NCBI GenBank assembly: GCA_016181305.1
Contig: JACOZN010000005.1
Location: 1-64,000, forward strand
Source: Candidatus Woesearchaeota archaeon
GTDB lineage: Archaea; Nanobdellota; Nanobdellia; Woesearchaeales; GW2011-AR4
DNA: 64,000 nucleotides
Direction of reading: 5' to 3'
Positions 1 through 64,000 of this stretch are shown piece after piece. Every line of letters begins with the position of its first letter. The stretch's first letter is position 1. A model generated the notes under the pieces. It saw only the letters and a program-made list of their open reading frames with translations. It searched no databases and was not told where the DNA came from. Both the position numbers and the translations under genes were made by a program.

Positions 1-690
1 CGCTTTCTCAAGATTTCCTTTCAATGCATATTCACACATGTCGTGCATCTCTCTCGGTATTATGTTGCTTGCTACAGATATCACCCCTTTGCCGCCAAGA
101 GCCATCAAAGGCAGTGTCAAATTGTCATCTCCAGATAAAACGTCAAAGTTTTTTGGAAGATCGTTTATAACTTCCATCATCTGGGACACGTTTCCAGACG
201 CTTCCTTCACCCCAACAATGTTTGAGTGCTCTTTTGCAAGCCTTGCCAAGGTTGATGTTTCCATATTTACTCCTGCCCTGCCCTGTATGTTGTAGATGAC
301 AATCGGAATATCGACTGCATTTGCAATTGCGCTGAAGTGCCGATACAAGCCTTCCTGTGTCGGCTTGTTGTAATAAGGGCAAACATGTAATGCGGCATTT
401 GCGCCAAGCTCTTTCACCCCATGAGTCATTTCAATGGCGTGCTTGGTTGAGTTGCTGCCTGCCCCTGCAATCACAGGCACTTTTCCCTTTGCAGCATCTA
501 CCACAATTTCTACGACTTTTTCATGCTCCCCATGTTCAAGTAAAGGGCTTTCCCCTGTTGTGCCGCAGGGCACAATGCCGTCAATCCTGTTTTTGATCTG
601 GAATTCCACAAGATTCCTCAAAGCTCCCTCATCTATACCGCCTTTTTCAGTAAAAGGCGTAACAATTGCTGTCATTGCTCCTTTAAACAT
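1..690 (-). CDS. dapA: 4-hydroxy-tetrahydrodipicolinate synthase, 3' part off the window edge
   Basis: Minus-strand translation MFKGAMTAIVTPFTEKGGIDEGALRNLVEFQIKNRIDGIVPCGTTGESPLL...VCPYYNKPTQEGLYRHFSAIA; DapA motifs GTTGE and YNKP. Followed by dapB. Confidence 0.93.
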   Translation of the reverse strand, partial: MFKGAMTAIVTPFTEKGGIDEGALRNLVEFQIKNRIDGIVPCGTTGESPLLEHGEHEKVVEIVVDAAKGKVPVIAGAGSNSTKHAIEMTHGVKELGANAALHVCPYYNKPTQEGLYRHFSAIANAVDIPIVIYNIQGRAGVNMETSTLARLAKEHSNIVGVKEASGNVSQMMEVINDLPKNFDVLSGDDNLTLPLMALGGKGVISVASNIIPREMHDMCEYALKGNLEKA

Positions 691-1379
691 CTTGCCTGCC
701 TCCGATTATGCTTTCCATCATATTGTCTATCGTATAAAATCCTTTTTTCCCTTTTATCCACTGCGCTGCCATCAAGGCCCCTGCAGCAAAACCTTCCCTG
801 TTCCTTGCTTCATGTTTCAATTCAATAGTGTCTGCGCTGCTGTCAAACCCCACAACATGGGTGCCCGGAATCGAGCCTGCCCTTATCGAGGCAAAATGCA
901 GCTCGTTTGGGCTTATTTTCCCTTCAGCCCTGTCAAACAGCAGCTTGCCCTTTCTTCTTATGTTTTTAACTAAAATATCTCCAATCGTTTTTGCTGTTCC
1001 GCTTGGGCTGTCAATTTTTTTGCTGTGGTGCAGTTCATACCCGTAAACATCGTACTCCTCCAGTTTGTTCATCATTTTTGCCGCATTTTCCACTATCCTG
1101 AAAAATATATTAACGCCAATTGAAAAGTTTGATGAATACACAAGCCCTATGCCGCTTTTCTTGACAATGCTTCTGGCTTCATCAATTTCATCATGCCATC
1201 CTGTCGTGCCAACCACGATGTTTTTTTTGAATTTTGAGATTTTTCTCTTTACTTATCTCCCTGTGGCTCGCGCTGGATTCAGTTGGGTCTATAGTCGAAA
1301 CTACATTGATGCCCCTTGATTTGGCAGCCTTTGCCACTTCCCGCCCCATTTTCCCGTAGCCTATTATTGCGATGTTCAT
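683..1379 (-). pseudogene. dapB: 4-hydroxy-tetrahydrodipicolinate reductase, frameshifted
   Basis: Two overlapping minus ORFs: 1191..1379 (MNIAIIGYGKMGREVAKAA, Rossmann start) and 683..1216 (VGTTGWHDEI...SSNFSIGVN...ELHHSKKIDSPSGTA). The frame changes near an 8-T run at 1221-1228. Confidence 0.8.
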
Positions 1380-1417
1380 GTACCGAAAGGTATAAATATA
1401 CCCTATATAAACATTGT

Positions 1418-1431
1418 GTTATTATAATAAC
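1418..1431. promoter_or_regulatory. Perfect 14-bp palindrome GTTATTATAATAAC in the divergent dapB / ACT-protein promoter region
   Basis: Read directly; TATA-like TATAAATATA and TATATAAA lie alongside. Confidence 0.5.
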
Positions 1432-1450
1432 ATTTTGAAATATTATTGTT

Positions 1451-2107
1451 ATGCCCACCGTAAGCCACATCGTGAAAAAAATCGTAAGCGAGCAGCCTTT
1501 TGTAGAGGAAGCGCTTGGAAACGGCATAATAAGCATAGCGAATTTGGCGGAGAATATGGTGCCAAGAGTGGAAAAGGAGCTCGGCAGTAAAGTCAAGCAG
1601 GCTGCTGTTGTAATGGCAATAAGGCGGTACGCCGAGGAGATTGCAGGGCACAGGAAGAAGACAAAATCCTTTAATTATGCGGGAGAAATAATAATGAAGT
1701 CCAATATCTGCGATTTTACAGTCATCAAGTCGAATACCCTTCTTGCAAAATTAAAAAACATCCACAATTTGGTGAATTTTGAGAGAGGAGACACGCTTAA
1801 TGTAATTGTAGGCAACAACCAGGTGAGCGTAATAATAAATGAAAAATACATGCAAAATCTGGAGAAATTCCTTTCCGGGGAGAAAATATTGAACAAGGAA
1901 AAGGGGCTTGTTTCATTGACTATCATATTCACCTCGGATGATTTTCTCCATACTCCCGGGATCGTGTTCGACACAGTCAGGAGGCTTGCATGGGAGAACA
2001 TCAACATTTACGAAATTGTCTCGACAATGACGGAGCTGGCATTTATTTTGAGCAAGAGTGATTCAATGAAGGCTTATGAAGTTTTGCAGAAGCTTGTCAG
2101 CAGATAA
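1451..2107 (+). CDS. ACT-domain protein, possible amino-acid-responsive regulator
   Basis: 218 aa; C-terminal TPGIVFDTVRRLAWENINIYEIVSTMTELAFILSKSDSMKAYEVLQKL resembles aspartokinase-type ACT domains. Confidence 0.7.
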   Translation: MPTVSHIVKKIVSEQPFVEEALGNGIISIANLAENMVPRVEKELGSKVKQAAVVMAIRRYAEEIAGHRKKTKSFNYAGEIIMKSNICDFTVIKSNTLLAKLKNIHNLVNFERGDTLNVIVGNNQVSVIINEKYMQNLEKFLSGEKILNKEKGLVSLTIIFTSDDFLHTPGIVFDTVRRLAWENINIYEIVSTMTELAFILSKSDSMKAYEVLQKLVSR

Positions 2108-2198
2108 CAGAAATAATGGGCCCAAGTGGGTGTCGAACCAACTGTTCCGCCAGTTGAGTGCGGAAACAAGTGCAATTTTCAATTGCACGGATAAGAAA

Positions 2199-2330
2199 TG
2201 GGCCCAAGGGGATTTCAACCCCTGACCCCCTGATTTCTTTTTGCATTAAGAGTCAGGTGCTCTAATTGCCCCAACCTTTTTGCAAGCAAAAAGCTTGGCC
2301 AAAAACGAGTGCAGGCTGAGCTATGGGCCC
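2199..2330 (-). tRNA. tRNA-Lys (anticodon CUU) with a ~12-nt anticodon-loop insertion and a ~44-nt D-loop insertion (putative introns)
   Basis: Acceptor GGGCCCA/TGGGCCC+A; anticodon arm CCTGA-CTCTTAA..-TCAGG; T-arm AGGGG-TTGAAAT-CCCCT; D-arm GCTC..GAGC. Extra sequence lies in the D-loop and after the anticodon. Confidence 0.7.
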
Positions 2331-2435
2331 GAGAGAACTCCAAGATTTCAGGGCGATTTAAAAGGTTTTCTGAAAAATAATGACAGCCCTATATACTAAA
2401 ATTTAAAACAAAATCAAACAGGATGTCTTATTTGC

Positions 2436-2651
2436 TTACCCGAATTTTCCCTCCCTTGACAGGCCCTCAATCGCTGCCCTCAGCTTCTCAATATGCCTCT
2501 GCAGATCATGCTTCAGCTCCTTGTACTCCTCTGCGCATAATGGATGGTTGTCCTTTTCCGCATCATGCAGGGCGTGCTTCTCGATAAAGCCCACAGCCTT
2601 TGTCAGCTTGTAAAGAAGCTTGGTTTTGTTGTAGTTGCAGTTGCACAGCAT
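2436..2651 (-). CDS. Small hypothetical protein (CxC N-terminus)
   Basis: MLCNCNYNKTKLLYKLTKAVGFIEKHALHDAEKDNHPLCAEEYKEL...; internal ATG preferred over the long ORF start. Confidence 0.6.
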   Translation of the reverse strand: MLCNCNYNKTKLLYKLTKAVGFIEKHALHDAEKDNHPLCAEEYKELKHDLQRHIEKLRAAIEGLSREGKFG

Positions 2652-2759
2652 ACATACCACCTCTTTTTTATTTGTTCCTGCTATCCTGTTTATATAAATG
2701 TTTCTGAAATTTGAACTTATGGCAGTCATGTTAATTTTCCACAATCTATTTATATAAGC

Positions 2760-3614
2760 TTGATAAGAATAATCCAAAAGGAGATGATTGAAATAAAAAG
2801 AAGGCATATTGTGTTATTCTTATTTTTTGCAATCGCGCTTATAGCCATAAGCGGCTGCTCAAAGCCCGAGTGCAAGACAAGCGCTGACTGCAGCCCAAGA
2901 ACCTGCTTTGCGGCAAAATGCGAGGATAAAAAATGTGATTATTCACTGAAGCAGAACTGCTGCGGCAACAGGGTTAATGAAAGCATTGAAGACGGGAAGC
3001 CGGGCAACTCGTGCACCTGCCCCCAGGATTACGGGAAATGCGAAGGCAAGGGCAAGGTAAAAATCGGCTCAAGGCTTGAAGATGCGGCATACGTGCGCTA
3101 TTTGTGCAATGCCGACAGCCAATGTGTTTTGGGAGTTGACAAAAATGATGTAATCCAGCAGAACTTTTTGGATACGCTTGACATAGGTATCTTGAAGGCA
3201 AGTTCTGTCATCAAATACCCAAAGCCGTTTGACGTGAAGAAGGACAGCTTTGAATTCACATTATCCATAGACAATGCAGCTGCTGACGTCATACTGCCCG
3301 TAAGGATTACAAAGATAAGGCTTCTGCTCAGCAGCGAGTACACAAGGACCGAGCAGCTTATTTCAGAGCAGGAGCTTGACAGCACTCTCAATGAAATTGG
3401 TGACCGGGCAACGATAAGGGTGCCTATTAACCTGAATTACAGGCCGCAGGAAGCAGAGGAGGCAGGCGGCTTAAGGTATGTGATAGACTATGTCTACAAA
3501 AAGAAAGTGCTCAGCAGCAGAGCCGCAAACGGCACAGGCATATACACAGACGAGATAGTCAGGGCGTCTTTTACAGCGCCTCCCAAGCCCGTTATCTTTG
3601 TGAGAAGTGGATAA
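2760..3614 (+). CDS. Cys-rich exported lipoprotein-like protein
   Basis: Hydrophobic signal followed by AISGC (lipobox-like); CxxxxxC-rich N-terminal region. Confidence 0.6.
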   Translation: MIRIIQKEMIEIKRRHIVLFLFFAIALIAISGCSKPECKTSADCSPRTCFAAKCEDKKCDYSLKQNCCGNRVNESIEDGKPGNSCTCPQDYGKCEGKGKVKIGSRLEDAAYVRYLCNADSQCVLGVDKNDVIQQNFLDTLDIGILKASSVIKYPKPFDVKKDSFEFTLSIDNAAADVILPVRITKIRLLLSSEYTRTEQLISEQELDSTLNEIGDRATIRVPINLNYRPQEAEEAGGLRYVIDYVYKKKVLSSRAANGTGIYTDEIVRASFTAPPKPVIFVRSG

Positions 3615-3615
3615 A

Positions 3616-4149
3616 ATGCTTGGCAAAAGAGCTATAGAGCTGTCGCTTAATTTTATCGTCATACTCATAATCTCAATAGTTATATTCGGCTTTGGAGTCA
3701 GGTTTATATCCAAGCTTTCCAGAGAGGCAATAGATATAGAAAAAATAACTACAGAGCAGCTTGATGAGATAATAGGCGATTTGGTTTGCGAGGGCTCTGA
3801 CAGGGTTTGCATAGGCACAGACAGGAAAACAATAAGCAGGGGGAAGTGGGACACTTTTGGAGTCAAAATAATAAACATAATTGACGGGCAGCATTTTCTA
3901 ATAGCAGTCTCAAGGCCCAATATCCGGGGCTACACAAAAAACAAGGTTGAACTAAGGGCAGAAAATCTCGTATGGAATCCCAAGGAAAGGGATGTTTTTA
4001 TAGGCAAGAATGAGGAGGAAACCCTTGGGATTGCCATTCAGGTTCCGCCAAGCGCAGTTTCAGGCACCTACATCTTCAATGTTGAAATCAAGGCTGCTGA
4101 CGGCAGTCTCTACTCAAACGTGCAGAAATTATATGTGGATGTGCCTTAG
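3616..4149 (+). CDS. Single-TM anchored surface protein, paralogue of 9036..9605
   Basis: MLGKRAIELSLNFIVILIISIVIFGFGVRFI, with a C-terminal beta-rich domain (SAVSGTYIFNVEIKA). Confidence 0.6.
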   Translation: MLGKRAIELSLNFIVILIISIVIFGFGVRFISKLSREAIDIEKITTEQLDEIIGDLVCEGSDRVCIGTDRKTISRGKWDTFGVKIINIIDGQHFLIAVSRPNIRGYTKNKVELRAENLVWNPKERDVFIGKNEEETLGIAIQVPPSAVSGTYIFNVEIKAADGSLYSNVQKLYVDVP

Positions 4150-4150
4150 G

Positions 4151-4915
4151 CTACCCCACAGCCTCAACAATCTCGGCAAAGCTTTTTGCGTCTAGAGAGG
4201 CGTTCCCGACCAGGCCTCCGTCAATATTGGGCATTGCCAAAAGCTCTTTTGCATTTTCGGGCTTCATCGAGCCGCCGTAAATAATTCTTGTATTCTTTGC
4301 AGCTTCTTCGCCGTACATTCCCTCAAGAAGTTTTCTTATGAATAGGTGAGCATCTTCTGCATCCGCCTTTGTTGCAGCTTTCTGGCTTGGATTGCCCCTG
4401 CTGATTGCCCAAACAGGCTCGTAGGCGACAACAAGCCCCTTGGGATTGGCGACATCTTTAAGGCATTTCAGCAACTGGTCTTCAAGCTCGTCCTCAGTCC
4501 CGCCGTGCCGCCTCTGCTCAAATGTCTCGCCAACGCACAAAATGGGCTTCAAGCCGTGATTTAAGGCAGCAATAACCTTTTTGTTGATTAAACTGTCATT
4601 TTCGCCAGATTCCCTTCTCTCTGAATGCCCCAGAATAACATATTCGCAGCCGATTTCCTTCAGCATCAAGGGCGAGATTTCTCCGGTATAGGCTCCTGAA
4701 TCTTCAAAATTCATGTTTTGGGCGCCTAAATCAATGTTACTGCCTTTCAATTCATTAGAAACAACTTGCAATGAAGTAAAAGGAGGGCAGATTACAATTT
4801 CAACATTTTTTATATTTTTAATTAATTTTTTAAATTCACTAATAAAAGAAACAGCTTCCTTAATTGTCTTGTTCATCTTCCAGTTTGCTGCTATCAACTG
4901 CTGCATTTTTGCCAT
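4151..4915 (-). CDS. tpiA: Triosephosphate isomerase (bacterial-type length)
   Basis: ANWKMNKT, LGHSERRE, AYEPVWAI, YGGSMKPEN motifs. Confidence 0.96.
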   Translation of the reverse strand: MAKMQQLIAANWKMNKTIKEAVSFISEFKKLIKNIKNVEIVICPPFTSLQVVSNELKGSNIDLGAQNMNFEDSGAYTGEISPLMLKEIGCEYVILGHSERRESGENDSLINKKVIAALNHGLKPILCVGETFEQRRHGGTEDELEDQLLKCLKDVANPKGLVVAYEPVWAISRGNPSQKAATKADAEDAHLFIRKLLEGMYGEEAAKNTRIIYGGSMKPENAKELLAMPNIDGGLVGNASLDAKSFAEIVEAVG

Positions 4916-4929
4916 TTAGTATGTACCTC

Positions 4930-5208
4930 TTATTTTAATTTTTCCCTGATAGCATTCTCTATCTCGTCAATTACTCCTAAGGCTCCACAATTTCCGGTAT
5001 CTGTATTGCATTTTTGACCTTGCGGACAAGTTCTTGCTTCATATAAACAAGAACCAGTATTAGAATTGCATGAATCAATAGTACAGAGATTATTATCATT
5101 ACAAGATACATTTTTACATTTATCAGTTTCACATCCATTAATAAATAATGCCAAAGCTATTACAAAACCAATTAATATAGTTTTTTTCATTTGTTTTGTA
5201 TTGTCCAA
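4930..5208 (-). CDS. Small Cys-rich lipoprotein
   Basis: Signal plus FINGC lipobox-like; CKNVSCNDNNLCTIDSCNSNTGSC repeats. Confidence 0.55.
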   Translation of the reverse strand: MDNTKQMKKTILIGFVIALALFINGCETDKCKNVSCNDNNLCTIDSCNSNTGSCLYEARTCPQGQKCNTDTGNCGALGVIDEIENAIREKLK

Positions 5209-5246
5209 GATTTTGACTATTCGGTTTATCGTAAAATAGTCTGTTA

Positions 5247-6404
5247 TTATATCTCCTTAATTAAATCTTCATTTTTAATTTCTGAGCTTATTTTTTTTGT
5301 TGCAATTATATCATATTTATCTTTTAACAAAGATAAAATTTTTTCAGCTAAAAGCTTGTCATTTTCTGAGGAAGTTTCTCCTATTATAACCAATACTTGG
5401 TTAGCATAAACAAAAACACTGACTTTATTTTTAAATTCCGCAATTGTAACCTCACTTTTTAATCTGGTTTCATAGTTGTTACCTATTTCGCTTTCTAAAT
5501 CTTTTGTGAGATTTGCAATCAGGATTATATCGCTTGCAGGTCCATAATCATCTGCAATAAAGTAAATTTTTTGCAAGGTTGGTGCAGGAACTTGTTGTTG
5601 TGGTTCTGATTTTGTCGCAGAAGACTCCCCTAAAGGTTTTACACATCCGCATAAATTACCATCGCAAGTTGCAGCCCAAGCCTCGTTGATTGAACTGCAG
5701 TAATTGAAGCACATGCTAAGTTCACTATTTGACGTGACATCACAAGGCTCACCTTCTTTTATGATTTGCTCTTTTCCAATAGTTTGTATTATGGCATTTG
5801 CGTACTGCTTATCCTTTTCTCCAGATTCAGGAGCTGATAATAAAATAGCATATTTTTGTCCTTCTTTAAATCTAGTATATAGGGATATTGATTTTATAGG
5901 TGGTGTAAAATCTTTCACCACATTAGCATCTACGATTTTTTTAGCTGACCAAAAGAAAGATTGGGTGTCGCCAGAAAATTTAATATCAATTCTTATTTTT
6001 TTGTCGGGGTCCCCCGCTTCTTTTAATGTGGACATATCTACTTCATAAAGGCTTTCACCAGATATTGGAAATTTAAGTTGATTTTCTAGATGCAAGCTCC
6101 AGCTATTTAGCAAGAACCTTTCAAAGCCCCCTTCACCTTCAACTCTTATAAATTCCTCTGTTATTTCGATTTTTCCATTTTTTTTAAGTTCTACAATCCC
6201 ATAAAGGACTTTAACGTCCTTATCAACTCCGCCCGCAATCTGCAGTAGCCAATTATCCGGATTTACACTAACTGGTTTTGCCACAAATTCCGCTGCATAA
6301 ACAACTTTAATTTCATCAAATTCATATCTTGCCAGTTCCTGTGCATTAACAAGTAAAATATCTAAAGAAATTAGCATCAAGATTATCGTAATTATTTTTT
6401 TCAT
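5247..6404 (-). CDS. Exported hypothetical protein
   Basis: 385-aa ORF with N-terminal signal peptide. Confidence 0.6.
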   Translation of the reverse strand: MKKIITIILMLISLDILLVNAQELARYEFDEIKVVYAAEFVAKPVSVNPDNWLLQIAGGVDKDVKVLYGIVELKKNGKIEITEEFIRVEGEGGFERFLLNSWSLHLENQLKFPISGESLYEVDMSTLKEAGDPDKKIRIDIKFSGDTQSFFWSAKKIVDANVVKDFTPPIKSISLYTRFKEGQKYAILLSAPESGEKDKQYANAIIQTIGKEQIIKEGEPCDVTSNSELSMCFNYCSSINEAWAATCDGNLCGCVKPLGESSATKSEPQQQVPAPTLQKIYFIADDYGPASDIILIANLTKDLESEIGNNYETRLKSEVTIAEFKNKVSVFVYANQVLVIIGETSSENDKLLAEKILSLLKDKYDIIATKKISSEIKNEDLIKEI

Positions 6405-6425
6405 TCTTTTACAAGTTTAATGTTT

Positions 6426-7097
6426 TTATCTAATCTTTTTATTCTTTTTGCTTTTTGACTTCAATGCCATGACAGCGCCTATCAGGATTATGGATGCAGA
6501 CGCCAGCATGACGCCTTTTGATATCCTTAAGCCCAAGTCCATAAACAGCTGCTCGGGGTACAAATTTACAATCATCTCTTTTGCAGGATCAAACAAATAT
6601 GTTCCCTGCTCAAACAGCAGCCTGTGGAACGACTCGAATGTTGATGAAAAGCCGAAGCTTATCAGAAAAAACAATATTGCTGCAAGAGCTATTGTCAAAA
6701 TGCCGCCGAAAAAAAGGACCTTGCCGACGAAATTTATTATGTAATGGTTGACTTTTAATATTAATGCCGAGGCTATGAGCAGCAGTATGAACATGGCTGT
6801 AAGGGCGTAAAGCAGCAGGGTTGATATTCTGACGGCATTCCTGACATCAAGCAGGTGCAGCCTTTCCCTTTCGTTAAATTCGTTTGGAAGCTCGTTGCTC
6901 TTTCCGCCTATGAAATTCATCACCTTTTCGTGCAGTGAAAAAGCATTCGGGACATTCTGCTGCACACCGTATTCTGAAAATTTTTTTTGATAAAACGAGC
7001 TGTCAAAACTCATGAGGTTCAGCACAAGCAGAAACAGCAGAAACGGCAGAATAAGAATCATCAGGAATTTTGCTATAGGTGTAAATGTAAATCCCAT
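6426..7097 (-). CDS. Multi-pass membrane protein
   Basis: 223 aa, about 4 hydrophobic segments. Confidence 0.6.
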   Translation of the reverse strand: MGFTFTPIAKFLMILILPFLLFLLVLNLMSFDSSFYQKKFSEYGVQQNVPNAFSLHEKVMNFIGGKSNELPNEFNERERLHLLDVRNAVRISTLLLYALTAMFILLLIASALILKVNHYIINFVGKVLFFGGILTIALAAILFFLISFGFSSTFESFHRLLFEQGTYLFDPAKEMIVNLYPEQLFMDLGLRISKGVMLASASIILIGAVMALKSKSKKNKKIR

Positions 7098-7098
7098 C

Positions 7099-7506
7099 TT
7101 AGCTGTCCATCATTATTACTTTCTTCTCGTCTTCGACTGCCTTTTTGATTGCGTCCTCGATTGTTTTTGCATCCTTTTTTTTAGGGGCATTTCTGGCTTC
7201 TTCCCTGCCCTCTTCAAATACCATCCTTGCAGCCTTGAACGGTATCTCTTTCTCATCTATCGCTTCTTTTTCCTTTTTCTCTTCCTCAAGGTCAAAAGCG
7301 TCAGTAGCCTTTTTTTCATCTTTCTCTTTCTGCTCCTCTTTTCTCATGTAGTCTGACGAGGGGTCTTTTCCCCCGGGGCCGTATTTTTGCTCGTGGTACT
7401 TTTTGTCGTCTTTCCTGTCCGGTGGGGAGCCTGCATATTTGGAGCTATGATAACCTTCAGAATGTATGTTCCACTTGTCCTCTTCTGACAATTTTGCCTT
7501 GTACAT
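7099..7506 (-). CDS. Highly charged hypothetical protein
   Basis: 135 aa, K/E/D-rich. Confidence 0.5.
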   Translation of the reverse strand: MYKAKLSEEDKWNIHSEGYHSSKYAGSPPDRKDDKKYHEQKYGPGGKDPSSDYMRKEEQKEKDEKKATDAFDLEEEKKEKEAIDEKEIPFKAARMVFEEGREEARNAPKKKDAKTIEDAIKKAVEDEKKVIMMDS

Positions 7507-7507
7507 C

Positions 7508-7663
7508 TTAAGATGCGATAAGCCCGCCCCATACGGGCTTTTTAATCCTGTAGCCCCTCTTAATCAGCAAATCCGCTTCCCTGCTGTTCCTCTCAAGCAC
7601 CATTGCCTCAAATTCAAAGTCAAAAGCATCATTTGGCTCCAAAAACGGGTTTAGGCTGTTCAT
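7508..7663 (-). CDS. 51-aa hypothetical protein
   Basis: Below the ORF-track cutoff; translates MNSLNPFLEPNDAFDFEFEAMVLERNSREADLLIKRGYRIKKPVWGGLIAS*. Confidence 0.5.
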   Translation of the reverse strand: MNSLNPFLEPNDAFDFEFEAMVLERNSREADLLIKRGYRIKKPVWGGLIAS

Positions 7664-7721
7664 TCTGCAAGCACTCTCCTTTTTAAACTTTTTGTTTTTA
7701 ACTACTTAAAAGTAACTCTAA

Positions 7722-8045
7722 TTACGCCTTAGTTAAAATCAGGTCTATCTTGCTCCTGAGCTGCGCCTCGGGGTAAGCACCTATTATCCTGTCGACCTCC
7801 TTTCCCCTGCTGAATATTATCATGCACGGTATCCCTCTCACGTCGTGCTGCGTTGCAATCTCCTGGTTGTCATCAACATTCAGCTTTGCAAATTTCAGCT
7901 TGTTTGCATACTCGCTTGACAGCTTTTCAAGGACAGGGCTGACTATCCTGCACGGCCCGCACCACGGCGCCCAGAAATCAACAAGGGCAGGGAGCCCGCT
8001 TTTCAAAATTTCGCCTTCGAAAGTGTCTTTTGTCAAGTCCAGCAT
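7722..8045 (-). CDS. trxA: Thioredoxin
   Basis: WAPWCGPC active site, thioredoxin length and cis-Pro region (RGIPCMIIF). Confidence 0.95.
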   Translation of the reverse strand: MLDLTKDTFEGEILKSGLPALVDFWAPWCGPCRIVSPVLEKLSSEYANKLKFAKLNVDDNQEIATQHDVRGIPCMIIFSRGKEVDRIIGAYPEAQLRSKIDLILTKA

Positions 8046-8076
8046 TTTATTAGGAGCTATTGCTGAATTTTAGAGC

Positions 8077-8583
8077 TTACCTGAAAATCAGGTACCTTCT
8101 TCTGTCAATGTCCATGTCTATGAAAGAGTCGCATTCCTGCTTCAGCATCGAGGAGCTGGATTTCCCGAATGCAATAGCCTCAATCCTGCAGCCGAGCGCG
8201 TGCCTCAGGTGCTGAACCAAAGGCACATAGTCGCCGTCGCCGCTCACAATAACAATAGTGTCAAGCTTGGGCGCCAGCTCAATCGTGTCCATCGCCAATC
8301 CTATGTCCCAGTCGCCCTTTTTCGCGCCTCCTGCAAAAATCTGCAGATCCTTCGCCCTTACCTCAAAGCCGATTTTTTCCAGCGCATCAAAAAAATTCTG
8401 CTCCTCCTTGACATCTGCCTTTATTACATAGGCGATTGCCCTTATAAGGCTCCTGTTGCCAACCGCAGCCTTCAGTATCTGCGCAAAGTTAACCTTTGCG
8501 TTGTAAAGGTTTTTGGCAGAGTAATACATGTTCTGCACATCGACAAACACGCCCACCCTCTGATCCTTGAAATGCATTGTCAC
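8077..8583 (-). CDS. NYN/LabA-like (DUF88) domain protein
   Basis: VGVFVDVQNMYYSAKNL ... DTIVIVSGDGDYVPLVQHLR. Confidence 0.85.
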   Translation of the reverse strand: MTMHFKDQRVGVFVDVQNMYYSAKNLYNAKVNFAQILKAAVGNRSLIRAIAYVIKADVKEEQNFFDALEKIGFEVRAKDLQIFAGGAKKGDWDIGLAMDTIELAPKLDTIVIVSGDGDYVPLVQHLRHALGCRIEAIAFGKSSSSMLKQECDSFIDMDIDRRRYLIFR

Positions 8584-8742
8584 TCACTCCCTTAAGCTGG
8601 GCATTTTTTCCTCGTAGCCGCAGTTTGAGCAGCGCACGGCATTGCCCTCGAAAGCCAGCGCCAGCTGCCTGCACCTCGGGCATTGCTTCAAAACAGAAAA
8701 CTTCTTTAGCTTTTTTTCAAACCGCTCCTCATCATGATTCAT
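8584..8742 (-). CDS. 52-aa zinc-ribbon protein
   Basis: MNHDEERFEKKLKKFSVLKQCPRCRQLALAFEGNAVRCSNCGYEEKMPSLRE*; two CxxC knuckles. Confidence 0.6.
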   Translation of the reverse strand: MNHDEERFEKKLKKFSVLKQCPRCRQLALAFEGNAVRCSNCGYEEKMPSLRE

Positions 8743-8818
8743 GACTATTTTTGCTGTTGCTCCGCTTATATATAAAGTTTGTGAAAAATGAAAATTATCA
8801 GCAAAACCAAAGAAGCAG

Positions 8819-9031
8819 CTATTTTATGATCTCATACTCTTTGACTACAATCCATGAAAATATGAACAGGATTACCGCGCCTGCAATTATCCACGACAGC
8901 CCTGCCTGCGTGGTGTCATTATACATCAGGTAAAGCCCGTAAGCCATTATTCCAAACCCCAGCCAGAGGAACTTGTCCAAAACCATTTTCATAATCTCAA
9001 ATTCCTGCTGCTCCGATAGCCTTCTTTTCAT
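8819..9031 (-). CDS. Small membrane protein (2 TM)
   Basis: 70 aa, two hydrophobic helices. Confidence 0.5.
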   Translation of the reverse strand: MKRRLSEQQEFEIMKMVLDKFLWLGFGIMAYGLYLMYNDTTQAGLSWIIAGAVILFIFSWIVVKEYEIIK

Positions 9032-9035
9032 TGTT

Positions 9036-9605
9036 TCATCCCTTTACAACTATAAAAAAGTCTTTCTGCGCGTAAATATAATCAGGGTCCGCCACTCCTA
9101 CGCTTTCATCAGTCACTTCAAAGTTTAAAACATACGAGCCTGCAGGAGTCGCGGTTGGTATTTTCAGCCTTAGGTTTTTCACATCAGCCTCTGCCGAAGC
9201 CAGCTTGTAGCCGTTTGGCGGCTGGGCCGTCTGGAACCATTGTGGATTCTCGATTTGGAATGTCCCTCCCTGTGTGCCTGAAGCCGGTATGAAGGAAACA
9301 GGCGTGAACCTGAGCTTGTAGCTAAGTGTTGAATCCTTTTTGTTTCTTACGCCTACAGTCAGGATAGTGGATTCCCCCTTGCCAAGCTCAATCTGGGTTT
9401 TTGGAAATGCAACCTTTTTGTCGCCTGAAATCAGGTCTTCCAGAACCTTATTCTTCACCTGATCAGTAACATCGCCGCCTATCTCGCCGACTTTCCCGAA
9501 CAGCCCCCTTATAAAGCCAAGCCCGAGCCCCAGAAGGGTCATAGCCAGCACGACAATAACAATAGCCTGTATTGAAATTTCTAAAGAAGCCCTTTTATTA
9601 AGCAT
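9036..9605 (-). CDS. Single-TM anchored surface protein, paralogue of 3616..4149
   Basis: MLNKRASLEISIQAIVIVVLAMTLLGLGLGFI; C-terminal ATPAGSYVLNFEVTD. Confidence 0.6.
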   Translation of the reverse strand: MLNKRASLEISIQAIVIVVLAMTLLGLGLGFIRGLFGKVGEIGGDVTDQVKNKVLEDLISGDKKVAFPKTQIELGKGESTILTVGVRNKKDSTLSYKLRFTPVSFIPASGTQGGTFQIENPQWFQTAQPPNGYKLASAEADVKNLRLKIPTATPAGSYVLNFEVTDESVGVADPDYIYAQKDFFIVVKG

Positions 9606-9729
9606 TCACACACCTCTTTTTTATGCAATCGGGTTATATTTTATTAAATTACACAACTAATTTATAAACTTTTCTAAATTGCACAATTCAATAGCAACCT
9701 TTAAAAATCAGTGAAAAATTCTGTTTGGT

Positions 9730-10266
9730 ATGGCAAGACTAAGGACATTTGTTTCTTACAGGAGGCTTAAAAGGCCCTACACAAGGACGTCAAAATTCAA
9801 GGCAAAGTCTTACATAAAGATGACTCCGAACGTTAAGGTAGTTAGGTTCGACACAGGCGACGCAAGCAAGGATTTCAGCTATACCCTAAACCTACTCTCA
9901 AAGTCGGATTTGCAGATAAGGGACAATGCGCTGGAAAGCGCAAGACAAACCTCAAACAAGTTGCTGGAAACACATCTTGGCTTGAACGGGTTTCACCTAA
10001 AAGTCAAAGTCTACCCTTATCATGTTCTCAGGGAGCATGCCCTTGCATCGGGAGCAGGCGCTGACAGGTTCAGCTCCGGCATGGCACATTCATTCGGCAA
10101 GCCGATTGGATTGGCTGCAAGAATAAAAAAGGGGCAGGCAATTTTTCAGGTAAGCGTTGACAAGCAGAACCTTGAAATTGCAAAGCAGGCGCTTGAAAGG
10201 GCCTCGAAGAAGCTTCCTTGCTCTTGTACGATACAGCTTACTGGCAATAAAAATATCAAGCAATGA
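9730..10266 (+). CDS. rpl10e: 50S ribosomal protein L10e (uL16 family)
   Basis: RPYTRTSKFKAKSYIK...HVLREHALASGAGADRFSSGMAHSFGKPIGLAARI. Confidence 0.93.
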   Translation: MARLRTFVSYRRLKRPYTRTSKFKAKSYIKMTPNVKVVRFDTGDASKDFSYTLNLLSKSDLQIRDNALESARQTSNKLLETHLGLNGFHLKVKVYPYHVLREHALASGAGADRFSSGMAHSFGKPIGLAARIKKGQAIFQVSVDKQNLEIAKQALERASKKLPCSCTIQLTGNKNIKQ

Positions 10267-10322
10267 GTCTCTCATCTTTGGCTTTCGAAAACTATAAATA
10301 GGTCTTTTGATATTCATTTTTC

Positions 10323-11372
10323 ATGGTTCTCGAATTGCTCGACAATATTACCCCAAACAAGTACCTCCATTCTGTCATCATACTCCTGGTTTTTTATGCA
10401 TTGTCGGAGCTTGTCGTATTTATTTCCCAGAGGGTAATACTCCAGCTCACCAAAAAGACAAAAACCAACTTGGACGACTTGATAGTCTCCAAAACAAACA
10501 AGCCCATATCACTTATACTGATAATTCTTGGGCTTAGGCTTTCAATAATCCCGCACAAGGTGAAGCCGTACATTCTGGACATATTCGGGCATATCCTGGC
10601 ATCGCTGATTATTGTGCTGATTGCTTACATATTCATTGTCATTTTCGACATAATTATAATAAACTGGGGCAGTAAATTCGCCGCAAAAACCGAATCAAAG
10701 GTTGATGACGAGGTTGTGCTTCTGTTCCAGAGGTTTTCCAGAATAACGCTGAGCCTTATAGGGCTGATTTTTATACTTAATATTTGGGGAATTGAAGTTG
10801 CGCCTTTGCTTGCAAGCCTCGGGATTGCGGGTATTGCAGTTGCTTTTGCCCTGCAGAGCACTCTCGGCAACATTTTTGGCGGCATATCCCTTATTGTCGA
10901 CAAGAGCATTACAGTTGATGATTTCATAAGGCTCGAGGATGGCACAGAGGGCAAGGTAACCGACATAGGATTGAGAAGCACAAAAATAAAAAGCAGGGAT
11001 GGTGACCTGATTATACTTCCGAATGGCAAGCTGGCCGACTCCAAGATATACAATTACCACAAGCCGCTGCCGATAACAAGAGCCACTGTTGACTTCAGCG
11101 TCAAGTATGGCTCTGAGCCTGAAAAAGCCAGGAAAATCGCGCTTGATGAATTAAAAAAAATAAACTATGTGCTGAAAGAGCCCGTACCTGTAATTATTTT
11201 TGCCGAAATGGGTGAGTTCGCGCTTAAGTTCAAGGCGCATTTCTGGGTTAAGTCCATAAATGAAAAAATAGAGGCAAAAGATGCTGCCACAACAGCAATA
11301 TACAGCGCCCTCAACAGGAACAAGATAACTATACCCTTCCCTACAAGGACGGTCTACCTGAAAAAGGGCTGA
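10323..11372 (+). CDS. Mechanosensitive ion channel, MscS family
   Basis: APLLASLGIAGIAVAFALQSTLGNIFGGISLIVDKSITVDDFI. Confidence 0.93.
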   Translation: MVLELLDNITPNKYLHSVIILLVFYALSELVVFISQRVILQLTKKTKTNLDDLIVSKTNKPISLILIILGLRLSIIPHKVKPYILDIFGHILASLIIVLIAYIFIVIFDIIIINWGSKFAAKTESKVDDEVVLLFQRFSRITLSLIGLIFILNIWGIEVAPLLASLGIAGIAVAFALQSTLGNIFGGISLIVDKSITVDDFIRLEDGTEGKVTDIGLRSTKIKSRDGDLIILPNGKLADSKIYNYHKPLPITRATVDFSVKYGSEPEKARKIALDELKKINYVLKEPVPVIIFAEMGEFALKFKAHFWVKSINEKIEAKDAATTAIYSALNRNKITIPFPTRTVYLKKG

Positions 11373-11376
11373 AGAA

Positions 11377-13914
11377 TTACCTGTTTAGTATCTCCTTGAT
11401 TATGCTGTAAGTCTCAGGATATTTGTCTATGTTGAGGATTTCTGTGTGGAGGTTTTCTCCAAATAGGCTGCTGCAGGTGCCGTTTATTTTGAATATTTCG
11501 GCATTTTCCATCTCCGCGTTTTTTGACAGGGCAATTCCATCTCCGTCTCCCAGCTTCATTTTGCAGCCCTGCCCGATTATTGCATAAATTTTGAGATTTG
11601 ACGGCTGGCTTAAGGGGTCATTCAGCTTGTTGATGAAAAGGCTGTTTTCCTGCATTTCACTGCATTCCCTGTTCTCGCCCACCAGGCTGCAGTAATCCCC
11701 TATCGGGCCTGAAATTCCTTTGTTTGGGGTCGCAATCATAATAACCCTGTCAACATCTCCTGCGCCAAAAATCTGGATGTACCTTCTTGCCACCAAGCCG
11801 CCCATTGAGTGGGCGATTATGTTAACTTTGGGCTTGCCTGTTCTTTCTTTTACGAGCTCCATTATGTCTTTCAGCCTCAGGGCGTATGTATCGATGCTTT
11901 CGCTCTTTGTCGGCACGACTATGTACTTGTCCTCTTTCTTGAATGCATCATAGTAATAGCTTGCCTTGACGCTTACAGGCCTGCCTGACAAGCCCCATAT
12001 GCCCTTTTGAAGCTGCTCGTTCCTGGAGTACAGCGAGACAATGCCGGCATTCAGGTAGCCGTCGTCCTGAAGCCGCGACTGGAGCTTGTCGAATGAGTCA
12101 AGGGAAAATTCAGGAGAATTGTCCTTTGCAAGGGAGTGCCCGTGCAGGAATATGACCGGAAATGTCTTCGGGTCGTTTTTGCAGCTTTCGTCCACGCAGC
12201 ACCGCTGGCATTTGCTGAATATGCAGCAAATCGGCGGATTGTCAGACAGGTTCGTGTCTATTTTTGAAGTAAGGTTGTAGGATATGTTTAGGCTTATCAG
12301 CTCAAAATTGAAACTGCCAAGGCTTCTCGCAGGCTTGCCTAGGCTTGAGCATTTCTCCATCAATCGCGATATCTGGCCGGATGCATTGATTTTTGATAAA
12401 AGGTACAATGAAATGTTTATTGACTCATTATAATCCAAAGCCATGATGCTGCTTATGTTTTTAGGCAGCACCTGCTCTGCAATTCGTATAATTTCAAAAT
12501 CGGTCTTATTCCCCGATTTTGCTTTTTCGAGCGACTCGTAGTAAGAATTGTTTATCTTCCTCAGCTCATTTTCCCTGAAGCTGTCAGCCAATTCCAAAAA
12601 TCTGTTGTCTGAAGGAAAGCTTATCCTTTTTTCTTCAATGACCGCCAATGACTCGTTTCTTGTGCGCAGGTATTCTTCTTCCAGTGCGCTCAATGCGCTG
12701 CAGGCTTGCTTTAACTGCAGCGAGTCAGGATGCCTTTCCGCAAATTCCCCGCTGTTTTTTATTACATTGCCTAGGGTAATGTTTTCTTTGCAGTCCTGCT
12801 TCAGGCTGCACAGGAGGTCTTTCCCCCCCTTTAAAGCTTGCCCGAGGCTGAAGAACATCTCTATGGCAGGGGCTTTTGTCCTCTCAATTAACAACATCTC
12901 CTGTTTCACGAGGCTGTCAATATCAGCCCCGATTTTGCCGTAGCTTTCAAAGGTGTTGTTTGTCATCGATGATGACACGTTATCAAAGCCGGCAATATTA
13001 ATTGAAAACTCAGTTAGCACCTTATTGCCTTCGAGGCTGCTTATAAATTCATTCAATTCATTCAGGTTCCTGCCCATCTCCCCCAATCTTGACAATAATT
13101 CGTTATGCAGCAAAATAACATTGTCGATGTCTTTATCCATGCCATCTATCGATTTTTTGATATTGTCCAGGCTTGCAAAAAAGCTTTCATTAAACATCTT
13201 GCTTAATTTTGTATAGTTTTCAACCGACCAGACGCTCCTGAGGTTCTCTATGGATAGCCTTGTTTTGCCGTAAGCATCGTCGATTTCCGCCTTTCGGCTT
13301 GATAAATTAAGCAGGTTAGCTTTGTGAGCCAGTTCAAAATATTTTTGGCTCAGCTGCTGCAGCATAACATCAGAAGCAGCCAGCTGCTCAAGCAGTTCAG
13401 TGACATTCTGCCCCAGGGTTTTTTTAAGCTCCTTTTCGGTTTCTGTAAGGTCATAGTTTAGGGTTACCAGAGAAGACCTTGATTTTTCATCGCCTCTTGT
13501 CAGGCAAAGGAAAGAGCGTATGCTGCGGCATTGGACATCAAAGCTGTAAATATCCTGCCCGGAGCCGAGCCTTTTGACGCTGACTTCATAGCTTTTTGCA
13601 ATATGCTGCTGGCTCTTAAGAATAAACTCGCCTTTGTCAATTACGCTGTTCGCGCTCCTGTCGGTAAAAGAATAGGAGCATGACGCTTTGCAGTACGCAG
13701 CATTGCCAATTGAAACATCAAAGCCAATCCTGCTTTTGTCGCCGTAATGCATTATGAGTGATTTTTCAGGAGGGTTAAGGCTTACTATCAGCTCATTGCC
13801 CAGCAGGAAATTTATCTTTTGATTAAACACCACAATCAAATAAATCAGGAGCAATGCTACAACAATTATTACTGGCATCTCGTATTTCTTAAAAAAAGGC
13901 TTCTGCTTGTCCAT
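11377..13914 (-). CDS. Membrane-anchored protein with C-terminal alpha/beta-hydrolase (lipase-like) domain
   Basis: N-terminal TM, long coiled region, VIFLHGHSL...VNIIAHSMGGLVARRYIQ (GxSxG). Confidence 0.85.
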   Translation of the reverse strand: MDKQKPFFKKYEMPVIIVVALLLIYLIVVFNQKINFLLGNELIVSLNPPEKSLIMHYGDKSRIGFDVSIGNAAYCKASCSYSFTDRSANSVIDKGEFILKSQQHIAKSYEVSVKRLGSGQDIYSFDVQCRSIRSFLCLTRGDEKSRSSLVTLNYDLTETEKELKKTLGQNVTELLEQLAASDVMLQQLSQKYFELAHKANLLNLSSRKAEIDDAYGKTRLSIENLRSVWSVENYTKLSKMFNESFFASLDNIKKSIDGMDKDIDNVILLHNELLSRLGEMGRNLNELNEFISSLEGNKVLTEFSINIAGFDNVSSSMTNNTFESYGKIGADIDSLVKQEMLLIERTKAPAIEMFFSLGQALKGGKDLLCSLKQDCKENITLGNVIKNSGEFAERHPDSLQLKQACSALSALEEEYLRTRNESLAVIEEKRISFPSDNRFLELADSFRENELRKINNSYYESLEKAKSGNKTDFEIIRIAEQVLPKNISSIMALDYNESINISLYLLSKINASGQISRLMEKCSSLGKPARSLGSFNFELISLNISYNLTSKIDTNLSDNPPICCIFSKCQRCCVDESCKNDPKTFPVIFLHGHSLAKDNSPEFSLDSFDKLQSRLQDDGYLNAGIVSLYSRNEQLQKGIWGLSGRPVSVKASYYYDAFKKEDKYIVVPTKSESIDTYALRLKDIMELVKERTGKPKVNIIAHSMGGLVARRYIQIFGAGDVDRVIMIATPNKGISGPIGDYCSLVGENRECSEMQENSLFINKLNDPLSQPSNLKIYAIIGQGCKMKLGDGDGIALSKNAEMENAEIFKINGTCSSLFGENLHTEILNIDKYPETYSIIKEILNR

Positions 13915-14166
13915 GGCTTGTCAATATTCTAGGTAGGTTAAATAGTTTTTGGGAAATATACCTAGAACTTCATAGAGATATTTATTTCCATATAGCAAAT
14001 AATTTAATCATATTATTTTGCATATAAGCAACCGAAAGCTTTAAATATAAGTAACTTACATTTTAAGGCTATTAATATACATTTTTGTATACCAATATAG
14101 AAAATTAAGTAAAAAATCGTTGGGCTTGATAGTTTTATTTATCTGACTCAACACAAGAGTGTTAAA

Positions 14167-15894
14167 TTGGCAACAGAATTGATTAGCTTAGGAGTACTTT
14201 TCTTATGCGCTATAGCAGGCGGAGTTATAGCTGCCAGATTCAAACAGCCGGCTGTATTCGGCTTGCTGCTTGTAGGCGCCGTAATAGGCCCGAATCTTCT
14301 CAATCTTGTCCAGGACGCCGGAATGATAAGCATGATGGCTGACTTTGGCGCAATACTCATATTATTCATCATAGGGCTGGAGTTTGACATATCAAAGCTT
14401 ATGAAGATCGGTGCAAGATCTATACTAATAGGGCTTCTGAAATTTGCTATTGTCCTTTTTTTTGGCTATGAAACTGCTTTGCTGCTGGGATTCGGCGCAA
14501 AAGTTGCCCTGTTTACAGGAGTCATATTGTCGTTCAGCAGCACGATTGTTGTCGTGAAAGTGCTTGAACAGAAGGAGATGTTCAGCAGGAAGGAAGTTCC
14601 CCTGCTGATTGCTGTGCTGATAATAGAAGATATAATAGCAGTCATAGCGCTTACATTCTTCTCAGCAGTAAAGGATCCTGGCACAAGCGTGATATCAACG
14701 TTTGAGCACATAATATTTTCACTTGCAATCCTGATATTCGCATATTTTATCACGATCAAGATTCTGAAGCACGGGGTAAGCTTAATACTGAAAAACAGCA
14801 GCGACGAATCTGTGCTGATTTTCCTCTCGCTGGGGATAGGTTCCCTGTTCAGCTACTTTGCATTCTCGCTTGGGCTGACGCCGTCGGCAGGCGCATTTTT
14901 GGCAGGCAGCCTCATAGCGTCGCTGCAGAATGCTAAAGAATACGGGAAAGCCATACAGCCGTATGCCTTGATTTTCTCGTCGCTGTTCTTTATATCCATG
15001 GGCACTATGGTTGACTTCAGGGCGATTGAGCTGAATCTTGCGCTCATCGCAGCCCTGATGTTTACCGTGCTTATCTCAAGGTTCATAGCAATAGGATTTT
15101 TGACTATGCTGCTGGCAAACTTCAGGAACGAGCAGCCTTTCTTTTCAAGCATTGCAATGATGTCTGTCGGGGAGTTCTCCCTGCTGGTTGCAAAAGAAAG
15201 CGAGAAATTCTCGCTTGGCATAGACTTGGTTACAATAACAGCCTCTATAATCTTCATCAGCGCGGTGCTGATGTCCATTGGCATAAACTACAGCGAGAGT
15301 ATATCCAACTCCATGAGCTCAAGAGTCCCGCTGAAAACAAAGCTGAAGCTGGAGAGGCTTTCAAACTACATGAGGAAGTTTTTTGACCAGACTGAAATAG
15401 AGAACTTCTTCACAAAAAAGCTCAGGGCAGACTCAAAAATGGCTTTCATGCTCGCGGTCCTGGCTATGTTTGTTTTCTTTACCTTAAGGAGGATGTCCGC
15501 TTTAGTGGGGCTTAATTTTCACCCCTTTGTTTTGTATGCATTTTATGCGGCAAGCGCCATGCTGATGGCTTACCTGCTGAAAATCACATGGAACAGGATT
15601 AGGGAGATACACCGCACGCTTTCAGTCATACTTACCAACGTGGACAGCTCGAGGAACATAAAAAAGTGCACAAGGATACTCAACAGCCTGCTGATGGCGC
15701 TGCTGCTTTTGTTCTCGGCAATGCTTTTCCCGTTTGCAATGTTCTCATTCAACTTCAGCGGCTGGATGAATGCAGTGCCCTTTGCACTGATGCTGGCTGC
15801 GTTTTACTACATAAAAAGGCTTGTTGTGCTTATCGACGGGCATTCCGGCTACCATGAGGGATACATCGCAGGCATTTCGACGGCAAAATTCTAG
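14167..15894 (+). CDS. Kef/NapA-type monovalent cation:proton antiporter (TTG start)
   Basis: About 12 TM; FIIGLEFDISKL, LIIEDIIAVIALTFFSA motifs. Confidence 0.88.
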   Translation: MATELISLGVLFLCAIAGGVIAARFKQPAVFGLLLVGAVIGPNLLNLVQDAGMISMMADFGAILILFIIGLEFDISKLMKIGARSILIGLLKFAIVLFFGYETALLLGFGAKVALFTGVILSFSSTIVVVKVLEQKEMFSRKEVPLLIAVLIIEDIIAVIALTFFSAVKDPGTSVISTFEHIIFSLAILIFAYFITIKILKHGVSLILKNSSDESVLIFLSLGIGSLFSYFAFSLGLTPSAGAFLAGSLIASLQNAKEYGKAIQPYALIFSSLFFISMGTMVDFRAIELNLALIAALMFTVLISRFIAIGFLTMLLANFRNEQPFFSSIAMMSVGEFSLLVAKESEKFSLGIDLVTITASIIFISAVLMSIGINYSESISNSMSSRVPLKTKLKLERLSNYMRKFFDQTEIENFFTKKLRADSKMAFMLAVLAMFVFFTLRRMSALVGLNFHPFVLYAFYAASAMLMAYLLKITWNRIREIHRTLSVILTNVDSSRNIKKCTRILNSLLMALLLLFSAMLFPFAMFSFNFSGWMNAVPFALMLAAFYYIKRLVVLIDGHSGYHEGYIAGISTAKF

Positions 15895-16030
15895 GAAATA
15901 AAGCAAGCCCGGCAATTGCAAATCAATTTCCTGCTCCTGAAGCCAAAACATAATCCCAAAACTATTTAAATTAAGCACTGTTCACTTCCTTATCTGATTA
16001 TGATAATACATAATGGGACAGGAGGCAAAA

Positions 16031-16528
16031 ATGGTCAGCTTTAAACTTTGCATTTCAGACCCTTCGACAGGGCGGACATTCCAAAAAGAGGTAAAGGACA
16101 GCACTGCAAAGCCGTTTATCGGCTTGAACATAGGGGAGAGCATAAAAGGCGACGCGATTGAGCTTGGAGGATATGGGCTCCAGATAACCGGAGGCTCTGA
16201 CTATTGCGGCTTTCCGATGAGGAAGGGAATTCTCGGCTTGAGGAAAAAGCTTGTGATTTACGGCGGAGTCGGGTTTGGCGGCGCAGGCAAGGGCATCAAA
16301 AAGAAAAAAACAGTGTGCGGGCACAAGATACACGACAGGATTTCGCAGATAAACCTTAAAGTCACGAAGCAAGGCACTAAGAAGCTTGCAGAAATTTTTG
16401 GAGTCCCTGAGAATGCGGAAAAGCAGGGGAAAGCCGAGGCAAAAGAGGAAAAGAAGGAATTGAAAGAGCACAAAGAAGCAAAGAAGGAAGCCAAGGAAGA
16501 GAAAAAAGAGCAGATTTTAAAATCATAA
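16031..16528 (+). CDS. rps6e: 30S ribosomal protein S6e with K/E-rich C-terminal extension
   Basis: FKLCISDPSTGRTFQKEV...FIGLNIGESIKGDAIELGGYGLQITGGSDYCGFPMRKGI. Confidence 0.92.
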   Translation: MVSFKLCISDPSTGRTFQKEVKDSTAKPFIGLNIGESIKGDAIELGGYGLQITGGSDYCGFPMRKGILGLRKKLVIYGGVGFGGAGKGIKKKKTVCGHKIHDRISQINLKVTKQGTKKLAEIFGVPENAEKQGKAEAKEEKKELKEHKEAKKEAKEEKKEQILKS

Positions 16529-16590
16529 ATGGTGTCAAAAGCAGATTCAATATAATTTCGAAATAATATTAGCGAACCGCTAATTAAAAC

Positions 16591-17871
16591 ATGGCTAGAA
16601 AGAAAAAAGATGAGCAGCAGCAAGAGTTGCAGGAAGAAGTTAAGGCGCAGCCAGCCCTTAATATAGGCATGGTTGGGCATGTTGACCACGGAAAAACAAC
16701 CCTTCTTGAGCGGTTAAGCGGCAAATGGACAGACACTCATTCTGAAGAGCTTAAGCGCGGCATCACTATACGGCTGGGATACGCTGATGTCATATTCAGG
16801 AAATGCGAGAAATGTGAAGGCGCAAGAGCCTACACTACAAAGGAAAAATGCCCTGTTGACGGCTCTGAAACAATCCCATTGAGAAAAGTCAGCTTTGTTG
16901 ATGCTCCTGGGCACGAGTCATTGATGGCGACAATGCTTTCGGGCGCGACTATAATGGACGGCGCCTTGCTTCTCGTCGCTGCAAACGAGGAATGCCCGCA
17001 GCCCCAGACAAGGGAGCATTTGATGGCGCTTCAGATTATAGGAGTCAAGCACGTCATTATCATACAGAACAAAGTTGATTTGGCAAGCGGGGAGCAGGCA
17101 CTTGAAAATTACAGGCAAATAAAGGAATTTTTGAAGGGGACTGATTTTGAAAATGCGCCCGTAGTTCCGATTTCAGCCCAGCACAGGGTTGGGCTTGGCT
17201 ACCTTATAAAGGCGATTGAGGAGAGTATCCCTACGCCTGCAAGGGACTCAGGCAAGGAACCCATAATGCTTGTTGCAAGAAGCTTTGACATAAACAAGCC
17301 CGGAATAACCCATGGCAAGATGGTTGGAGGGGTTCTTGGAGGAAGCCTGAAGCAGGGCACATTAAAAGTGAATGATATGGTGGAGATAAGGCCAGGACGC
17401 ACTTTAGTCGAGAAAAACCAGCAGGTGTGGAAGCCGCTGGCGACGAGGATAGTAAGCCTCAATTCTGGCGGCATAAATTTAGAGGAAGTCGGGCCGGGCG
17501 GCTCAGTCGGGGTGCTTACTTCCCTTGACCCCTCGATTGTGAAGTCAGACCAGCTGACAGGCTCTGTGGTCGGCTTGCCAGGAAAACTTCCAAAAGTATG
17601 GAATGAACTGATTTTGGATGTTCATTTATTGCAGAGGGTTGTTGGCACAAAAGAGGGTTTAAGCGTCGAGCCCATCAAGATGTCAGAGTCCCTTATGCTT
17701 AACGTAAACTCAGCTGCTACCGTCGGCATTGTAATAGAGCTGAAAAAGAATAAGATAAAATGCAGGCTGAAATTGCCTGTTTGCGCCGATGCAGGGCAAA
17801 GGGTTACAATTTCCAGAAGGATTGGCAACAGGTTCAGGCTGATTGGTTACGGGGAGATTGTGGAGAAGTAA
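16591..17871 (+). CDS. eif2g: Translation initiation factor aIF2 subunit gamma
   Basis: NIGMVGHVDHGKTTLLERLSGKWTDTHSEELKRGITIRLGYAD; CxxC zinc knuckle; VDAPGHE. Confidence 0.97.
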   Translation: MARKKKDEQQQELQEEVKAQPALNIGMVGHVDHGKTTLLERLSGKWTDTHSEELKRGITIRLGYADVIFRKCEKCEGARAYTTKEKCPVDGSETIPLRKVSFVDAPGHESLMATMLSGATIMDGALLLVAANEECPQPQTREHLMALQIIGVKHVIIIQNKVDLASGEQALENYRQIKEFLKGTDFENAPVVPISAQHRVGLGYLIKAIEESIPTPARDSGKEPIMLVARSFDINKPGITHGKMVGGVLGGSLKQGTLKVNDMVEIRPGRTLVEKNQQVWKPLATRIVSLNSGGINLEEVGPGGSVGVLTSLDPSIVKSDQLTGSVVGLPGKLPKVWNELILDVHLLQRVVGTKEGLSVEPIKMSESLMLNVNSAATVGIVIELKKNKIKCRLKLPVCADAGQRVTISRRIGNRFRLIGYGEIVEK

Positions 17872-17876
17872 AAAGC

Positions 17877-18809
17877 TTAATATTTAATTTTAATTTCTGC
17901 TAAACCCAAAACATTTTGTTGTTCGTTTTGATTAAAAATAAGATGTCTTACTTGTATTAAGCTTCCACCATTTTCTTGTGGGAGTTCAATTGTCGCAACT
18001 CTTTGAACTTCTCCTTTGTCTTTTGCAATGACTCCAAACATTTTTTCCATGCTAATTCCCACCTGTCCAAGTGCTTTCATAATCCCATCATCAATTCTTA
18101 CTCCCAAATAAAATGTTCCTTCATTCTTAAGAATTCTAGGTAATTCATAAACCAATTTCTTAGAAAGTTCCGCCGAAGAATTCGTTTCGTATGATGTCCT
18201 TTCTTCGTCCAGAAAATGAGTGCCCTTAAATACGTCATAACTTCCCCATAGCATGAAAGTAACTATATCTGCTTTTGTTTCGCCCTCTGCAAGCATTTTC
18301 TCGGTTATATGCAGTTTTGTAATGTCATCTAAAAGAAGGGTGTAACCTCTTCTCAAATGTGCTGGTAGTGGTTTAAGCTCAAACCCAATTTTACTGTTAA
18401 ATTCAAGTGTAGAGTCAGAGTACCTATCTACTTGCCATTTGGCTTTAAGTTTATCTTCAGCTAACTGCAAACAATAACCATTTAAATCAACCCCAACTGC
18501 TGGAGTTTTACTCCATTGTGTAAGAAAATTTCCCGTTCCACATCCCAAATCAATTAAAAGACCATCTTTTTCACCTATGAATTCTGAAATCTTCCTGTAA
18601 ACTCCACTATCTCTGTGCAAATTGGATATTCTTTCCCACTCATAAGCATAATTTCTTGTCTTGTCATCCAATGTTTTGGCAACATTTCTTACAGCAGTCG
18701 TTGGACTTTCTTTAAAATGATGCCTAATGGTTCGTCTAGCATTTGCATCTGCGATAGATTCAAGGGCAGATCCCCTCCATTTTCTAAAGTATGTTTCTGA
18801 AAAAGGCAT
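17877..18809 (-). CDS. SAM-dependent methyltransferase-like protein
   Basis: LLIDLGCGTGNFLTQWSKTPAVGVDLNGYCLQLAEDKL. Confidence 0.7.
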   Translation of the reverse strand: MPFSETYFRKWRGSALESIADANARRTIRHHFKESPTTAVRNVAKTLDDKTRNYAYEWERISNLHRDSGVYRKISEFIGEKDGLLIDLGCGTGNFLTQWSKTPAVGVDLNGYCLQLAEDKLKAKWQVDRYSDSTLEFNSKIGFELKPLPAHLRRGYTLLLDDITKLHITEKMLAEGETKADIVTFMLWGSYDVFKGTHFLDEERTSYETNSSAELSKKLVYELPRILKNEGTFYLGVRIDDGIMKALGQVGISMEKMFGVIAKDKGEVQRVATIELPQENGGSLIQVRHLIFNQNEQQNVLGLAEIKIKY

Positions 18810-18913
18810 AAAACTTTGGCTAAAAATATACTTTATAAACCTTTTTCTTTTTAACCACTTTAAAGTAGCAAAAACCGAAAGGTTTAAATACTAGTTCTTT
18901 CTCTGTATATGGC

Positions 18914-19243
18914 ATGAGGGGGTTGGTTATATTTGTGTCAGTACTTGTATTTATGGCTTCTTTTGGCTTTTTAGCTTCAGCTATCTACAGCGATAAAGCT
19001 GTAACTAGCATGGAAAACAGCCCAAAGCAGGAAGCAAAACAACTGGAATTCAGCACTTACACTACCGCTGTCTGTGAAAAGGGCAAAGATGTTGTTAAAT
19101 GCAGGGACGAGTTCTTTGTAAACTGCAACGGCACAGTCTCAAAAGCGATTGATGTTGCTGAATGCGAGGGCATAAAAGTCGAGATTCCGAAAGCGCTTGG
19201 GTTTGCGACTTTCGGAAGTGATTGGAAGGATCCGAGGAATTGA
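18914..19243 (+). CDS. Exported hypothetical protein
   Basis: 109 aa with N-terminal signal. Confidence 0.5.
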   Translation: MRGLVIFVSVLVFMASFGFLASAIYSDKAVTSMENSPKQEAKQLEFSTYTTAVCEKGKDVVKCRDEFFVNCNGTVSKAIDVAECEGIKVEIPKALGFATFGSDWKDPRN

Positions 19244-19245
19244 AA

Positions 19246-19692
19246 ATGGGGTTAGAACAAATAGTGGAAAAATTAAAGGTAATAGGGGTTTTCCCTAAAA
19301 CTGTGAATGAAAGTGCAGAAATCTTTAGAGATTGTGCTAAACCAGAAGCAATTGCAGGAGAAGTGGGCAGACGTCATTATTCATGTGGAGAAGAGCAATT
19401 TATTTATTTTCACTTAGGAGCTTTATTTAGATATGATTCACAATTTAAATCAAAATTCTTGGCAGACGCAAGACAAGAACTCGGCAATCTTGGAATACTC
19501 CCAGAAAATATTGATGAATATTTTCAAAGCGGGGCAGATCCTGGACTTGTGTTTATGTCAAGCCATGAACAAGAATATGGTTTAAGCGAAGTTAGATATC
19601 CTAGAGATGTTATGTTGAATTTTTCTAAACGAGCTGACCAATTTGCCCTTGACAAGTTGAGGGAATGGTTGGGCGTTAAAGAAAAAACCTAG
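19246..19692 (+). CDS. Hypothetical protein
   Basis: MGLEQIVEKLKVIGVFPKTVNESAEIFRD... Confidence 0.55.
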   Translation: MGLEQIVEKLKVIGVFPKTVNESAEIFRDCAKPEAIAGEVGRRHYSCGEEQFIYFHLGALFRYDSQFKSKFLADARQELGNLGILPENIDEYFQSGADPGLVFMSSHEQEYGLSEVRYPRDVMLNFSKRADQFALDKLREWLGVKEKT

Positions 19693-19719
19693 TTAAGATT
19701 CTTATAAACTAATCTAATT

Positions 19720-20244
19720 TCATTCCCCCTCCAAATCAACCAAAGTAATCACTTTATACTTTTCTTCGAGCTTTTTCATCCCGCCCAGGTCAGGCAGCCC
19801 GATTATGAAGGCGCACTCGACAACTTTGCCGCCTAGGCATTCAATTAGCTTGCATGCAGCCAAAGCGGTTCCTCCGGTTGCAATCAAATCATCAACAAGC
19901 AGAACCCTCGAGCCTTTTGGTATTGCATCAACATGGACTTCAACAACTGCCCTTCCATACTCCAATTCATAACTTTCCTTTTCTGTCTTTGCAGGGAGCT
20001 TGCCTTCCTTCCTTATTGGCACAAATCCCTTATGAAGCCTGTGGGCAATAGCGCCTCCAATAATAAACCCCCTGCTTTCAATTCCAGCGACCAAGTCAAT
20101 GTGGTAGTTTTTGTATCTTTCACAGAGCCTGTCAATTACATAGTTAAAGGCTTTCGCGTCTTTCAGCAATGTTGTAATGTCCCTGAACATTACTCCCTGC
20201 TTTGGCCAATTTGGGATTGTACGAATGGATGATTTTAGGTCCAT
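19720..20244 (-). CDS. apt: Adenine phosphoribosyltransferase
   Basis: SSIRTIPNWPKQGVMFRDITTLLKD...AGIESRGFIIG...VLLVDDLIATGGTA. Confidence 0.95.
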   Translation of the reverse strand: MDLKSSIRTIPNWPKQGVMFRDITTLLKDAKAFNYVIDRLCERYKNYHIDLVAGIESRGFIIGGAIAHRLHKGFVPIRKEGKLPAKTEKESYELEYGRAVVEVHVDAIPKGSRVLLVDDLIATGGTALAACKLIECLGGKVVECAFIIGLPDLGGMKKLEEKYKVITLVDLEGE

Positions 20245-20332
20245 AATAAAATGGTTTTTTAGGGGGTATTTATAGTTTTTTGATTTTTGATTATGAATAA
20301 ACTTTTAAATAATATTAGATTACTATGCTCTA

Positions 20333-21464
20333 ATGCTCGTCAACAGCCAAAACTATCGCACTGTATGGATGCAGGATTCTTCTGTTTACTTGATAAACCA
20401 GCAGTTATTGCCGCATAAATTCGAGATTTATCAGGCAAAAAATCATCTTGAAACAGCCGATGCAATCAAGACAATGATTGTGAGGGGAGCGCCTGCGATC
20501 GGCGCAACAGGGGCTTTTGGGGGGAGCGCCTGCGATCGGCGCAACAGGGGCTTTTGGGGTTGCGCAGGCTGCTTTGGAATTTACAGGCAAAGATTTTGAA
20601 AATTTTAAAATTCATCTGAGGAAGGCTGAACAAGTCCTGAAATCAACAAGGCCGACTGCCAATGACTTATTTTTTGGAATTGATTTCGTAATGAAAAAAG
20701 CCCTTGACAATTTTGACGCCGATATTGCAAAAAAATATGCGCTAAAAGCCGCGAATGAATACGCTGACTGGAGCGCTGAAATGTGCAGGCAGATAGGAGA
20801 GCACGGAAATAATCTAATAAAAAATAACCAGAACATTTTAACACACTGCAATGCAGGCGCCTTGGCCTGCGTTGATTTCGGCACTGCATTGTCACCTATA
20901 AGAATAGCCCATTACAGCAAAAAAAATATTTTTGTTTATGTAGATGAAACACGCCCAAGAAACCAGGGAGCTTCTTTGACAGCATGGGAGCTTGCTCAGG
21001 AAAAGATAAATCATGCGATAATAGCTGACAACGCTGCAGGGCATTTCATGAAGCGTGGTAAAATTGACATGGTTATCGTGGGCGCTGACAGGATTGCGAT
21101 GAACGGCGATGTGGCAAACAAGATAGGCACTTATGAAAAGGCTGTTTTGGCAAAAGAAAACAATGTTACATTTTATGTTGCAGCGCCGTCATCAACTTTT
21201 GACATAAGCGCAAAAACCGGAGAGGATATCCCAATAGAGGAAAGGAGTGAAGATGAGATTCTGTACATGCATGGAATGGACGAAAAAGGCAATATAAATA
21301 AATTTAGAATATCACCTAAGGAAAGCACTGCAAAAAACCCTGCCTTTGATGTGACGCCGGCAAAATATATTACTGGAATAATAACTGAAAGGGGAGTTAT
21401 AAAGCCGACAAAAGAGGAAATTGAGAGGTTTGTCGGGGGTAAAATAATTCAACAACCTTTATAA
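20333..21464 (+). pseudogene. mtnA: Methylthioribose-1-phosphate isomerase (MtnA family), frame broken by a 37-bp tandem duplication
   Basis: IKTMIVRGAPAIGATGAFG / GVAQAAL...HCNAGALACVDFGTALSPIR...VDETRPRNQGASLTAWEL...VGADRIAMNGDVANKIGTYE. Removing one repeat copy restores one reading frame. Confidence 0.9.
20484..20557. repeat. Perfect 2 x 37-bp tandem duplication inside mtnA
   Basis: GGGGAGCGCCTGCGATCGGCGCAACAGGGGCTTTTGG at 20484-20520 and 20521-20557. Confidence 0.97.
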
Positions 21465-21495
21465 ACAATAGTTGTTTATCTAACATTGAAATAAA

Positions 21496-22305
21496 ATGGA
21501 TTGGGGGATGAAGAACAGGCTGGCGAGGATTTTCAATCAAAAGAGCGGCAGGACTGTGATGCTTGCTGTTGACCACGGCTATTTTCAGGGCCCTACAACC
21601 GGATTAAAAAAGCCAAGGGAGACAATAACCCCTTTGCTGCCTTACTCTGACTGCTTGTTTGTTACAAGGGGAGTTTTGAGAAATTGCATTGCTCCTGCAA
21701 CAGGCACGCCAATATTTTTGAGGGTTTCCGGAGGCCCAAGCGTTCTGGGAGAGCTTTCAAACGAGGACATAACAACATCTATGAAAGAGGCGTTAAGGCT
21801 GAATGCAGCTGGAGTCGGGATTTCTATTTTTGTAGGAGAAAAAAACGAGGACAGGACTATATCAAACCTTGGCAGGCTGGTGAATGAGGCAGAGGAATAC
21901 GGAATGCCTGTGCTTGCAATAACAGCAGTTGGCAAGGAGATGGCAAGAGATGCAAGATATCTTGGACTGGCGTGCAGGATTGCTGCAGAGATTGGAGCGC
22001 ATATGGTTAAGACCTATTATTGCGAGGAAGACTTTGAAAAGGTCGTTGAAGGCTGCCCTGTGCCGATTGTAATTGCAGGCGGAAAGAAGATTCCTGAAAA
22101 AGATGCCTTGCAGATGGCTTATAATGCAATAAGCAAAGGCGCTGCAGGAGTTGACATGGGCAGGAATATTTTCCAATCAGAAAACCCGGTTGCAATGATG
22201 CAGGCAGTGAGGGCTGTTGTCCATGATAATTATTCTGCTGATGAGGCTTTTGAAATGTTTAACAAATTGAAAGGGCAGAAAGTTGTTTCTAGTGTTGTGG
22301 AATAG
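21496..22305 (+). CDS. Class I aldolase of the LsrF/DhnA (DeoC/FbaB) superfamily
   Basis: DWGMKNRLARIFNQKSGRTVMLAVDHGYFQGPTTGL...AAEIGAHMVKTYYCE...CPVPIVIAGGKKIPEKDAL...GAAGVDMGRNIFQSENPVAMMQAVRAVVH; closely matches E. coli LsrF as remembered. Confidence 0.92.
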   Translation: MDWGMKNRLARIFNQKSGRTVMLAVDHGYFQGPTTGLKKPRETITPLLPYSDCLFVTRGVLRNCIAPATGTPIFLRVSGGPSVLGELSNEDITTSMKEALRLNAAGVGISIFVGEKNEDRTISNLGRLVNEAEEYGMPVLAITAVGKEMARDARYLGLACRIAAEIGAHMVKTYYCEEDFEKVVEGCPVPIVIAGGKKIPEKDALQMAYNAISKGAAGVDMGRNIFQSENPVAMMQAVRAVVHDNYSADEAFEMFNKLKGQKVVSSVVE

Positions 22306-22342
22306 AAAGTTATTTATACAGGTATTTTGAAGAATAACTTTT

Positions 22343-22912
22343 GTGCTAAAAAACAAGAAAGCGGCATCATTCGGGACAATTGTCGCCATTTTTGGCTCTG
22401 TACTTATTGCTCTTGGCGTTGCCTGGCTTATTGCGCAAAATTGGCACCAGATGCCTGCACCGCTCAAAATTTTCATTCTTCTTGCGGCGACAAGCGGGGC
22501 TTACACAGCGGGCACGATACTTAGAGTTCGCGATTATCACGGCATTGGAAAGGCACTGCTTGTCCTGGGCGCATTGCTTTACACCCTAAGCATTTTTTTG
22601 ATTGCGCAGATATACTCAACCAAAGTAACTTTTCAGGGGCAGGCTTGGCTATGGCTATTGGCTTGGGCTGGGATTTTTGCTGCTTCATATGGATTCCAGT
22701 CTTCGGCAAGCTATGTTGTTGCAGTAATCGAATACGGCATATGGGTTATTATCCAGACTTTCGCATTTTTTGAATCGGCAGGTTTATTTTCTGGAGGTGG
22801 TTATGGGCATGCTGTTCTTGCATCATTTTTCATGGTTTCTGGAATTGCCTTAGCGCTAACAACCGGCTCAGCCTTATACCTTAAATGGAGGGAATCAAAA
22901 TCGCCTGGCTAG
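22343..22912 (+). CDS. DUF2157-like membrane protein
   Basis: GTIVAIFGSVLIALGVAWLIAQNWHQMPAPLKIFILLAATSGAYTAG. Confidence 0.7.
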   Translation: MLKNKKAASFGTIVAIFGSVLIALGVAWLIAQNWHQMPAPLKIFILLAATSGAYTAGTILRVRDYHGIGKALLVLGALLYTLSIFLIAQIYSTKVTFQGQAWLWLLAWAGIFAASYGFQSSASYVVAVIEYGIWVIIQTFAFFESAGLFSGGGYGHAVLASFFMVSGIALALTTGSALYLKWRESKSPG

Positions 22913-24018
22913 GATACTTTGGATACTTTGGAATATTCTTTTGGTTGATTTTTTTGATACCTGTAATAATAGTTGTGGCATGGTTTTTCTCTCGTAGGAA
23001 AACAACAAAAACATTTCAAGATGCATTATATACCATCTATGGACTCTTATCGTCAAATATAATCTTCTGGCTTGCGCTTATGCTCCTTAGAATTTCAAAA
23101 TTACAGCATGCAGTTTATGTTTTGCTTTTGGCAATGGTTGTAGTTGCAGTCATTGCTTACTATTTCCAATCATCTGGGAGCCTTATGCTGGCAATGTTAG
23201 AGCTTGTTACTTTAGTTATACTGCAATATGCAGCATTTATAGAAGCAAAAGAAGATTTTATCTCGCCGGGGTTCTTGGCATTTTACTTGCTCCTCGTAGG
23301 ACTTATTCTTTATGGCTTAAGCTTGGTGCACAGGGCTATGAAGCACAAGTTTGGCAGGGTATTTCAGGAATGGAGCGCTTTTTATTTGCTTTTATTTAGC
23401 TATATTCTTTCCTTTCAGATTTTGCTGCCTTACTTATGGCCAAGCGAGTCAAAATCCACAACAGGAGCTGTAGCAATGCTGTTCATAATGGCTGTGCTGG
23501 CTATTGCTTCCTTGGTCATTGGAGTGATGGGCTCGGTAAGCAACAAATCTGTTCAAAACAGGGAAATAGGCTTATTTGTTGTTTTTGTGGTATTGCTGTC
23601 TTTGCTCATATGGGCTACTAGTTTTGTTTCTGATTCGCAAGCAGATTATGGCTATTATGGAAGAGGTCCTTCTGTTTCTGGCCCGCTGCTTTATGTGTGG
23701 ATTTTCTCTAACACTATCTTTATAGGAATAATTCTTGCAATAATCGGCTATGGAACATGGCAGAAAATTCCTAAGATAATCAATTTAGGCATATTATTCT
23801 TTGCCGTTGACATTATTACAAGATATATTGGGTTTATAATGGACTATTGGGGTTACACAAGCCTTGCCATAATATTCATAAGCGGGGGGCTTATTTTGCT
23901 GGCAGGTGGATATGGAATAGAGAAATGGCGAAGGAGTTTAATAAGCAAGGCAAAATCGGGAACAATTCCACCATCTTCTAGGACTCCGCAATCAACTGCA
24001 AGATATACAAGAAAATGA
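22885..24018 (+). CDS. Polytopic membrane protein, partner of the DUF2157-like protein
   Basis: 377 aa, about 10 TM; overlaps the upstream ORF. Confidence 0.65.
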   Translation: MEGIKIAWLGYFGYFGIFFWLIFLIPVIIVVAWFFSRRKTTKTFQDALYTIYGLLSSNIIFWLALMLLRISKLQHAVYVLLLAMVVVAVIAYYFQSSGSLMLAMLELVTLVILQYAAFIEAKEDFISPGFLAFYLLLVGLILYGLSLVHRAMKHKFGRVFQEWSAFYLLLFSYILSFQILLPYLWPSESKSTTGAVAMLFIMAVLAIASLVIGVMGSVSNKSVQNREIGLFVVFVVLLSLLIWATSFVSDSQADYGYYGRGPSVSGPLLYVWIFSNTIFIGIILAIIGYGTWQKIPKIINLGILFFAVDIITRYIGFIMDYWGYTSLAIIFISGGLILLAGGYGIEKWRRSLISKAKSGTIPPSSRTPQSTARYTRK

Positions 24019-24530
24019 ACCAGTATGCTCGCTTAATAATCGTTTTGGCAATACTTCTTGGTATATCGGGCACTTTTCTTCTTTATCTGGCATGGCCATC
24101 ACTTACTGGACAAACAATTGTTCTGGCTTTAAGGCCAGTTGATCCCTTTGACCCTTTCAGGGGGCAGTATATAACTCTTAATTATGAGATAAATGCTATT
24201 CCCTCTGTTGATGGCGCAAAGGAAAGCGATGCAGTTTATATCTCCTTGAAGGAAGATGAAAACAAAATTTGGAGGTACGAATCAGCATCTTTGGAAAAAC
24301 CGCAGCGAGGCATATTTATTAAAGGAACAATAAAATCAATTTATGGCGGCACAACGAGAGTTGAATATGGCATTGAGCAATTCTTCTTTGAAAGGCATGC
24401 GGAATTTCCCCAGCGCGATTTAACCGTCGAAGTGAAAGTAAGCAGTTCCGGGCAGGCAAGAATATCCCAATTGCTGCATGAAGGCAATCCAATTAACATA
24501 ACTTACAGAAAACCAAGCCTGACTTCTTAA
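24015..24530 (+). CDS. GDYXXLXY-like exported protein
   Basis: RPVDPFDPFRGQYITLNYEI, variant of the GDYxxLxY motif; TM at N-terminus. Confidence 0.7.
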   Translation: MNQYARLIIVLAILLGISGTFLLYLAWPSLTGQTIVLALRPVDPFDPFRGQYITLNYEINAIPSVDGAKESDAVYISLKEDENKIWRYESASLEKPQRGIFIKGTIKSIYGGTTRVEYGIEQFFFERHAEFPQRDLTVEVKVSSSGQARISQLLHEGNPINITYRKPSLTS

Positions 24531-24570
24531 TCACAAAACCTTTTTATAAGCATTAAATATTCTTTTCTTT

Positions 24571-25596
24571 ATGAAAGTTGCAGTCTATTACAACAACAAG
24601 GATGTAAGGATAGAAGAGCGCCCAGTTCCGGCAATAAGCGACGGCGAGATTCTTGTAAAGGTAATTGCTTCAGGAATCTGCGGCAGCGATGTCATGGAGT
24701 GGTACAGGATAAAGAAAGCGCCTCTTGTCCTGGGGCATGAATTCAGCGGCGTTATTGAAAAAACCGGCAAAAATGTGAAAAATTTCAAGATTGGCGACAG
24801 GGTTATGGTTTCCCATCATGTGCCGTGCATGAAATGCCATTACTGCCTGAACAACCACCATACTGCATGCGAAACACTCCATAAGACAAACATTGAGCCC
24901 GGAGGATTCTCGGAATACATAAGAGTCCCGAAAATAAATGTTGAATTAGGGACTTTTAAGCTGCCAGATGATATTTCTTTTGAAGAAGGCACTTTTGTCG
25001 AGCCTGTTGGGACTACTATAAGAGCGCAGAGGCTGGCAAATTTAAACAATAACCAAACATTGCTTGTAATCGGAAGCGGCATCTCTGGATTAATGCATAT
25101 AAAATTGGCAAAATCAAAAGGCGTCAAAAAAATAATCGCAGCTGACATTAATGAATACAGGCTGAATGCTGCAAAAAAATTCGGGGCGGATTTTGCTTTG
25201 GATGCAAATCAAGATTTAATTGAAAAAATAAAAGAAATAAACGAAGAAAGGCTGGCAGATTTGGTAATTGTATGCGCAGGCGCAATGCCGGCTGCAAAGC
25301 AAGCCTTCCAATGCGTTGACAAGGGCGGCACAATCATGTTTTTTGCAGTTCCTAAGCCCGATGAACATTTTGAAATTCCAATAAATGATTTCTGGAGGAA
25401 TGAAATAAAAATAATGACTTCTTACGGCGCTGCGCCGGATGATTTAAAAGAGTCATTGGAACTGATTAAAAATAAAAAGATAAATGTTGCTGATATGATA
25501 ACGCACAGATTAAAGTTTGATGAAATACAGAAGGGGTTTCAGTTGGTTGCTGAGGCTAAAGATTCTTTGAAGGTTATTGTTTACCCAAATAAATAA
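24571..25596 (+). CDS. Zinc-dependent medium-chain alcohol/polyol dehydrogenase
   Basis: GICGSDVMEW...LGHEFSGVIEKTGKNV...C-x2-C-x2-C zinc site (CMKCHYCLNNHHTAC). Confidence 0.92.
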   Translation: MKVAVYYNNKDVRIEERPVPAISDGEILVKVIASGICGSDVMEWYRIKKAPLVLGHEFSGVIEKTGKNVKNFKIGDRVMVSHHVPCMKCHYCLNNHHTACETLHKTNIEPGGFSEYIRVPKINVELGTFKLPDDISFEEGTFVEPVGTTIRAQRLANLNNNQTLLVIGSGISGLMHIKLAKSKGVKKIIAADINEYRLNAAKKFGADFALDANQDLIEKIKEINEERLADLVIVCAGAMPAAKQAFQCVDKGGTIMFFAVPKPDEHFEIPINDFWRNEIKIMTSYGAAPDDLKESLELIKNKKINVADMITHRLKFDEIQKGFQLVAEAKDSLKVIVYPNK

Positions 25597-25661
25597 AATG
25601 TGAATAAAAATACAATAAAAACTAATTCGTGAAAAAATAATCCGATAATGAAAATAAAATC

Positions 25662-25732
25662 AAAAAATCACGAGAGCGACTTTTTGCTGCAAAAGTTATT
25701 AAAGTAATCCGCTTGTGATTTTTTTATTAAAA
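25662..25732. repeat. Imperfect inverted-repeat element between the ADH gene and mtnP
   Basis: AAAAAATCACGAGAGCG ... CCGCTTGTGATTTTTT. Confidence 0.6.
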
Positions 25733-25733
25733 A

Positions 25734-26537
25734 TCATTCTCCGCCAATCACCGCACTCTTTATATCTTCCCTGCACCGGCAGTCAATGTAATTTATTTTT
25801 GGAATGGCTTCAAGTAGCAATTTTTTCACATTCTCGGCATTCTTGCGCATTGTTTTCAAAATCATCCCGATATTGACGCCGTCTTCATGCGGATGCCAGA
25901 CATCGAAGTCCGTTGACATCGCGACAATCGCATAGCAAATCCCAGCTTCCCTTGCCAAAACAACTTCTGGCACAGTGCTCATGTTGATGACATCAGCATT
26001 CCATTGCCTGTACATGTGGCTCTCTGCCTTTGTAGAAAATCTAGGTCCTTCAATTGTTACAACCGTGCCTTTCTTGTGATGCTCAAATTTCATCTCTTTT
26101 GCGGCTTCTGCAAGCAGTTCCCTTAATCTTTTGCAAAAAGGCTCTGCCATCGGAATGTGGCAGACTTTATCAGAATCATAAAAAGTTTGATGCCTTTTTG
26201 TTGTCCTGTCAATGAACTGGTCGCAGAAAACCAAATGCCCGGGCTTTATCTCCTCCCTCAAAGAGCCGCATGCAGTTGTTGCAATTATATGGGTGCAGCC
26301 CTGCTCTTTCAATGCCATTATGTTTGCCCTGTAATTGACATTGCTCGGCATTATTGTGTGCTTTTTGCCGTGTCTTGCCAGAATCACAACGTTAACATTC
26401 CCTATTTTGCCTATTACTAAAGCGCTTGAGGGGTTGCCGAATCCTGTTGTTGAATTTATTTCTCTTGCATCTTTCAGAATTCTCGGATCTTCCAATCCAG
26501 AGCCGCCAATTATGCCGATTTTTATTATCCCAACCAC
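25734..26537 (-). CDS. mtnP: 5'-methylthioadenosine phosphorylase family
   Basis: [15 protein letters not shown]...[20 protein letters not shown]...[29 protein letters not shown]. Confidence 0.95.
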
Positions 26538-26550
26538 CTATTAATTATTA

Positions 26551-26612
26551 ATAAATCACAAGCTGGTCTCCTCACTCACCATGCTTATAGAGGACGCTCT
26601 CGTTATTTTTTA
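26551..26612. repeat. Second, inverted copy of the 25662-25732 element ends, upstream of mtnP
   Basis: AAATCACAAGC ... GACGCTCTCGTTATTTTT. Confidence 0.5.
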
Positions 26613-26650
26613 TTTAAAATTTTAATTTATTACATCAATTACAACAAAAT

Positions 26651-27205
26651 CTATTTCTCAGCCTTAACCTTTAATGGGCTTTTTATTGCTTTATCGCTTA
26701 TGATTGCAGAGTTTCCGCTCGGGTCCTCAATTATGATTTTCTGCTTTTCCTGCCCCCACGCTATCCTTGTCAGCTTCTTCAGGAGGTTTTTTGCCTTCTG
26801 CCTGTCTTCGTCATCCTCTGCAGCCTCTTTCAGCGATTCAATCTGGTATTTTACCCTGTTCAGTATGCCCTCTATGTTTGTCACGTAGCCCTGCGCCGCA
26901 GGCCCGGGAGTTATTGTCGTGACATGGGGTATTTTGACAGTTGCCTCGGATGACTTGACAACCCTTACTTTCATGTCCTCTTCGCTGGAAATCTCAAACT
27001 CGAACTTCACAGGCTCTTTCTGCTCTGTTGCCTCAACATCAGCCTTATGGTACTTGCAGTTGTTGCAGGTCATTGAGAAAAGATAAACCTTGCCGAAGTA
27101 AGGCACTTCTGTTTCCCTTTCCGTCAGAATCAATGTTTTTTCGTGGCACAGCGGGCAGAGCTGCTGCTCGAAATCACCTTCAGATACGCTTTCTTCTTTA
27201 GGCAT
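26651..27205 (-). CDS. ZPR1-type zinc finger protein
   Basis: CPLCHEKTLILTERETEVPYFGKVYLFSMTCNNCKYHKADVE...HVTTITPGPAAQGYVTNIEGIL. Confidence 0.9.
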   Translation of the reverse strand: MPKEESVSEGDFEQQLCPLCHEKTLILTERETEVPYFGKVYLFSMTCNNCKYHKADVEATEQKEPVKFEFEISSEEDMKVRVVKSSEATVKIPHVTTITPGPAAQGYVTNIEGILNRVKYQIESLKEAAEDDEDRQKAKNLLKKLTRIAWGQEKQKIIIEDPSGNSAIISDKAIKSPLKVKAEK

Positions 27206-27298
27206 AAACTCTTTAGAAAAGGGTTTATTTTTATAGTTTTCGGAAAAATCAAGATTTTTCCAGAACTCAGAAAATCGTTGATTTTTGATAGTTTTTGG

Positions 27299-27550
27299 TT
27301 ATTTAGGAAAGTATAGGAAAGCAGCCTGTGACGGAATCAAGTCAAGCGAAGTTTTGTAAAACTTTTTAATTGCTTCCCTAACATAAAACTCGACATTTTG
27401 TGCATGTTGGTCCTTCGGAACAGGAATGCCATGAGAATACAATGCATAGTTTAATAGTTCTCTCCTAATGCTATATGCTAGCCTACTAACTAAGGAATTA
27501 ACTTCTACATCAGCTTTTAACCTTTGTCCAACGTCCCTCAAAGCACCCAT
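27299..27550 (-). CDS. Small hypothetical protein
   Basis: 83 aa. Confidence 0.45.
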   Translation of the reverse strand: MGALRDVGQRLKADVEVNSLVSRLAYSIRRELLNYALYSHGIPVPKDQHAQNVEFYVREAIKKFYKTSLDLIPSQAAFLYFPK

Positions 27551-27583
27551 CTTTAGTAGAAGATTAAAATATCAAAAGAAAAC

Positions 27584-28015
27584 CTATTCCTCGTATTCAG
27601 CAACTTCCACGCTTTCTGCCTTCTTGCCTTCATCCTTTGAGGGCTTGGGTCCCCTGTATATGTGGGCAAAGTTCGGCACAGCTGCAATCCAGTTCTCTCC
27701 AAATCCCGCTATATCGCCTTCAATGGCATCGCAGGTTTTCTTGAGCTTGTTGACCGCCCTTTTCAGCTCAACAAGGTCCTTGTCTTTCAGCGGCTTGATA
27801 TTGACTAGTGCAATTGTGCGGCCTTCCCTCAATGCATCAAGTATTGGCTTTATATGCTCAAACTCCTCGATTATAAACGGCCTTACCATGAGCTTTGACT
27901 TTGCGTCTGCTGCAGACTCGCTTCCAAGCTCAACATATCCCTGCTCGGCTTCCTCAAACATCTCAGAACCAGAGCCGGTTCCCAGTTTTTCCTTCAGCTT
28001 GCTTAAAAATCCCAT
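27584..28015 (-). CDS. sepF: SepF-like cell division protein
   Basis: MGFLSKLKEKLG...KLMVRPFIIEEFEHIKPILDALREGRTIALVNIKPLKDKDLVELKRAVNKLKKTCDAIEGDIAGFGENWIAAVP. Confidence 0.88.
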   Translation of the reverse strand: MGFLSKLKEKLGTGSGSEMFEEAEQGYVELGSESAADAKSKLMVRPFIIEEFEHIKPILDALREGRTIALVNIKPLKDKDLVELKRAVNKLKKTCDAIEGDIAGFGENWIAAVPNFAHIYRGPKPSKDEGKKAESVEVAEYEE

Positions 28016-28227
28016 CAAAATCACCTTCTTATTTAGTTTAATATTTTTAAATCAGTTTCCCGTAAGTTAGCAGATATATAAATCTTTCTATTCTGCTGAG
28101 TAGTAAATAAAATTTTTAATTGGGAAGTGCAGGACAGGAACCTATCAAAAAGCTGAGAGATTTTGAGAGGCTCAGAAATTTCACGGATTTCGAAACCTTT
28201 TTATAATCACCTCAGTTCCGAAAGCCC

Positions 28228-28518
28228 ATGGTAAAAAGAATCGGCGGGCTTAGGAGAAAAACAAGGTACAAGTTCAGGAAAGAGAAGAGGAGCAGGGGAA
28301 AGATAAGCTTTACAAACTACCTTCAGTCATTCAGTGCAGGCGACAGGGTTTACCTTAATGTCGAGCCAGCCGTGCAGAAAGGAATGTACCATCCGAGATT
28401 TATGGGCAGAACTGGCGTAATAAAAGGCAAAAGAGGAAAGTGCTACGAGGTGGCAATGAATGACATTGGCAAGGGAAAAACGTTGATAGTTCATCCAGTT
28501 CACTTAAGGAGGGCTTAA
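28228..28518 (+). CDS. rpl21e: 50S ribosomal protein L21e
   Basis: GGLRRKTRYKFRKEKRSRGK...VQKGMYHPRFMGRTGVIKGKRGKCYEV. Confidence 0.95.
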   Translation: MVKRIGGLRRKTRYKFRKEKRSRGKISFTNYLQSFSAGDRVYLNVEPAVQKGMYHPRFMGRTGVIKGKRGKCYEVAMNDIGKGKTLIVHPVHLRRA

Positions 28519-28519
28519 A

Positions 28520-28867
28520 ATGGCAGAAACCCAGATAATTTCGGAAACGCCAATCAATACGTACCAGCTGAAGAAAGAGCTCGAAAAAATAAAGAAAAGG
28601 GATGGCGAGCTGAATTTCAGGGCAAACAGGACTGAAGAGCACATAAGCCAGATTGCAACGCTTAAAAATGCCGATGAGCTGTTTGACAAGCTGATGAAGC
28701 TCAATATACCGAGGCTTAAGGAGCAGCATATCCACAAGATAATTGACATAAACCCGACTACCCTAAACGAGCTCAAGTCGCTCCTGCAGGGCTATACAAT
28801 AACAATCAACAATGACTCAATGAAGAAGATTGTGGACGCAGTCAACGAATTCCTGGAAAAGAAGTGA
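28520..28867 (+). CDS. rpoF: DNA-directed RNA polymerase subunit F (Rpb4)
   Basis: Rpb4-like helical protein directly after L21e and before DUF655, the usual archaeal order. Confidence 0.88.
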   Translation: MAETQIISETPINTYQLKKELEKIKKRDGELNFRANRTEEHISQIATLKNADELFDKLMKLNIPRLKEQHIHKIIDINPTTLNELKSLLQGYTITINNDSMKKIVDAVNEFLEKK

Positions 28868-28903
28868 ATTATACATAATCTTTATAAATACAGATATTTC
28901 TGT

Positions 28904-29806
28904 TTGCTGAAAATGGGAGTGGCAACAAGCGAGCAGCATCTAAGCCTAAACAGGAGGCTGGCGCAGGAATCGAACAGGCTTGTGAAAAGGTTCAGCAACA
29001 AAAGCTATTCAAAAATTGAAAAAATCCACAAGCTGCTGCCGAGGCGCGACATATCAGTTGAAAGAAAAAAGGAGCTTCTGGCTAAAAAGCTCCATAATGC
29101 GGTTGTTGCTGCATTTTCAATCGACAAGGGTAAGTTCAATAAATCAAGCCTTGAAGCGCTGAAAAGAAGAATTTCAGCCATTAGGGAGATGACAGGCAGG
29201 CTGAGGGGCATAAATTATTATATTGAAACTTCGCTTTTAGATGATTTGAATGTCCCGATTAAAAAAAAGGGAAGTGCCGGATTAAGGCTGCAGGGAAGCC
29301 TTGCAAGGGACGAGATTGAAGCGCTTGAGTACGCAGCCTATAAGCTGATAGAAGGCGCTGCAATGCTGGACAAAAGGCTGCTGGACAAATACTCGCGGAA
29401 AAAGAGCATAATCCTAAAAAAGCAGAAGATGAAAACCAAAGACTTGGAGTTTGTGCTGGGAAAGGAATCTGCTGCCCTGGAGCACCTCGAGGCAAAACTG
29501 CCTCCGCCGAGGGCAATTGGCATGGCTTTGTTAAAAGAGCCGGCATTCACGCACTGGGCTGCAAGGGTGTTCGCCCTTTTGTCGTATTTTGAGCATATGC
29601 ACCATAAGGAAAGGGGAATTTTAAGCGGGCTTAAAAAAAGAAAATCGGCAAAAAGGGCTATAAACAGAAAAATAGCCCATTTGATAAGGGAAAAATCAGA
29701 GCTGCTTGGGCTGATGCAGGAAAAGGCAGCCTCTATGGAAAAATTAAGATTGGATGGTGCAGCTAAAAGAGAGCTGCATAAATTTACTGCTGCAATAAGG
29801 CTTTGA
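28904..29806 (+). CDS. Hypothetical helical basic protein
   Basis: 300 aa, K/R-rich. Confidence 0.55.
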   Translation: MLKMGVATSEQHLSLNRRLAQESNRLVKRFSNKSYSKIEKIHKLLPRRDISVERKKELLAKKLHNAVVAAFSIDKGKFNKSSLEALKRRISAIREMTGRLRGINYYIETSLLDDLNVPIKKKGSAGLRLQGSLARDEIEALEYAAYKLIEGAAMLDKRLLDKYSRKKSIILKKQKMKTKDLEFVLGKESAALEHLEAKLPPPRAIGMALLKEPAFTHWAARVFALLSYFEHMHHKERGILSGLKKRKSAKRAINRKIAHLIREKSELLGLMQEKAASMEKLRLDGAAKRELHKFTAAIRL

Positions 29807-29809
29807 GGC

Positions 29810-30388
29810 TTGGAAATGGAACATGAAAAAACCGAAAGGACGAAGGAGGAAACAGCCATAGTGCTTGATTTCCTCCCCAACGGCTATCATTACGACGAAA
29901 GGCCGATGTACATGAAGACTCCGATAGCCCAAGCCATAGGCAAGGAGTATTTTGTGCTCCTGGAGCTCGTGCCGAAGAAAGGCATTCATCTCCAGCCTTT
30001 TGAAGAAGTGTATATAGGGGACGGCAAAAGGGACAAGATACACCATATAGTTGGCAAAATGAGCGTTGCAAAGCTCACAGCAACCGCAAAATCCGAGCTG
30101 GACTTTGTGATAAAAGACATAATCAAAAAAAACGAGAAGAAGTTTATAGAGTTTTTTAACAGGGCGCAGCCGTTAAGCACAAGGATGCACCAGCTTGAGC
30201 TGCTGCCCGGGCTCGGGAAAAAGCACATGTGGCAGATAATAGAGGCAAGGCGCGATAAGCCCTTCGAGGATTTTTCAGACCTGAAAAACAGGGTGAAGCT
30301 GATGCCCGATCCTGAAAAAACCATTATCAAGAGGATCCTGCAGGAGCTGGAAGGCTCTGAAAAGCACAGGATTTTTGTCGAAGCATGA
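29810..30388 (+). CDS. DUF655 family protein
   Basis: AIVLDFLPNGYHYDERPMYMKTPIAQAIG...LELLPGLGKKHMWQIIEAR (HhH). Confidence 0.92.
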   Translation: MEMEHEKTERTKEETAIVLDFLPNGYHYDERPMYMKTPIAQAIGKEYFVLLELVPKKGIHLQPFEEVYIGDGKRDKIHHIVGKMSVAKLTATAKSELDFVIKDIIKKNEKKFIEFFNRAQPLSTRMHQLELLPGLGKKHMWQIIEARRDKPFEDFSDLKNRVKLMPDPEKTIIKRILQELEGSEKHRIFVEA

Positions 30389-30395
30389 TTACGGC

Positions 30396-31016
30396 ATGCA
30401 AAACAGCATAAAATTCTGGAGGATAAGCACTTCTGAAAAGGAGCTGAAAGACCTTCTGAAGGCATGGATTGCGGTTTCAATAGCGTTTGCAATAGCCATG
30501 AGGGGCTCGTCGCTTTTTTCGGCTGATTTTTATTTTAAATTTGTCGTCTCAGCCATGACTGTCGGCGCTGGATTCCTTCTTCACGAGCTTGGCCATAAGA
30601 TTGCGGCTCAAAGATATGGCTGCTTTGCCGAATTCAGGTCATTCGACAACATGCTAATCCTTGCCGTTGCCATGTCATTTTTCCGGGTAATATTTGCAGC
30701 TCCTGGCGCCGTTATGATATCCGGAAGGGTAAACGCAAGAAAAAACGGCGTGATATCCGCTGCAGGGCCTGCCGTAAACCTGATATTGGCTTTGGCTTTT
30801 GCATCATTTTACTTTGCCCCCCTGCCGGGCCTGCTTAAATCCGTGGCATCTTACGGCTTTGTGATAAATACATGGCTTGCCCTGTTCAACATGATTCCTT
30901 TCTGGCTCTTTGACGGCTACAAGATATTTAAATGGAGCAGGTTAGCCTACTTTTCCATAGTCGGCATTGCCCTCGCCTTTATGGTCTCCCAGCAATTTAT
31001 CCTCTTAAAGGCATGA
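30396..31016 (+). CDS. Site-2-protease (M50)-like membrane metallopeptidase
   Basis: LLHELGHKIAAQ HExxH in TM context; NMIPFWLFDGYKIFKWS. Confidence 0.85.
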   Translation: MQNSIKFWRISTSEKELKDLLKAWIAVSIAFAIAMRGSSLFSADFYFKFVVSAMTVGAGFLLHELGHKIAAQRYGCFAEFRSFDNMLILAVAMSFFRVIFAAPGAVMISGRVNARKNGVISAAGPAVNLILALAFASFYFAPLPGLLKSVASYGFVINTWLALFNMIPFWLFDGYKIFKWSRLAYFSIVGIALAFMVSQQFILLKA

Positions 31017-31159
31017 AAATGAAGCACAGCAGCCCAAAATGCCCAAACTGCGGAAGAAAACTGACGGAGAGCGAGCTTTACTGCTATTTTTGCGAGATGA
31101 GCCTGCCGGAGCCCGCTGAGAAAATCAGGAAAAAAGATGGAAATTCAGTGCCAAAATAA
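31013..31159 (+). CDS. Small zinc-ribbon protein
   Basis: CPNCGRKLTESELYCYFCEMSLPEPAEKIRKKDG. Confidence 0.55.
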   Translation: MKMKHSSPKCPNCGRKLTESELYCYFCEMSLPEPAEKIRKKDGNSVPK

Positions 31160-31386
31160 AAAATAAATTTTGGGCAAATTCAAAAACAAAAAAATTTTAA
31201 GAACACGAAGAAAATTTTATCGTCGAGGAATCCAATCCAAAGAATTTTTGGCGTAAGAATATCGGGAAAAAATGCAAAAAAATCATAAAAATTGTCGTCG
31301 GAAAAAACAAAAAAAGAAAAGATTTAAATACTACCTTTATAATTTATTTTAAATTGAAAAGAGGATTTTCAAACCGTGAATTTAAA

Positions 31387-31782
31387 ATGAGCGAATTTGG
31401 ATTGCACGTTACAATCGATGCATCAAGGTGCAACAAACAGAAGCTGATTTCAGTGCCCTTGGTGTATGATGTTCTAGACAACTTGCCTGCAAGGATAGGA
31501 ATGACAAAGATGACTCTGCCCTATGTGGTAAAATGGCTGGATAAGTTCTCGGAAGGAACTCCGGGCATTTCCGGGTTTGTCATGATTGCAGAAAGCCACA
31601 TAAGCATCCACACATTCCCCGACCAGGATTACGTGTTCATGGACATATTCTCGTGCAAGGAGTTTGACGCTGAGAAGGCAATAAGCTACCTTGTGAGGGC
31701 TTTTGAAGCCAAAAAATACGAAAAGCATGTCCTGAAGAGGGGCATGGACTTCCCGAGAAAGGTAATTTTAAGCCAGATGTAA
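31387..31782 (+). CDS. speD: S-adenosylmethionine decarboxylase-like proenzyme
   Basis: GISGFVMIAESHISIHTFPDQDYVFMDIFSCKEFD; ESHISIHT and cysteine motifs. Confidence 0.88.
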   Translation: MSEFGLHVTIDASRCNKQKLISVPLVYDVLDNLPARIGMTKMTLPYVVKWLDKFSEGTPGISGFVMIAESHISIHTFPDQDYVFMDIFSCKEFDAEKAISYLVRAFEAKKYEKHVLKRGMDFPRKVILSQM

Positions 31783-31863
31783 TCGAGTTTCCAGTTCTTA
31801 ATCGGGATTTTTCCAATAACTTCAACAGAAGATTTTTATTCCGCTGGCTCTAACTACCCAATC

Positions 31864-32736
31864 ATGGCTAGAAATCCAATACACAATAAACTCAAAATCG
31901 GGCTTGTTCAGGCAAAAGTAAGCGATAAAGTTGATTCTAACCTGTCAAAGACGGCAAAGCTTGTCAGCCATGCGGCAAGAAAGGGGGCATCAATAGTCTG
32001 CCTTCAGGAGCTTTTTGCAACGCCTTATTTCTGCCAGCAGGAGAGAAAAGAATTGTTCAGGATGGCAGAGAAAATCCCGGGCAAAATCTCAAAATTCCTC
32101 TCAAAAACCGCAAAAACGAATAAAGTTGCATTGGTTGGCGGCTCTATTTTCGAAAAAGGCGAAGACAACAAATACTATAACACCTCCCTAATACTTGACG
32201 ACAAGGGAAATTTAATTGGAAAATACCGCAAGGTTCACATTCCTCACGATCCCGGCTATTACGAGCAGTATTATTTTAGTTCCGGCAATCTTGGCTATGT
32301 GCAGGCAGATTTCAACAATGTCAGGCTAGCGCCTTTGATATGTTATGACCAATGGTATCCTGAAGCAGCGAGAATAAATGCCCTAAGGGGGGCATCTGTC
32401 ATTTTCTACCCAACTGCCATAGGCTGGACTGCTGACATGAAAGAAAACGAGCCATTTTCAGCTGAAAGGTGGCAAAACTCGATGTGCGGGCACGCCTCAA
32501 TGAACGGCGTTTACGTAGCTGCTGCAAACAGGGTTGGCAAGGAGGGTGGCATAGATTTTTGGGGCGGTTCTTTTGTAACAGACCCATTTGGAGAGATTAT
32601 TAAGAGAGCCAGCAGCTCTAAAGAAGAAGTTTTAATTGCCGAAATTGATTTAGGCAAAGTTGCAAGCTCTCAGGAAGGATGGGGTTTTCTTGAAAACAGA
32701 AAGCCCATGACTTACAGGGAATTATACGAAATCTGA
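31864..32736 (+). CDS. aguB: N-carbamoylputrescine amidase
   Basis: Nitrilase-family GLVQAKV...CLQELFATPYFCQ...KYRKVHIP...LICYDQWYPEAAR; adjacent to aguA. Confidence 0.9.
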   Translation: MARNPIHNKLKIGLVQAKVSDKVDSNLSKTAKLVSHAARKGASIVCLQELFATPYFCQQERKELFRMAEKIPGKISKFLSKTAKTNKVALVGGSIFEKGEDNKYYNTSLILDDKGNLIGKYRKVHIPHDPGYYEQYYFSSGNLGYVQADFNNVRLAPLICYDQWYPEAARINALRGASVIFYPTAIGWTADMKENEPFSAERWQNSMCGHASMNGVYVAAANRVGKEGGIDFWGGSFVTDPFGEIIKRASSSKEEVLIAEIDLGKVASSQEGWGFLENRKPMTYRELYEI

Positions 32737-32746
32737 TATTAATCTC

Positions 32747-33787
32747 ATGAATTCTCCAAAAGAACTCGGCTTTAGGATGCCTGCGGAATGGGAACCACAA
32801 GAAGCAATCTGGCTTGCATGGCCTCACAACAAGGACACATGGCCAGCTGAAATGCTTATGGAAGTTGAGGATTCCTATGCCAAATTTGTCAAAGTTTTGC
32901 ATACCGGGCAGAAAGTTAAGATTTTGGTTGGCAATCACGATTCTGAATTAAAAGTTAGGGAAAAGCTAAACCAAGCAGGGATAAACCTTTCCCAAATCAT
33001 CCTTTACCAAATTGGCAATCAAGATGCTTGGATTAGGGACTATGGACCGACTTTTGTGGTAAACAACAAAGAAAACAAGCTTGCAATGGTTAAATGGGTA
33101 TTCAATGCATGGGGCGACAAGTACGATGATTTAAAGCCGGACAATGGAATTCCCTATGAAATGAATAAAATAATGAAATTGCCTCTTTTTGAGCCAGGAA
33201 TTGTCTTGGAAGGCGGCTCTATAGAAGCCAATGGCTCTGGGACATTGCTAACAACTGAGCAGTGCCTTTTAAGCAAAAATAGAAATTCAAATCTAAAGAA
33301 AGATGAAATTGAAAAGTATCTCAAAGACTACCTTAATGTTTCCAATATTTTATGGCTCAGGGAAGGGATTGCAGGAGACGACACTGATGGGCATATAGAC
33401 GACATTGCAAGATTTGTAAACCAAAATACAGTGGTTTGCGCCTTTGAAGAAAACGAAAATGATGAAAATCACAGCATTTTACTTGAAAATTATAAGCTGT
33501 TGAGCCAAATGAGAGATGAAAGAGGCAATAAGCTGAATATCATAAAGCTCCCTATGCCTGGCTTTGTTGGAGATGATGAAAGAAGGTATCCGGCAAGCTA
33601 CACAAACTTCTACATTGGCAATGAAGCAGTTGTTGTGTCGATTTTTGGGCATGAGAATGACAGCAAAGCGCTTGAAATACTGCAAAAGCTTTTTCCAAAT
33701 AGAAAAGTCGTTGGTGTAAACTGCAAAGCTATGGCGTATGGATTTGGAGCATTGCATTGTGTAAGCCAGCAGGAACCAAAAATTTAG
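32747..33787 (+). CDS. aguA: Agmatine deiminase
   Basis: GFRMPAEWEPQEAIWLAWPHNKDTWP...DAWIRDYGPTFVV...GDDTDGHIDDIARF. Confidence 0.95.
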   Translation: MNSPKELGFRMPAEWEPQEAIWLAWPHNKDTWPAEMLMEVEDSYAKFVKVLHTGQKVKILVGNHDSELKVREKLNQAGINLSQIILYQIGNQDAWIRDYGPTFVVNNKENKLAMVKWVFNAWGDKYDDLKPDNGIPYEMNKIMKLPLFEPGIVLEGGSIEANGSGTLLTTEQCLLSKNRNSNLKKDEIEKYLKDYLNVSNILWLREGIAGDDTDGHIDDIARFVNQNTVVCAFEENENDENHSILLENYKLLSQMRDERGNKLNIIKLPMPGFVGDDERRYPASYTNFYIGNEAVVVSIFGHENDSKALEILQKLFPNRKVVGVNCKAMAYGFGALHCVSQQEPKI

Positions 33788-33802
33788 ATAGTTAAAATTT
33801 TC

Positions 33803-34990
33803 CTAGTAAATAACTTTTGCTTCTGCCTTTAATGGCTTCAGCAACCCAGCTTCCTGCCTCAAAATGTCTGCCATGTCGGTTTTCTCCCATGTGAAGTCGG
33901 GGTCTTCCCTTCCGAAATGTCCGTAAGCTGCAGTTTTCCTGTAAATCGGCCTTCGCAGATTTAAATGCTCAATTATCCACTTTGGAGTCAGCTTGAAGTG
34001 CTTCTTGGCAAGCTCGACAATTTTTGCCTCAGGAATCTTGTTGGTGCCGAAAGTATCTATGTTTATTGATGTTGGCTGCGCTATCCCTATGGCATAAGAC
34101 AGCTGTACCTCGCACCTGTCGGCAAGCCCTGCCGCTACAATGTTTTTTGCAACATACCTTGCGGCATAAGCTCCGCTCCTGTCAACTTTGCTTGGGTCTT
34201 TGCCTGAGAAAGCCCCTCCGCCATGCCTTCCAACCCCGCCATAAGTGTCAGCAATTATCTTTCTTCCTGTAACTCCCGAATCCCCCTCAGGCCCTCCAAT
34301 GACAAACTTGCCTGTCGCATTTATGTAAATCTTGGTTTCATTGTCAATCCATCTGCCGCACACGGGCTTGATAACCTTGTCAGTAATCTCTTCCCTCAGC
34401 TCGTCTTCGCTTATCTTGTCCAGGTGCTGTTGCGCGATAACCACCGCGCTAAGCCTTTTTGGCACATTATCATGATATTCAACGCTGACTTGCGACTTGC
34501 CGTCAGGGCCCAAATCCGGAATAATCCCCCTTTTCCTTATCTCAGCGAGCTTCATTGTAAGCTTATGCGCAAGCATGATTGGCAGCGGCATTAGCTCGGG
34601 CGTTTCGTTGCATGCAAATCCGTACATCATTCCCTGGTCGCCTGCGCCTTCCTTGTCAACGCCTTGGGAAATATCCGGAGACTGCCCATGTATGCTTACA
34701 AGCACTCCCGCATCTTCGCAGTCTATCCCGAATTGGGGGTTTGTATAGCCGATCTCTCGTAAGGCTCTTCTTGCAATGCCCTGCACATCTGCGTATCCCC
34801 TGCTTGTGATTTCACCTGCAACAACTACCAATCCTGTTGTTGTAAGGCATTCAACTGCAACCCTGGAATAAGGGTCTTGCACATACAGGTTATCGAGAAT
34901 AGCATCGCTTATCTGGTCGCAAATCTTGTCAGGATGCCCCTCTGTAACAGATTCACTGGTAACATATGTTATATTCGCCAATTTTACCAC
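33803..34990 (-). CDS. metK: S-adenosylmethionine synthetase, bacterial MetK type
   Basis: [23 protein letters not shown]...[16 protein letters not shown]...[32 protein letters not shown]...YGHFGR. Confidence 0.97.
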
Positions 34991-35128
34991 CTCGCATCAA
35001 AGAATGTCATTATTGGACGTATTCCGGCTCTGTTTATAAAAACTTTTGTGAAAGAAATATTCCAAAAGGAATAATTTTAAATATAAGTTAGTAATCCTGA
35101 ATAAGCGTGCGAAGGGGGCTTTGCTGGA

Positions 35129-35674
35129 ATGACTTACGAGCTTGAAGAAATCAGGAAAATCAGGAAAAAGCTTGGCATGACTCAGACAGAGCTGGCTAAC
35201 CGCGCAGGAGTTTCCCAGTCGCTTATTGCAAAGATAGAGAGCGGAAAGATTGACCCCACTTATACAAAAACAAAGAAGATATTTGCCGCATTAAGCGAGC
35301 TGGAGAAAAAGGAAGAGGTAAAAGCGGAGCAGCTGATGGCAAGCAGGATTATAAGCGTTGAATCGGGAACCCCAATCAAAGAAGCAATCGGCAAGATGAA
35401 AAAATCCCAAATCTCGCAGCTTCCTGTCATAGACGGCCATAAATTGGTGGGCTTGGTGTCAGAATCAATAATACTTGAGGCTTTGCTTAACCAAAAAGGC
35501 AGTGAAGTCAGGGATGTAATGCAGGAAGCCCCCCCAATAGTGTCAAAAACAACCTCCATGCAGGTAGTTTCAAACCTTTTGAAGTACTACCCAATGATTT
35601 TGGTGTCAGAAGGAGGCAGGCTTATTGGATTGATAACAAAGAGCGATTTATTGGGGAAGCTGTATAAGGGTTGA
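35129..35674 (+). CDS. HTH (Xre-type) + tandem CBS domain regulator
   Basis: LGMTQTELANRAGVSQSLIAKIESGKIDPTYTK plus two CBS-like repeats. Confidence 0.9.
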   Translation: MTYELEEIRKIRKKLGMTQTELANRAGVSQSLIAKIESGKIDPTYTKTKKIFAALSELEKKEEVKAEQLMASRIISVESGTPIKEAIGKMKKSQISQLPVIDGHKLVGLVSESIILEALLNQKGSEVRDVMQEAPPIVSKTTSMQVVSNLLKYYPMILVSEGGRLIGLITKSDLLGKLYKG

Positions 35675-35682
35675 AATGATTA

Positions 35683-36453
35683 ATGGCTGACACAGAGTAC
35701 AAAAAGCATAAGAGGACACTGGATAAAATTCTTGCTGTAGAGGAACTGCCAACTCACCAGGAAGTTCTGGAATTGGAATCATTTGAAGACAGCAACCATA
35801 TAACTAATCCTCAATTGAACGTTAGGTTGTTTGGAGCGCCAAAACTCTTCCCTGTTGCATTGTTGCAGGGAAAGGATACGCTGCTTTGGAGAGAGCGTAT
35901 TTACAATATAGAAACAGTTGAATTTGTGGACGCTTTAGCCCGAGAAATAGCGGAATTGAACTTAGATGGCGAGTATCTCGAAGTAGCTGCTGGCAGAGGC
36001 AAGCTAAGCTATTGGCTAAGGCAGAAAGGCATACCAATAAGGGCTACGGATCTTGTTCCGATATCTGAATACGTTGAGCAGCTGGAAGCCTGCTTATCTC
36101 TTAGTAAATACTCCCCTGCATTTGTCTTAACATCTTGGCTTCCACAACAATGTGGATTGCAAAAAAGAGTAGTGGAGACTGAATCCGTAAGGGCTTATAT
36201 AGATATTAGAGGAGACTATCCGGGGATATCCATAGATGATTCAGGAATAAAAGCTTTTACAGAGATGGATTTGGCATCCTTTCTGGTAAAAAATGGGAAA
36301 AAAGACTCTTTCATATTTGAAAATAGAAAAACCAGATGGCATGTAACTACTCCAAAAAAACTCGCAAAATTAGCCTCACCAGCAGCTAAATTCCCTTATA
36401 AAAGAGATGAGGAACCTTATACTAAGCGTGTTTGGGTATGGAAGCGCACTTGA
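35683..36453 (+). CDS. Hypothetical protein, possible methyltransferase fold
   Basis: GEYLEVAAGRGKLSYWLRQKGIPIRATDLVPISEYVEQLE. Confidence 0.5.
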   Translation: MADTEYKKHKRTLDKILAVEELPTHQEVLELESFEDSNHITNPQLNVRLFGAPKLFPVALLQGKDTLLWRERIYNIETVEFVDALAREIAELNLDGEYLEVAAGRGKLSYWLRQKGIPIRATDLVPISEYVEQLEACLSLSKYSPAFVLTSWLPQQCGLQKRVVETESVRAYIDIRGDYPGISIDDSGIKAFTEMDLASFLVKNGKKDSFIFENRKTRWHVTTPKKLAKLASPAAKFPYKRDEEPYTKRVWVWKRT

Positions 36454-36460
36454 TATTTTA

Positions 36461-37183
36461 TTATACCATCTGCCTTAACTTACCCACCTTCCCAAACCCA
36501 TAAACCTCGTCTTCCACAACATAAACCTCAAAATTGTCCAAGTTCTGCTTGAGGAAAGGGCTCAATATAATATCGCGAAGCAGGTTAGTTCCTTCAATCA
36601 TGGTGTTAAAAGAGGGCTGCGCTATCAGGCACTTGCCTTTGTACCTGCCCTTCAGGAAGCATTTAACCTTCTCAACTCTGGCGCCTTCTTTTAGAGACAC
36701 GGCAGGATGCTCATGCCCGATTATAATAGTAGAAGCCCCCTTTAGGGTTTTCTTGTCTGGAATCTTGTCACCATGTGTTACGAGCACGTTTCCAATAATT
36801 ACATTATCAACAACCTTAACATTCCTTTTCTTAGCTATAGGTCCTAGTATAGTATCATGATTGCCCTTAACAAGCACTATTTCTTGGCAGTGTTTTGCCA
36901 GCAAATCGAGAAACTTAAGCGTATTGCGCCACTCCTGCTCCGATATTGTGCCAAACTCATGCTTCAAGTCGCCATTAATAACTATAGTTTTGATTGTTTT
37001 GCCCTTTAAAGCCTTAAATATGCTACCCATTTTTTTAACCATCTCATCAAACTGCAGCCTTGGCACAAGAATGCCTTGCTTGTTCAGCGCCTCTTCATAG
37101 CCTATATGGGCATCGGCTATTACAAGGGTTGAGTCAAAATACAATGCCAGGTCAACTATTTCGATATTAGGCAGTATCTTCAT
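36461..37183 (-). CDS. Metallophosphoesterase (archaeal ICC-like)
   Basis: VIADAHIGYE...VINGDLKHEFG...VKGNHDTILG...VTHGDKIP...IIGHEHPA. Confidence 0.92.
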   Translation of the reverse strand: MKILPNIEIVDLALYFDSTLVIADAHIGYEEALNKQGILVPRLQFDEMVKKMGSIFKALKGKTIKTIVINGDLKHEFGTISEQEWRNTLKFLDLLAKHCQEIVLVKGNHDTILGPIAKKRNVKVVDNVIIGNVLVTHGDKIPDKKTLKGASTIIIGHEHPAVSLKEGARVEKVKCFLKGRYKGKCLIAQPSFNTMIEGTNLLRDIILSPFLKQNLDNFEVYVVEDEVYGFGKVGKLRQMV

Positions 37184-37259
37184 ATGCTAAAGAGATACAG
37201 GCAACTATAAATAGTTTAAGATGATAAAAAATAAAGAAAAAGAAAAAAATAAAGCCTGA

Positions 37260-37625
37260 TTAGGCTGTTTCGCCTTTTGCTAGGTCCCAGACTTGCTTCA
37301 GTGCCACAACTATAGTTGCAGGCACAACGAAAGCAAGGATGCTGTTAAAGATTCCCTGCATATACTGGCCTATTACCTTAACTTCCTCCCAGCCCTTAAT
37401 CTGGTCACCGGCAGCATAAGCCACGATTACTATAGAAACAGCTACTAGCAAAAACTCCTTGGTTTCTTTTCCTGACACGTTCAGGAAACCGACAACCAAA
37501 CCAAGCACAACAAGCAATGACTGAAGCCATACTGTTGCATTGCCTAGTTTAGAGGCTGCCAAGCCAAGCACTACTGCTACAATCACTCCAATAATAAAGG
37601 AATAATTGCCTATTTGTTTCTCCAT
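37260..37625 (-). CDS. Small 4-TM membrane protein, paralogue of 37971..38312
   Basis: IGNYSFIIGVIVAVVLG...LVVLGLVVGFLNVSGKETKEFLLVAVSI...VVPATIVVALKQVW. Confidence 0.65.
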   Translation of the reverse strand: MEKQIGNYSFIIGVIVAVVLGLAASKLGNATVWLQSLLVVLGLVVGFLNVSGKETKEFLLVAVSIVIVAYAAGDQIKGWEEVKVIGQYMQGIFNSILAFVVPATIVVALKQVWDLAKGETA

Positions 37626-37672
37626 CTAGTTTCACCTCCTAGTGTGAACTAAAGCCCGAAGCTTCTCCGAGC

Positions 37673-37695
37673 CCTTAAGCGCTAGGCGCTTAAGG
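37673..37695. promoter_or_regulatory. Perfect 10-bp-arm inverted repeat CCTTAAGCGC-TAG-GCGCTTAAGG in the 5' region of the 37260..37625 gene
   Basis: Read directly. Confidence 0.6.
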
Positions 37696-37970
37696 TATAT
37701 ATCTTGAGAATACCCATATATAAAGCTTTCGCAAAACATTAATTTTTAAAAGTTCAATTCTGGCTTTTCTATCTTAAAAAACCATAAAACAGCTTGTTTT
37801 TAATGAATGCAGGCTTATTATTACTTGTTTTTTACCGGATAGTGAAGAATACTAAAAGGTGACTCTCAAATAAAATACCCTATTTTGTTTCCATAAAGCA
37901 AAATTTAAATATAAGTTCAATTATATTGTTTCAAAGGGATTTAAAGATTGGAGGTGGAGGATTAAAAATG

Positions 37971-38312
37971 GCAGCAAAGATAGGGCAATGGGCATTTATA
38001 GTTGGTGTGATACTTGCCGTAATATTCGGCTTTCTAAAAGCAGGAAACTGGGCAGGCATTGTTACACTGATATTGGTGGTGGCAGGGCTCGTAGTTGGGT
38101 TCCTGAATGTTACCGAGAAGGAGACAACCCCTTTTTTGGTGGCGTCAATAGCCTTGATGGCGACAAGCGCTGCGAATCTTGAGGTTATAAACGATATGGT
38201 GCCAAATGTCGGCACATGGCTCCAGAACATTGTAGGGAATTTTGCAGTTTTGATTGCACCGGCAGCTGTTGTAGTTGCGCTGAAGGCTGTTTATTCCTTG
38301 GCACAGGACTAA
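37971..38312 (+). CDS. Small 4-TM membrane protein, paralogue of 37260..37625
   Basis: MAAKIGQWAFIVGVILAVIFG...LVVAGLVVGFLNVTEKETTPFLVASIAL...APAAVVVALKAVY; start after GGAGGTGGAGG. Confidence 0.65.
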   Translation, partial: AAKIGQWAFIVGVILAVIFGFLKAGNWAGIVTLILVVAGLVVGFLNVTEKETTPFLVASIALMATSAANLEVINDMVPNVGTWLQNIVGNFAVLIAPAAVVVALKAVYSLAQD

Positions 38313-38408
38313 AGCCTTTTTCTTTTTTATTTTCTTTTTTCTTATCTTATATTGTGCAGCAGCTTAGGCTGCCAAATATATTTAAACTGGTCCAAAATTC
38401 TTATCAAA

Positions 38409-39116
38409 ATGAAAAATGCGCTGTACATGAATGACTCGTACATGAAAGAGTTCGAGGCTGTTGTTGAAAGCATCAAGGATGGCAAATACATAGTTCTTGA
38501 TAAGACTGCCTTTTACCCAAGCGGAGGCGGACAACCTAATGATACTGGAGTCATGGTGTGCAATAATGAAGAATACCCTGTTGTTTATGTAGGCAAGTTC
38601 TCTGGGGTTATAAGCCATGAGGTTGGCAAGACTGGCTTGAAAGAAGGCGACAAGGTTATTGGGAAGATCGACTGGGACAGAAGGTACAGGCTTATGAGAA
38701 TGCACACTGCTGCCCATATAATAGATGCTGTGCTTTACAATGGGGCAGGGGCTTTATGCACAGGCAACCAGCTTGGAACCGACAAGTCACGAATTGACTT
38801 TTCGCTTGATGTTCTGGACAGGGACAAAATCCAGCAATACGTTGACATATCCAATAGGTGGGTTAATAAGGCAATTGATGTGAAGATTTACTCTTTGCCA
38901 AGGGAAGAAGCTTTGAAAATCCCGGGCATTGTTAAGCTTGCAGGAGCAATGCCGCCTGAGGTTACAGAGCTCAGGATTGTCGAGATTCCGGGCATTGACA
39001 TACAGGCAGACGGCGGAACACAAGTCAAAAATACCTCTGAGATAGGGGAAATAAGCCTTGTGTCTGTTGAGAACAAGGGCAAGAATAACAGGAGGATGTA
39101 TTATACTATAAGCTAA
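38409..39116 (+). CDS. alaX: Alanyl-tRNA editing protein AlaX
   Basis: LDKTAFYPSGGGQPNDTG...RMHTAAHIIDAVLY (HxxxH). Confidence 0.93.
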   Translation: MKNALYMNDSYMKEFEAVVESIKDGKYIVLDKTAFYPSGGGQPNDTGVMVCNNEEYPVVYVGKFSGVISHEVGKTGLKEGDKVIGKIDWDRRYRLMRMHTAAHIIDAVLYNGAGALCTGNQLGTDKSRIDFSLDVLDRDKIQQYVDISNRWVNKAIDVKIYSLPREEALKIPGIVKLAGAMPPEVTELRIVEIPGIDIQADGGTQVKNTSEIGEISLVSVENKGKNNRRMYYTIS

Positions 39117-39201
39117 TTCTCTACATTCCAGTAGTGACAAAATAGAAAGATTTATAAAGAGAGAAATTTATTGGTTTTAGTGTTATTTGTGGGTGGGTTA
39201 A

Positions 39202-40164
39202 ATGCTGTCACGAAGAGAATTTTTGCGGACTGGAATAGGACTAGGATTAATGGCGAGCGGTATAGGGAGTTTGGAGAATATATTATCACCTTCCTATGCC
39301 CAAAGTAGAAGAATTACCTTTGAAGAAGCACGTGCTGATATAAATTTGAGGCAGGGGTACTTTGACCGACTTGTAAAAGAAGAATTTGGTGAAGAAGCTT
39401 CCAGTTTTGTAGACGGGTTTGTTTATGACCACAGTACTAACCTTGCCAGAAATTACGAAGCTCAAACCCGCTTCGAGTCGACTGAGAAAATGATTATTAA
39501 TAAATTAGTGGAAAAAAGCTTACCGAAAGTATTAAATGACCATCGGTTCAGAGATTCAGATAAATCTCAACTTAAAAAGCAATTGGAAGCTGAGGTAAGA
39601 GAGATATTTAGATCTAGTCCAGCATATTCTCGCCTTAAGGAAAGGGCGTACCAAGAATCAAAAAATGCTGAGGAATTTGAGCAAGGAAAAGCTATAACAT
39701 TACCGACTTCTTACCTTGAAAAAAGACCCAAATCAAGAATTTTTGTTTTCAAGCCGATGTTTGAAGATACTGTTACAATTCTTGGAAAATATCCTGCTAC
39801 AGAAGAAGGTTTTAAAAGTAATTTACGACATGAATATAGGCATGCAAAGCAGAAAATAATTGGGATTAAGCTAAGTAATGGTGTCCATCTAATTCCAGAA
39901 TACTTGTCAAGACTTAATCCTAAGATAAGAAAGTTTGCACGCGAAACTGAGGCGTATATACAAGAAGTTGATAACACCCTAAAACTTGGAACAAGTCATC
40001 CCGCGTACAATGAAGCAGTTGCAGTTTTTAAGCAACATTTATTTAAATCTGCCATTGACCCGAGGCAGTATGGTTCAGAAGAAAGAAAAGTAATTGGATA
40101 CATGAATGACGAAATTAGTAGAGCCATGACTAGGCACATATCAGTAAAGCCTTTTACGTTTTAA
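39202..40164 (+). CDS. Tat-exported putative zinc metallopeptidase-like protein
   Basis: N-terminus MLSRREFLRTGIGLGLMASG (twin-arginine signal); LRHEYRHAKQ (HExxH). Confidence 0.6.
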   Translation: MLSRREFLRTGIGLGLMASGIGSLENILSPSYAQSRRITFEEARADINLRQGYFDRLVKEEFGEEASSFVDGFVYDHSTNLARNYEAQTRFESTEKMIINKLVEKSLPKVLNDHRFRDSDKSQLKKQLEAEVREIFRSSPAYSRLKERAYQESKNAEEFEQGKAITLPTSYLEKRPKSRIFVFKPMFEDTVTILGKYPATEEGFKSNLRHEYRHAKQKIIGIKLSNGVHLIPEYLSRLNPKIRKFARETEAYIQEVDNTLKLGTSHPAYNEAVAVFKQHLFKSAIDPRQYGSEERKVIGYMNDEISRAMTRHISVKPFTF

Positions 40165-40180
40165 ATAAATTCTCTTCAAA

Positions 40181-41176
40181 ATGCTAAACCAATCAATCCA
40201 AATCTTGAGGACAATGCAGTATCCAACCGGGCTTTTTGCAGCCAGCAGGATGACTGCCAAGACCGGCTACAACCTTGCATGGATAAGGGACAATGTTTAC
40301 GCTGCAATCGGCTTGGAAGCTGCGCAGAAATACAATATCGCGAGGAAAACTTTGAGGGCTTTGCTGGACATACTTCTGAAGCACGAATACAAGATAGACT
40401 GGGCTATAAAGGAAAAGCCAAAGCACCACTACCAGTACATTCATGCAAGATATGACCCAATCACAATGGAAGAGGTATACGAGCAGTGGGGCAACAAGCA
40501 GAATGATGCAATCGGAGCTTTATTGTTCAAGATAGGTGATTTGGAGGAAAAAGGCATTAAAATAATAAGAAATGAAAATGACTTGAGAATCCTGCAAAAG
40601 CTTGTTTACTATTTGCAAAGCATTGAATACTGGCATGACAGGGACAACGGAATGTGGGAGGAGAATGAGGAATTGCATGCCTCTTCAATCGGAGCATGTG
40701 TGGCTGGACTTAAGAAGATAAGCAAGATTGTTAATGTTCCAAAAGATTTGATAAAGCAAGGAGAAGATGCGCTAAACAATTTACTTCCAAGAGAGTCTGA
40801 AACAAAAGAAGCGGACATGGCTTTGCTGTCATTAATCTATCCTTACAATATTGCATCAAGAAAGCAAAGAGATTCTATTTTAAAGAACATAGAGGGAAAG
40901 CTAGTTAAGGAAAAAGGAGTTATGAGGTATATAGGCGACAAATACCATTACAGAAATGGAGAAGCGCAATGGACAAAAGGATTGCCGTGGCTTGCAATAA
41001 TCTACAGGCAGATGAACAAGCCAGACAAGTATGCTTTTTACATGAGAAAAACGATGGAAGCCATGAATGAGAAAGGCGAACTGCCTGAGCTTTACTATGC
41101 TGACGGCAATGGCTATAATGAAAACTGCCCATTGGCTTGGAGCCAGGCGCTGTTTGTGGCGGGGCTGGGGGGATGA
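40181..41176 (+). CDS. Glycoside hydrolase family 15-like (glucoamylase/phosphorylase-kinase fold)
   Basis: YPTGLFAASRMTAKTGYNLAWIRDNVYAAIGLEAA...LPELYYADGNGYNENCPLAWSQALFV. Confidence 0.85.
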   Translation: MLNQSIQILRTMQYPTGLFAASRMTAKTGYNLAWIRDNVYAAIGLEAAQKYNIARKTLRALLDILLKHEYKIDWAIKEKPKHHYQYIHARYDPITMEEVYEQWGNKQNDAIGALLFKIGDLEEKGIKIIRNENDLRILQKLVYYLQSIEYWHDRDNGMWEENEELHASSIGACVAGLKKISKIVNVPKDLIKQGEDALNNLLPRESETKEADMALLSLIYPYNIASRKQRDSILKNIEGKLVKEKGVMRYIGDKYHYRNGEAQWTKGLPWLAIIYRQMNKPDKYAFYMRKTMEAMNEKGELPELYYADGNGYNENCPLAWSQALFVAGLGG

Positions 41177-41817
41177 ATATGAAAAATTTGGAAGAAAGGG
41201 TGGATTTCAGAGAAGCAAATGAAGAAGAAGTAGAATTTGCAACACAACATTCAAAAGTCTCAAAACGTTTAAAGCACAACGGATACAGGCTATTTCTTGG
41301 CGAAAAGATTGGTGAACATAGAACTTATGTCTGGCTCGATGACAAGACTGATACAAGTTTTTTAGATTATGGAAGAAGTTTAGTGGATATCCCGGCAAAT
41401 TTATTGACCAGAGTTAAACCATACTTATCTTTAGAATCTCACGAACAATTACAAGAATCTGGACCACTTTTGAATGATTTGGGCACACTAAGTACACATT
41501 TAAACAAGAACATAGTTCTGTATTTTAGGGCACATTCGGCTAAAGGTAAAGATAATGAAACTTTGCAAATCCCAAGAATAGATGAAAGTGGCTCTACTTT
41601 AGAATTCCAAAACAAGGATATTCTAAATGATTTTTTCCAATTGAAAACACAAGTGAGCAGGTGGTGCTTGATGTTGAAATTTAATGCTTACCTAACGACA
41701 CCATCAGAGTTACCAAAAGCTGCTGGCGAAATGCTTGAAGTTTACGACGAAATTGCTAAGAGGTATAATGGTGATTTAAAACAAATAGCCCAACTTAAAT
41801 TTCCATCAAGAGCTTAA
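41173..41817 (+). CDS. Hypothetical protein
   Basis: 214 aa after MNMKNLEERVDF start. Confidence 0.5.
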   Translation: MNMKNLEERVDFREANEEEVEFATQHSKVSKRLKHNGYRLFLGEKIGEHRTYVWLDDKTDTSFLDYGRSLVDIPANLLTRVKPYLSLESHEQLQESGPLLNDLGTLSTHLNKNIVLYFRAHSAKGKDNETLQIPRIDESGSTLEFQNKDILNDFFQLKTQVSRWCLMLKFNAYLTTPSELPKAAGEMLEVYDEIAKRYNGDLKQIAQLKFPSRA

Positions 41818-41893
41818 AATGCATAATCCAGGACAATCATTGGAAAAATTGTCAAGAAGGGAATTTTTGGAATTTATTTAATCGGAATATTCA

Positions 41894-43108
41894 ATGACAA
41901 CAAAAAAGCAACGCAGAAGAATTAAAGAACTTGCAAAATCTAATCTTACCACTATAAAAATAGCCGAAAAATTAGGAGTAAAAAAAAAGGAAGTTGAGGA
42001 AGTACTGCAAATACCAAAAAGCAGTAGGCTAAAAACTAAAACCCTTGTTATATTAGGTGCAGGATTAATTGCGACTGCTGGAGTAGCGTATCACTTTTTA
42101 GGGGGCTACCATAAGCGTAATGAGCTAGTTTCTTACCCGACTCAAGTTCAATATAATATAGTTATCAAAATTCCTGACTTGATTCAAAAATTTGAGGCAA
42201 TGCCTCTAGCAGAGCAAAGCGGGATTCTTTCCAGTTTAGAGCAGTTTACGCTTCAGACTAGGGCAGGAAAGCGTGCACAATACATTAATGATGCAATCAA
42301 AGTTAAGGAAAGTTTAGATACATCTTTGTCACTAAATGTACTTGTTTATAGCTATCCCCACAATGTTATTTATTCAAACAATATTCCAAATAGTTACTAT
42401 TTGGACGCATTTATTCGTGGCAGTCCATTGATATTCCTTAAAGCCCATGAAAGACTGCATTTTATACAGGATACCTCATCTAAATGGGATATGCTAGAAA
42501 CCCTCCTCATAAGCAATACGCCCGATAAGATTTCTCCTACATCCTTTAATAAAAAACAATCTTCAATAAAAGATGACGATATTCTGGATTTTATTAGAAA
42601 AGAGCAGAATAACCCAACCATTTCATCCGAAGAAGCGACAAAATTACTATTAGAACTTATTAAAACTTATGAATCTGCAAAACCTGAGATATGGTTGATA
42701 AGGGAAGTCCAAGCTAATCTTGCTCTTGGAGTATATACCAGCAAAGAGCTTTATGAAAAACTTCAAACAAAAGAAATCAAAAAAGCTTCAGGGGAGGTAG
42801 ACATAACTAGAATAGGGCTACAAAAATTTGAGCAGGTATTCAGAAGCACGCTTGAACTATTGGCAATTTATGACGACCCCATAGAATCTGCAAAGTTTGT
42901 TGGTAAATATGGAAATTCCGTTGCTGAATATGTGGCAAAAGTTGAAGAGCTTAAAATAGAAAAGGGTGTTAAAGATGCACTTCAAATTGGATTAAGAAGG
43001 CAAAATCTTATACAACAGGATACAAATTTGATTCGAAAACATTCAATAAATTATGTGGTCCAAAAATACTTAAAATCTACCCAAACACCCCCTCAACCAT
43101 CTCAATAA
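41894..43108 (+). CDS. HTH-like + TM + HExxH putative membrane metallopeptidase
   Basis: RIKELAKSNLTTIKIAEKLGVKKKEVEEVL; TM LVILGAGLIATAGVAYHFL; KAHERLHFIQD. Confidence 0.55.
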   Translation: MTTKKQRRRIKELAKSNLTTIKIAEKLGVKKKEVEEVLQIPKSSRLKTKTLVILGAGLIATAGVAYHFLGGYHKRNELVSYPTQVQYNIVIKIPDLIQKFEAMPLAEQSGILSSLEQFTLQTRAGKRAQYINDAIKVKESLDTSLSLNVLVYSYPHNVIYSNNIPNSYYLDAFIRGSPLIFLKAHERLHFIQDTSSKWDMLETLLISNTPDKISPTSFNKKQSSIKDDDILDFIRKEQNNPTISSEEATKLLLELIKTYESAKPEIWLIREVQANLALGVYTSKELYEKLQTKEIKKASGEVDITRIGLQKFEQVFRSTLELLAIYDDPIESAKFVGKYGNSVAEYVAKVEELKIEKGVKDALQIGLRRQNLIQQDTNLIRKHSINYVVQKYLKSTQTPPQPSQ

Positions 43109-45053
43109 ACACCGCATTGCTCCACGCCTGGTTAAAGCATCCTTTGCTTGTCAATTCCTTTGCAGAGCTTAATTCAGAATGGCAGCCGATGCAGCCTTTC
43201 CAGAGGATTTCCTCGGTGCTTGCCTCAATTATTTTTTTTATGTATTTTTGAAATTTATTTTTGTTGATTCTGCTCATTGTCAATGCTGCCAGATTATTTA
43301 CCCAAAACCATGAATCACCGCGATGATAACTTTTTATGTTTTCGCCTGTGCTTTCATTGGTGAACAATGGGTTGCTTTTGTCTATTGTTGCCAATCCGCC
43401 CCAGTCAAGCCAAAGGGCTTTTAGCGCATTATCAAAGCAGGTTTCCCATTCCTTATTGCTTAATAATTCCTGATAAATGTAAGATGCAATGAAGATATTC
43501 GGCCTTATTGTAAAATCATTCAATCCGTCTGCTAGGATTTTCCCGTCCCAGAATCTTTGCCTTGCCTTATTTTTTAAAAGGTTTTCAAGTATTTTATATT
43601 TATTGTTCTGTGTTAATTCAAACATCAGCCCGTACATATTTAATCTCAATGCCTGTATTTCAATCCTGATTCCGTTTCTGACGTCATCTTCAAATTCCGT
43701 ATCCATCCATGTTTCCTGCTTTTCATTCACCTCAAAATTGTCTTTTGTATGATGTTTCAACAAGCCATTGAGCGATTTTTCAAGCGAATTTTCAATTTCA
43801 TAGATTAAATGATGGCATTCATTCTCTTTTTTTCTTATAATTAAAGCACAATTTTTCAGATACTCTTTTATTCTCGGGGAATTATGGCTTCTGTTCTCTT
43901 TAATTGCTTTGATTGAGCCTTTTATCGAGTTTATTGTCTGCTTGTTCCTATTTATGCTGTCAACAATCTCCCTGCATCTTAAAAACAGCCATCCATGGGC
44001 GTCTGCACTACCTAATTTTTTTAAGCCGTGCTGCCCGATTAAATTCGGAAGTCTTCCATCATTATTTATGTGGTTTAGATGCTTGAAGAGCATTTTTTTT
44101 CCAAGCTGCCTGTTAAACTTATTTATCGATTTAAATGCCACCAAAGAGTCCCTTGCCCAGAACTGGAAGAACCACGGCAATCCCGCAAATACGCCGTAAT
44201 TATTTTTGTCTTCAACAATTAAATTGTTAAGGGAATTGATAGCGTTTGCATATGCAACTTTTATCTCATTGCTTATCGTTTTATTTGAGATTATTTTTTT
44301 AACTGCATCATTGTTTAAAATACTGAAAAAACTCTCTTTTTCCATTTTTTTTATTCCTTCTATATTATTAAAAATATAATTGCATTCATTTGCTGCCTCA
44401 TTCTTGTTTTTTGAAACTGAAAATAAAAATTTCGAGCCTTTCAGCTTTAGCGCATTGTAAACATGTCTTCTGAATGGCGGAGAGCTTCTTTCCTCATCTG
44501 TTGAGTAATGCCTTTCAATCCATCGGTTGTTTTTTTCATAAAAATTATTGTTGCTTTTAATCGCCAGATATAATTCGAATTCCTCCTTTCCGTCGCTAGA
44601 GTCTTCTCTCTTGTCTGTCTTTTTTGTGAATTTTACAATTATGCAGCCGTTTTCCTCAGAAATTTCATAGTGCCTGCCCCATTCCCTGTTGTCATAAGAT
44701 TTCTTGCAGTCAAGAATCAAATCTATTTCGCTGTTATCGCTTAGCTCGTAGATTAATGAATTCTGTCCTTTAGGCATAACAAAGGATTCAACAACGCTGT
44801 TTTTTACCCTCTCAGCAAAATGGAAATTATTTTTTAAGATGGAAACATCATTATGACCTAAAATCTCTATGTTTTCTATGAGCCTGTACATCTCCATTTC
44901 CTTTTCGTCGAAATAGAACAAGCCATGGTATCTGGAAGGTGGAGAATTGAAAAAGCTGCAATAGCCTCCTTTTTTGTTTGCCAGCAAAAAGCCTGTATCC
45001 TCATCAACCCTTTTTTTTATGCTTAGTGCTCCCAAGTTATGGACTATTTCCAT
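43077..45053 (-). CDS. Amylo-alpha-1,6-glucosidase (glycogen debranching)-like
   Basis: GYCSFFNSPPSRYHGLFY...YGVFAGLPWFFQFWARDSLVAFKS...GCIGCHSELSSAKELTSKGCFNQAWSNAVFIEM. Confidence 0.88.
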   Translation of the reverse strand: MEIVHNLGALSIKKRVDEDTGFLLANKKGGYCSFFNSPPSRYHGLFYFDEKEMEMYRLIENIEILGHNDVSILKNNFHFAERVKNSVVESFVMPKGQNSLIYELSDNSEIDLILDCKKSYDNREWGRHYEISEENGCIIVKFTKKTDKREDSSDGKEEFELYLAIKSNNNFYEKNNRWIERHYSTDEERSSPPFRRHVYNALKLKGSKFLFSVSKNKNEAANECNYIFNNIEGIKKMEKESFFSILNNDAVKKIISNKTISNEIKVAYANAINSLNNLIVEDKNNYGVFAGLPWFFQFWARDSLVAFKSINKFNRQLGKKMLFKHLNHINNDGRLPNLIGQHGLKKLGSADAHGWLFLRCREIVDSINRNKQTINSIKGSIKAIKENRSHNSPRIKEYLKNCALIIRKKENECHHLIYEIENSLEKSLNGLLKHHTKDNFEVNEKQETWMDTEFEDDVRNGIRIEIQALRLNMYGLMFELTQNNKYKILENLLKNKARQRFWDGKILADGLNDFTIRPNIFIASYIYQELLSNKEWETCFDNALKALWLDWGGLATIDKSNPLFTNESTGENIKSYHRGDSWFWVNNLAALTMSRINKNKFQKYIKKIIEASTEEILWKGCIGCHSELSSAKELTSKGCFNQAWSNAVFIEMVEGVFG

Positions 45054-45081
45054 ACCACCCTCAGCTATTTATACGCTTTTT

Positions 45082-46815
45082 CTACAGCCATATCCAGTCA
45101 GCCATCGACGCTGTTTTTCTCGCCTGAAGCTTGTTCGCAACTCTTTCCTCTTTGGGCATGTTTGCGAAACTGAACATTACATCAACAAGCTGGCTGACAA
45201 CATCTTCATCGCTCTTGTTGAGCCTTTTCAGTACAAAAATTCCCGGCGTTTCGGTCTGAGCGCATTCTGAGCAAAAAAACCTCCCAAATCCGGCCAAGTC
45301 AGTTGTGACAGAAGAGACTCCCAGGGCGCCTGCCTCCAACGGAGTGTAGCCCCACGGCTCGTAATAGCTCGGGAAAACGCCAAGATGCGAGCCCTGCATA
45401 GCCTCATAATAATTAAGGTTAAGGAGGCCGTCTGCCCCGCTGAGGTATATCGGATAGTAGACAATCTTGACATTATCCTGCTCGTCATTGTTCATGTTGG
45501 CAGAGATTATTGTCCTCAGTATTGTGTCATTCTCGTCATACAAGTCATGCGTCAGCAGAGGGGGCTTGCCTTTCCTGACAAACTTTGCAATCCTGATTTT
45601 CATCTCCGTGAGGAAGTCGTCTTCAAAAAGGCTTTCTTTCGCCGCTTTCCTGCCTGAAACAAACGAGTAAATTATGTTTTTCTCGACATCGCCCAGCACT
45701 TCCTCGAGCGCATCCTTTACATCCTGATAAAGGGTTTTGTTCTCCAGCAGCTCGGGCCTTATGTTCCTGAAATTGGCAGGCACCCAGATGAATGCAACAA
45801 TTGTCTTTTTGCTCTTTGCCTGCTTCAGCTTTTCGTTCAGCCTGCCAAGAGCCTTTATGAATATGTCTATTCCCTTGTCATGGAATTCGTACCTGCCTGC
45901 GATGAAATAAATCAAGGTTTCCTTCAGGTCAAAAGTATGATACGGGAAAAAGTAGTAGAGCATGAATTCCCTTATCCTGTCGCGCTGCAGCCTGTGCTTA
46001 ATCACAAGCTCCTCAAATGTGGGAAACTTGCTTATATCAAGTCCATTGGGCAGCAGGACATCGGGCTTTTTCTTAAGCAAATACTCTGCCTCCATTCCTG
46101 TTATCTCGCTTACAGTCGTGAAAACATCTGCAAATGCAGCAGAATTCTTCTCAACAAGGTGCTTTGCCTCTATGTTGTATTTGTACACCTCATTGTCGGG
46201 ATTTATTTTATTCCACACATTATATAGGTCTATGTTGGAGCTTGCCAAGGTTCTTCCCAGCACAGTAGCGTGGGTTGTAAAGACAGCTGCAATTTTCACA
46301 TTTTTCTTCTTTAGGTAGAGCAACCCAACTCCCGAGAGCCATTCGTGGAAATGCGCAACAATCTTTTTGTTTTGGCTGCAGCCTGCCAGTTTCTCGAGCA
46401 GCATTCCCGCGCAATACGCCCATGCAACAGGCTCGTCATAGTCATCCTGCGCCCTTAATGAGTCAATCCTGTACCAGTCCCAAATCTCCCGCTTTATCCC
46501 GTTGGCTTTATGCCTGTAGTTCACAAAGTCTATCAGGATTGCATAAGGCATTCCTTCAATGAGCCATTTTCCGAAATGGCAGATGATGCCTTCTTTTTTC
46601 AGCTCCTCAAAAGGCAGCTTGCATATTTCACTTGGCACTTCCTCCTGAAACTCTCCCAATGCCTTTGATGCAAAATAAGGGCCTATCAGAAAGTAGCTGC
46701 TGCCGTAAGCCTCGGACATTCTTGCAGCCTTTGACTTCACAACAGTGTAGATGCCGCCTACCTTGTTGCACACCTCCCACGAAACCTCAAACAAAATATC
46801 GGCTTTTTTTTCCAT
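45082..46815 (-). CDS. Glycogen synthase, GT3 (eukaryote-type) family
   Basis: LFEVSWEVCNKVGGIYTVVKSKA...VAHFHEWLSGVGLLYLKKK...AAVFTTHATVLGRTLASSNIDLYN...VFTTVSEITGMEAEYLLKKKPDVLLPNGL...PSYYEPWGYTPLEAGALG. Confidence 0.92.
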   Translation of the reverse strand: MEKKADILFEVSWEVCNKVGGIYTVVKSKAARMSEAYGSSYFLIGPYFASKALGEFQEEVPSEICKLPFEELKKEGIICHFGKWLIEGMPYAILIDFVNYRHKANGIKREIWDWYRIDSLRAQDDYDEPVAWAYCAGMLLEKLAGCSQNKKIVAHFHEWLSGVGLLYLKKKNVKIAAVFTTHATVLGRTLASSNIDLYNVWNKINPDNEVYKYNIEAKHLVEKNSAAFADVFTTVSEITGMEAEYLLKKKPDVLLPNGLDISKFPTFEELVIKHRLQRDRIREFMLYYFFPYHTFDLKETLIYFIAGRYEFHDKGIDIFIKALGRLNEKLKQAKSKKTIVAFIWVPANFRNIRPELLENKTLYQDVKDALEEVLGDVEKNIIYSFVSGRKAAKESLFEDDFLTEMKIRIAKFVRKGKPPLLTHDLYDENDTILRTIISANMNNDEQDNVKIVYYPIYLSGADGLLNLNYYEAMQGSHLGVFPSYYEPWGYTPLEAGALGVSSVTTDLAGFGRFFCSECAQTETPGIFVLKRLNKSDEDVVSQLVDVMFSFANMPKEERVANKLQARKTASMADWIWL

Positions 46816-46971
46816 TTTGTATAGTTGTATCTACATTAATCAATTACTTGCCCTTTGATTTATAAATCTTTAACACTACTTAAGAGGAAGGATGCAAGTC
46901 CAAGCAATAACTTTTTATAGTAGATACTTCTGATTATAATAGGCATAACATAATCATATTATAGTAAAAGG

Positions 46972-47289
46972 GTGGTACTTATTAGCGATGTGTTTATCCA
47001 AAAGAGGAGATTTACAGACTTACGGAGCTCTATTCTTCTGTGCCTTGCATCAGGGCAGAAAACCATAAACCAGATTTCGAATGAAACTCAGATTAACTGG
47101 AAGACTGTTGAAAGGCATCTTGTCCATTTAATCGGCAAAGGATGGGCTCGGGAAGTTTTTAGTTCTGCATACGTAAGAGTGTTTGAGCTGACTGCATTCG
47201 GCAAGGATTACCTGAGAAAAAATGTGTCCAAAAACGTGCAGATATCAGACTATAAAATAATTAAAATCAACGGCGAGGATGCATCATGA
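46972..47289 (+). CDS. Winged-helix transcriptional regulator (GTG start)
   Basis: LRSSILLCLASGQKTINQISNETQINWKTVERHLVHLIGKGWAREV. Confidence 0.75.
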   Translation: MVLISDVFIQKRRFTDLRSSILLCLASGQKTINQISNETQINWKTVERHLVHLIGKGWAREVFSSAYVRVFELTAFGKDYLRKNVSKNVQISDYKIIKINGEDAS

Positions 47290-48479
47290 AAGTTTTGATG
47301 TTCGGCTGGGAATTCCCGCCTTTGAGTAGCGGCGGGCTTGGAACTGCATGCTATGGCTTGACCAAGAGCCTCAGCAAAAAAGGCGTAGAAATAACCTTTG
47401 TGCTACCGTACTCGGGCGACATTGACGCCGATTTCCTCAAAATAATCCCTGCAGGAAATGTAAAGATAAGGAAGATATCCACATTTTTGCAGCCTTACAT
47501 GAGCTCGCAGGAGTATAAAAAATCACTGGGCAAAAAGCCGCAGCCAAAAATTTACGGCTCAACCCTGTTCGAGGAGGTTGCAAGGTACACGCTTGCAGCC
47601 GAGAAAATTGCCGAGGAAGAGGACTTTGACATTATACACTGCCATGACTGGATGACTTTCGGAGCAGGGATAAAGGCGAAAAAGAAGAAAAACAAGCCTT
47701 TGGTGCTGCATGTGCATGCAACAGAGCACGACAGGACAGGCGGGCATGCAGTCAACCAGCATGTTTATGACATTGAAAGGCACGGAATGCACAAGGCTGA
47801 CAAGGTTATTGCAGTAAGCAACTTCACAAAAACAAAGATTATGGACCATTATGGACTGCCGCCTGAAAAGATAAGGGTTGTGCACAATGCAGTCGACTTC
47901 TCGCAGCATTATTATAACGAGGATTTCGGGATTAAAAAGACTGACAGGATTGTGCTGTTTTTGGGCAGGATAACCCTGCAGAAAGGGCCTGATTATTTTG
48001 TGCATGCGGCAAAAAAGGTTTTGGGGCATGAGAAGAATGTCAAATTTGTGATTGCAGGCTCAGGCGACATGGAGCCTTTCATCATCGAGAAGGCGGCAGA
48101 GCTCGGCATTGCAGACAAAGTGCTTTTTGCAGGATTCCTCAACCAGGATGATGTGGAGAGGGCTTACAAGATGGCAGACATTTATGTCATGCCTTCTGTG
48201 TCCGAGCCTTTTGGGATAACGGCCTTGGAAGCAATGAAGTACAAGACTCCGTCAATAGTCTCAAAGCAGAGCGGGGTGTCGGAGGTTGTGAGGCACTGCC
48301 TCAAGGTTGACTTCTGGGACGTTGACGAGATGAGCAGCAAGATAATCGCGCTTTTGAGGTACAAGCCGCTGCACGAGACTTTGAAGGAGGACGGCTACTT
48401 CGAGGTAAAAAGGTTCAGCTGGGACACTCCAGCGGAAAAATGCATTCAGGTTTACAATGAGCTGATTAGCAAAGGTTAA
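47286..48479 (+). CDS. Glycosyltransferase (GT4/GT5-like glycogen synthase)
   Basis: MKVLMFGWEFPPLSSGGLGTACYGL...FLGRITLQKGPDYFV...VMPSVSEPFGITALEAM. Confidence 0.92.
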   Translation: MKVLMFGWEFPPLSSGGLGTACYGLTKSLSKKGVEITFVLPYSGDIDADFLKIIPAGNVKIRKISTFLQPYMSSQEYKKSLGKKPQPKIYGSTLFEEVARYTLAAEKIAEEEDFDIIHCHDWMTFGAGIKAKKKKNKPLVLHVHATEHDRTGGHAVNQHVYDIERHGMHKADKVIAVSNFTKTKIMDHYGLPPEKIRVVHNAVDFSQHYYNEDFGIKKTDRIVLFLGRITLQKGPDYFVHAAKKVLGHEKNVKFVIAGSGDMEPFIIEKAAELGIADKVLFAGFLNQDDVERAYKMADIYVMPSVSEPFGITALEAMKYKTPSIVSKQSGVSEVVRHCLKVDFWDVDEMSSKIIALLRYKPLHETLKEDGYFEVKRFSWDTPAEKCIQVYNELISKG

Positions 48480-48542
48480 ATATAAGACTAGATTGATTGG
48501 TTGAACTCAATAATAAATAATACAATAAAAACATCAACAAAA

Positions 48543-49649
48543 ATGGTAAGCGTCTGCTTTTATTTCCAGGTTCACCAGCCGCCGAGGCTGAGGAAGTACT
48601 CTGTATTCGAGATTGGGCACCACAACAATTACTTTGACGAGCGCAAGAACGAGGCGATAATTAAAAAGGTAGCCCACAAATCCTACCTGCCTGCAAACAG
48701 AGTTGTTCTTGACCTTATAAACAAAACCGACGGAAAGTTCAGGGTTGCATACAGCATGACGGGCATTGTTCTCGAGCAGCTTGAAAGATTTGCGCCTGAA
48801 GTTATCGACAGCTTCAGGGAGCTTGTTAAAACAGGCTGCGTTGAAATCCTTGATGAGACTTACCACCACACGCTTTCATACCTCTACTCGAAAGAGGACT
48901 TCAGGGAGCAGGTTTTGCTGCACAACAGGAAGATAAGGCAGATGTTCAGCTTCAAGCCAAAGGTTTTCAGGAACACGGAGCTTGTTTATAATAATGACAT
49001 TGCGGAATTTATCGGGAAAATGGGCTACAAGGGCATCCTGGCAGAAGGCGCTGACCATATTTTGGGATGGAGAAGCCCGAATTTCGTGTACAGGCCAAAG
49101 GGATTGAATAACATAAAGTTGCTTTTGAAAAATTATCGCTTGTCGGATGACATTGCATTCAGGTTCTCTGAAAAGAGCTGGGAAGAGTTCCCGTTAACCG
49201 CTCCAAAATACGCGCAATGGATAAACAAAATCAACGGCAACGGCAATGTTGTCAATCTGTTCATGGACTATGAAACCTTTGGCGAGCACCAGTGGGAGGA
49301 TGCGGTTGCAGAGCTTGATTTCCCGCATTATGTGAGCTGGGCTGACATTGAGAGGGACCTGAGCGCATGGCTGGGCAACAGGATGCAGCAGGAAGCAATA
49401 AGCCAAGTCTACAATTTGGAGCCTCATGTGAAATTGTCAAAAAATCCAGCCTTGCTTGACGAGTGGAGAAAGCTGCAGACCAGCGACCATTTCTACTACA
49501 TGTGCACCAAGTGGTTCAATGACGGCGACGTGCACAAATACTTCAACCCCTATGACAGCCCTTATGAGGCTTTCATCACTTACATGAACATTTTGAACGA
49601 CTTCAGGATGAAGGCGAATAAGCTGGGCGAGGTTAAGGTGGTGGAATAA
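48543..49649 (+). CDS. Glycoside hydrolase family 57 (alpha-amylase-like)
   Basis: VSVCFYFQVHQPPRLRKY...VEILDETYHHTLSYLY...VFRNTELVYNNDIAEFIGKMGYKGILAEGADHILG...LFMDYETFGEH. Confidence 0.95.
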   Translation: MVSVCFYFQVHQPPRLRKYSVFEIGHHNNYFDERKNEAIIKKVAHKSYLPANRVVLDLINKTDGKFRVAYSMTGIVLEQLERFAPEVIDSFRELVKTGCVEILDETYHHTLSYLYSKEDFREQVLLHNRKIRQMFSFKPKVFRNTELVYNNDIAEFIGKMGYKGILAEGADHILGWRSPNFVYRPKGLNNIKLLLKNYRLSDDIAFRFSEKSWEEFPLTAPKYAQWINKINGNGNVVNLFMDYETFGEHQWEDAVAELDFPHYVSWADIERDLSAWLGNRMQQEAISQVYNLEPHVKLSKNPALLDEWRKLQTSDHFYYMCTKWFNDGDVHKYFNPYDSPYEAFITYMNILNDFRMKANKLGEVKVVE

Positions 49650-49656
49650 TCATTTT

Positions 49657-50237
49657 ATGAAAATAACCTCTTTAGAAGCTGCAGTTAAAAGTGGAATAAG
49701 CAAAAATCTCATATTCAAAAAAATTGCAGGATTAGAAAGAGAATTCTTTCCGAATTACCCGTATAATATAAATGGCATTAAAAAATCCCATAAATTAAGC
49801 AATGGGTGCACATTGATTGCATTTGACAAAGGCAATGTTATTGGTTACCTAATACCGCTATTCTTTAAAAGCAAGGATTATCTTCAGATATTAACAATTG
49901 CAGTTGATAAAAAGCATCATAAAAAAGGCTATGGAACTGAATTGATTAAAAAATGTGAGCGGATTGCACGTTCTTTAAAATTGAAAAGTGTGATATTGAG
50001 GGCAGATGTTTCGTATCCGATATTAAAAACATTAAAAAATTAAAATATCGCCCTATGCAAACTATGGACATTAATAATTTTACAAAAGAAGGGATATTCA
50101 GCCCTAAAGACGATATTAAAAAAGAGATTTTTAAATCAAAAATATCTGCTTTATTTCCAAAAGCATATATTATAACCAAGGACATAGGCAAGAAGAGCCA
50201 TTATTCCTTTATTCCAATGATTAAAAATATAAAATAA
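49657..50237 (+). pseudogene. GNAT acetyltransferase, apparently frameshifted near 50010
   Basis: 49657..50043 ends just after ILRADVSYP; the neighbouring frame continues as VSDIKNIKKLKYRPMQTMDINNF... through 50237. Confidence 0.6.
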
Positions 50238-50313
50238 TATGCCCAAAAATTATGCGTAAGAACGAAGGCTAAGTTTTCGGTTTAAAGTGAGGCGAAAATT
50301 AGAAACGGAGCTT

Positions 50314-50565
50314 TTAGTGCGAAGAAGGATAGTAAAACTGTTCATCTCCATAAAGAAAACCTTTAGTTCTAGCTTGAATTAAACCTCTCTGTTCTGCTTC
50401 TGTAATAGCATCTCTTGCATCTTTTAAACCTAAAGGATTTTTGCTATCATGTTTTAATCTGGTTTGTTTTGTAAGTTCGAAAAGGTTAAATTCACCAGGT
50501 TTTTCATTTACTAAACCAACAACATATCCTAAATTCCTTTCCAAAGGACTAACTGTTTCGCTCAT
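50314..50565 (-). CDS. Small hypothetical protein
   Basis: 83 aa, possibly winged-helix. Confidence 0.45.
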   Translation of the reverse strand: MSETVSPLERNLGYVVGLVNEKPGEFNLFELTKQTRLKHDSKNPLGLKDARDAITEAEQRGLIQARTKGFLYGDEQFYYPSSH

Positions 50566-50652
50566 ATCAATTGTTATTACTGAATAGTTTATAAAACTTT
50601 CGTTTTTGCCACACTTTTCAACCCTTTAGTTTCTCGAAGATAACCTTTAGGA

Positions 50653-50766
50653 AAAAATTCCAACAACTTGGCGAGACGAGGCGGGGGTTGTCCCTTACGG
50701 GGTGCCGAGTAGGGCAAAATCGCAGAGATTTTGACCGTCGAAGCCATAGTTGTTGTTGGAATTTTT
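50653..50766. repeat. Structured inverted-repeat element
   Basis: Outer arms AAAAATTCCAACAAC (50653-50667) / GTTGTTGGAATTTTT (50752-50766); inner hairpin CAAAATC-gcaga-GATTTTG (50715-50733). Confidence 0.75.
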
Positions 50767-50801
50767 GTTTTAATTCTACAAACCAAAACCTTTATATACT
50801 A

Positions 50802-50820
50802 GGTATACTTTAGGTATACC
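50802..50820 (+). promoter_or_regulatory. Putative MazE operator: GGTATAC-ttta-GGTATACC abutting the ATG, with TATA TTTATATA upstream
   Basis: Two palindromic GTATAC half-sites at 50802-50820, ATG at 50821. Confidence 0.55.
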
Positions 50821-51039
50821 ATGAGGGCAATAACAACAATAAAGCTCCAGAAAAGCACGAAATCGGAATTAAACCATCTCAAGCTCAAGTCTGAAAGCTA
50901 TAATTCTGCGATAAAAAGGCTGATTTCTGATGCAAGGAATTCAAACTTAAAGGCAGAGCTTATTGGGGCTTACAAGTGCATGGGCAAAAAAGATTTAGAG
51001 TTCCTTGAAGAGTGGGAGCCTGCATCCAATGAAGTATAA
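50821..51039 (+). CDS. Antitoxin-like protein of a MazEF-type pair
   Basis: 72-aa ORF overlapping the start of the MazF-like gene. Confidence 0.65.
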   Translation: MRAITTIKLQKSTKSELNHLKLKSESYNSAIKRLISDARNSNLKAELIGAYKCMGKKDLEFLEEWEPASNEV

Positions 51040-51395
51040 TGGCTGAGGTAAAAAGAGGCGACATCTGGCTGGTTAATCTGGACCCAACCATAGGGCATGA
51101 AATCAGGAAATCAAGGCCTGCTGTCATAATCCAAAATGATTTGGGAAACAAATACAGCCCCATAACCATTATAGCGCCGATTACTTCACAAAACATAGAA
51201 AAAACCTATCCCATAGAGGTTGTTTTGGACAGAAAAAACTCTGGCTTGGAAAAGGTTTCAAAGGTCCTTCTCAACCAAATAAGAGCCATAGACAAAAGAA
51301 GGCTGATAAGAAAACTGGGCAGGGTTGATTACGAAACGATGGCAAAGGTAGAAAATTCGATAAAGATTAGTTTAGGGCTTGTAAAAACGGAGTGA
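51039..51395 (+). CDS. mazF: MazF/PemK-family endoribonuclease toxin
   Basis: VKRGDIWLVNLDPTIGHEIRKSRPAVIIQNDLGN...VLLNQIRAIDKRRL. Confidence 0.93.
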   Translation: MAEVKRGDIWLVNLDPTIGHEIRKSRPAVIIQNDLGNKYSPITIIAPITSQNIEKTYPIEVVLDRKNSGLEKVSKVLLNQIRAIDKRRLIRKLGRVDYETMAKVENSIKISLGLVKTE

Positions 51396-51445
51396 TAATT
51401 TTTAAACCGCAAATCATCGAAAATTAAAAATGTGAATTTCCATAA

Positions 51446-52216
51446 TTAAAGCCATTGCCACAAATCTCCAAGCACAAGGAAGTTGCCAATTTCTTTTGTT
51501 TGGGGCAAATGCCTCTGAGCTTTTTCTAAATGACGTTTAGAACTTTCTTGAATTCTTTTTAAATCAAATCGTTTATCATCAAGCATTTGTTGAACTTCTT
51601 CTGTTGTATACTCATGCTCTCTTATGTTAGACCACTCAGGTTTATAATATTCCGTCGGAGATACTCCCTGCGAACCAGCACTTAGAATCACTCTTGCTTT
51701 TAACGAGTCTCCGTTTAAAAATTTTATAAATCTTCCTGGAGTTTCCCTATCTATTGGGTCTATCCCTACTGCCAAATAGTCTATTCTTACCGCCAAAGGA
51801 TTGTCATTAGGAGGTAATTTATATATAAAAAATCTGTCTATTGTTCTTTCATCCCTGTACTCATAGCCTTCTCTATGTTCTATATGTATACCACGCTTAT
51901 CATATTCTCTTGCTCCTTCAAAACCGAATGCGTAACTACTAAAACAAGAATGTAAATCATCTAATAATTCATTACTGAAAGGGAACGGACCATACTCTGT
52001 CGGTTTTAGAATAAGCGGCTCTTTTGTGGTAGCTTCTCTGACATATTGTACACAACCAATGACACCTTGAAAATTTGGCTCATTAACTCTAGAAACAACA
52101 GTAAATTCAGGATTGAATGGAGGAACTATGAGCCCTTCTGTAATTGAATTCTTGGAATTATCTCCACCTTTTAATCTCCCTTCTTGTTGAAGTCGTGTTA
52201 ATAATGTTAGTGTCAT
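51446..52216 (-). CDS. Hypothetical protein
   Basis: 256 aa. Confidence 0.5.
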   Translation of the reverse strand: MTLTLLTRLQQEGRLKGGDNSKNSITEGLIVPPFNPEFTVVSRVNEPNFQGVIGCVQYVREATTKEPLILKPTEYGPFPFSNELLDDLHSCFSSYAFGFEGAREYDKRGIHIEHREGYEYRDERTIDRFFIYKLPPNDNPLAVRIDYLAVGIDPIDRETPGRFIKFLNGDSLKARVILSAGSQGVSPTEYYKPEWSNIREHEYTTEEVQQMLDDKRFDLKRIQESSKRHLEKAQRHLPQTKEIGNFLVLGDLWQWL

Positions 52217-52357
52217 TTTGAATTAACCTTTAATACAAGTACGGAAATTAGTTATTTATTTAAATCTTTTGTTTTGTTACTACTAATCGATTATTATCAA
52301 ACAAAACCGCAAATTATAAATATACCAAACAACATAAATCTTAAAAAGAGTGATATA

Positions 52358-52705
52358 ATGGCAAAAAAAAGAGGCAAGACATTTGGTAAAGCTAGTTCTA
52401 AGAAGCCACTGCAGTCTGTGGAGGTTATAATAAGAAAGAAGATTCTCGGGGAGGCTCCTGTGGAGCACCATTTTGTTGTAGCAGACGGAAGGAAAATAAA
52501 AAATATAATTGAACTTGCAGACGCGCTTGAGACAATGAGCGAGGAGATATTCAGGCACCATGCCAACGAGTTCAAGAACGACTTCAGCTCATGGGTTAAG
52601 GATGTCTTTTATGACCACAGCCTTGCAGAGGACATTTCAAGGGCCAAGAACAGGCTGGAAACCCAGATTGCAGTTTTAAGAAGGCTGGTAAAGGAGCTGA
52701 TGTAA
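52358..52705 (+). CDS. DUF5752-like protein
   Basis: EIFRHHANEFKNDFSSWVKDVFYDHSLAEDIS. Confidence 0.7.
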   Translation: MAKKRGKTFGKASSKKPLQSVEVIIRKKILGEAPVEHHFVVADGRKIKNIIELADALETMSEEIFRHHANEFKNDFSSWVKDVFYDHSLAEDISRAKNRLETQIAVLRRLVKELM

Positions 52706-52706
52706 C

Positions 52707-53006
52707 ATGGTGACAAAAGACGAGGCAAAAAGATACCTGTGCGATGCAGCCCCTGAGCAGTGCTTTTGGATTAATAACGGCCCCATATTGAAAAACATGG
52801 AAGAGCTGGCAAATGCGCTGCCGGACATGGCAGAAGACACCTTCAGGCACCATGTAAACGATGAAAAGAACGACTTCAGCAGCTGGGTCAGGGATGTCAT
52901 AGGCGACCAGAAGCTCGCAAACGAGCTGGCAAGCGCGAAAAACAGGGACTCTGCCCTGAAAAAAATAAGGAACAGGCTTAATTCTTTGAGGAAGAAGGCT
53001 GGCTAG
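52707..53006 (+). CDS. DUF5752-like protein, tandem paralogue
   Basis: DTFRHHVNDEKNDFSSWVRDVIGDQKLANELA. Confidence 0.7.
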   Translation: MVTKDEAKRYLCDAAPEQCFWINNGPILKNMEELANALPDMAEDTFRHHVNDEKNDFSSWVRDVIGDQKLANELASAKNRDSALKKIRNRLNSLRKKAG

Positions 53007-53103
53007 GGTTTTTACTCGTTATTTTCCGATACCTTTAAATACTACCCTCGGATATCCAGCCGAGCTAATGCGCTTGGCAACAACAAGGTTTCTGAGGTAA
53101 AAA

Positions 53104-53217
53104 ATGGAAGGTGAAGAGCAAAGGGAATGCCCGAGTTGCGGCACCATACTTGAGGAAGGCGAGCTTGAGTGCCCCTCATGCGGGGAAAACTTTGTTGATG
53201 ATGACGAGCCGCTTTAA
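53104..53217 (+). CDS. 37-aa zinc-ribbon microprotein
   Basis: MEGEEQRECPSCGTILEEGELECPSCGENFVDDDEPL*. Confidence 0.6.
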   Translation: MEGEEQRECPSCGTILEEGELECPSCGENFVDDDEPL

Positions 53218-53240
53218 AGCACTTTCATGGGGTGAGCCAA

Positions 53241-53315
53241 ATGAGGACATTTTACAGCAGATGGGATGAAGAAGACGGCGATGACGACAATGATTCTAAC
53301 GATTCAGATTACTAG
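53241..53315 (+). CDS. 24-aa acidic microprotein
   Basis: [24 protein letters not shown] between the zinc ribbon and rpoK. Confidence 0.35.
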
Positions 53316-53320
53316 CAAGC

Positions 53321-53581
53321 ATGTCGAGTGAAATGGAAGAATACACAAAATACGAGCAGGCACGGATTATCGGAGCAAGGGCGCTGCAGATTTCTATGGG
53401 AGCTCCATTTTTGGTTAAGCTGGATGATGAAGACCTGAAGAAAATGGGCTATAACCCGATTGAGGTGGCAAAGCTTGAGTTCAGGCAGGGGCTTATACCT
53501 ATAAGGGTCAAGAGGCCGCTGCCGGGCACGATAAAAAGGGATTCCTCTGCAAAGCCGTTTGACCAGACAAAGCTGGAGTAA
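53321..53581 (+). CDS. rpoK: DNA-directed RNA polymerase subunit K (Rpb6)
   Basis: [27 protein letters not shown]...[24 protein letters not shown]. Confidence 0.93.
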
Positions 53582-53585
53582 TTTT

Positions 53586-53834
53586 ATGGGAAGAATAAAA
53601 ACGCTGCTTTCTAAGAGAATCGCAAAAAAGCTTGTTAAGGAGCACGGCAGTGAATTCACTTCTGAGTTCAGCAAGAACAAGGCTCTTGTTGAAAAGTACA
53701 CAAACGTTGCCTCTTCAAAATTGAGGAATATCATTGCAGGCTACACAGCAAGGCTTGTAAAGCAAAAAACCATTCTTGAAAACCAGCCCAGAAGAAGGGT
53801 TCACGAAGAGGACCTGAGCAAGTATTATGAGTGA
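53586..53834 (+). CDS. rps17e: 30S ribosomal protein S17e
   Basis: MGRIKTLLSKRIAKKLVKEHGSEFTSEFSKNKALVEKYTNVASSKLRNIIAGYTARLVK. Confidence 0.93.
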   Translation: MGRIKTLLSKRIAKKLVKEHGSEFTSEFSKNKALVEKYTNVASSKLRNIIAGYTARLVKQKTILENQPRRRVHEEDLSKYYE

Positions 53835-53838
53835 TTGG

Positions 53839-54321
53839 TTATTTCCTGAATTTCTCTCTCAGTCTTTTCTCAACAATTGCAGGCACAAATCCATTCACCG
53901 AGCCGTTGAACATTGCGATTTCCTTCACAATGCTCGAGCTTAGGAATGCATAGTCATCCTTTGTCATCAGGAAAATTGTCTCAATGTCCTTCGCAAACTC
54001 CCTGTTGAACTGGGCTCTCTGGAACTCAAACTCAAAATCTGAAATCGCGCGCAGGCCCCTTATTATGACATTGGATTTTTTCTTCTTCACATAGTCCAGA
54101 AGCAGGCCGTTGAAGTGCTCAATCTCTATCCTGCTGTTGTACATTTTCAATGACTCCTTCAGCATTTCAACCCTTTCATCAGGGGAGAAGGTTGCTGTTT
54201 TCTGCGGGTTTTCCCCCACAAGAATATACAGCTTGTCAAACAGCTTCAAAGCCCTCTCAATAATGTCAATGTGCCCGTTGGTTACGGGATCAAATGCGCC
54301 GGGATAAACTGCGGTTTTCAT
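53839..54321 (-). CDS. coaD: Pantetheine-phosphate adenylyltransferase, bacterial CoaD type
   Basis: AVYPGAFDPVTNGHIDIIERALKLFDKL...VIIRGLRAISDFEFEFQRAQFNREF...SSSIVKEIA. Confidence 0.95.
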   Translation of the reverse strand: MKTAVYPGAFDPVTNGHIDIIERALKLFDKLYILVGENPQKTATFSPDERVEMLKESLKMYNSRIEIEHFNGLLLDYVKKKKSNVIIRGLRAISDFEFEFQRAQFNREFAKDIETIFLMTKDDYAFLSSSIVKEIAMFNGSVNGFVPAIVEKRLREKFRK

Positions 54322-54326
54322 GATTT

Positions 54327-54917
54327 TTAACTCAATTCCGTGATGATTTTTTCGACTTGCCTTTCCAGATGCCCCAAGCCCTTGTTGTTGTCAACCACAA
54401 AATCAGCATATTTCAGCTTTTCATTTAGCGGCATCTGCGCCTTTAAAATCTTTTCTATTTGCAGCCTTGTGAATCTTTTGTTTCTTTTCAGGATGTTTTC
54501 CCTGCTGCATTTTACAACAATGACTTTGTCAACCAGATTTTTTGCCTTTGTCTCAAGCAATAAGGGCGCATCAATAATTATTTTTGCATTTTTGCCGCAT
54601 TTTTTCTGGACTTGCTTAATCTGATTTTTAATTTCTTCAATAATCGGGGAATGCATGATTGAATCCAGTTTTTTTAATTTATTTTTATCTCTGAATACTG
54701 CATTGCCTAATTTTTGCCTGGCAATATTCTTGTTTTTATCTAAAATGCGGCTTCCAAAATTCCTAACAAGCTCTTTTTGGATTCTTTTGTCTTTTTTCAG
54801 TATTTCATGCCCTATCCCGTCGGCATCAATCCTGCTGTAATGATGCCTGCTGAAAAGTTCTGCAACTGCAGTTTTCCCCGAGCCGACCGAGCCTGTGACG
54901 CCTATGATCATATTCAC
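54327..54917 (-). CDS. coaE: Dephospho-CoA kinase, bacterial CoaE type
   Basis: IIGVTGSVGSGKTAVAELF...IDADGIGHEIL...IIDAPLLLE. Confidence 0.93.
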   Translation of the reverse strand: MNMIIGVTGSVGSGKTAVAELFSRHHYSRIDADGIGHEILKKDKRIQKELVRNFGSRILDKNKNIARQKLGNAVFRDKNKLKKLDSIMHSPIIEEIKNQIKQVQKKCGKNAKIIIDAPLLLETKAKNLVDKVIVVKCSRENILKRNKRFTRLQIEKILKAQMPLNEKLKYADFVVDNNKGLGHLERQVEKIITELS

Positions 54918-55696
54918 AACAAGTTTGCAAGCTTCTTTATATCCTTATTGGCAACGTGAGTGTAAATCTGGGTAGTCTGCAGGCTTGAATGCCCGAGCAG
55001 TTTCTGGATGTGCCTTATGTCCGCGCCTGCCTCCAAAAGATGGGTGGCAAAGCTGTGCCTCAAGGTGTGGGGTGTTATTTTCTTTCCGATTCCAGCCCTT
55101 TCTGCTGCATTTTTAACAATCATCTGGATTGTCCTTTTATCATACTTTTTCCCCAGGTTTGACATGAAGGCAAAGCTTTCTTTTTTAATGCCCAGGTATT
55201 CAATGAAATCCTTTAGCTTGCCATGCAGGAAGATTATTCGTTCCTTCCCGCCTTTTGCTATCTTAAGGTGAATAACATCCCTTTGAAAGTCAATGTCTTC
55301 CCATTTCAGGCTCACTATCTCGTTAAGCCTTATGCCCGTGTAATATAGAAACATCAGGACTAACCTATGCTTTAGGTTTAATGTTGCCTGAAGCATCTTG
55401 CTTATTTCCTCTTTGCTCAGGACTACTGGAAGCTTGCCTTTGTTTTTTGCAAGAGGTATTGTCTCATCGAACTTCTGCCTCAAAACATTCTCGTAAAAGA
55501 ATTTCAGCGCGAAATACACGCTCCTTATGCTGGAGCGGCTTTTATCGGCATACCCAAGCAAAAACTCCCTCGGCTGAAGCCCAGACTCAATGAACTTCCT
55601 TATTATCAATGCATAAGCCTTTTCAGTCTGCCTTGAGTGCTTCCTCAGCCTCAGCTCTTCAGACAGCTTATTAAGGTAAACATGCGCATCTTCCAT
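54914..55696 (-). CDS. xerA: Tyrosine recombinase, XerA/XerC/XerD family
   Basis: YYTGIRLNEIVSLKWEDID...HTLRHSFATHLLEAGADIRHIQKLLGHSSLQTTQIYTHV. Confidence 0.95.
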   Translation of the reverse strand: MEDAHVYLNKLSEELRLRKHSRQTEKAYALIIRKFIESGLQPREFLLGYADKSRSSIRSVYFALKFFYENVLRQKFDETIPLAKNKGKLPVVLSKEEISKMLQATLNLKHRLVLMFLYYTGIRLNEIVSLKWEDIDFQRDVIHLKIAKGGKERIIFLHGKLKDFIEYLGIKKESFAFMSNLGKKYDKRTIQMIVKNAAERAGIGKKITPHTLRHSFATHLLEAGADIRHIQKLLGHSSLQTTQIYTHVANKDIKKLANLL

Positions 55697-55746
55697 AAAG
55701 CTAATGAATAACTATAAGTATATAAAAACTTCGCTTTAACATATCT

Positions 55747-55789
55747 AACACCTATTAAACAGCAATTAAAACTGCGTTTAATAGTTGTT
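55747..55789. repeat. 14-bp-arm inverted repeat (1 mismatch) upstream of xer; dif/att candidate
   Basis: AACACCTATTAAAC ... GTTTAATAGTTGTT. Confidence 0.55.
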
Positions 55790-55921
55790 AAAATCAATTA
55801 TTACTCGGGGCACACGACGAAACGGAGGGGGCACACTCACTACGTTGATACGAACTTTATACATTTATTAGGAGAAATTGAGGCGAAAAGTTTATATATC
55901 TGTTGTATATACACTGGCTAT

Positions 55922-56182
55922 ATGACAACCGAAATGATTACTCTAAAGCTTGATGATATGTTCTTGAAAGAGATAGACTCTATTGTGGAGAAACAGGGTT
56001 ATCATAACAGGACAGAATTTATCAGAAATGCACTTAGAGAGAAAGTAGAAGATACAAAAATAAAGGATGCAATGATACAAATTGCCCACTTGAAGGGCGC
56101 TTCCAAGAAGAAAACAAGTGATGCAGACCTTGAGAAGATTAGGGAAAAAGTTTTCAATGAATTAGACAAAAAAGTTAGATAA
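55922..56182 (+). CDS. Ribbon-helix-helix (CopG/NikR-like) DNA-binding protein, putative antitoxin
   Basis: MTTEMITLKLDDMFLKEIDSIVEKQGYHNRTEFIRNALREKVED. Confidence 0.85.
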   Translation: MTTEMITLKLDDMFLKEIDSIVEKQGYHNRTEFIRNALREKVEDTKIKDAMIQIAHLKGASKKKTSDADLEKIREKVFNELDKKVR

Positions 56183-56591
56183 GATCTTCTGGTTTGTGAT
56201 GTTTTGATACATCTTCCAGCTTTCTGAAATGTCTGTCTCTTGTTACAAGGATTAAGTCGTTGTCTCTTGCTATTATAACGTGCAAAGCATCTCCAGCAGG
56301 AACATCTCTTTCCTTTGCAATTTTTTTGGCTTCTTCTCGCTGTTTTTCTGTAGCAATAATCTTTTTTATAATTTTTTCAAAAGGCTTAAACATTCCATTG
56401 ATTTCTGCAACTGAATAAAGTGTCTCAAGTTCTTTTATAAGAAAATCGGTAAGCACAATAGCACTTTCTTTTGCTTTTATTTTGACAAGCAGCTTAAAGG
56501 CGTAATCGCCTAGTGGCTCATTGTTATAGCCTTTCCTATCTTCATAAAGATCAACCCAAATTGAAGTGTCTATTATGTATTCTTCTGCCAT
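56175..56591 (-). CDS. PIN-domain protein, putative toxin
   Basis: MAEEYIIDTSIWVDLYED...AGDALHVIIARDNDLILVTRDRHF. Confidence 0.85.
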   Translation of the reverse strand: MAEEYIIDTSIWVDLYEDRKGYNNEPLGDYAFKLLVKIKAKESAIVLTDFLIKELETLYSVAEINGMFKPFEKIIKKIIATEKQREEAKKIAKERDVPAGDALHVIIARDNDLILVTRDRHFRKLEDVSKHHKPEDLI

Positions 56592-56712
56592 AGTAAGCAA
56601 GTGATTGTATGGGTATTTATAATTTACTAGTTCTTTGACGTGAAAAACCATAGCAAAGTTTTTATATGTACATTTAGGTTTTCGTATATGGGGTTGGTAA
56701 ATAAAGCTCAAA

Positions 56713-59055
56713 ATGGTTAAAGGCTATTGTAAGTATTGTTTGTCTGGAAAAAAGGAAGAAGTAGAACAATGTCCCCATTGTCAAAAACATTTTTGTAGTG
56801 AGCATATTACTCCAATAGAGCCTGGTTCTTATCGTCCAGAAAAATCTCGCATATTTATTAATCAAATAAGACTAGGTCATGAAAATACTCATCCATGTCC
56901 TGATTATGTTGATTACTTAGAAGAACAAAAAACAATTCACGGCAAAAAATATGGAGAAGCATTAGACAAATTATTAGGTAGTACTCCAAAGTATAAACTT
57001 CCTTTATCGGAAAGACAAGAAATAAGGGATACAAGGCATAATATTGCTAAAGAAAATGAAGAATTTAATAAAAGTGTTAATGCTAAGCTTGAGGTGGATA
57101 TTCAAAGAAGAAAAGAGGATAAAATTAAACGTAAAGAACTAGAAAAAGAGAAACATAGACAAGAGATTGAAGAAAAGGAGAGACTTAGTAGGGAGATAGA
57201 GGAAAAACAAAAAAAGCATTTGAAAAAACAAGAAAAAGATGAGCCTTACCTTTACAGGTATATTTCGCCAGAAGAGAGAAAATCCAATCAACCACCAAAA
57301 GTACCTGAAAAATATAAAAAAGAGCATGTAGGGACAGCACACCATCATCATGAAACACCCAAGGAAGAAACTGCAAAAGAAAAATATTATAAAAAAGAAG
57401 AATCTGGCATTTTTTCAAAGTTAAAAATTAATAGAAAGAATTTTTATGTGGTTGGCACAATAATTTTATTATTACTTGTCGGATTATTCTATGGGACCTC
57501 AGCCAAAACTATAATTCAAGAAATCAAGAATGTATCCAATACAAAAACTATAAGCTCTTACGAAAATATCTCAAATAAAATCTCATTTTCTAACTATCTT
57601 AATGATATTTATGCATTTGATAAACAAGAAGTTACATTAAATGGTTTTCTTGAAAGAAGCGTTGAAGGAGATGGCAATGCTGGAGTTCATGTATTTTCAA
57701 TTGTAGATGACTACAACAATAGAGTTGTATTGGAATGGTCTTATAATAACTTAAAAAAATATTTACCAGATTTGGGAAAAACAAAAGAATTGTATTCTGT
57801 TCAAGGAATTTTTAAGAGAGAATACAAGACTTTAAAATTAAATGTCGAAAACATAAATATCTATAAAAGAGAACCAGCTAAACAAGTAGAAGTAAACAAT
57901 ATAGTAAGCTATACTGAGCAAATTACTATAAACAGAACAAGTCCAAAGTATCCTTTGGTTAGAAATTTGGTTTTTAAACTCATAGGTAAAGAAATTATTT
58001 GCGAGGATGGTACAAAAATTGATTCTTGTTCTAATGAAAAACCACTATACTGCTCTATTAATGGACTAAAAGAAGAACCAGCAAAGTGTGGATGTCCTTC
58101 AGGCAAAAGATTGTACCAAAATCAATGCATAAATGAAGTCAAATGCTCAGATGGAACTTATGAGCCAGAATGTTCAAAAAATAAACCAAAACAATGCGTG
58201 AATGGGAAACTTGTTGACAATCCAGAAGTATGTAACTGTCCAGAAAACTATAAAGTAAAAGATAAAAAATGTGTTTATATCAGATGTTCTGATGGAACTA
58301 TCGAGCCAGATTGTTCTGCAAAAATGAAGATGCAATGTATGGAAGGCAATTTTATTTATAATCCAAATAAATGTGGTTGCCCAGATGGTTATGTCAAAAG
58401 AGGAAATAATTGTGTAAAAACTTGCAGCGATGGAACTGCGTATGACGAATGCTCTGATGATATGCCTCTTTATTGTGATAATGATGCATTAATAAACAAA
58501 GCGTCAATTTGTGGTTGCCCTTCTGGTTCTGGCTCAAAATATAAACAATCAGGAGAACTATGTTTAGATTTGTCAAATCCAGATATAGAGTATATAGAAG
58601 AAAAAGTTCATGAACTAATAAACCTACAAAGGCAAACAAATGGACTGTCAAAATTATCCTATGACACAAAACTTGTACAAATTGCAAGAGCCCATAGCCA
58701 AGATATGGCTACAAATGACTTCTTTTCCCACGACAATTTACGTGGGGAAGACCCAACCGATAGAGCAAGTAAAGTAGGCTATAATTGCAGAAAAGATTAT
58801 GGTTCATATTATACAAACGGTATTGCAGAAAATATTCACCAAGGTTGGACATATGGAACAACATGGTATACAAATGGTGTTGAATCTAGTAAGGAGTGGT
58901 TAATGCCTGACGAAATATCAGAAAGTGCTGTTACTGGATGGATGAACAGCCCAGGTCATCGCAAAAATATACTAACAAACACGTATGATAAAGAGGGAAT
59001 AGGCGTAGCAGTAGCATCAAATGGTGCTGTTTACATTACGCAAGATTTTTGTTAA
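56713..59055 (+). CDS. AN1-like zinc finger + coiled-coil + TM + Cys-rich repeats + CAP/SCP domain protein
   Basis: CKYCLSGKKEEVEQCPHCQKHFCSEH; TM VGTIILLLLVGLFYG; CSDGTxxxxC repeats; CAP domain VHELINLQRQTNGLSKLSYDTKLVQIARAHSQDMATNDFFSHDN...TGWMNSPGHRKNILTNTYDKEGIGVAV. Confidence 0.85.
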   Translation: MVKGYCKYCLSGKKEEVEQCPHCQKHFCSEHITPIEPGSYRPEKSRIFINQIRLGHENTHPCPDYVDYLEEQKTIHGKKYGEALDKLLGSTPKYKLPLSERQEIRDTRHNIAKENEEFNKSVNAKLEVDIQRRKEDKIKRKELEKEKHRQEIEEKERLSREIEEKQKKHLKKQEKDEPYLYRYISPEERKSNQPPKVPEKYKKEHVGTAHHHHETPKEETAKEKYYKKEESGIFSKLKINRKNFYVVGTIILLLLVGLFYGTSAKTIIQEIKNVSNTKTISSYENISNKISFSNYLNDIYAFDKQEVTLNGFLERSVEGDGNAGVHVFSIVDDYNNRVVLEWSYNNLKKYLPDLGKTKELYSVQGIFKREYKTLKLNVENINIYKREPAKQVEVNNIVSYTEQITINRTSPKYPLVRNLVFKLIGKEIICEDGTKIDSCSNEKPLYCSINGLKEEPAKCGCPSGKRLYQNQCINEVKCSDGTYEPECSKNKPKQCVNGKLVDNPEVCNCPENYKVKDKKCVYIRCSDGTIEPDCSAKMKMQCMEGNFIYNPNKCGCPDGYVKRGNNCVKTCSDGTAYDECSDDMPLYCDNDALINKASICGCPSGSGSKYKQSGELCLDLSNPDIEYIEEKVHELINLQRQTNGLSKLSYDTKLVQIARAHSQDMATNDFFSHDNLRGEDPTDRASKVGYNCRKDYGSYYTNGIAENIHQGWTYGTTWYTNGVESSKEWLMPDEISESAVTGWMNSPGHRKNILTNTYDKEGIGVAVASNGAVYITQDFC

Positions 59056-59186
59056 TATTAAAATTTATCACCCGATTACTACTACTTTTAACTTGAGTGT
59101 GCCCCTTAATTCTCATCCTTGACGTATCGCTGTCGCTCATTTGATTGGACGAACGAGTGTCCCGAGTAATAACTTTTCGGGCGAAA

Positions 59187-59211
59187 TTTTACCCCACTTC
59201 GTAGGGTAAAA
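59187..59211. repeat. Hairpin TTTTACCC-cacttcgta-GGGTAAAA
   Basis: Perfect 8-bp arms. Confidence 0.7.
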
Positions 59212-59225
59212 GAGATTAACAAGAA

Positions 59226-59379
59226 TTAGGCGGTTCGCAGGGTCGCTTACGCTAAAACGCCAAGCGTTTTCCCCTGCTCTCCCAAATTTTTGCCAGCTCT
59301 GAAAAATTCTCCATCTCTGAAGTTTGTGGGTTGCCTCAAACTTCGAGGGGAATTTTTCGAGGGCAAAAACTTCGCCTAA
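59226..59379. other. Nested, branched inverted-repeat region; candidate structured RNA or fold-back element
   Basis: Outer stem TTAGGCG/CGCCTAA encloses two hairpin domains: GCAGGG..AAAACGC-caa-GCGTTTT..CCCTGC, and TTTTTGCC..GAAAAATTCTCC..GAAGTTTG..CAAACTTC..GGGGAATTTTTC..GGCAAAAA. Confidence 0.7.
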
Positions 59380-59434
59380 TAAGTTAGTTTCAATAATTTT
59401 TAGTGGCTAAACGACTGATAGGGGGACATTCCGC

Positions 59435-60496
59435 TCATTCCACAATATTCCCGGTGTGGCTTTCAACTGCAGGCAATTGCGGAGGCACGACTTTTCCATA
59501 GAACACACGCACCGTTTTATCATTTATCTTTAAGACAGAGGGGTCATATACATTATCTTCCTGAAAAACAGGCATTGGCTCGCCGAAATCAAGCCCGTCA
59601 GATGATTCCACATAATAGATTCCTTTGGGAACTTTAGCAAATCCTTCATCTATAGAGGCTGCAAAAAGCACGTATTTATCGGCGATTCTGGCCAATGCTG
59701 GATCAACGAGATTTGGAACCCTGATTCCTGCTTCTTTTGCAAAATTAAGCCCATCAGAGGATACAGCTGATCCGATCCCGTGCTGCATTCCTGATGCCGT
59801 CACATAGTATATCCTTACTCGGCCGTCCGGAAGCATTATGGCATCTGGAACAGAAGCCCAGCCATTGTCGCCGTTAGTCTCTGAATCTATCCTAAGCCCC
59901 TCTTTTTCGAAAGTCAAGCCATCTGAAGATACTGCAGAATAAATTTTGTGTATAGACTGTCCGGGCCCGGGGTTCTGGCTATTCGCGCCCTTGTAGTACA
60001 TCCTAATTTTTCCGCCCGGAAGATTTACGATAGTCGGATCGCAGACGATGAATTCAAATCCTGCTCCTGGGGAGATTCTTATGCCCTGCTCTTTTGCAAA
60101 AGTCAGTCCGTCATTGGAAATCGCAGACAATATCCCTTTGATGTTGCAGTAGTACAGGCGAACTTTTCCATCCTTCAAGCCATGCACAAAAGGAACAGAC
60201 CCGTCTGCAATTCTTGAGCCGCCGTCTTTCTCCCAGGAAAAAGACAATGCTTCTGCAGCCGGTTCTGTCGGCATATTGTTAATTTCAGGGATTAAATCCT
60301 GGGGTGTTTCAGAAACGGATTCCGGTTCAGCCTCGGAGTTTGACGGGAAACCTTGCTGCAAACCTCCGGCAACCCCGGCTTCCCCATCCCGCTCAGCTTC
60401 CTCCTGCGCTTCTTTGAAATCGGCAGACTCCTGAGCAGCGCAGCCAGAAATAATAATAGCAAAAACCAGCATAAACAACACAGCCTCTTTTTTCAT
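59435..60496 (-). CDS. Exported lipoprotein with beta-propeller/glycosidase-like repeats
   Basis: Signal plus IISGCAAQ; repeated SAVSSDGLTFEKE blades. Confidence 0.65.
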   Translation of the reverse strand: MKKEAVLFMLVFAIIISGCAAQESADFKEAQEEAERDGEAGVAGGLQQGFPSNSEAEPESVSETPQDLIPEINNMPTEPAAEALSFSWEKDGGSRIADGSVPFVHGLKDGKVRLYYCNIKGILSAISNDGLTFAKEQGIRISPGAGFEFIVCDPTIVNLPGGKIRMYYKGANSQNPGPGQSIHKIYSAVSSDGLTFEKEGLRIDSETNGDNGWASVPDAIMLPDGRVRIYYVTASGMQHGIGSAVSSDGLNFAKEAGIRVPNLVDPALARIADKYVLFAASIDEGFAKVPKGIYYVESSDGLDFGEPMPVFQEDNVYDPSVLKINDKTVRVFYGKVVPPQLPAVESHTGNIVE

Positions 60497-60570
60497 TATT
60501 CTGGCACCCCATTATGTTATATTTAAATCTTTTCAAAATCTTTATAAACCCCAATACTTATACCGCATCT

Positions 60571-61029
60571 ATGGCAAAACAGATTTTTGTGAATTTGCCG
60601 GTAAAGGACCTAGACAAAACAATAGAATTCTTTACTAAACTGGGCTTCGATTTCAACCCCAAATTCACAGATAAAAACGCAACATGCATGATTATCGGCG
60701 AAAACATATTCGCAATGCTGTTAGTTGAAAAATTTTTCAGGACATTTATCCCCAACAAGGGAATTTCTGACGCTAAAAAAAGCACAGAAGTGCTTGTTGC
60801 ACTGGCAGTTGAAAGCAGGGCAAAAGTTGACGGGATGGTAAATAAGGCAATAGAAGCCGGCGGCAAAGAATACAGGACAGCGCAAGACCATGGATGGATG
60901 TACGGGCGGGCTTTCGAGGATTTGGACGGGCATGTCTGGGAAGTGTTTTACATGGATGAAAGCAAAATGCCGGAAGAGATGAAAAGTAAAGACAATAAAA
61001 ATGAACAAGAAGAATTCAATAACGCTTAA
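60571..61029 (+). CDS. VOC (glyoxalase/bleomycin-resistance) family protein
   Basis: VNLPVKDLDKTIEFFTKLGFDFNPKF...RAFEDLDGHVWEVFYMDES. Confidence 0.9.
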   Translation: MAKQIFVNLPVKDLDKTIEFFTKLGFDFNPKFTDKNATCMIIGENIFAMLLVEKFFRTFIPNKGISDAKKSTEVLVALAVESRAKVDGMVNKAIEAGGKEYRTAQDHGWMYGRAFEDLDGHVWEVFYMDESKMPEEMKSKDNKNEQEEFNNA

Positions 61030-61414
61030 ATCCCAACACATCACTATTTCAATTAATCGCTCTGCGAATGACGTTTACGAATTCACTTCAAATCCCGAGA
61101 ATCTTCCAAAATGGGCAGCAGGTCTTAGCGGTTCTATAAAAAACATTAAAGGCGACTGGATTGCTGAATCTCCGATGGGAACCATCAAAATTAAATTCGC
61201 TGAAAAAAATAAATTCGGCATTCTGGACCATGATGTCATTTTGCCGTCAGGCGAGAAAATCTATAACCCGATGCGCGTATTTCCCAACAACGATGGCAGC
61301 GAATTAGTCTTCACACTGTATCAAAGGTCAGATATGTCAGACAAACTGTTTGAAGATGATGCTAAGCTGGTCAAAAGGGATATTGAAAAGTTAAAGAAAT
61401 TGCTTGATAAATAA
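61001..61414 (+). CDS. SRPBCC-like protein
   Basis: ITISINRSANDVYEFTSNPENLPKWAAGLSGSI. Confidence 0.75.
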   Translation: MNKKNSITLKSQHITISINRSANDVYEFTSNPENLPKWAAGLSGSIKNIKGDWIAESPMGTIKIKFAEKNKFGILDHDVILPSGEKIYNPMRVFPNNDGSELVFTLYQRSDMSDKLFEDDAKLVKRDIEKLKKLLDK

Positions 61415-61533
61415 GGAGAAACGATCATGAAAATTAAACTAACCCTTAGTACTAACATTTATATATCCAATCCGCAATTTACATTTATTCGGGGGTAGAA
61501 CATTATGGCTTATTTCAAAACAAAATATGTCTC

Positions 61534-61863
61534 ATGCTTGGGTTCATGAAACTGCTCGGGTTGTGGGGCATGCCTGGCGGTGCTGCTGCTTTCGGGACTT
61601 TGGTTTGGTATGCCGGCGTTTTTGAGCTGATGATTGGATTATCCATGCTGACTGGAGTATTAGTTCGGCTTGCATCCGCCTTTGGCATAGTCATGATGAT
61701 TGTTGCTTACTACTTGGGGCATGTTAAGGTAGGCGGCTGGAATCCGCTTGTTAACTTTGGAATGCCTGCCATCATATTCCTGCTTGCATTCTTAGTCACA
61801 TTAGCTTACGGCGCAGGAAAAGCCAGTCTGGAAAAAATAGCCTTTAAAAAAGAATTTTTCTGA
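61534..61863 (+). CDS. DoxX-family membrane protein, possibly N-terminally truncated
   Basis: WYAGVFELMIGLSMLTGVLVRLASAFGIVMMIVAYY. Confidence 0.75.
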   Translation: MLGFMKLLGLWGMPGGAAAFGTLVWYAGVFELMIGLSMLTGVLVRLASAFGIVMMIVAYYLGHVKVGGWNPLVNFGMPAIIFLLAFLVTLAYGAGKASLEKIAFKKEFF

Positions 61864-61908
61864 GTTTTTTTGTTTTAATTTTTATTTAAATGCAGCTTTA
61901 ATCTGCAT

Positions 61909-62583
61909 CTATGAACTTAGGCTGTTTACAAATGCTGAAACTTCACTTTCATTTTGAAGAACAACGACTTCCAAGTTTGGAAACTCCTCATTTTTAGGAA
62001 TTTCCTGGGTTCTATGGATAAGATGTATAACCCTTTCATCGACTATTTCTCTTTTCTGTGTGTTCCTGCTGTGTCTTTTCAAAGAAACGTCCAAGCCAAG
62101 GTTCAGATAAACCAGCATTTTTTTAGTTTCATCCAAACCTAAATTAAATCCCATTATTTCCGCCATTTCTGATAGGCTCTCAAATAACATTCTTCTCCTT
62201 ACCCTATCGTGCAGGAGTGATTCTATAACAGGAATTTCACCACCTATATGCGATAATTCCGATACTATATAAGAATTTACAGCTTGTTGAAAAAGCTGAT
62301 TCCAGAATGTCTTGCCATCCTTACCGACTGCTGTAATTACGGCGTACTTTAGTTTATTTAAATCCCTTTTGCCAGCCGACGGAGTGCTAATTCCAAATTG
62401 CTGCAGTATAGCCGGGTAGAACTTCTGAAGAGACTCAAAAAATTTCTCTGGCTCTTCTTCAAGTTTGTCATGTATTGAATCTATTCCAAGAATCTTATAT
62501 TTAGGGTTTCTTTGTTTTATTGCATCGCATAAGTAACTCTTTCCTGAATAGGGTATACCTCCAACAAGCATTAAATTTTCCAT
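61909..62583 (-). CDS. P-loop kinase-like protein
   Basis: MENLMLVGGIPYSGKSYLCDAIKQRNPKYKILGIDSIHDKLEEEP. Confidence 0.75.
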   Translation of the reverse strand: MENLMLVGGIPYSGKSYLCDAIKQRNPKYKILGIDSIHDKLEEEPEKFFESLQKFYPAILQQFGISTPSAGKRDLNKLKYAVITAVGKDGKTFWNQLFQQAVNSYIVSELSHIGGEIPVIESLLHDRVRRRMLFESLSEMAEIMGFNLGLDETKKMLVYLNLGLDVSLKRHSRNTQKREIVDERVIHLIHRTQEIPKNEEFPNLEVVVLQNESEVSAFVNSLSS

Positions 62584-62626
62584 TATAATTAAGTAATGGG
62601 CGACTTTTTATATGCTTATTGTTTTA

Positions 62627-64000
62627 TTACTCCTTTATCTTTATCCTAGCCATCACCTGCTCGTGCATCCTTTTCACAAACTCTGCCCTGTCCTCAATCT
62701 TCATTAAATCCGTGAAGCCCTGCAAAAACAGGTTGAATGCAAACGGCGACGGAAGGTTTGTATTGATTTCCTTCACAAGGATCTTTTTCTGCTCAATCCC
62801 CTCAATCACCTTGGAGGCGCTTTCTATGTCCATCAGGTCCTCCAAAACCTCCCTTCTTGCCTCCTTAAGAATGCAGAAGTCAGTGCTTATTCTTCTCACG
62901 GCATTAATCAGGATCATTGACGAAACCTGCTGCCTTCCAACCCTTTTCTGGCGCCCCATGTAGCTCCTCAAAATCATCATAGCCCGAGTTGCGCAGTGCC
63001 TGAACCTTCTTTTCAAAACTTCTGTATGCTCTATAGCCATTTCCATTATTTTCCCCATTTCCTTTGATTTTACAAGGTTGAATGCCTGCATTATGTTGAT
63101 GCTTTTCTCAGATGCAACATAAAACCCGTTGTCATTGATGCCAATCTCGACATCCCTGTGCTGAGTTCTTCCAATCGCAAATGCAACTGCTCTTGACAGG
63201 CAGTCATTAACCCTTCTTCCGTACAAAGTGTGGAATATTGCATACTTCCTTTTTGACTTCGGGTCAGCGTAGTGCTCGACTATGATTCTTGAATGGGACG
63301 GAATCTCGGCGTAGCTGAACTGCTCGTAGAAATACCTGTAAATTGACTCTGAGGAGTTTTTGTCAACGTAAAGGTACTTGTCTATGAAATCAAGAACTTC
63401 CTTTCCTGATTTGTTTGCGCAAAATAATTCATTCATCAGCTTCCTGAACCTTCCGATGTCCAATGCCAAGTCAAAGCTCAGCGGCAGCATCTCGGAAAAC
63501 CATGAGGGTATTGTCGGAGGCCTGTAAACAGAGGCATTGACATAAGCAACCATGCCTTTTGCGTACAGAAACTCATAGCGCTCGCCTCCAAGCACAAAGA
63601 CATCTCCTCGTTTCAGCCTTTCAAGAAACGCCTCGTCAATGTACCCAATGGGCTGCTCGCCAACCTTGACTGTAATGAAGGATTCTTCAGGAATCGTGCC
63701 AATGTTTGTCATGTAGATAACCCTTGACATCTTGCCCTTTTTTCCAATTTCCTGTGTTTCCTCATCGTACCAAATCTTTGCGTAGATATGCCTGTCCTCA
63801 AGCGAAATGTATTTTCCTGCAAGGTATTCAATTACCTCAATGAAGTCCTTCCATTCCAATTCATTGTAGCAGTAGCTTTGCTTTATTAAATTAAACAAGT
63901 CCTTTGCTTTCCATCTTTGCTCAAGGCTCATTCCATGGACTTGCTGCGCCAGGACATCTAGGCAGTTTCTTGGGATATGGATTTTGTCAATCTTTTTTTC
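62627..64000 (-). CDS. Lhr-like ATP-dependent helicase, C-terminal part; 5' end beyond the window
   Basis: Frame stays open to the edge with KIHIPRNCLDVLAQQVHGMSLEQRWKAKDLFNLIKQSY, an Lhr-type motif. Confidence 0.85.
   Translation of the reverse strand, partial: EKKIDKIHIPRNCLDVLAQQVHGMSLEQRWKAKDLFNLIKQSYCYNELEWKDFIEVIEYLAGKYISLEDRHIYAKIWYDEETQEIGKKGKMSRVIYMTNIGTIPEESFITVKVGEQPIGYIDEAFLERLKRGDVFVLGGERYEFLYAKGMVAYVNASVYRPPTIPSWFSEMLPLSFDLALDIGRFRKLMNELFCANKSGKEVLDFIDKYLYVDKNSSESIYRYFYEQFSYAEIPSHSRIIVEHYADPKSKRKYAIFHTLYGRRVNDCLSRAVAFAIGRTQHRDVEIGINDNGFYVASEKSINIMQAFNLVKSKEMGKIMEMAIEHTEVLKRRFRHCATRAMMILRSYMGRQKRVGRQQVSSMILINAVRRISTDFCILKEARREVLEDLMDIESASKVIEGIEQKKILVKEINTNLPSPFAFNLFLQGFTDLMKIEDRAEFVKRMHEQVMARIKIKE

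Follow-up and report, generated by a model that had tools for sequence, protein, structure and literature searches.

RESULTS

A folded stretch within a larger boxed site

What is the strongly folded stretch at positions 59226 to 59379 of the window, i.e., of the 64,000-nucleotide piece of archaeal DNA analyzed here? An earlier note, made from the sequence alone, had proposed a candidate structured RNA lying in a gap of about 380 bp between genes. The gap runs from 59056 to 59434 (379 bp), and every stem named in that note is present. Folded as RNA, the stretch has a minimum free energy of -63.5 kcal/mol on the + strand (z score, -6.36) and of -66.6 kcal/mol on the - strand (z score, -6.98), and in neither case did any of 200 dinucleotide shuffles equal it.

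The natural unit is longer, as it also comprises two hairpins at 59173-59186 and 59187-59211 and short outer boxes at 59214-59220 and 59383-59389. The second hairpin had been noted as a separate structure; it is real and belongs to the same unit. Position 59226, at which the stretch begins, coincides exactly with the ↓TT of the left half-site (the arrow marks the boundary). The site itself spans 59214-59389 and reads GATTAAC-N5↓TTAGGCG ... CGCCTAAT-AAG↓TTAGTT, that is, 1L (TAAC), five bases, the ↓TT of 2L, then 2R, a spacer and the G↓TT of 1R. This order of boxes, 1L-2L ... 2R-1R with a G↓TT junction, is that of integron attC sites. The parts of the unit are as follows.

59173..59186, +: hairpin A (CTTTTC-GGGC-GAAA region); covariation in 65 copies
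59187..59211, +: hairpin B (TTTTACCC/GGGTAAAA); covariation in 65 copies
59214..59220, +: outer left box 1L, GATTAAC; TAAC near-invariant
59224..59232, +: inner left box 2L, AATTAGGCG; left half-site ↓TT at 59226
59237..59277, +: interior domain 1 (GCAGGG ... CCCTGC, with inner hairpin AAAACGC/GCGTTTT)
59284..59372, +: interior domain 2, a long hairpin carrying GTGGGTTGCCTC at its apex
59373..59380, +: inner right box 2R, CGCCTAAT
59383..59389, +: outer right box 1R, G↓TTAGTT; the cut is predicted to fall between 59383 and 59384

Long sites have an interior with domains 1 and 2, short sites have just 8 to 13 nucleotides between the boxes, and solo sites are reduced to the left half, TAAC-N5↓TTATACGC. 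When the folded bottom strand was checked for extrahelical bases, the unpaired spacers between the boxes were found to be unequal, and the inner box had no clear single-base bulge.

Copies in relatives covary

When 99 related genomes were searched at the DNA level, 56 showed patchy matches, often several per contig, 1 to 2 kb apart and with short ORFs in between; the two named records that carry the apical motif are from Candidatus Woesearchaeota. The aligned copies share a conserved block directly upstream of the stretch, composed of hairpin A (whose loop is usually GGAC), hairpin B and TAAC, followed by the stem of the stretch. A covariance model built on this block, R1, detected copies in 57 of the 99 relatives and in 67 of 237 genomes sampled across the phylum. 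It also found two in the window's own genome (C5:59163, + strand, and C21:23480, - strand), which ruled out the single-copy element suggested by a BLAST search of that genome. The feature, for which the earlier note had asked whether copies occur elsewhere, is thus not isolated.

The second copy in the same genome (L130:5340-5600, - strand) is of the subtype AACACATATTTCACG ... CGTGAAATATTGTACGTTAT, also present in relatives (L029, L030, and L032); the upstream flank ACTACAGTGCCTCTCAGATTTACGGTGTC is common to L030, L032, and L130. Several contigs end at or inside sites, among them L084 (G005:C61), which ends inside a recombinase-side site (see below), L044 and L018, indicating that short-read assemblies probably break there and that arrays are probably undercounted. 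An exact pattern scan of viral contigs gave no match, with a pattern too strict to exclude viral copies.

The compensatory changes in homologues that the note had called for are abundant, and covariation is strong in the two upstream hairpins. Among 65 distinct copies, 95.9% of the cells were paired, compared with 75.1% after shuffling, and 176 cells carried double-sided compensatory changes, compared with 50, counts that are favored to some extent by the fitting of the alignment to the model's own structure. None of 500 shuffles reached any of the measures, and structures slid along the alignment collapsed. An independent MAFFT alignment of 19 copies showed double changes in 11 of 14 pairs. 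The interior covaries as well, with compensatory double changes in 21 of 32 consensus pairs across 15 long sites.

The loop of hairpin B contains an insertion of approximately 85 to 90 nucleotides in one copy (L041:10950-11105, - strand) and a short additional hairpin (CCGCTTCGCTCG) in several others, showing that it tolerates insertions.

The upstream cassette has ends that match each other

The "putative cassette" that the earlier note had placed beside the stretch was borne out. A second, small site at 55743-55795, directly upstream of a recombinase gene (54914-55696), delimits a gene cassette whose other border is the site described above.

54914..55696, -: XerA-family tyrosine recombinase, 260 amino acids, divergent from the cassette; motifs GIRLNE, HTLRHSF, LGH, and YTH; no IntI-specific region
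55743..55795, +: recombinase-side (attI-like) site: ATCTAAC, hairpin CTATTAAACAGCA/TGCGTTTAATAG, TTG↓TTAAAATC; conserved to ↓TT near related recombinases
55788..59383, +: gene cassette, ↓TT to ↓TT, 3.6 kb
55798..55816, +: left cassette end, arm 1 (TTATTACTCGGGGCACACG); pairs with 59154-59172
55827..55839, +: left cassette end, arm 2 (GGGGGCACACTCA); pairs with 59094-59105
55922..56182, +: cassette gene for a ribbon-helix-helix protein, likely antitoxin (Pfam RHH_1)
56175..56711, -: cassette gene for a PIN-domain protein, likely toxin (Pfam PIN); the true start may be downstream of the listed one
56713..59055, +: cassette gene for a 780-amino-acid CAP-domain protein (Pfam CAP)
59094..59105, +: right cassette end, arm 2 (TGAGTGTGCCCC)
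59154..59172, +: right cassette end, arm 1 (CGAGTGTCCCGAGTAATAA); complementary to 55798-55816 at 16 of 19 positions
59384..59431, +: left end of the next cassette, decayed or truncated; matching right end not found in the window or on the contig

The cassette ORFs are not uniformly oriented. The CAP-domain protein (56713-59055) represents an unusual cargo: it begins with a cysteine-rich segment resembling a zinc finger, and a probable membrane segment and several short repeats rich in cysteine also precede the CAP domain.

The two ends of the cassette are complementary over 16 of 19 and 12 of 12 bp, though they lie 3.3 kb apart. Among 20 cassettes, the two ends of one cassette were more complementary to each other than to other ends (Mann-Whitney P = 6e-8) or to the flank across the same site (P = 2e-4), with site positions and junctions partly curated by hand and related cassettes not fully independent. 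When circle junctions were folded, with the same provisos, the cassette's own left end was the best of approximately 42 in 10 of 18 cases (binomial P = 3e-9), and the window junction reached -84.6 kcal/mol, compared with -67.8 ± 3.4 kcal/mol with other ends. Transposon-like inverted repeats would pair too. Nevertheless, ends that pair within the cassette are what is expected of a circle, and no hint of a circular, foldable intermediate is stronger than the match between ends that only a circle would bring together.

Sequences switch partners at the ↓TT boundary

One right-hand sequence (TTnnnnnCAATAATTTTTAGTGGC...) was found behind eight unrelated left partners in eight genomes, with the switch exactly at ↓TT. 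One of these junctions is that of the window at 59384, and another is at the recombinase-side site of a different genome (L046:1852). Four different partners precede a second right-hand sequence (...AATTATTACTCGG), one of them in the window at 55788, with the switch again at ↓TT. A break in homology at ↓TT every time is the signature expected of site-specific recombination.

The copies in arrays lie on one strand, 0.4 to 3.5 kb apart. Neighboring copies shared a strand in 17 of 17 cases, with at least two sites in the same orientation within 4 kb. Of the 16 R1 copies located within 15 kb of a recombinase gene, 14 lay 5′ of it in opposite orientation, and many other copies are singletons far from any recombinase. 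In relatives with a close recombinase, the recombinase-side site is kept up to ↓TT and is then followed by different cassettes. Such a conserved hairpin site upstream of related recombinases corresponds to the primary insertion site of an integron. Three observations, namely the partner switches at ↓TT, the complementary ends and the conservation of the recombinase-side site ahead of differing cassettes, identify 55788-59383 as a cassette.

The recombinase is XerA-like and lacks the IntI-specific region

The catalytic motifs of the window recombinase are intact, and its best matches in the PDB are the XerA proteins of P. abyssi and T. acidophilum. It scored 210.6 bits with the XerA profile NF040815, below the cut-off of 220 bits, and a paralogue (L078) scored 268.2 bits, above it. 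With the IntI profile TIGR02249, it reached 184 bits, below the cut-off of 265, in a match split in two pieces. The IntI4 structure also aligned in two pieces, with approximately 45 residues absent from the window protein, which thus does not have the IntI-specific (I2) domain. The matches to the IntI profile in 59 relatives likewise skip its positions 182 to 237, approximately, and none of these 59 genomes encodes a protein over the IntI cut-off. In a tree, the clade of the window recombinase stands apart from the XerA-like rest, and more than one clade is represented among the recombinases near arrays. Because XerA serves housekeeping in most archaea, the adjacency of sites and recombinase genes may be partly coincidental.

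The paralogue belongs to a second XerA-like clade (L078:12839-15170 on contig C12 of the same genome; also L031, L042, and L088). Its genes adjoin a dif-like site (ACTTCGCCTAATCCGTATTATACGAACTTTT in L042) and have cassettes of their own with a different site core (AAGTTCGTCTAATGCCCA ... GGGCATTATACGAACTTTT), the apical GTGGGTTGCCTC domain being common to both. Apparently, the cells have two cassette systems, of which this is the second.

A probable attC-like site, weighed against its alternatives

We consider it probable (approximately 0.78) that the cassette ends, on its 3′ side, in an attC-like site whose folded core is 59226-59379, and that this site belongs to an integron-like system run by a XerA-type recombinase. 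In the mechanism that we propose, a XerA-family recombinase, most likely that encoded at 54914-55696, would cut the outer boxes at G↓TT, with the folded single strand as its putative substrate. Excision would turn the cassette 55788-59383 into a circle by joining 59383 to 55788, with CGCCTAATAAG↓TTAAAATC as the junction. The complementary ends would pair in that circle and complete a large branched fold that contains hairpins A and B and the site, and the circle could then be inserted at the recombinase-side site, 55743-55795.

As for the choice of strand, wobbles in the conserved helices favored the bottom strand 11:0 in 19 copies but just 22:11 in 65 copies, and we dropped this asymmetry as proof of a preference. 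In single-strand DNA folds of 15 sites, 24 G.T pairs were on the bottom and 5 on the top strand.

The proposal of a structured noncoding or cis-regulatory RNA was right about the structure, which folds strongly on both strands and covaries across relatives, but its RNA part appears hardly tenable. No Rfam family matched the window at the gathering threshold; a looser search gave just far-below-threshold matches, and the miRNA families that it returned under an E-value threshold were rejected for that reason. G-U pairs make up only 11 of 900 cells (1.2%) of the conserved helices. The single U-G wobble of the 12-bp stem, which had been read as a hint of pairing at the RNA level, is uninformative, because the A-C mismatch held by that stem (59284-59294/59362-59372) is a wobble on the other strand. 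Furthermore, the whole interior is missing from the short and solo forms, homology switches at ↓TT, either side of which occurs with different partners, and complementarity extends to the far cassette end. Conserved boxes, ↓TT breaks, and pairing with a distant end are features of a DNA recombination site as judged from sequence, and together with the rare G-U pairs and the dispensable interior they argue against an RNA gene.

A true IntI, acting in trans or present in an ancestor, might have built the array as a CALIN, with the nearby XerA-type gene serving housekeeping only. The box order matches that of attC, and archaeal CALINs have been published, Nanoarchaeota included (PMC9668308). We regard this as rather unlikely given the lack of proteins over the IntI cut-off in the 59 relatives, the clustering of copies 5′ of XerA-type genes in opposite orientation, and the conservation of the recombinase-side site beside those genes. 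The inverted-repeat ends of the cassettes and the dispersal of copies over many genomes could also suit a nonautonomous fold-back or terminal-inverted-repeat transposon. However, the end sequences vary between cassettes and match within one, the arrays are head to tail with one shared site per junction, the junctions are site specific, and no transposase was found in the sample of window and array proteins searched in Pfam, making such an element highly unlikely.

DISCUSSION

The arrangement of sites and cassettes appears to work like an integron. We do not file it as one because the recombinase lacks the IntI-specific domain and because the signs of extrahelical bases and of strand choice are mixed. 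As in the IntI/attI/attC systems, including archaeal integrons and CALINs (Ghaly et al. 2022, PMC9668308), the recombinase gene is divergent from the array and adjoined by a site, cassettes are parted by palindromic sites with YYYAAC ... GTTRRRY-like outer boxes, inner boxes and a G↓TT junction, and the cargo consists of small accessory genes that include toxin-antitoxin pairs. In contrast to integrons, the recombinase has no I2 region, the site interior is either large and branched or almost absent, two additional covarying hairpins lie upstream, the cassette ends are mutually complementary, and the recombinase-side site is itself a hairpin. The archaeal survey identified integrases by the IntI-specific domain (PMC9668308), and I2-less recombinases would have gone uncounted there.

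Dimer resolution by archaeal XerA at dif (PMC8371274) involves the same recombinase family, and a dif-like inverted site lies beside the second XerA-like gene of the genome (L078). However, dif is a short duplex site without cassettes, whereas here the site is followed by inserted gene arrays. An I2-less Xer enzyme that works on a DNA hairpin, as the enzyme would here, also serves CTX phage and other Xer-exploiting elements (IMEX; PMC7790495). In their case a phage genome mimics dif, in contrast to a multicassette array beside its own recombinase gene.

In PMC7790495, the I2 helix, which is known from IntI alone, is presented as a requirement for capturing cassettes and as the source of single-strand recombination, and forms intermediate between Xer and IntI are noted to be missing. 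Our literature search, the coverage of which was short on subscription journals and excluded preprints, found nothing linking XerA with integron arrays. We judge it an even call that, in Woesearchaeota and their relatives, a XerA-type recombinase without I2 captures circular, folded cassettes on integron-like platforms, as an independent invention of the integron or as a survivor from before IntI acquired I2. The complementarity of the cassette ends, apparently an undescribed feature, points to selection on the circular form. Cassette arrays that track I2-less Xer-type recombinases across an archaeal order would offer candidate Xer-IntI intermediates, show gene swapping in archaea with tiny genomes, and make the origin of integrons testable in the laboratory.
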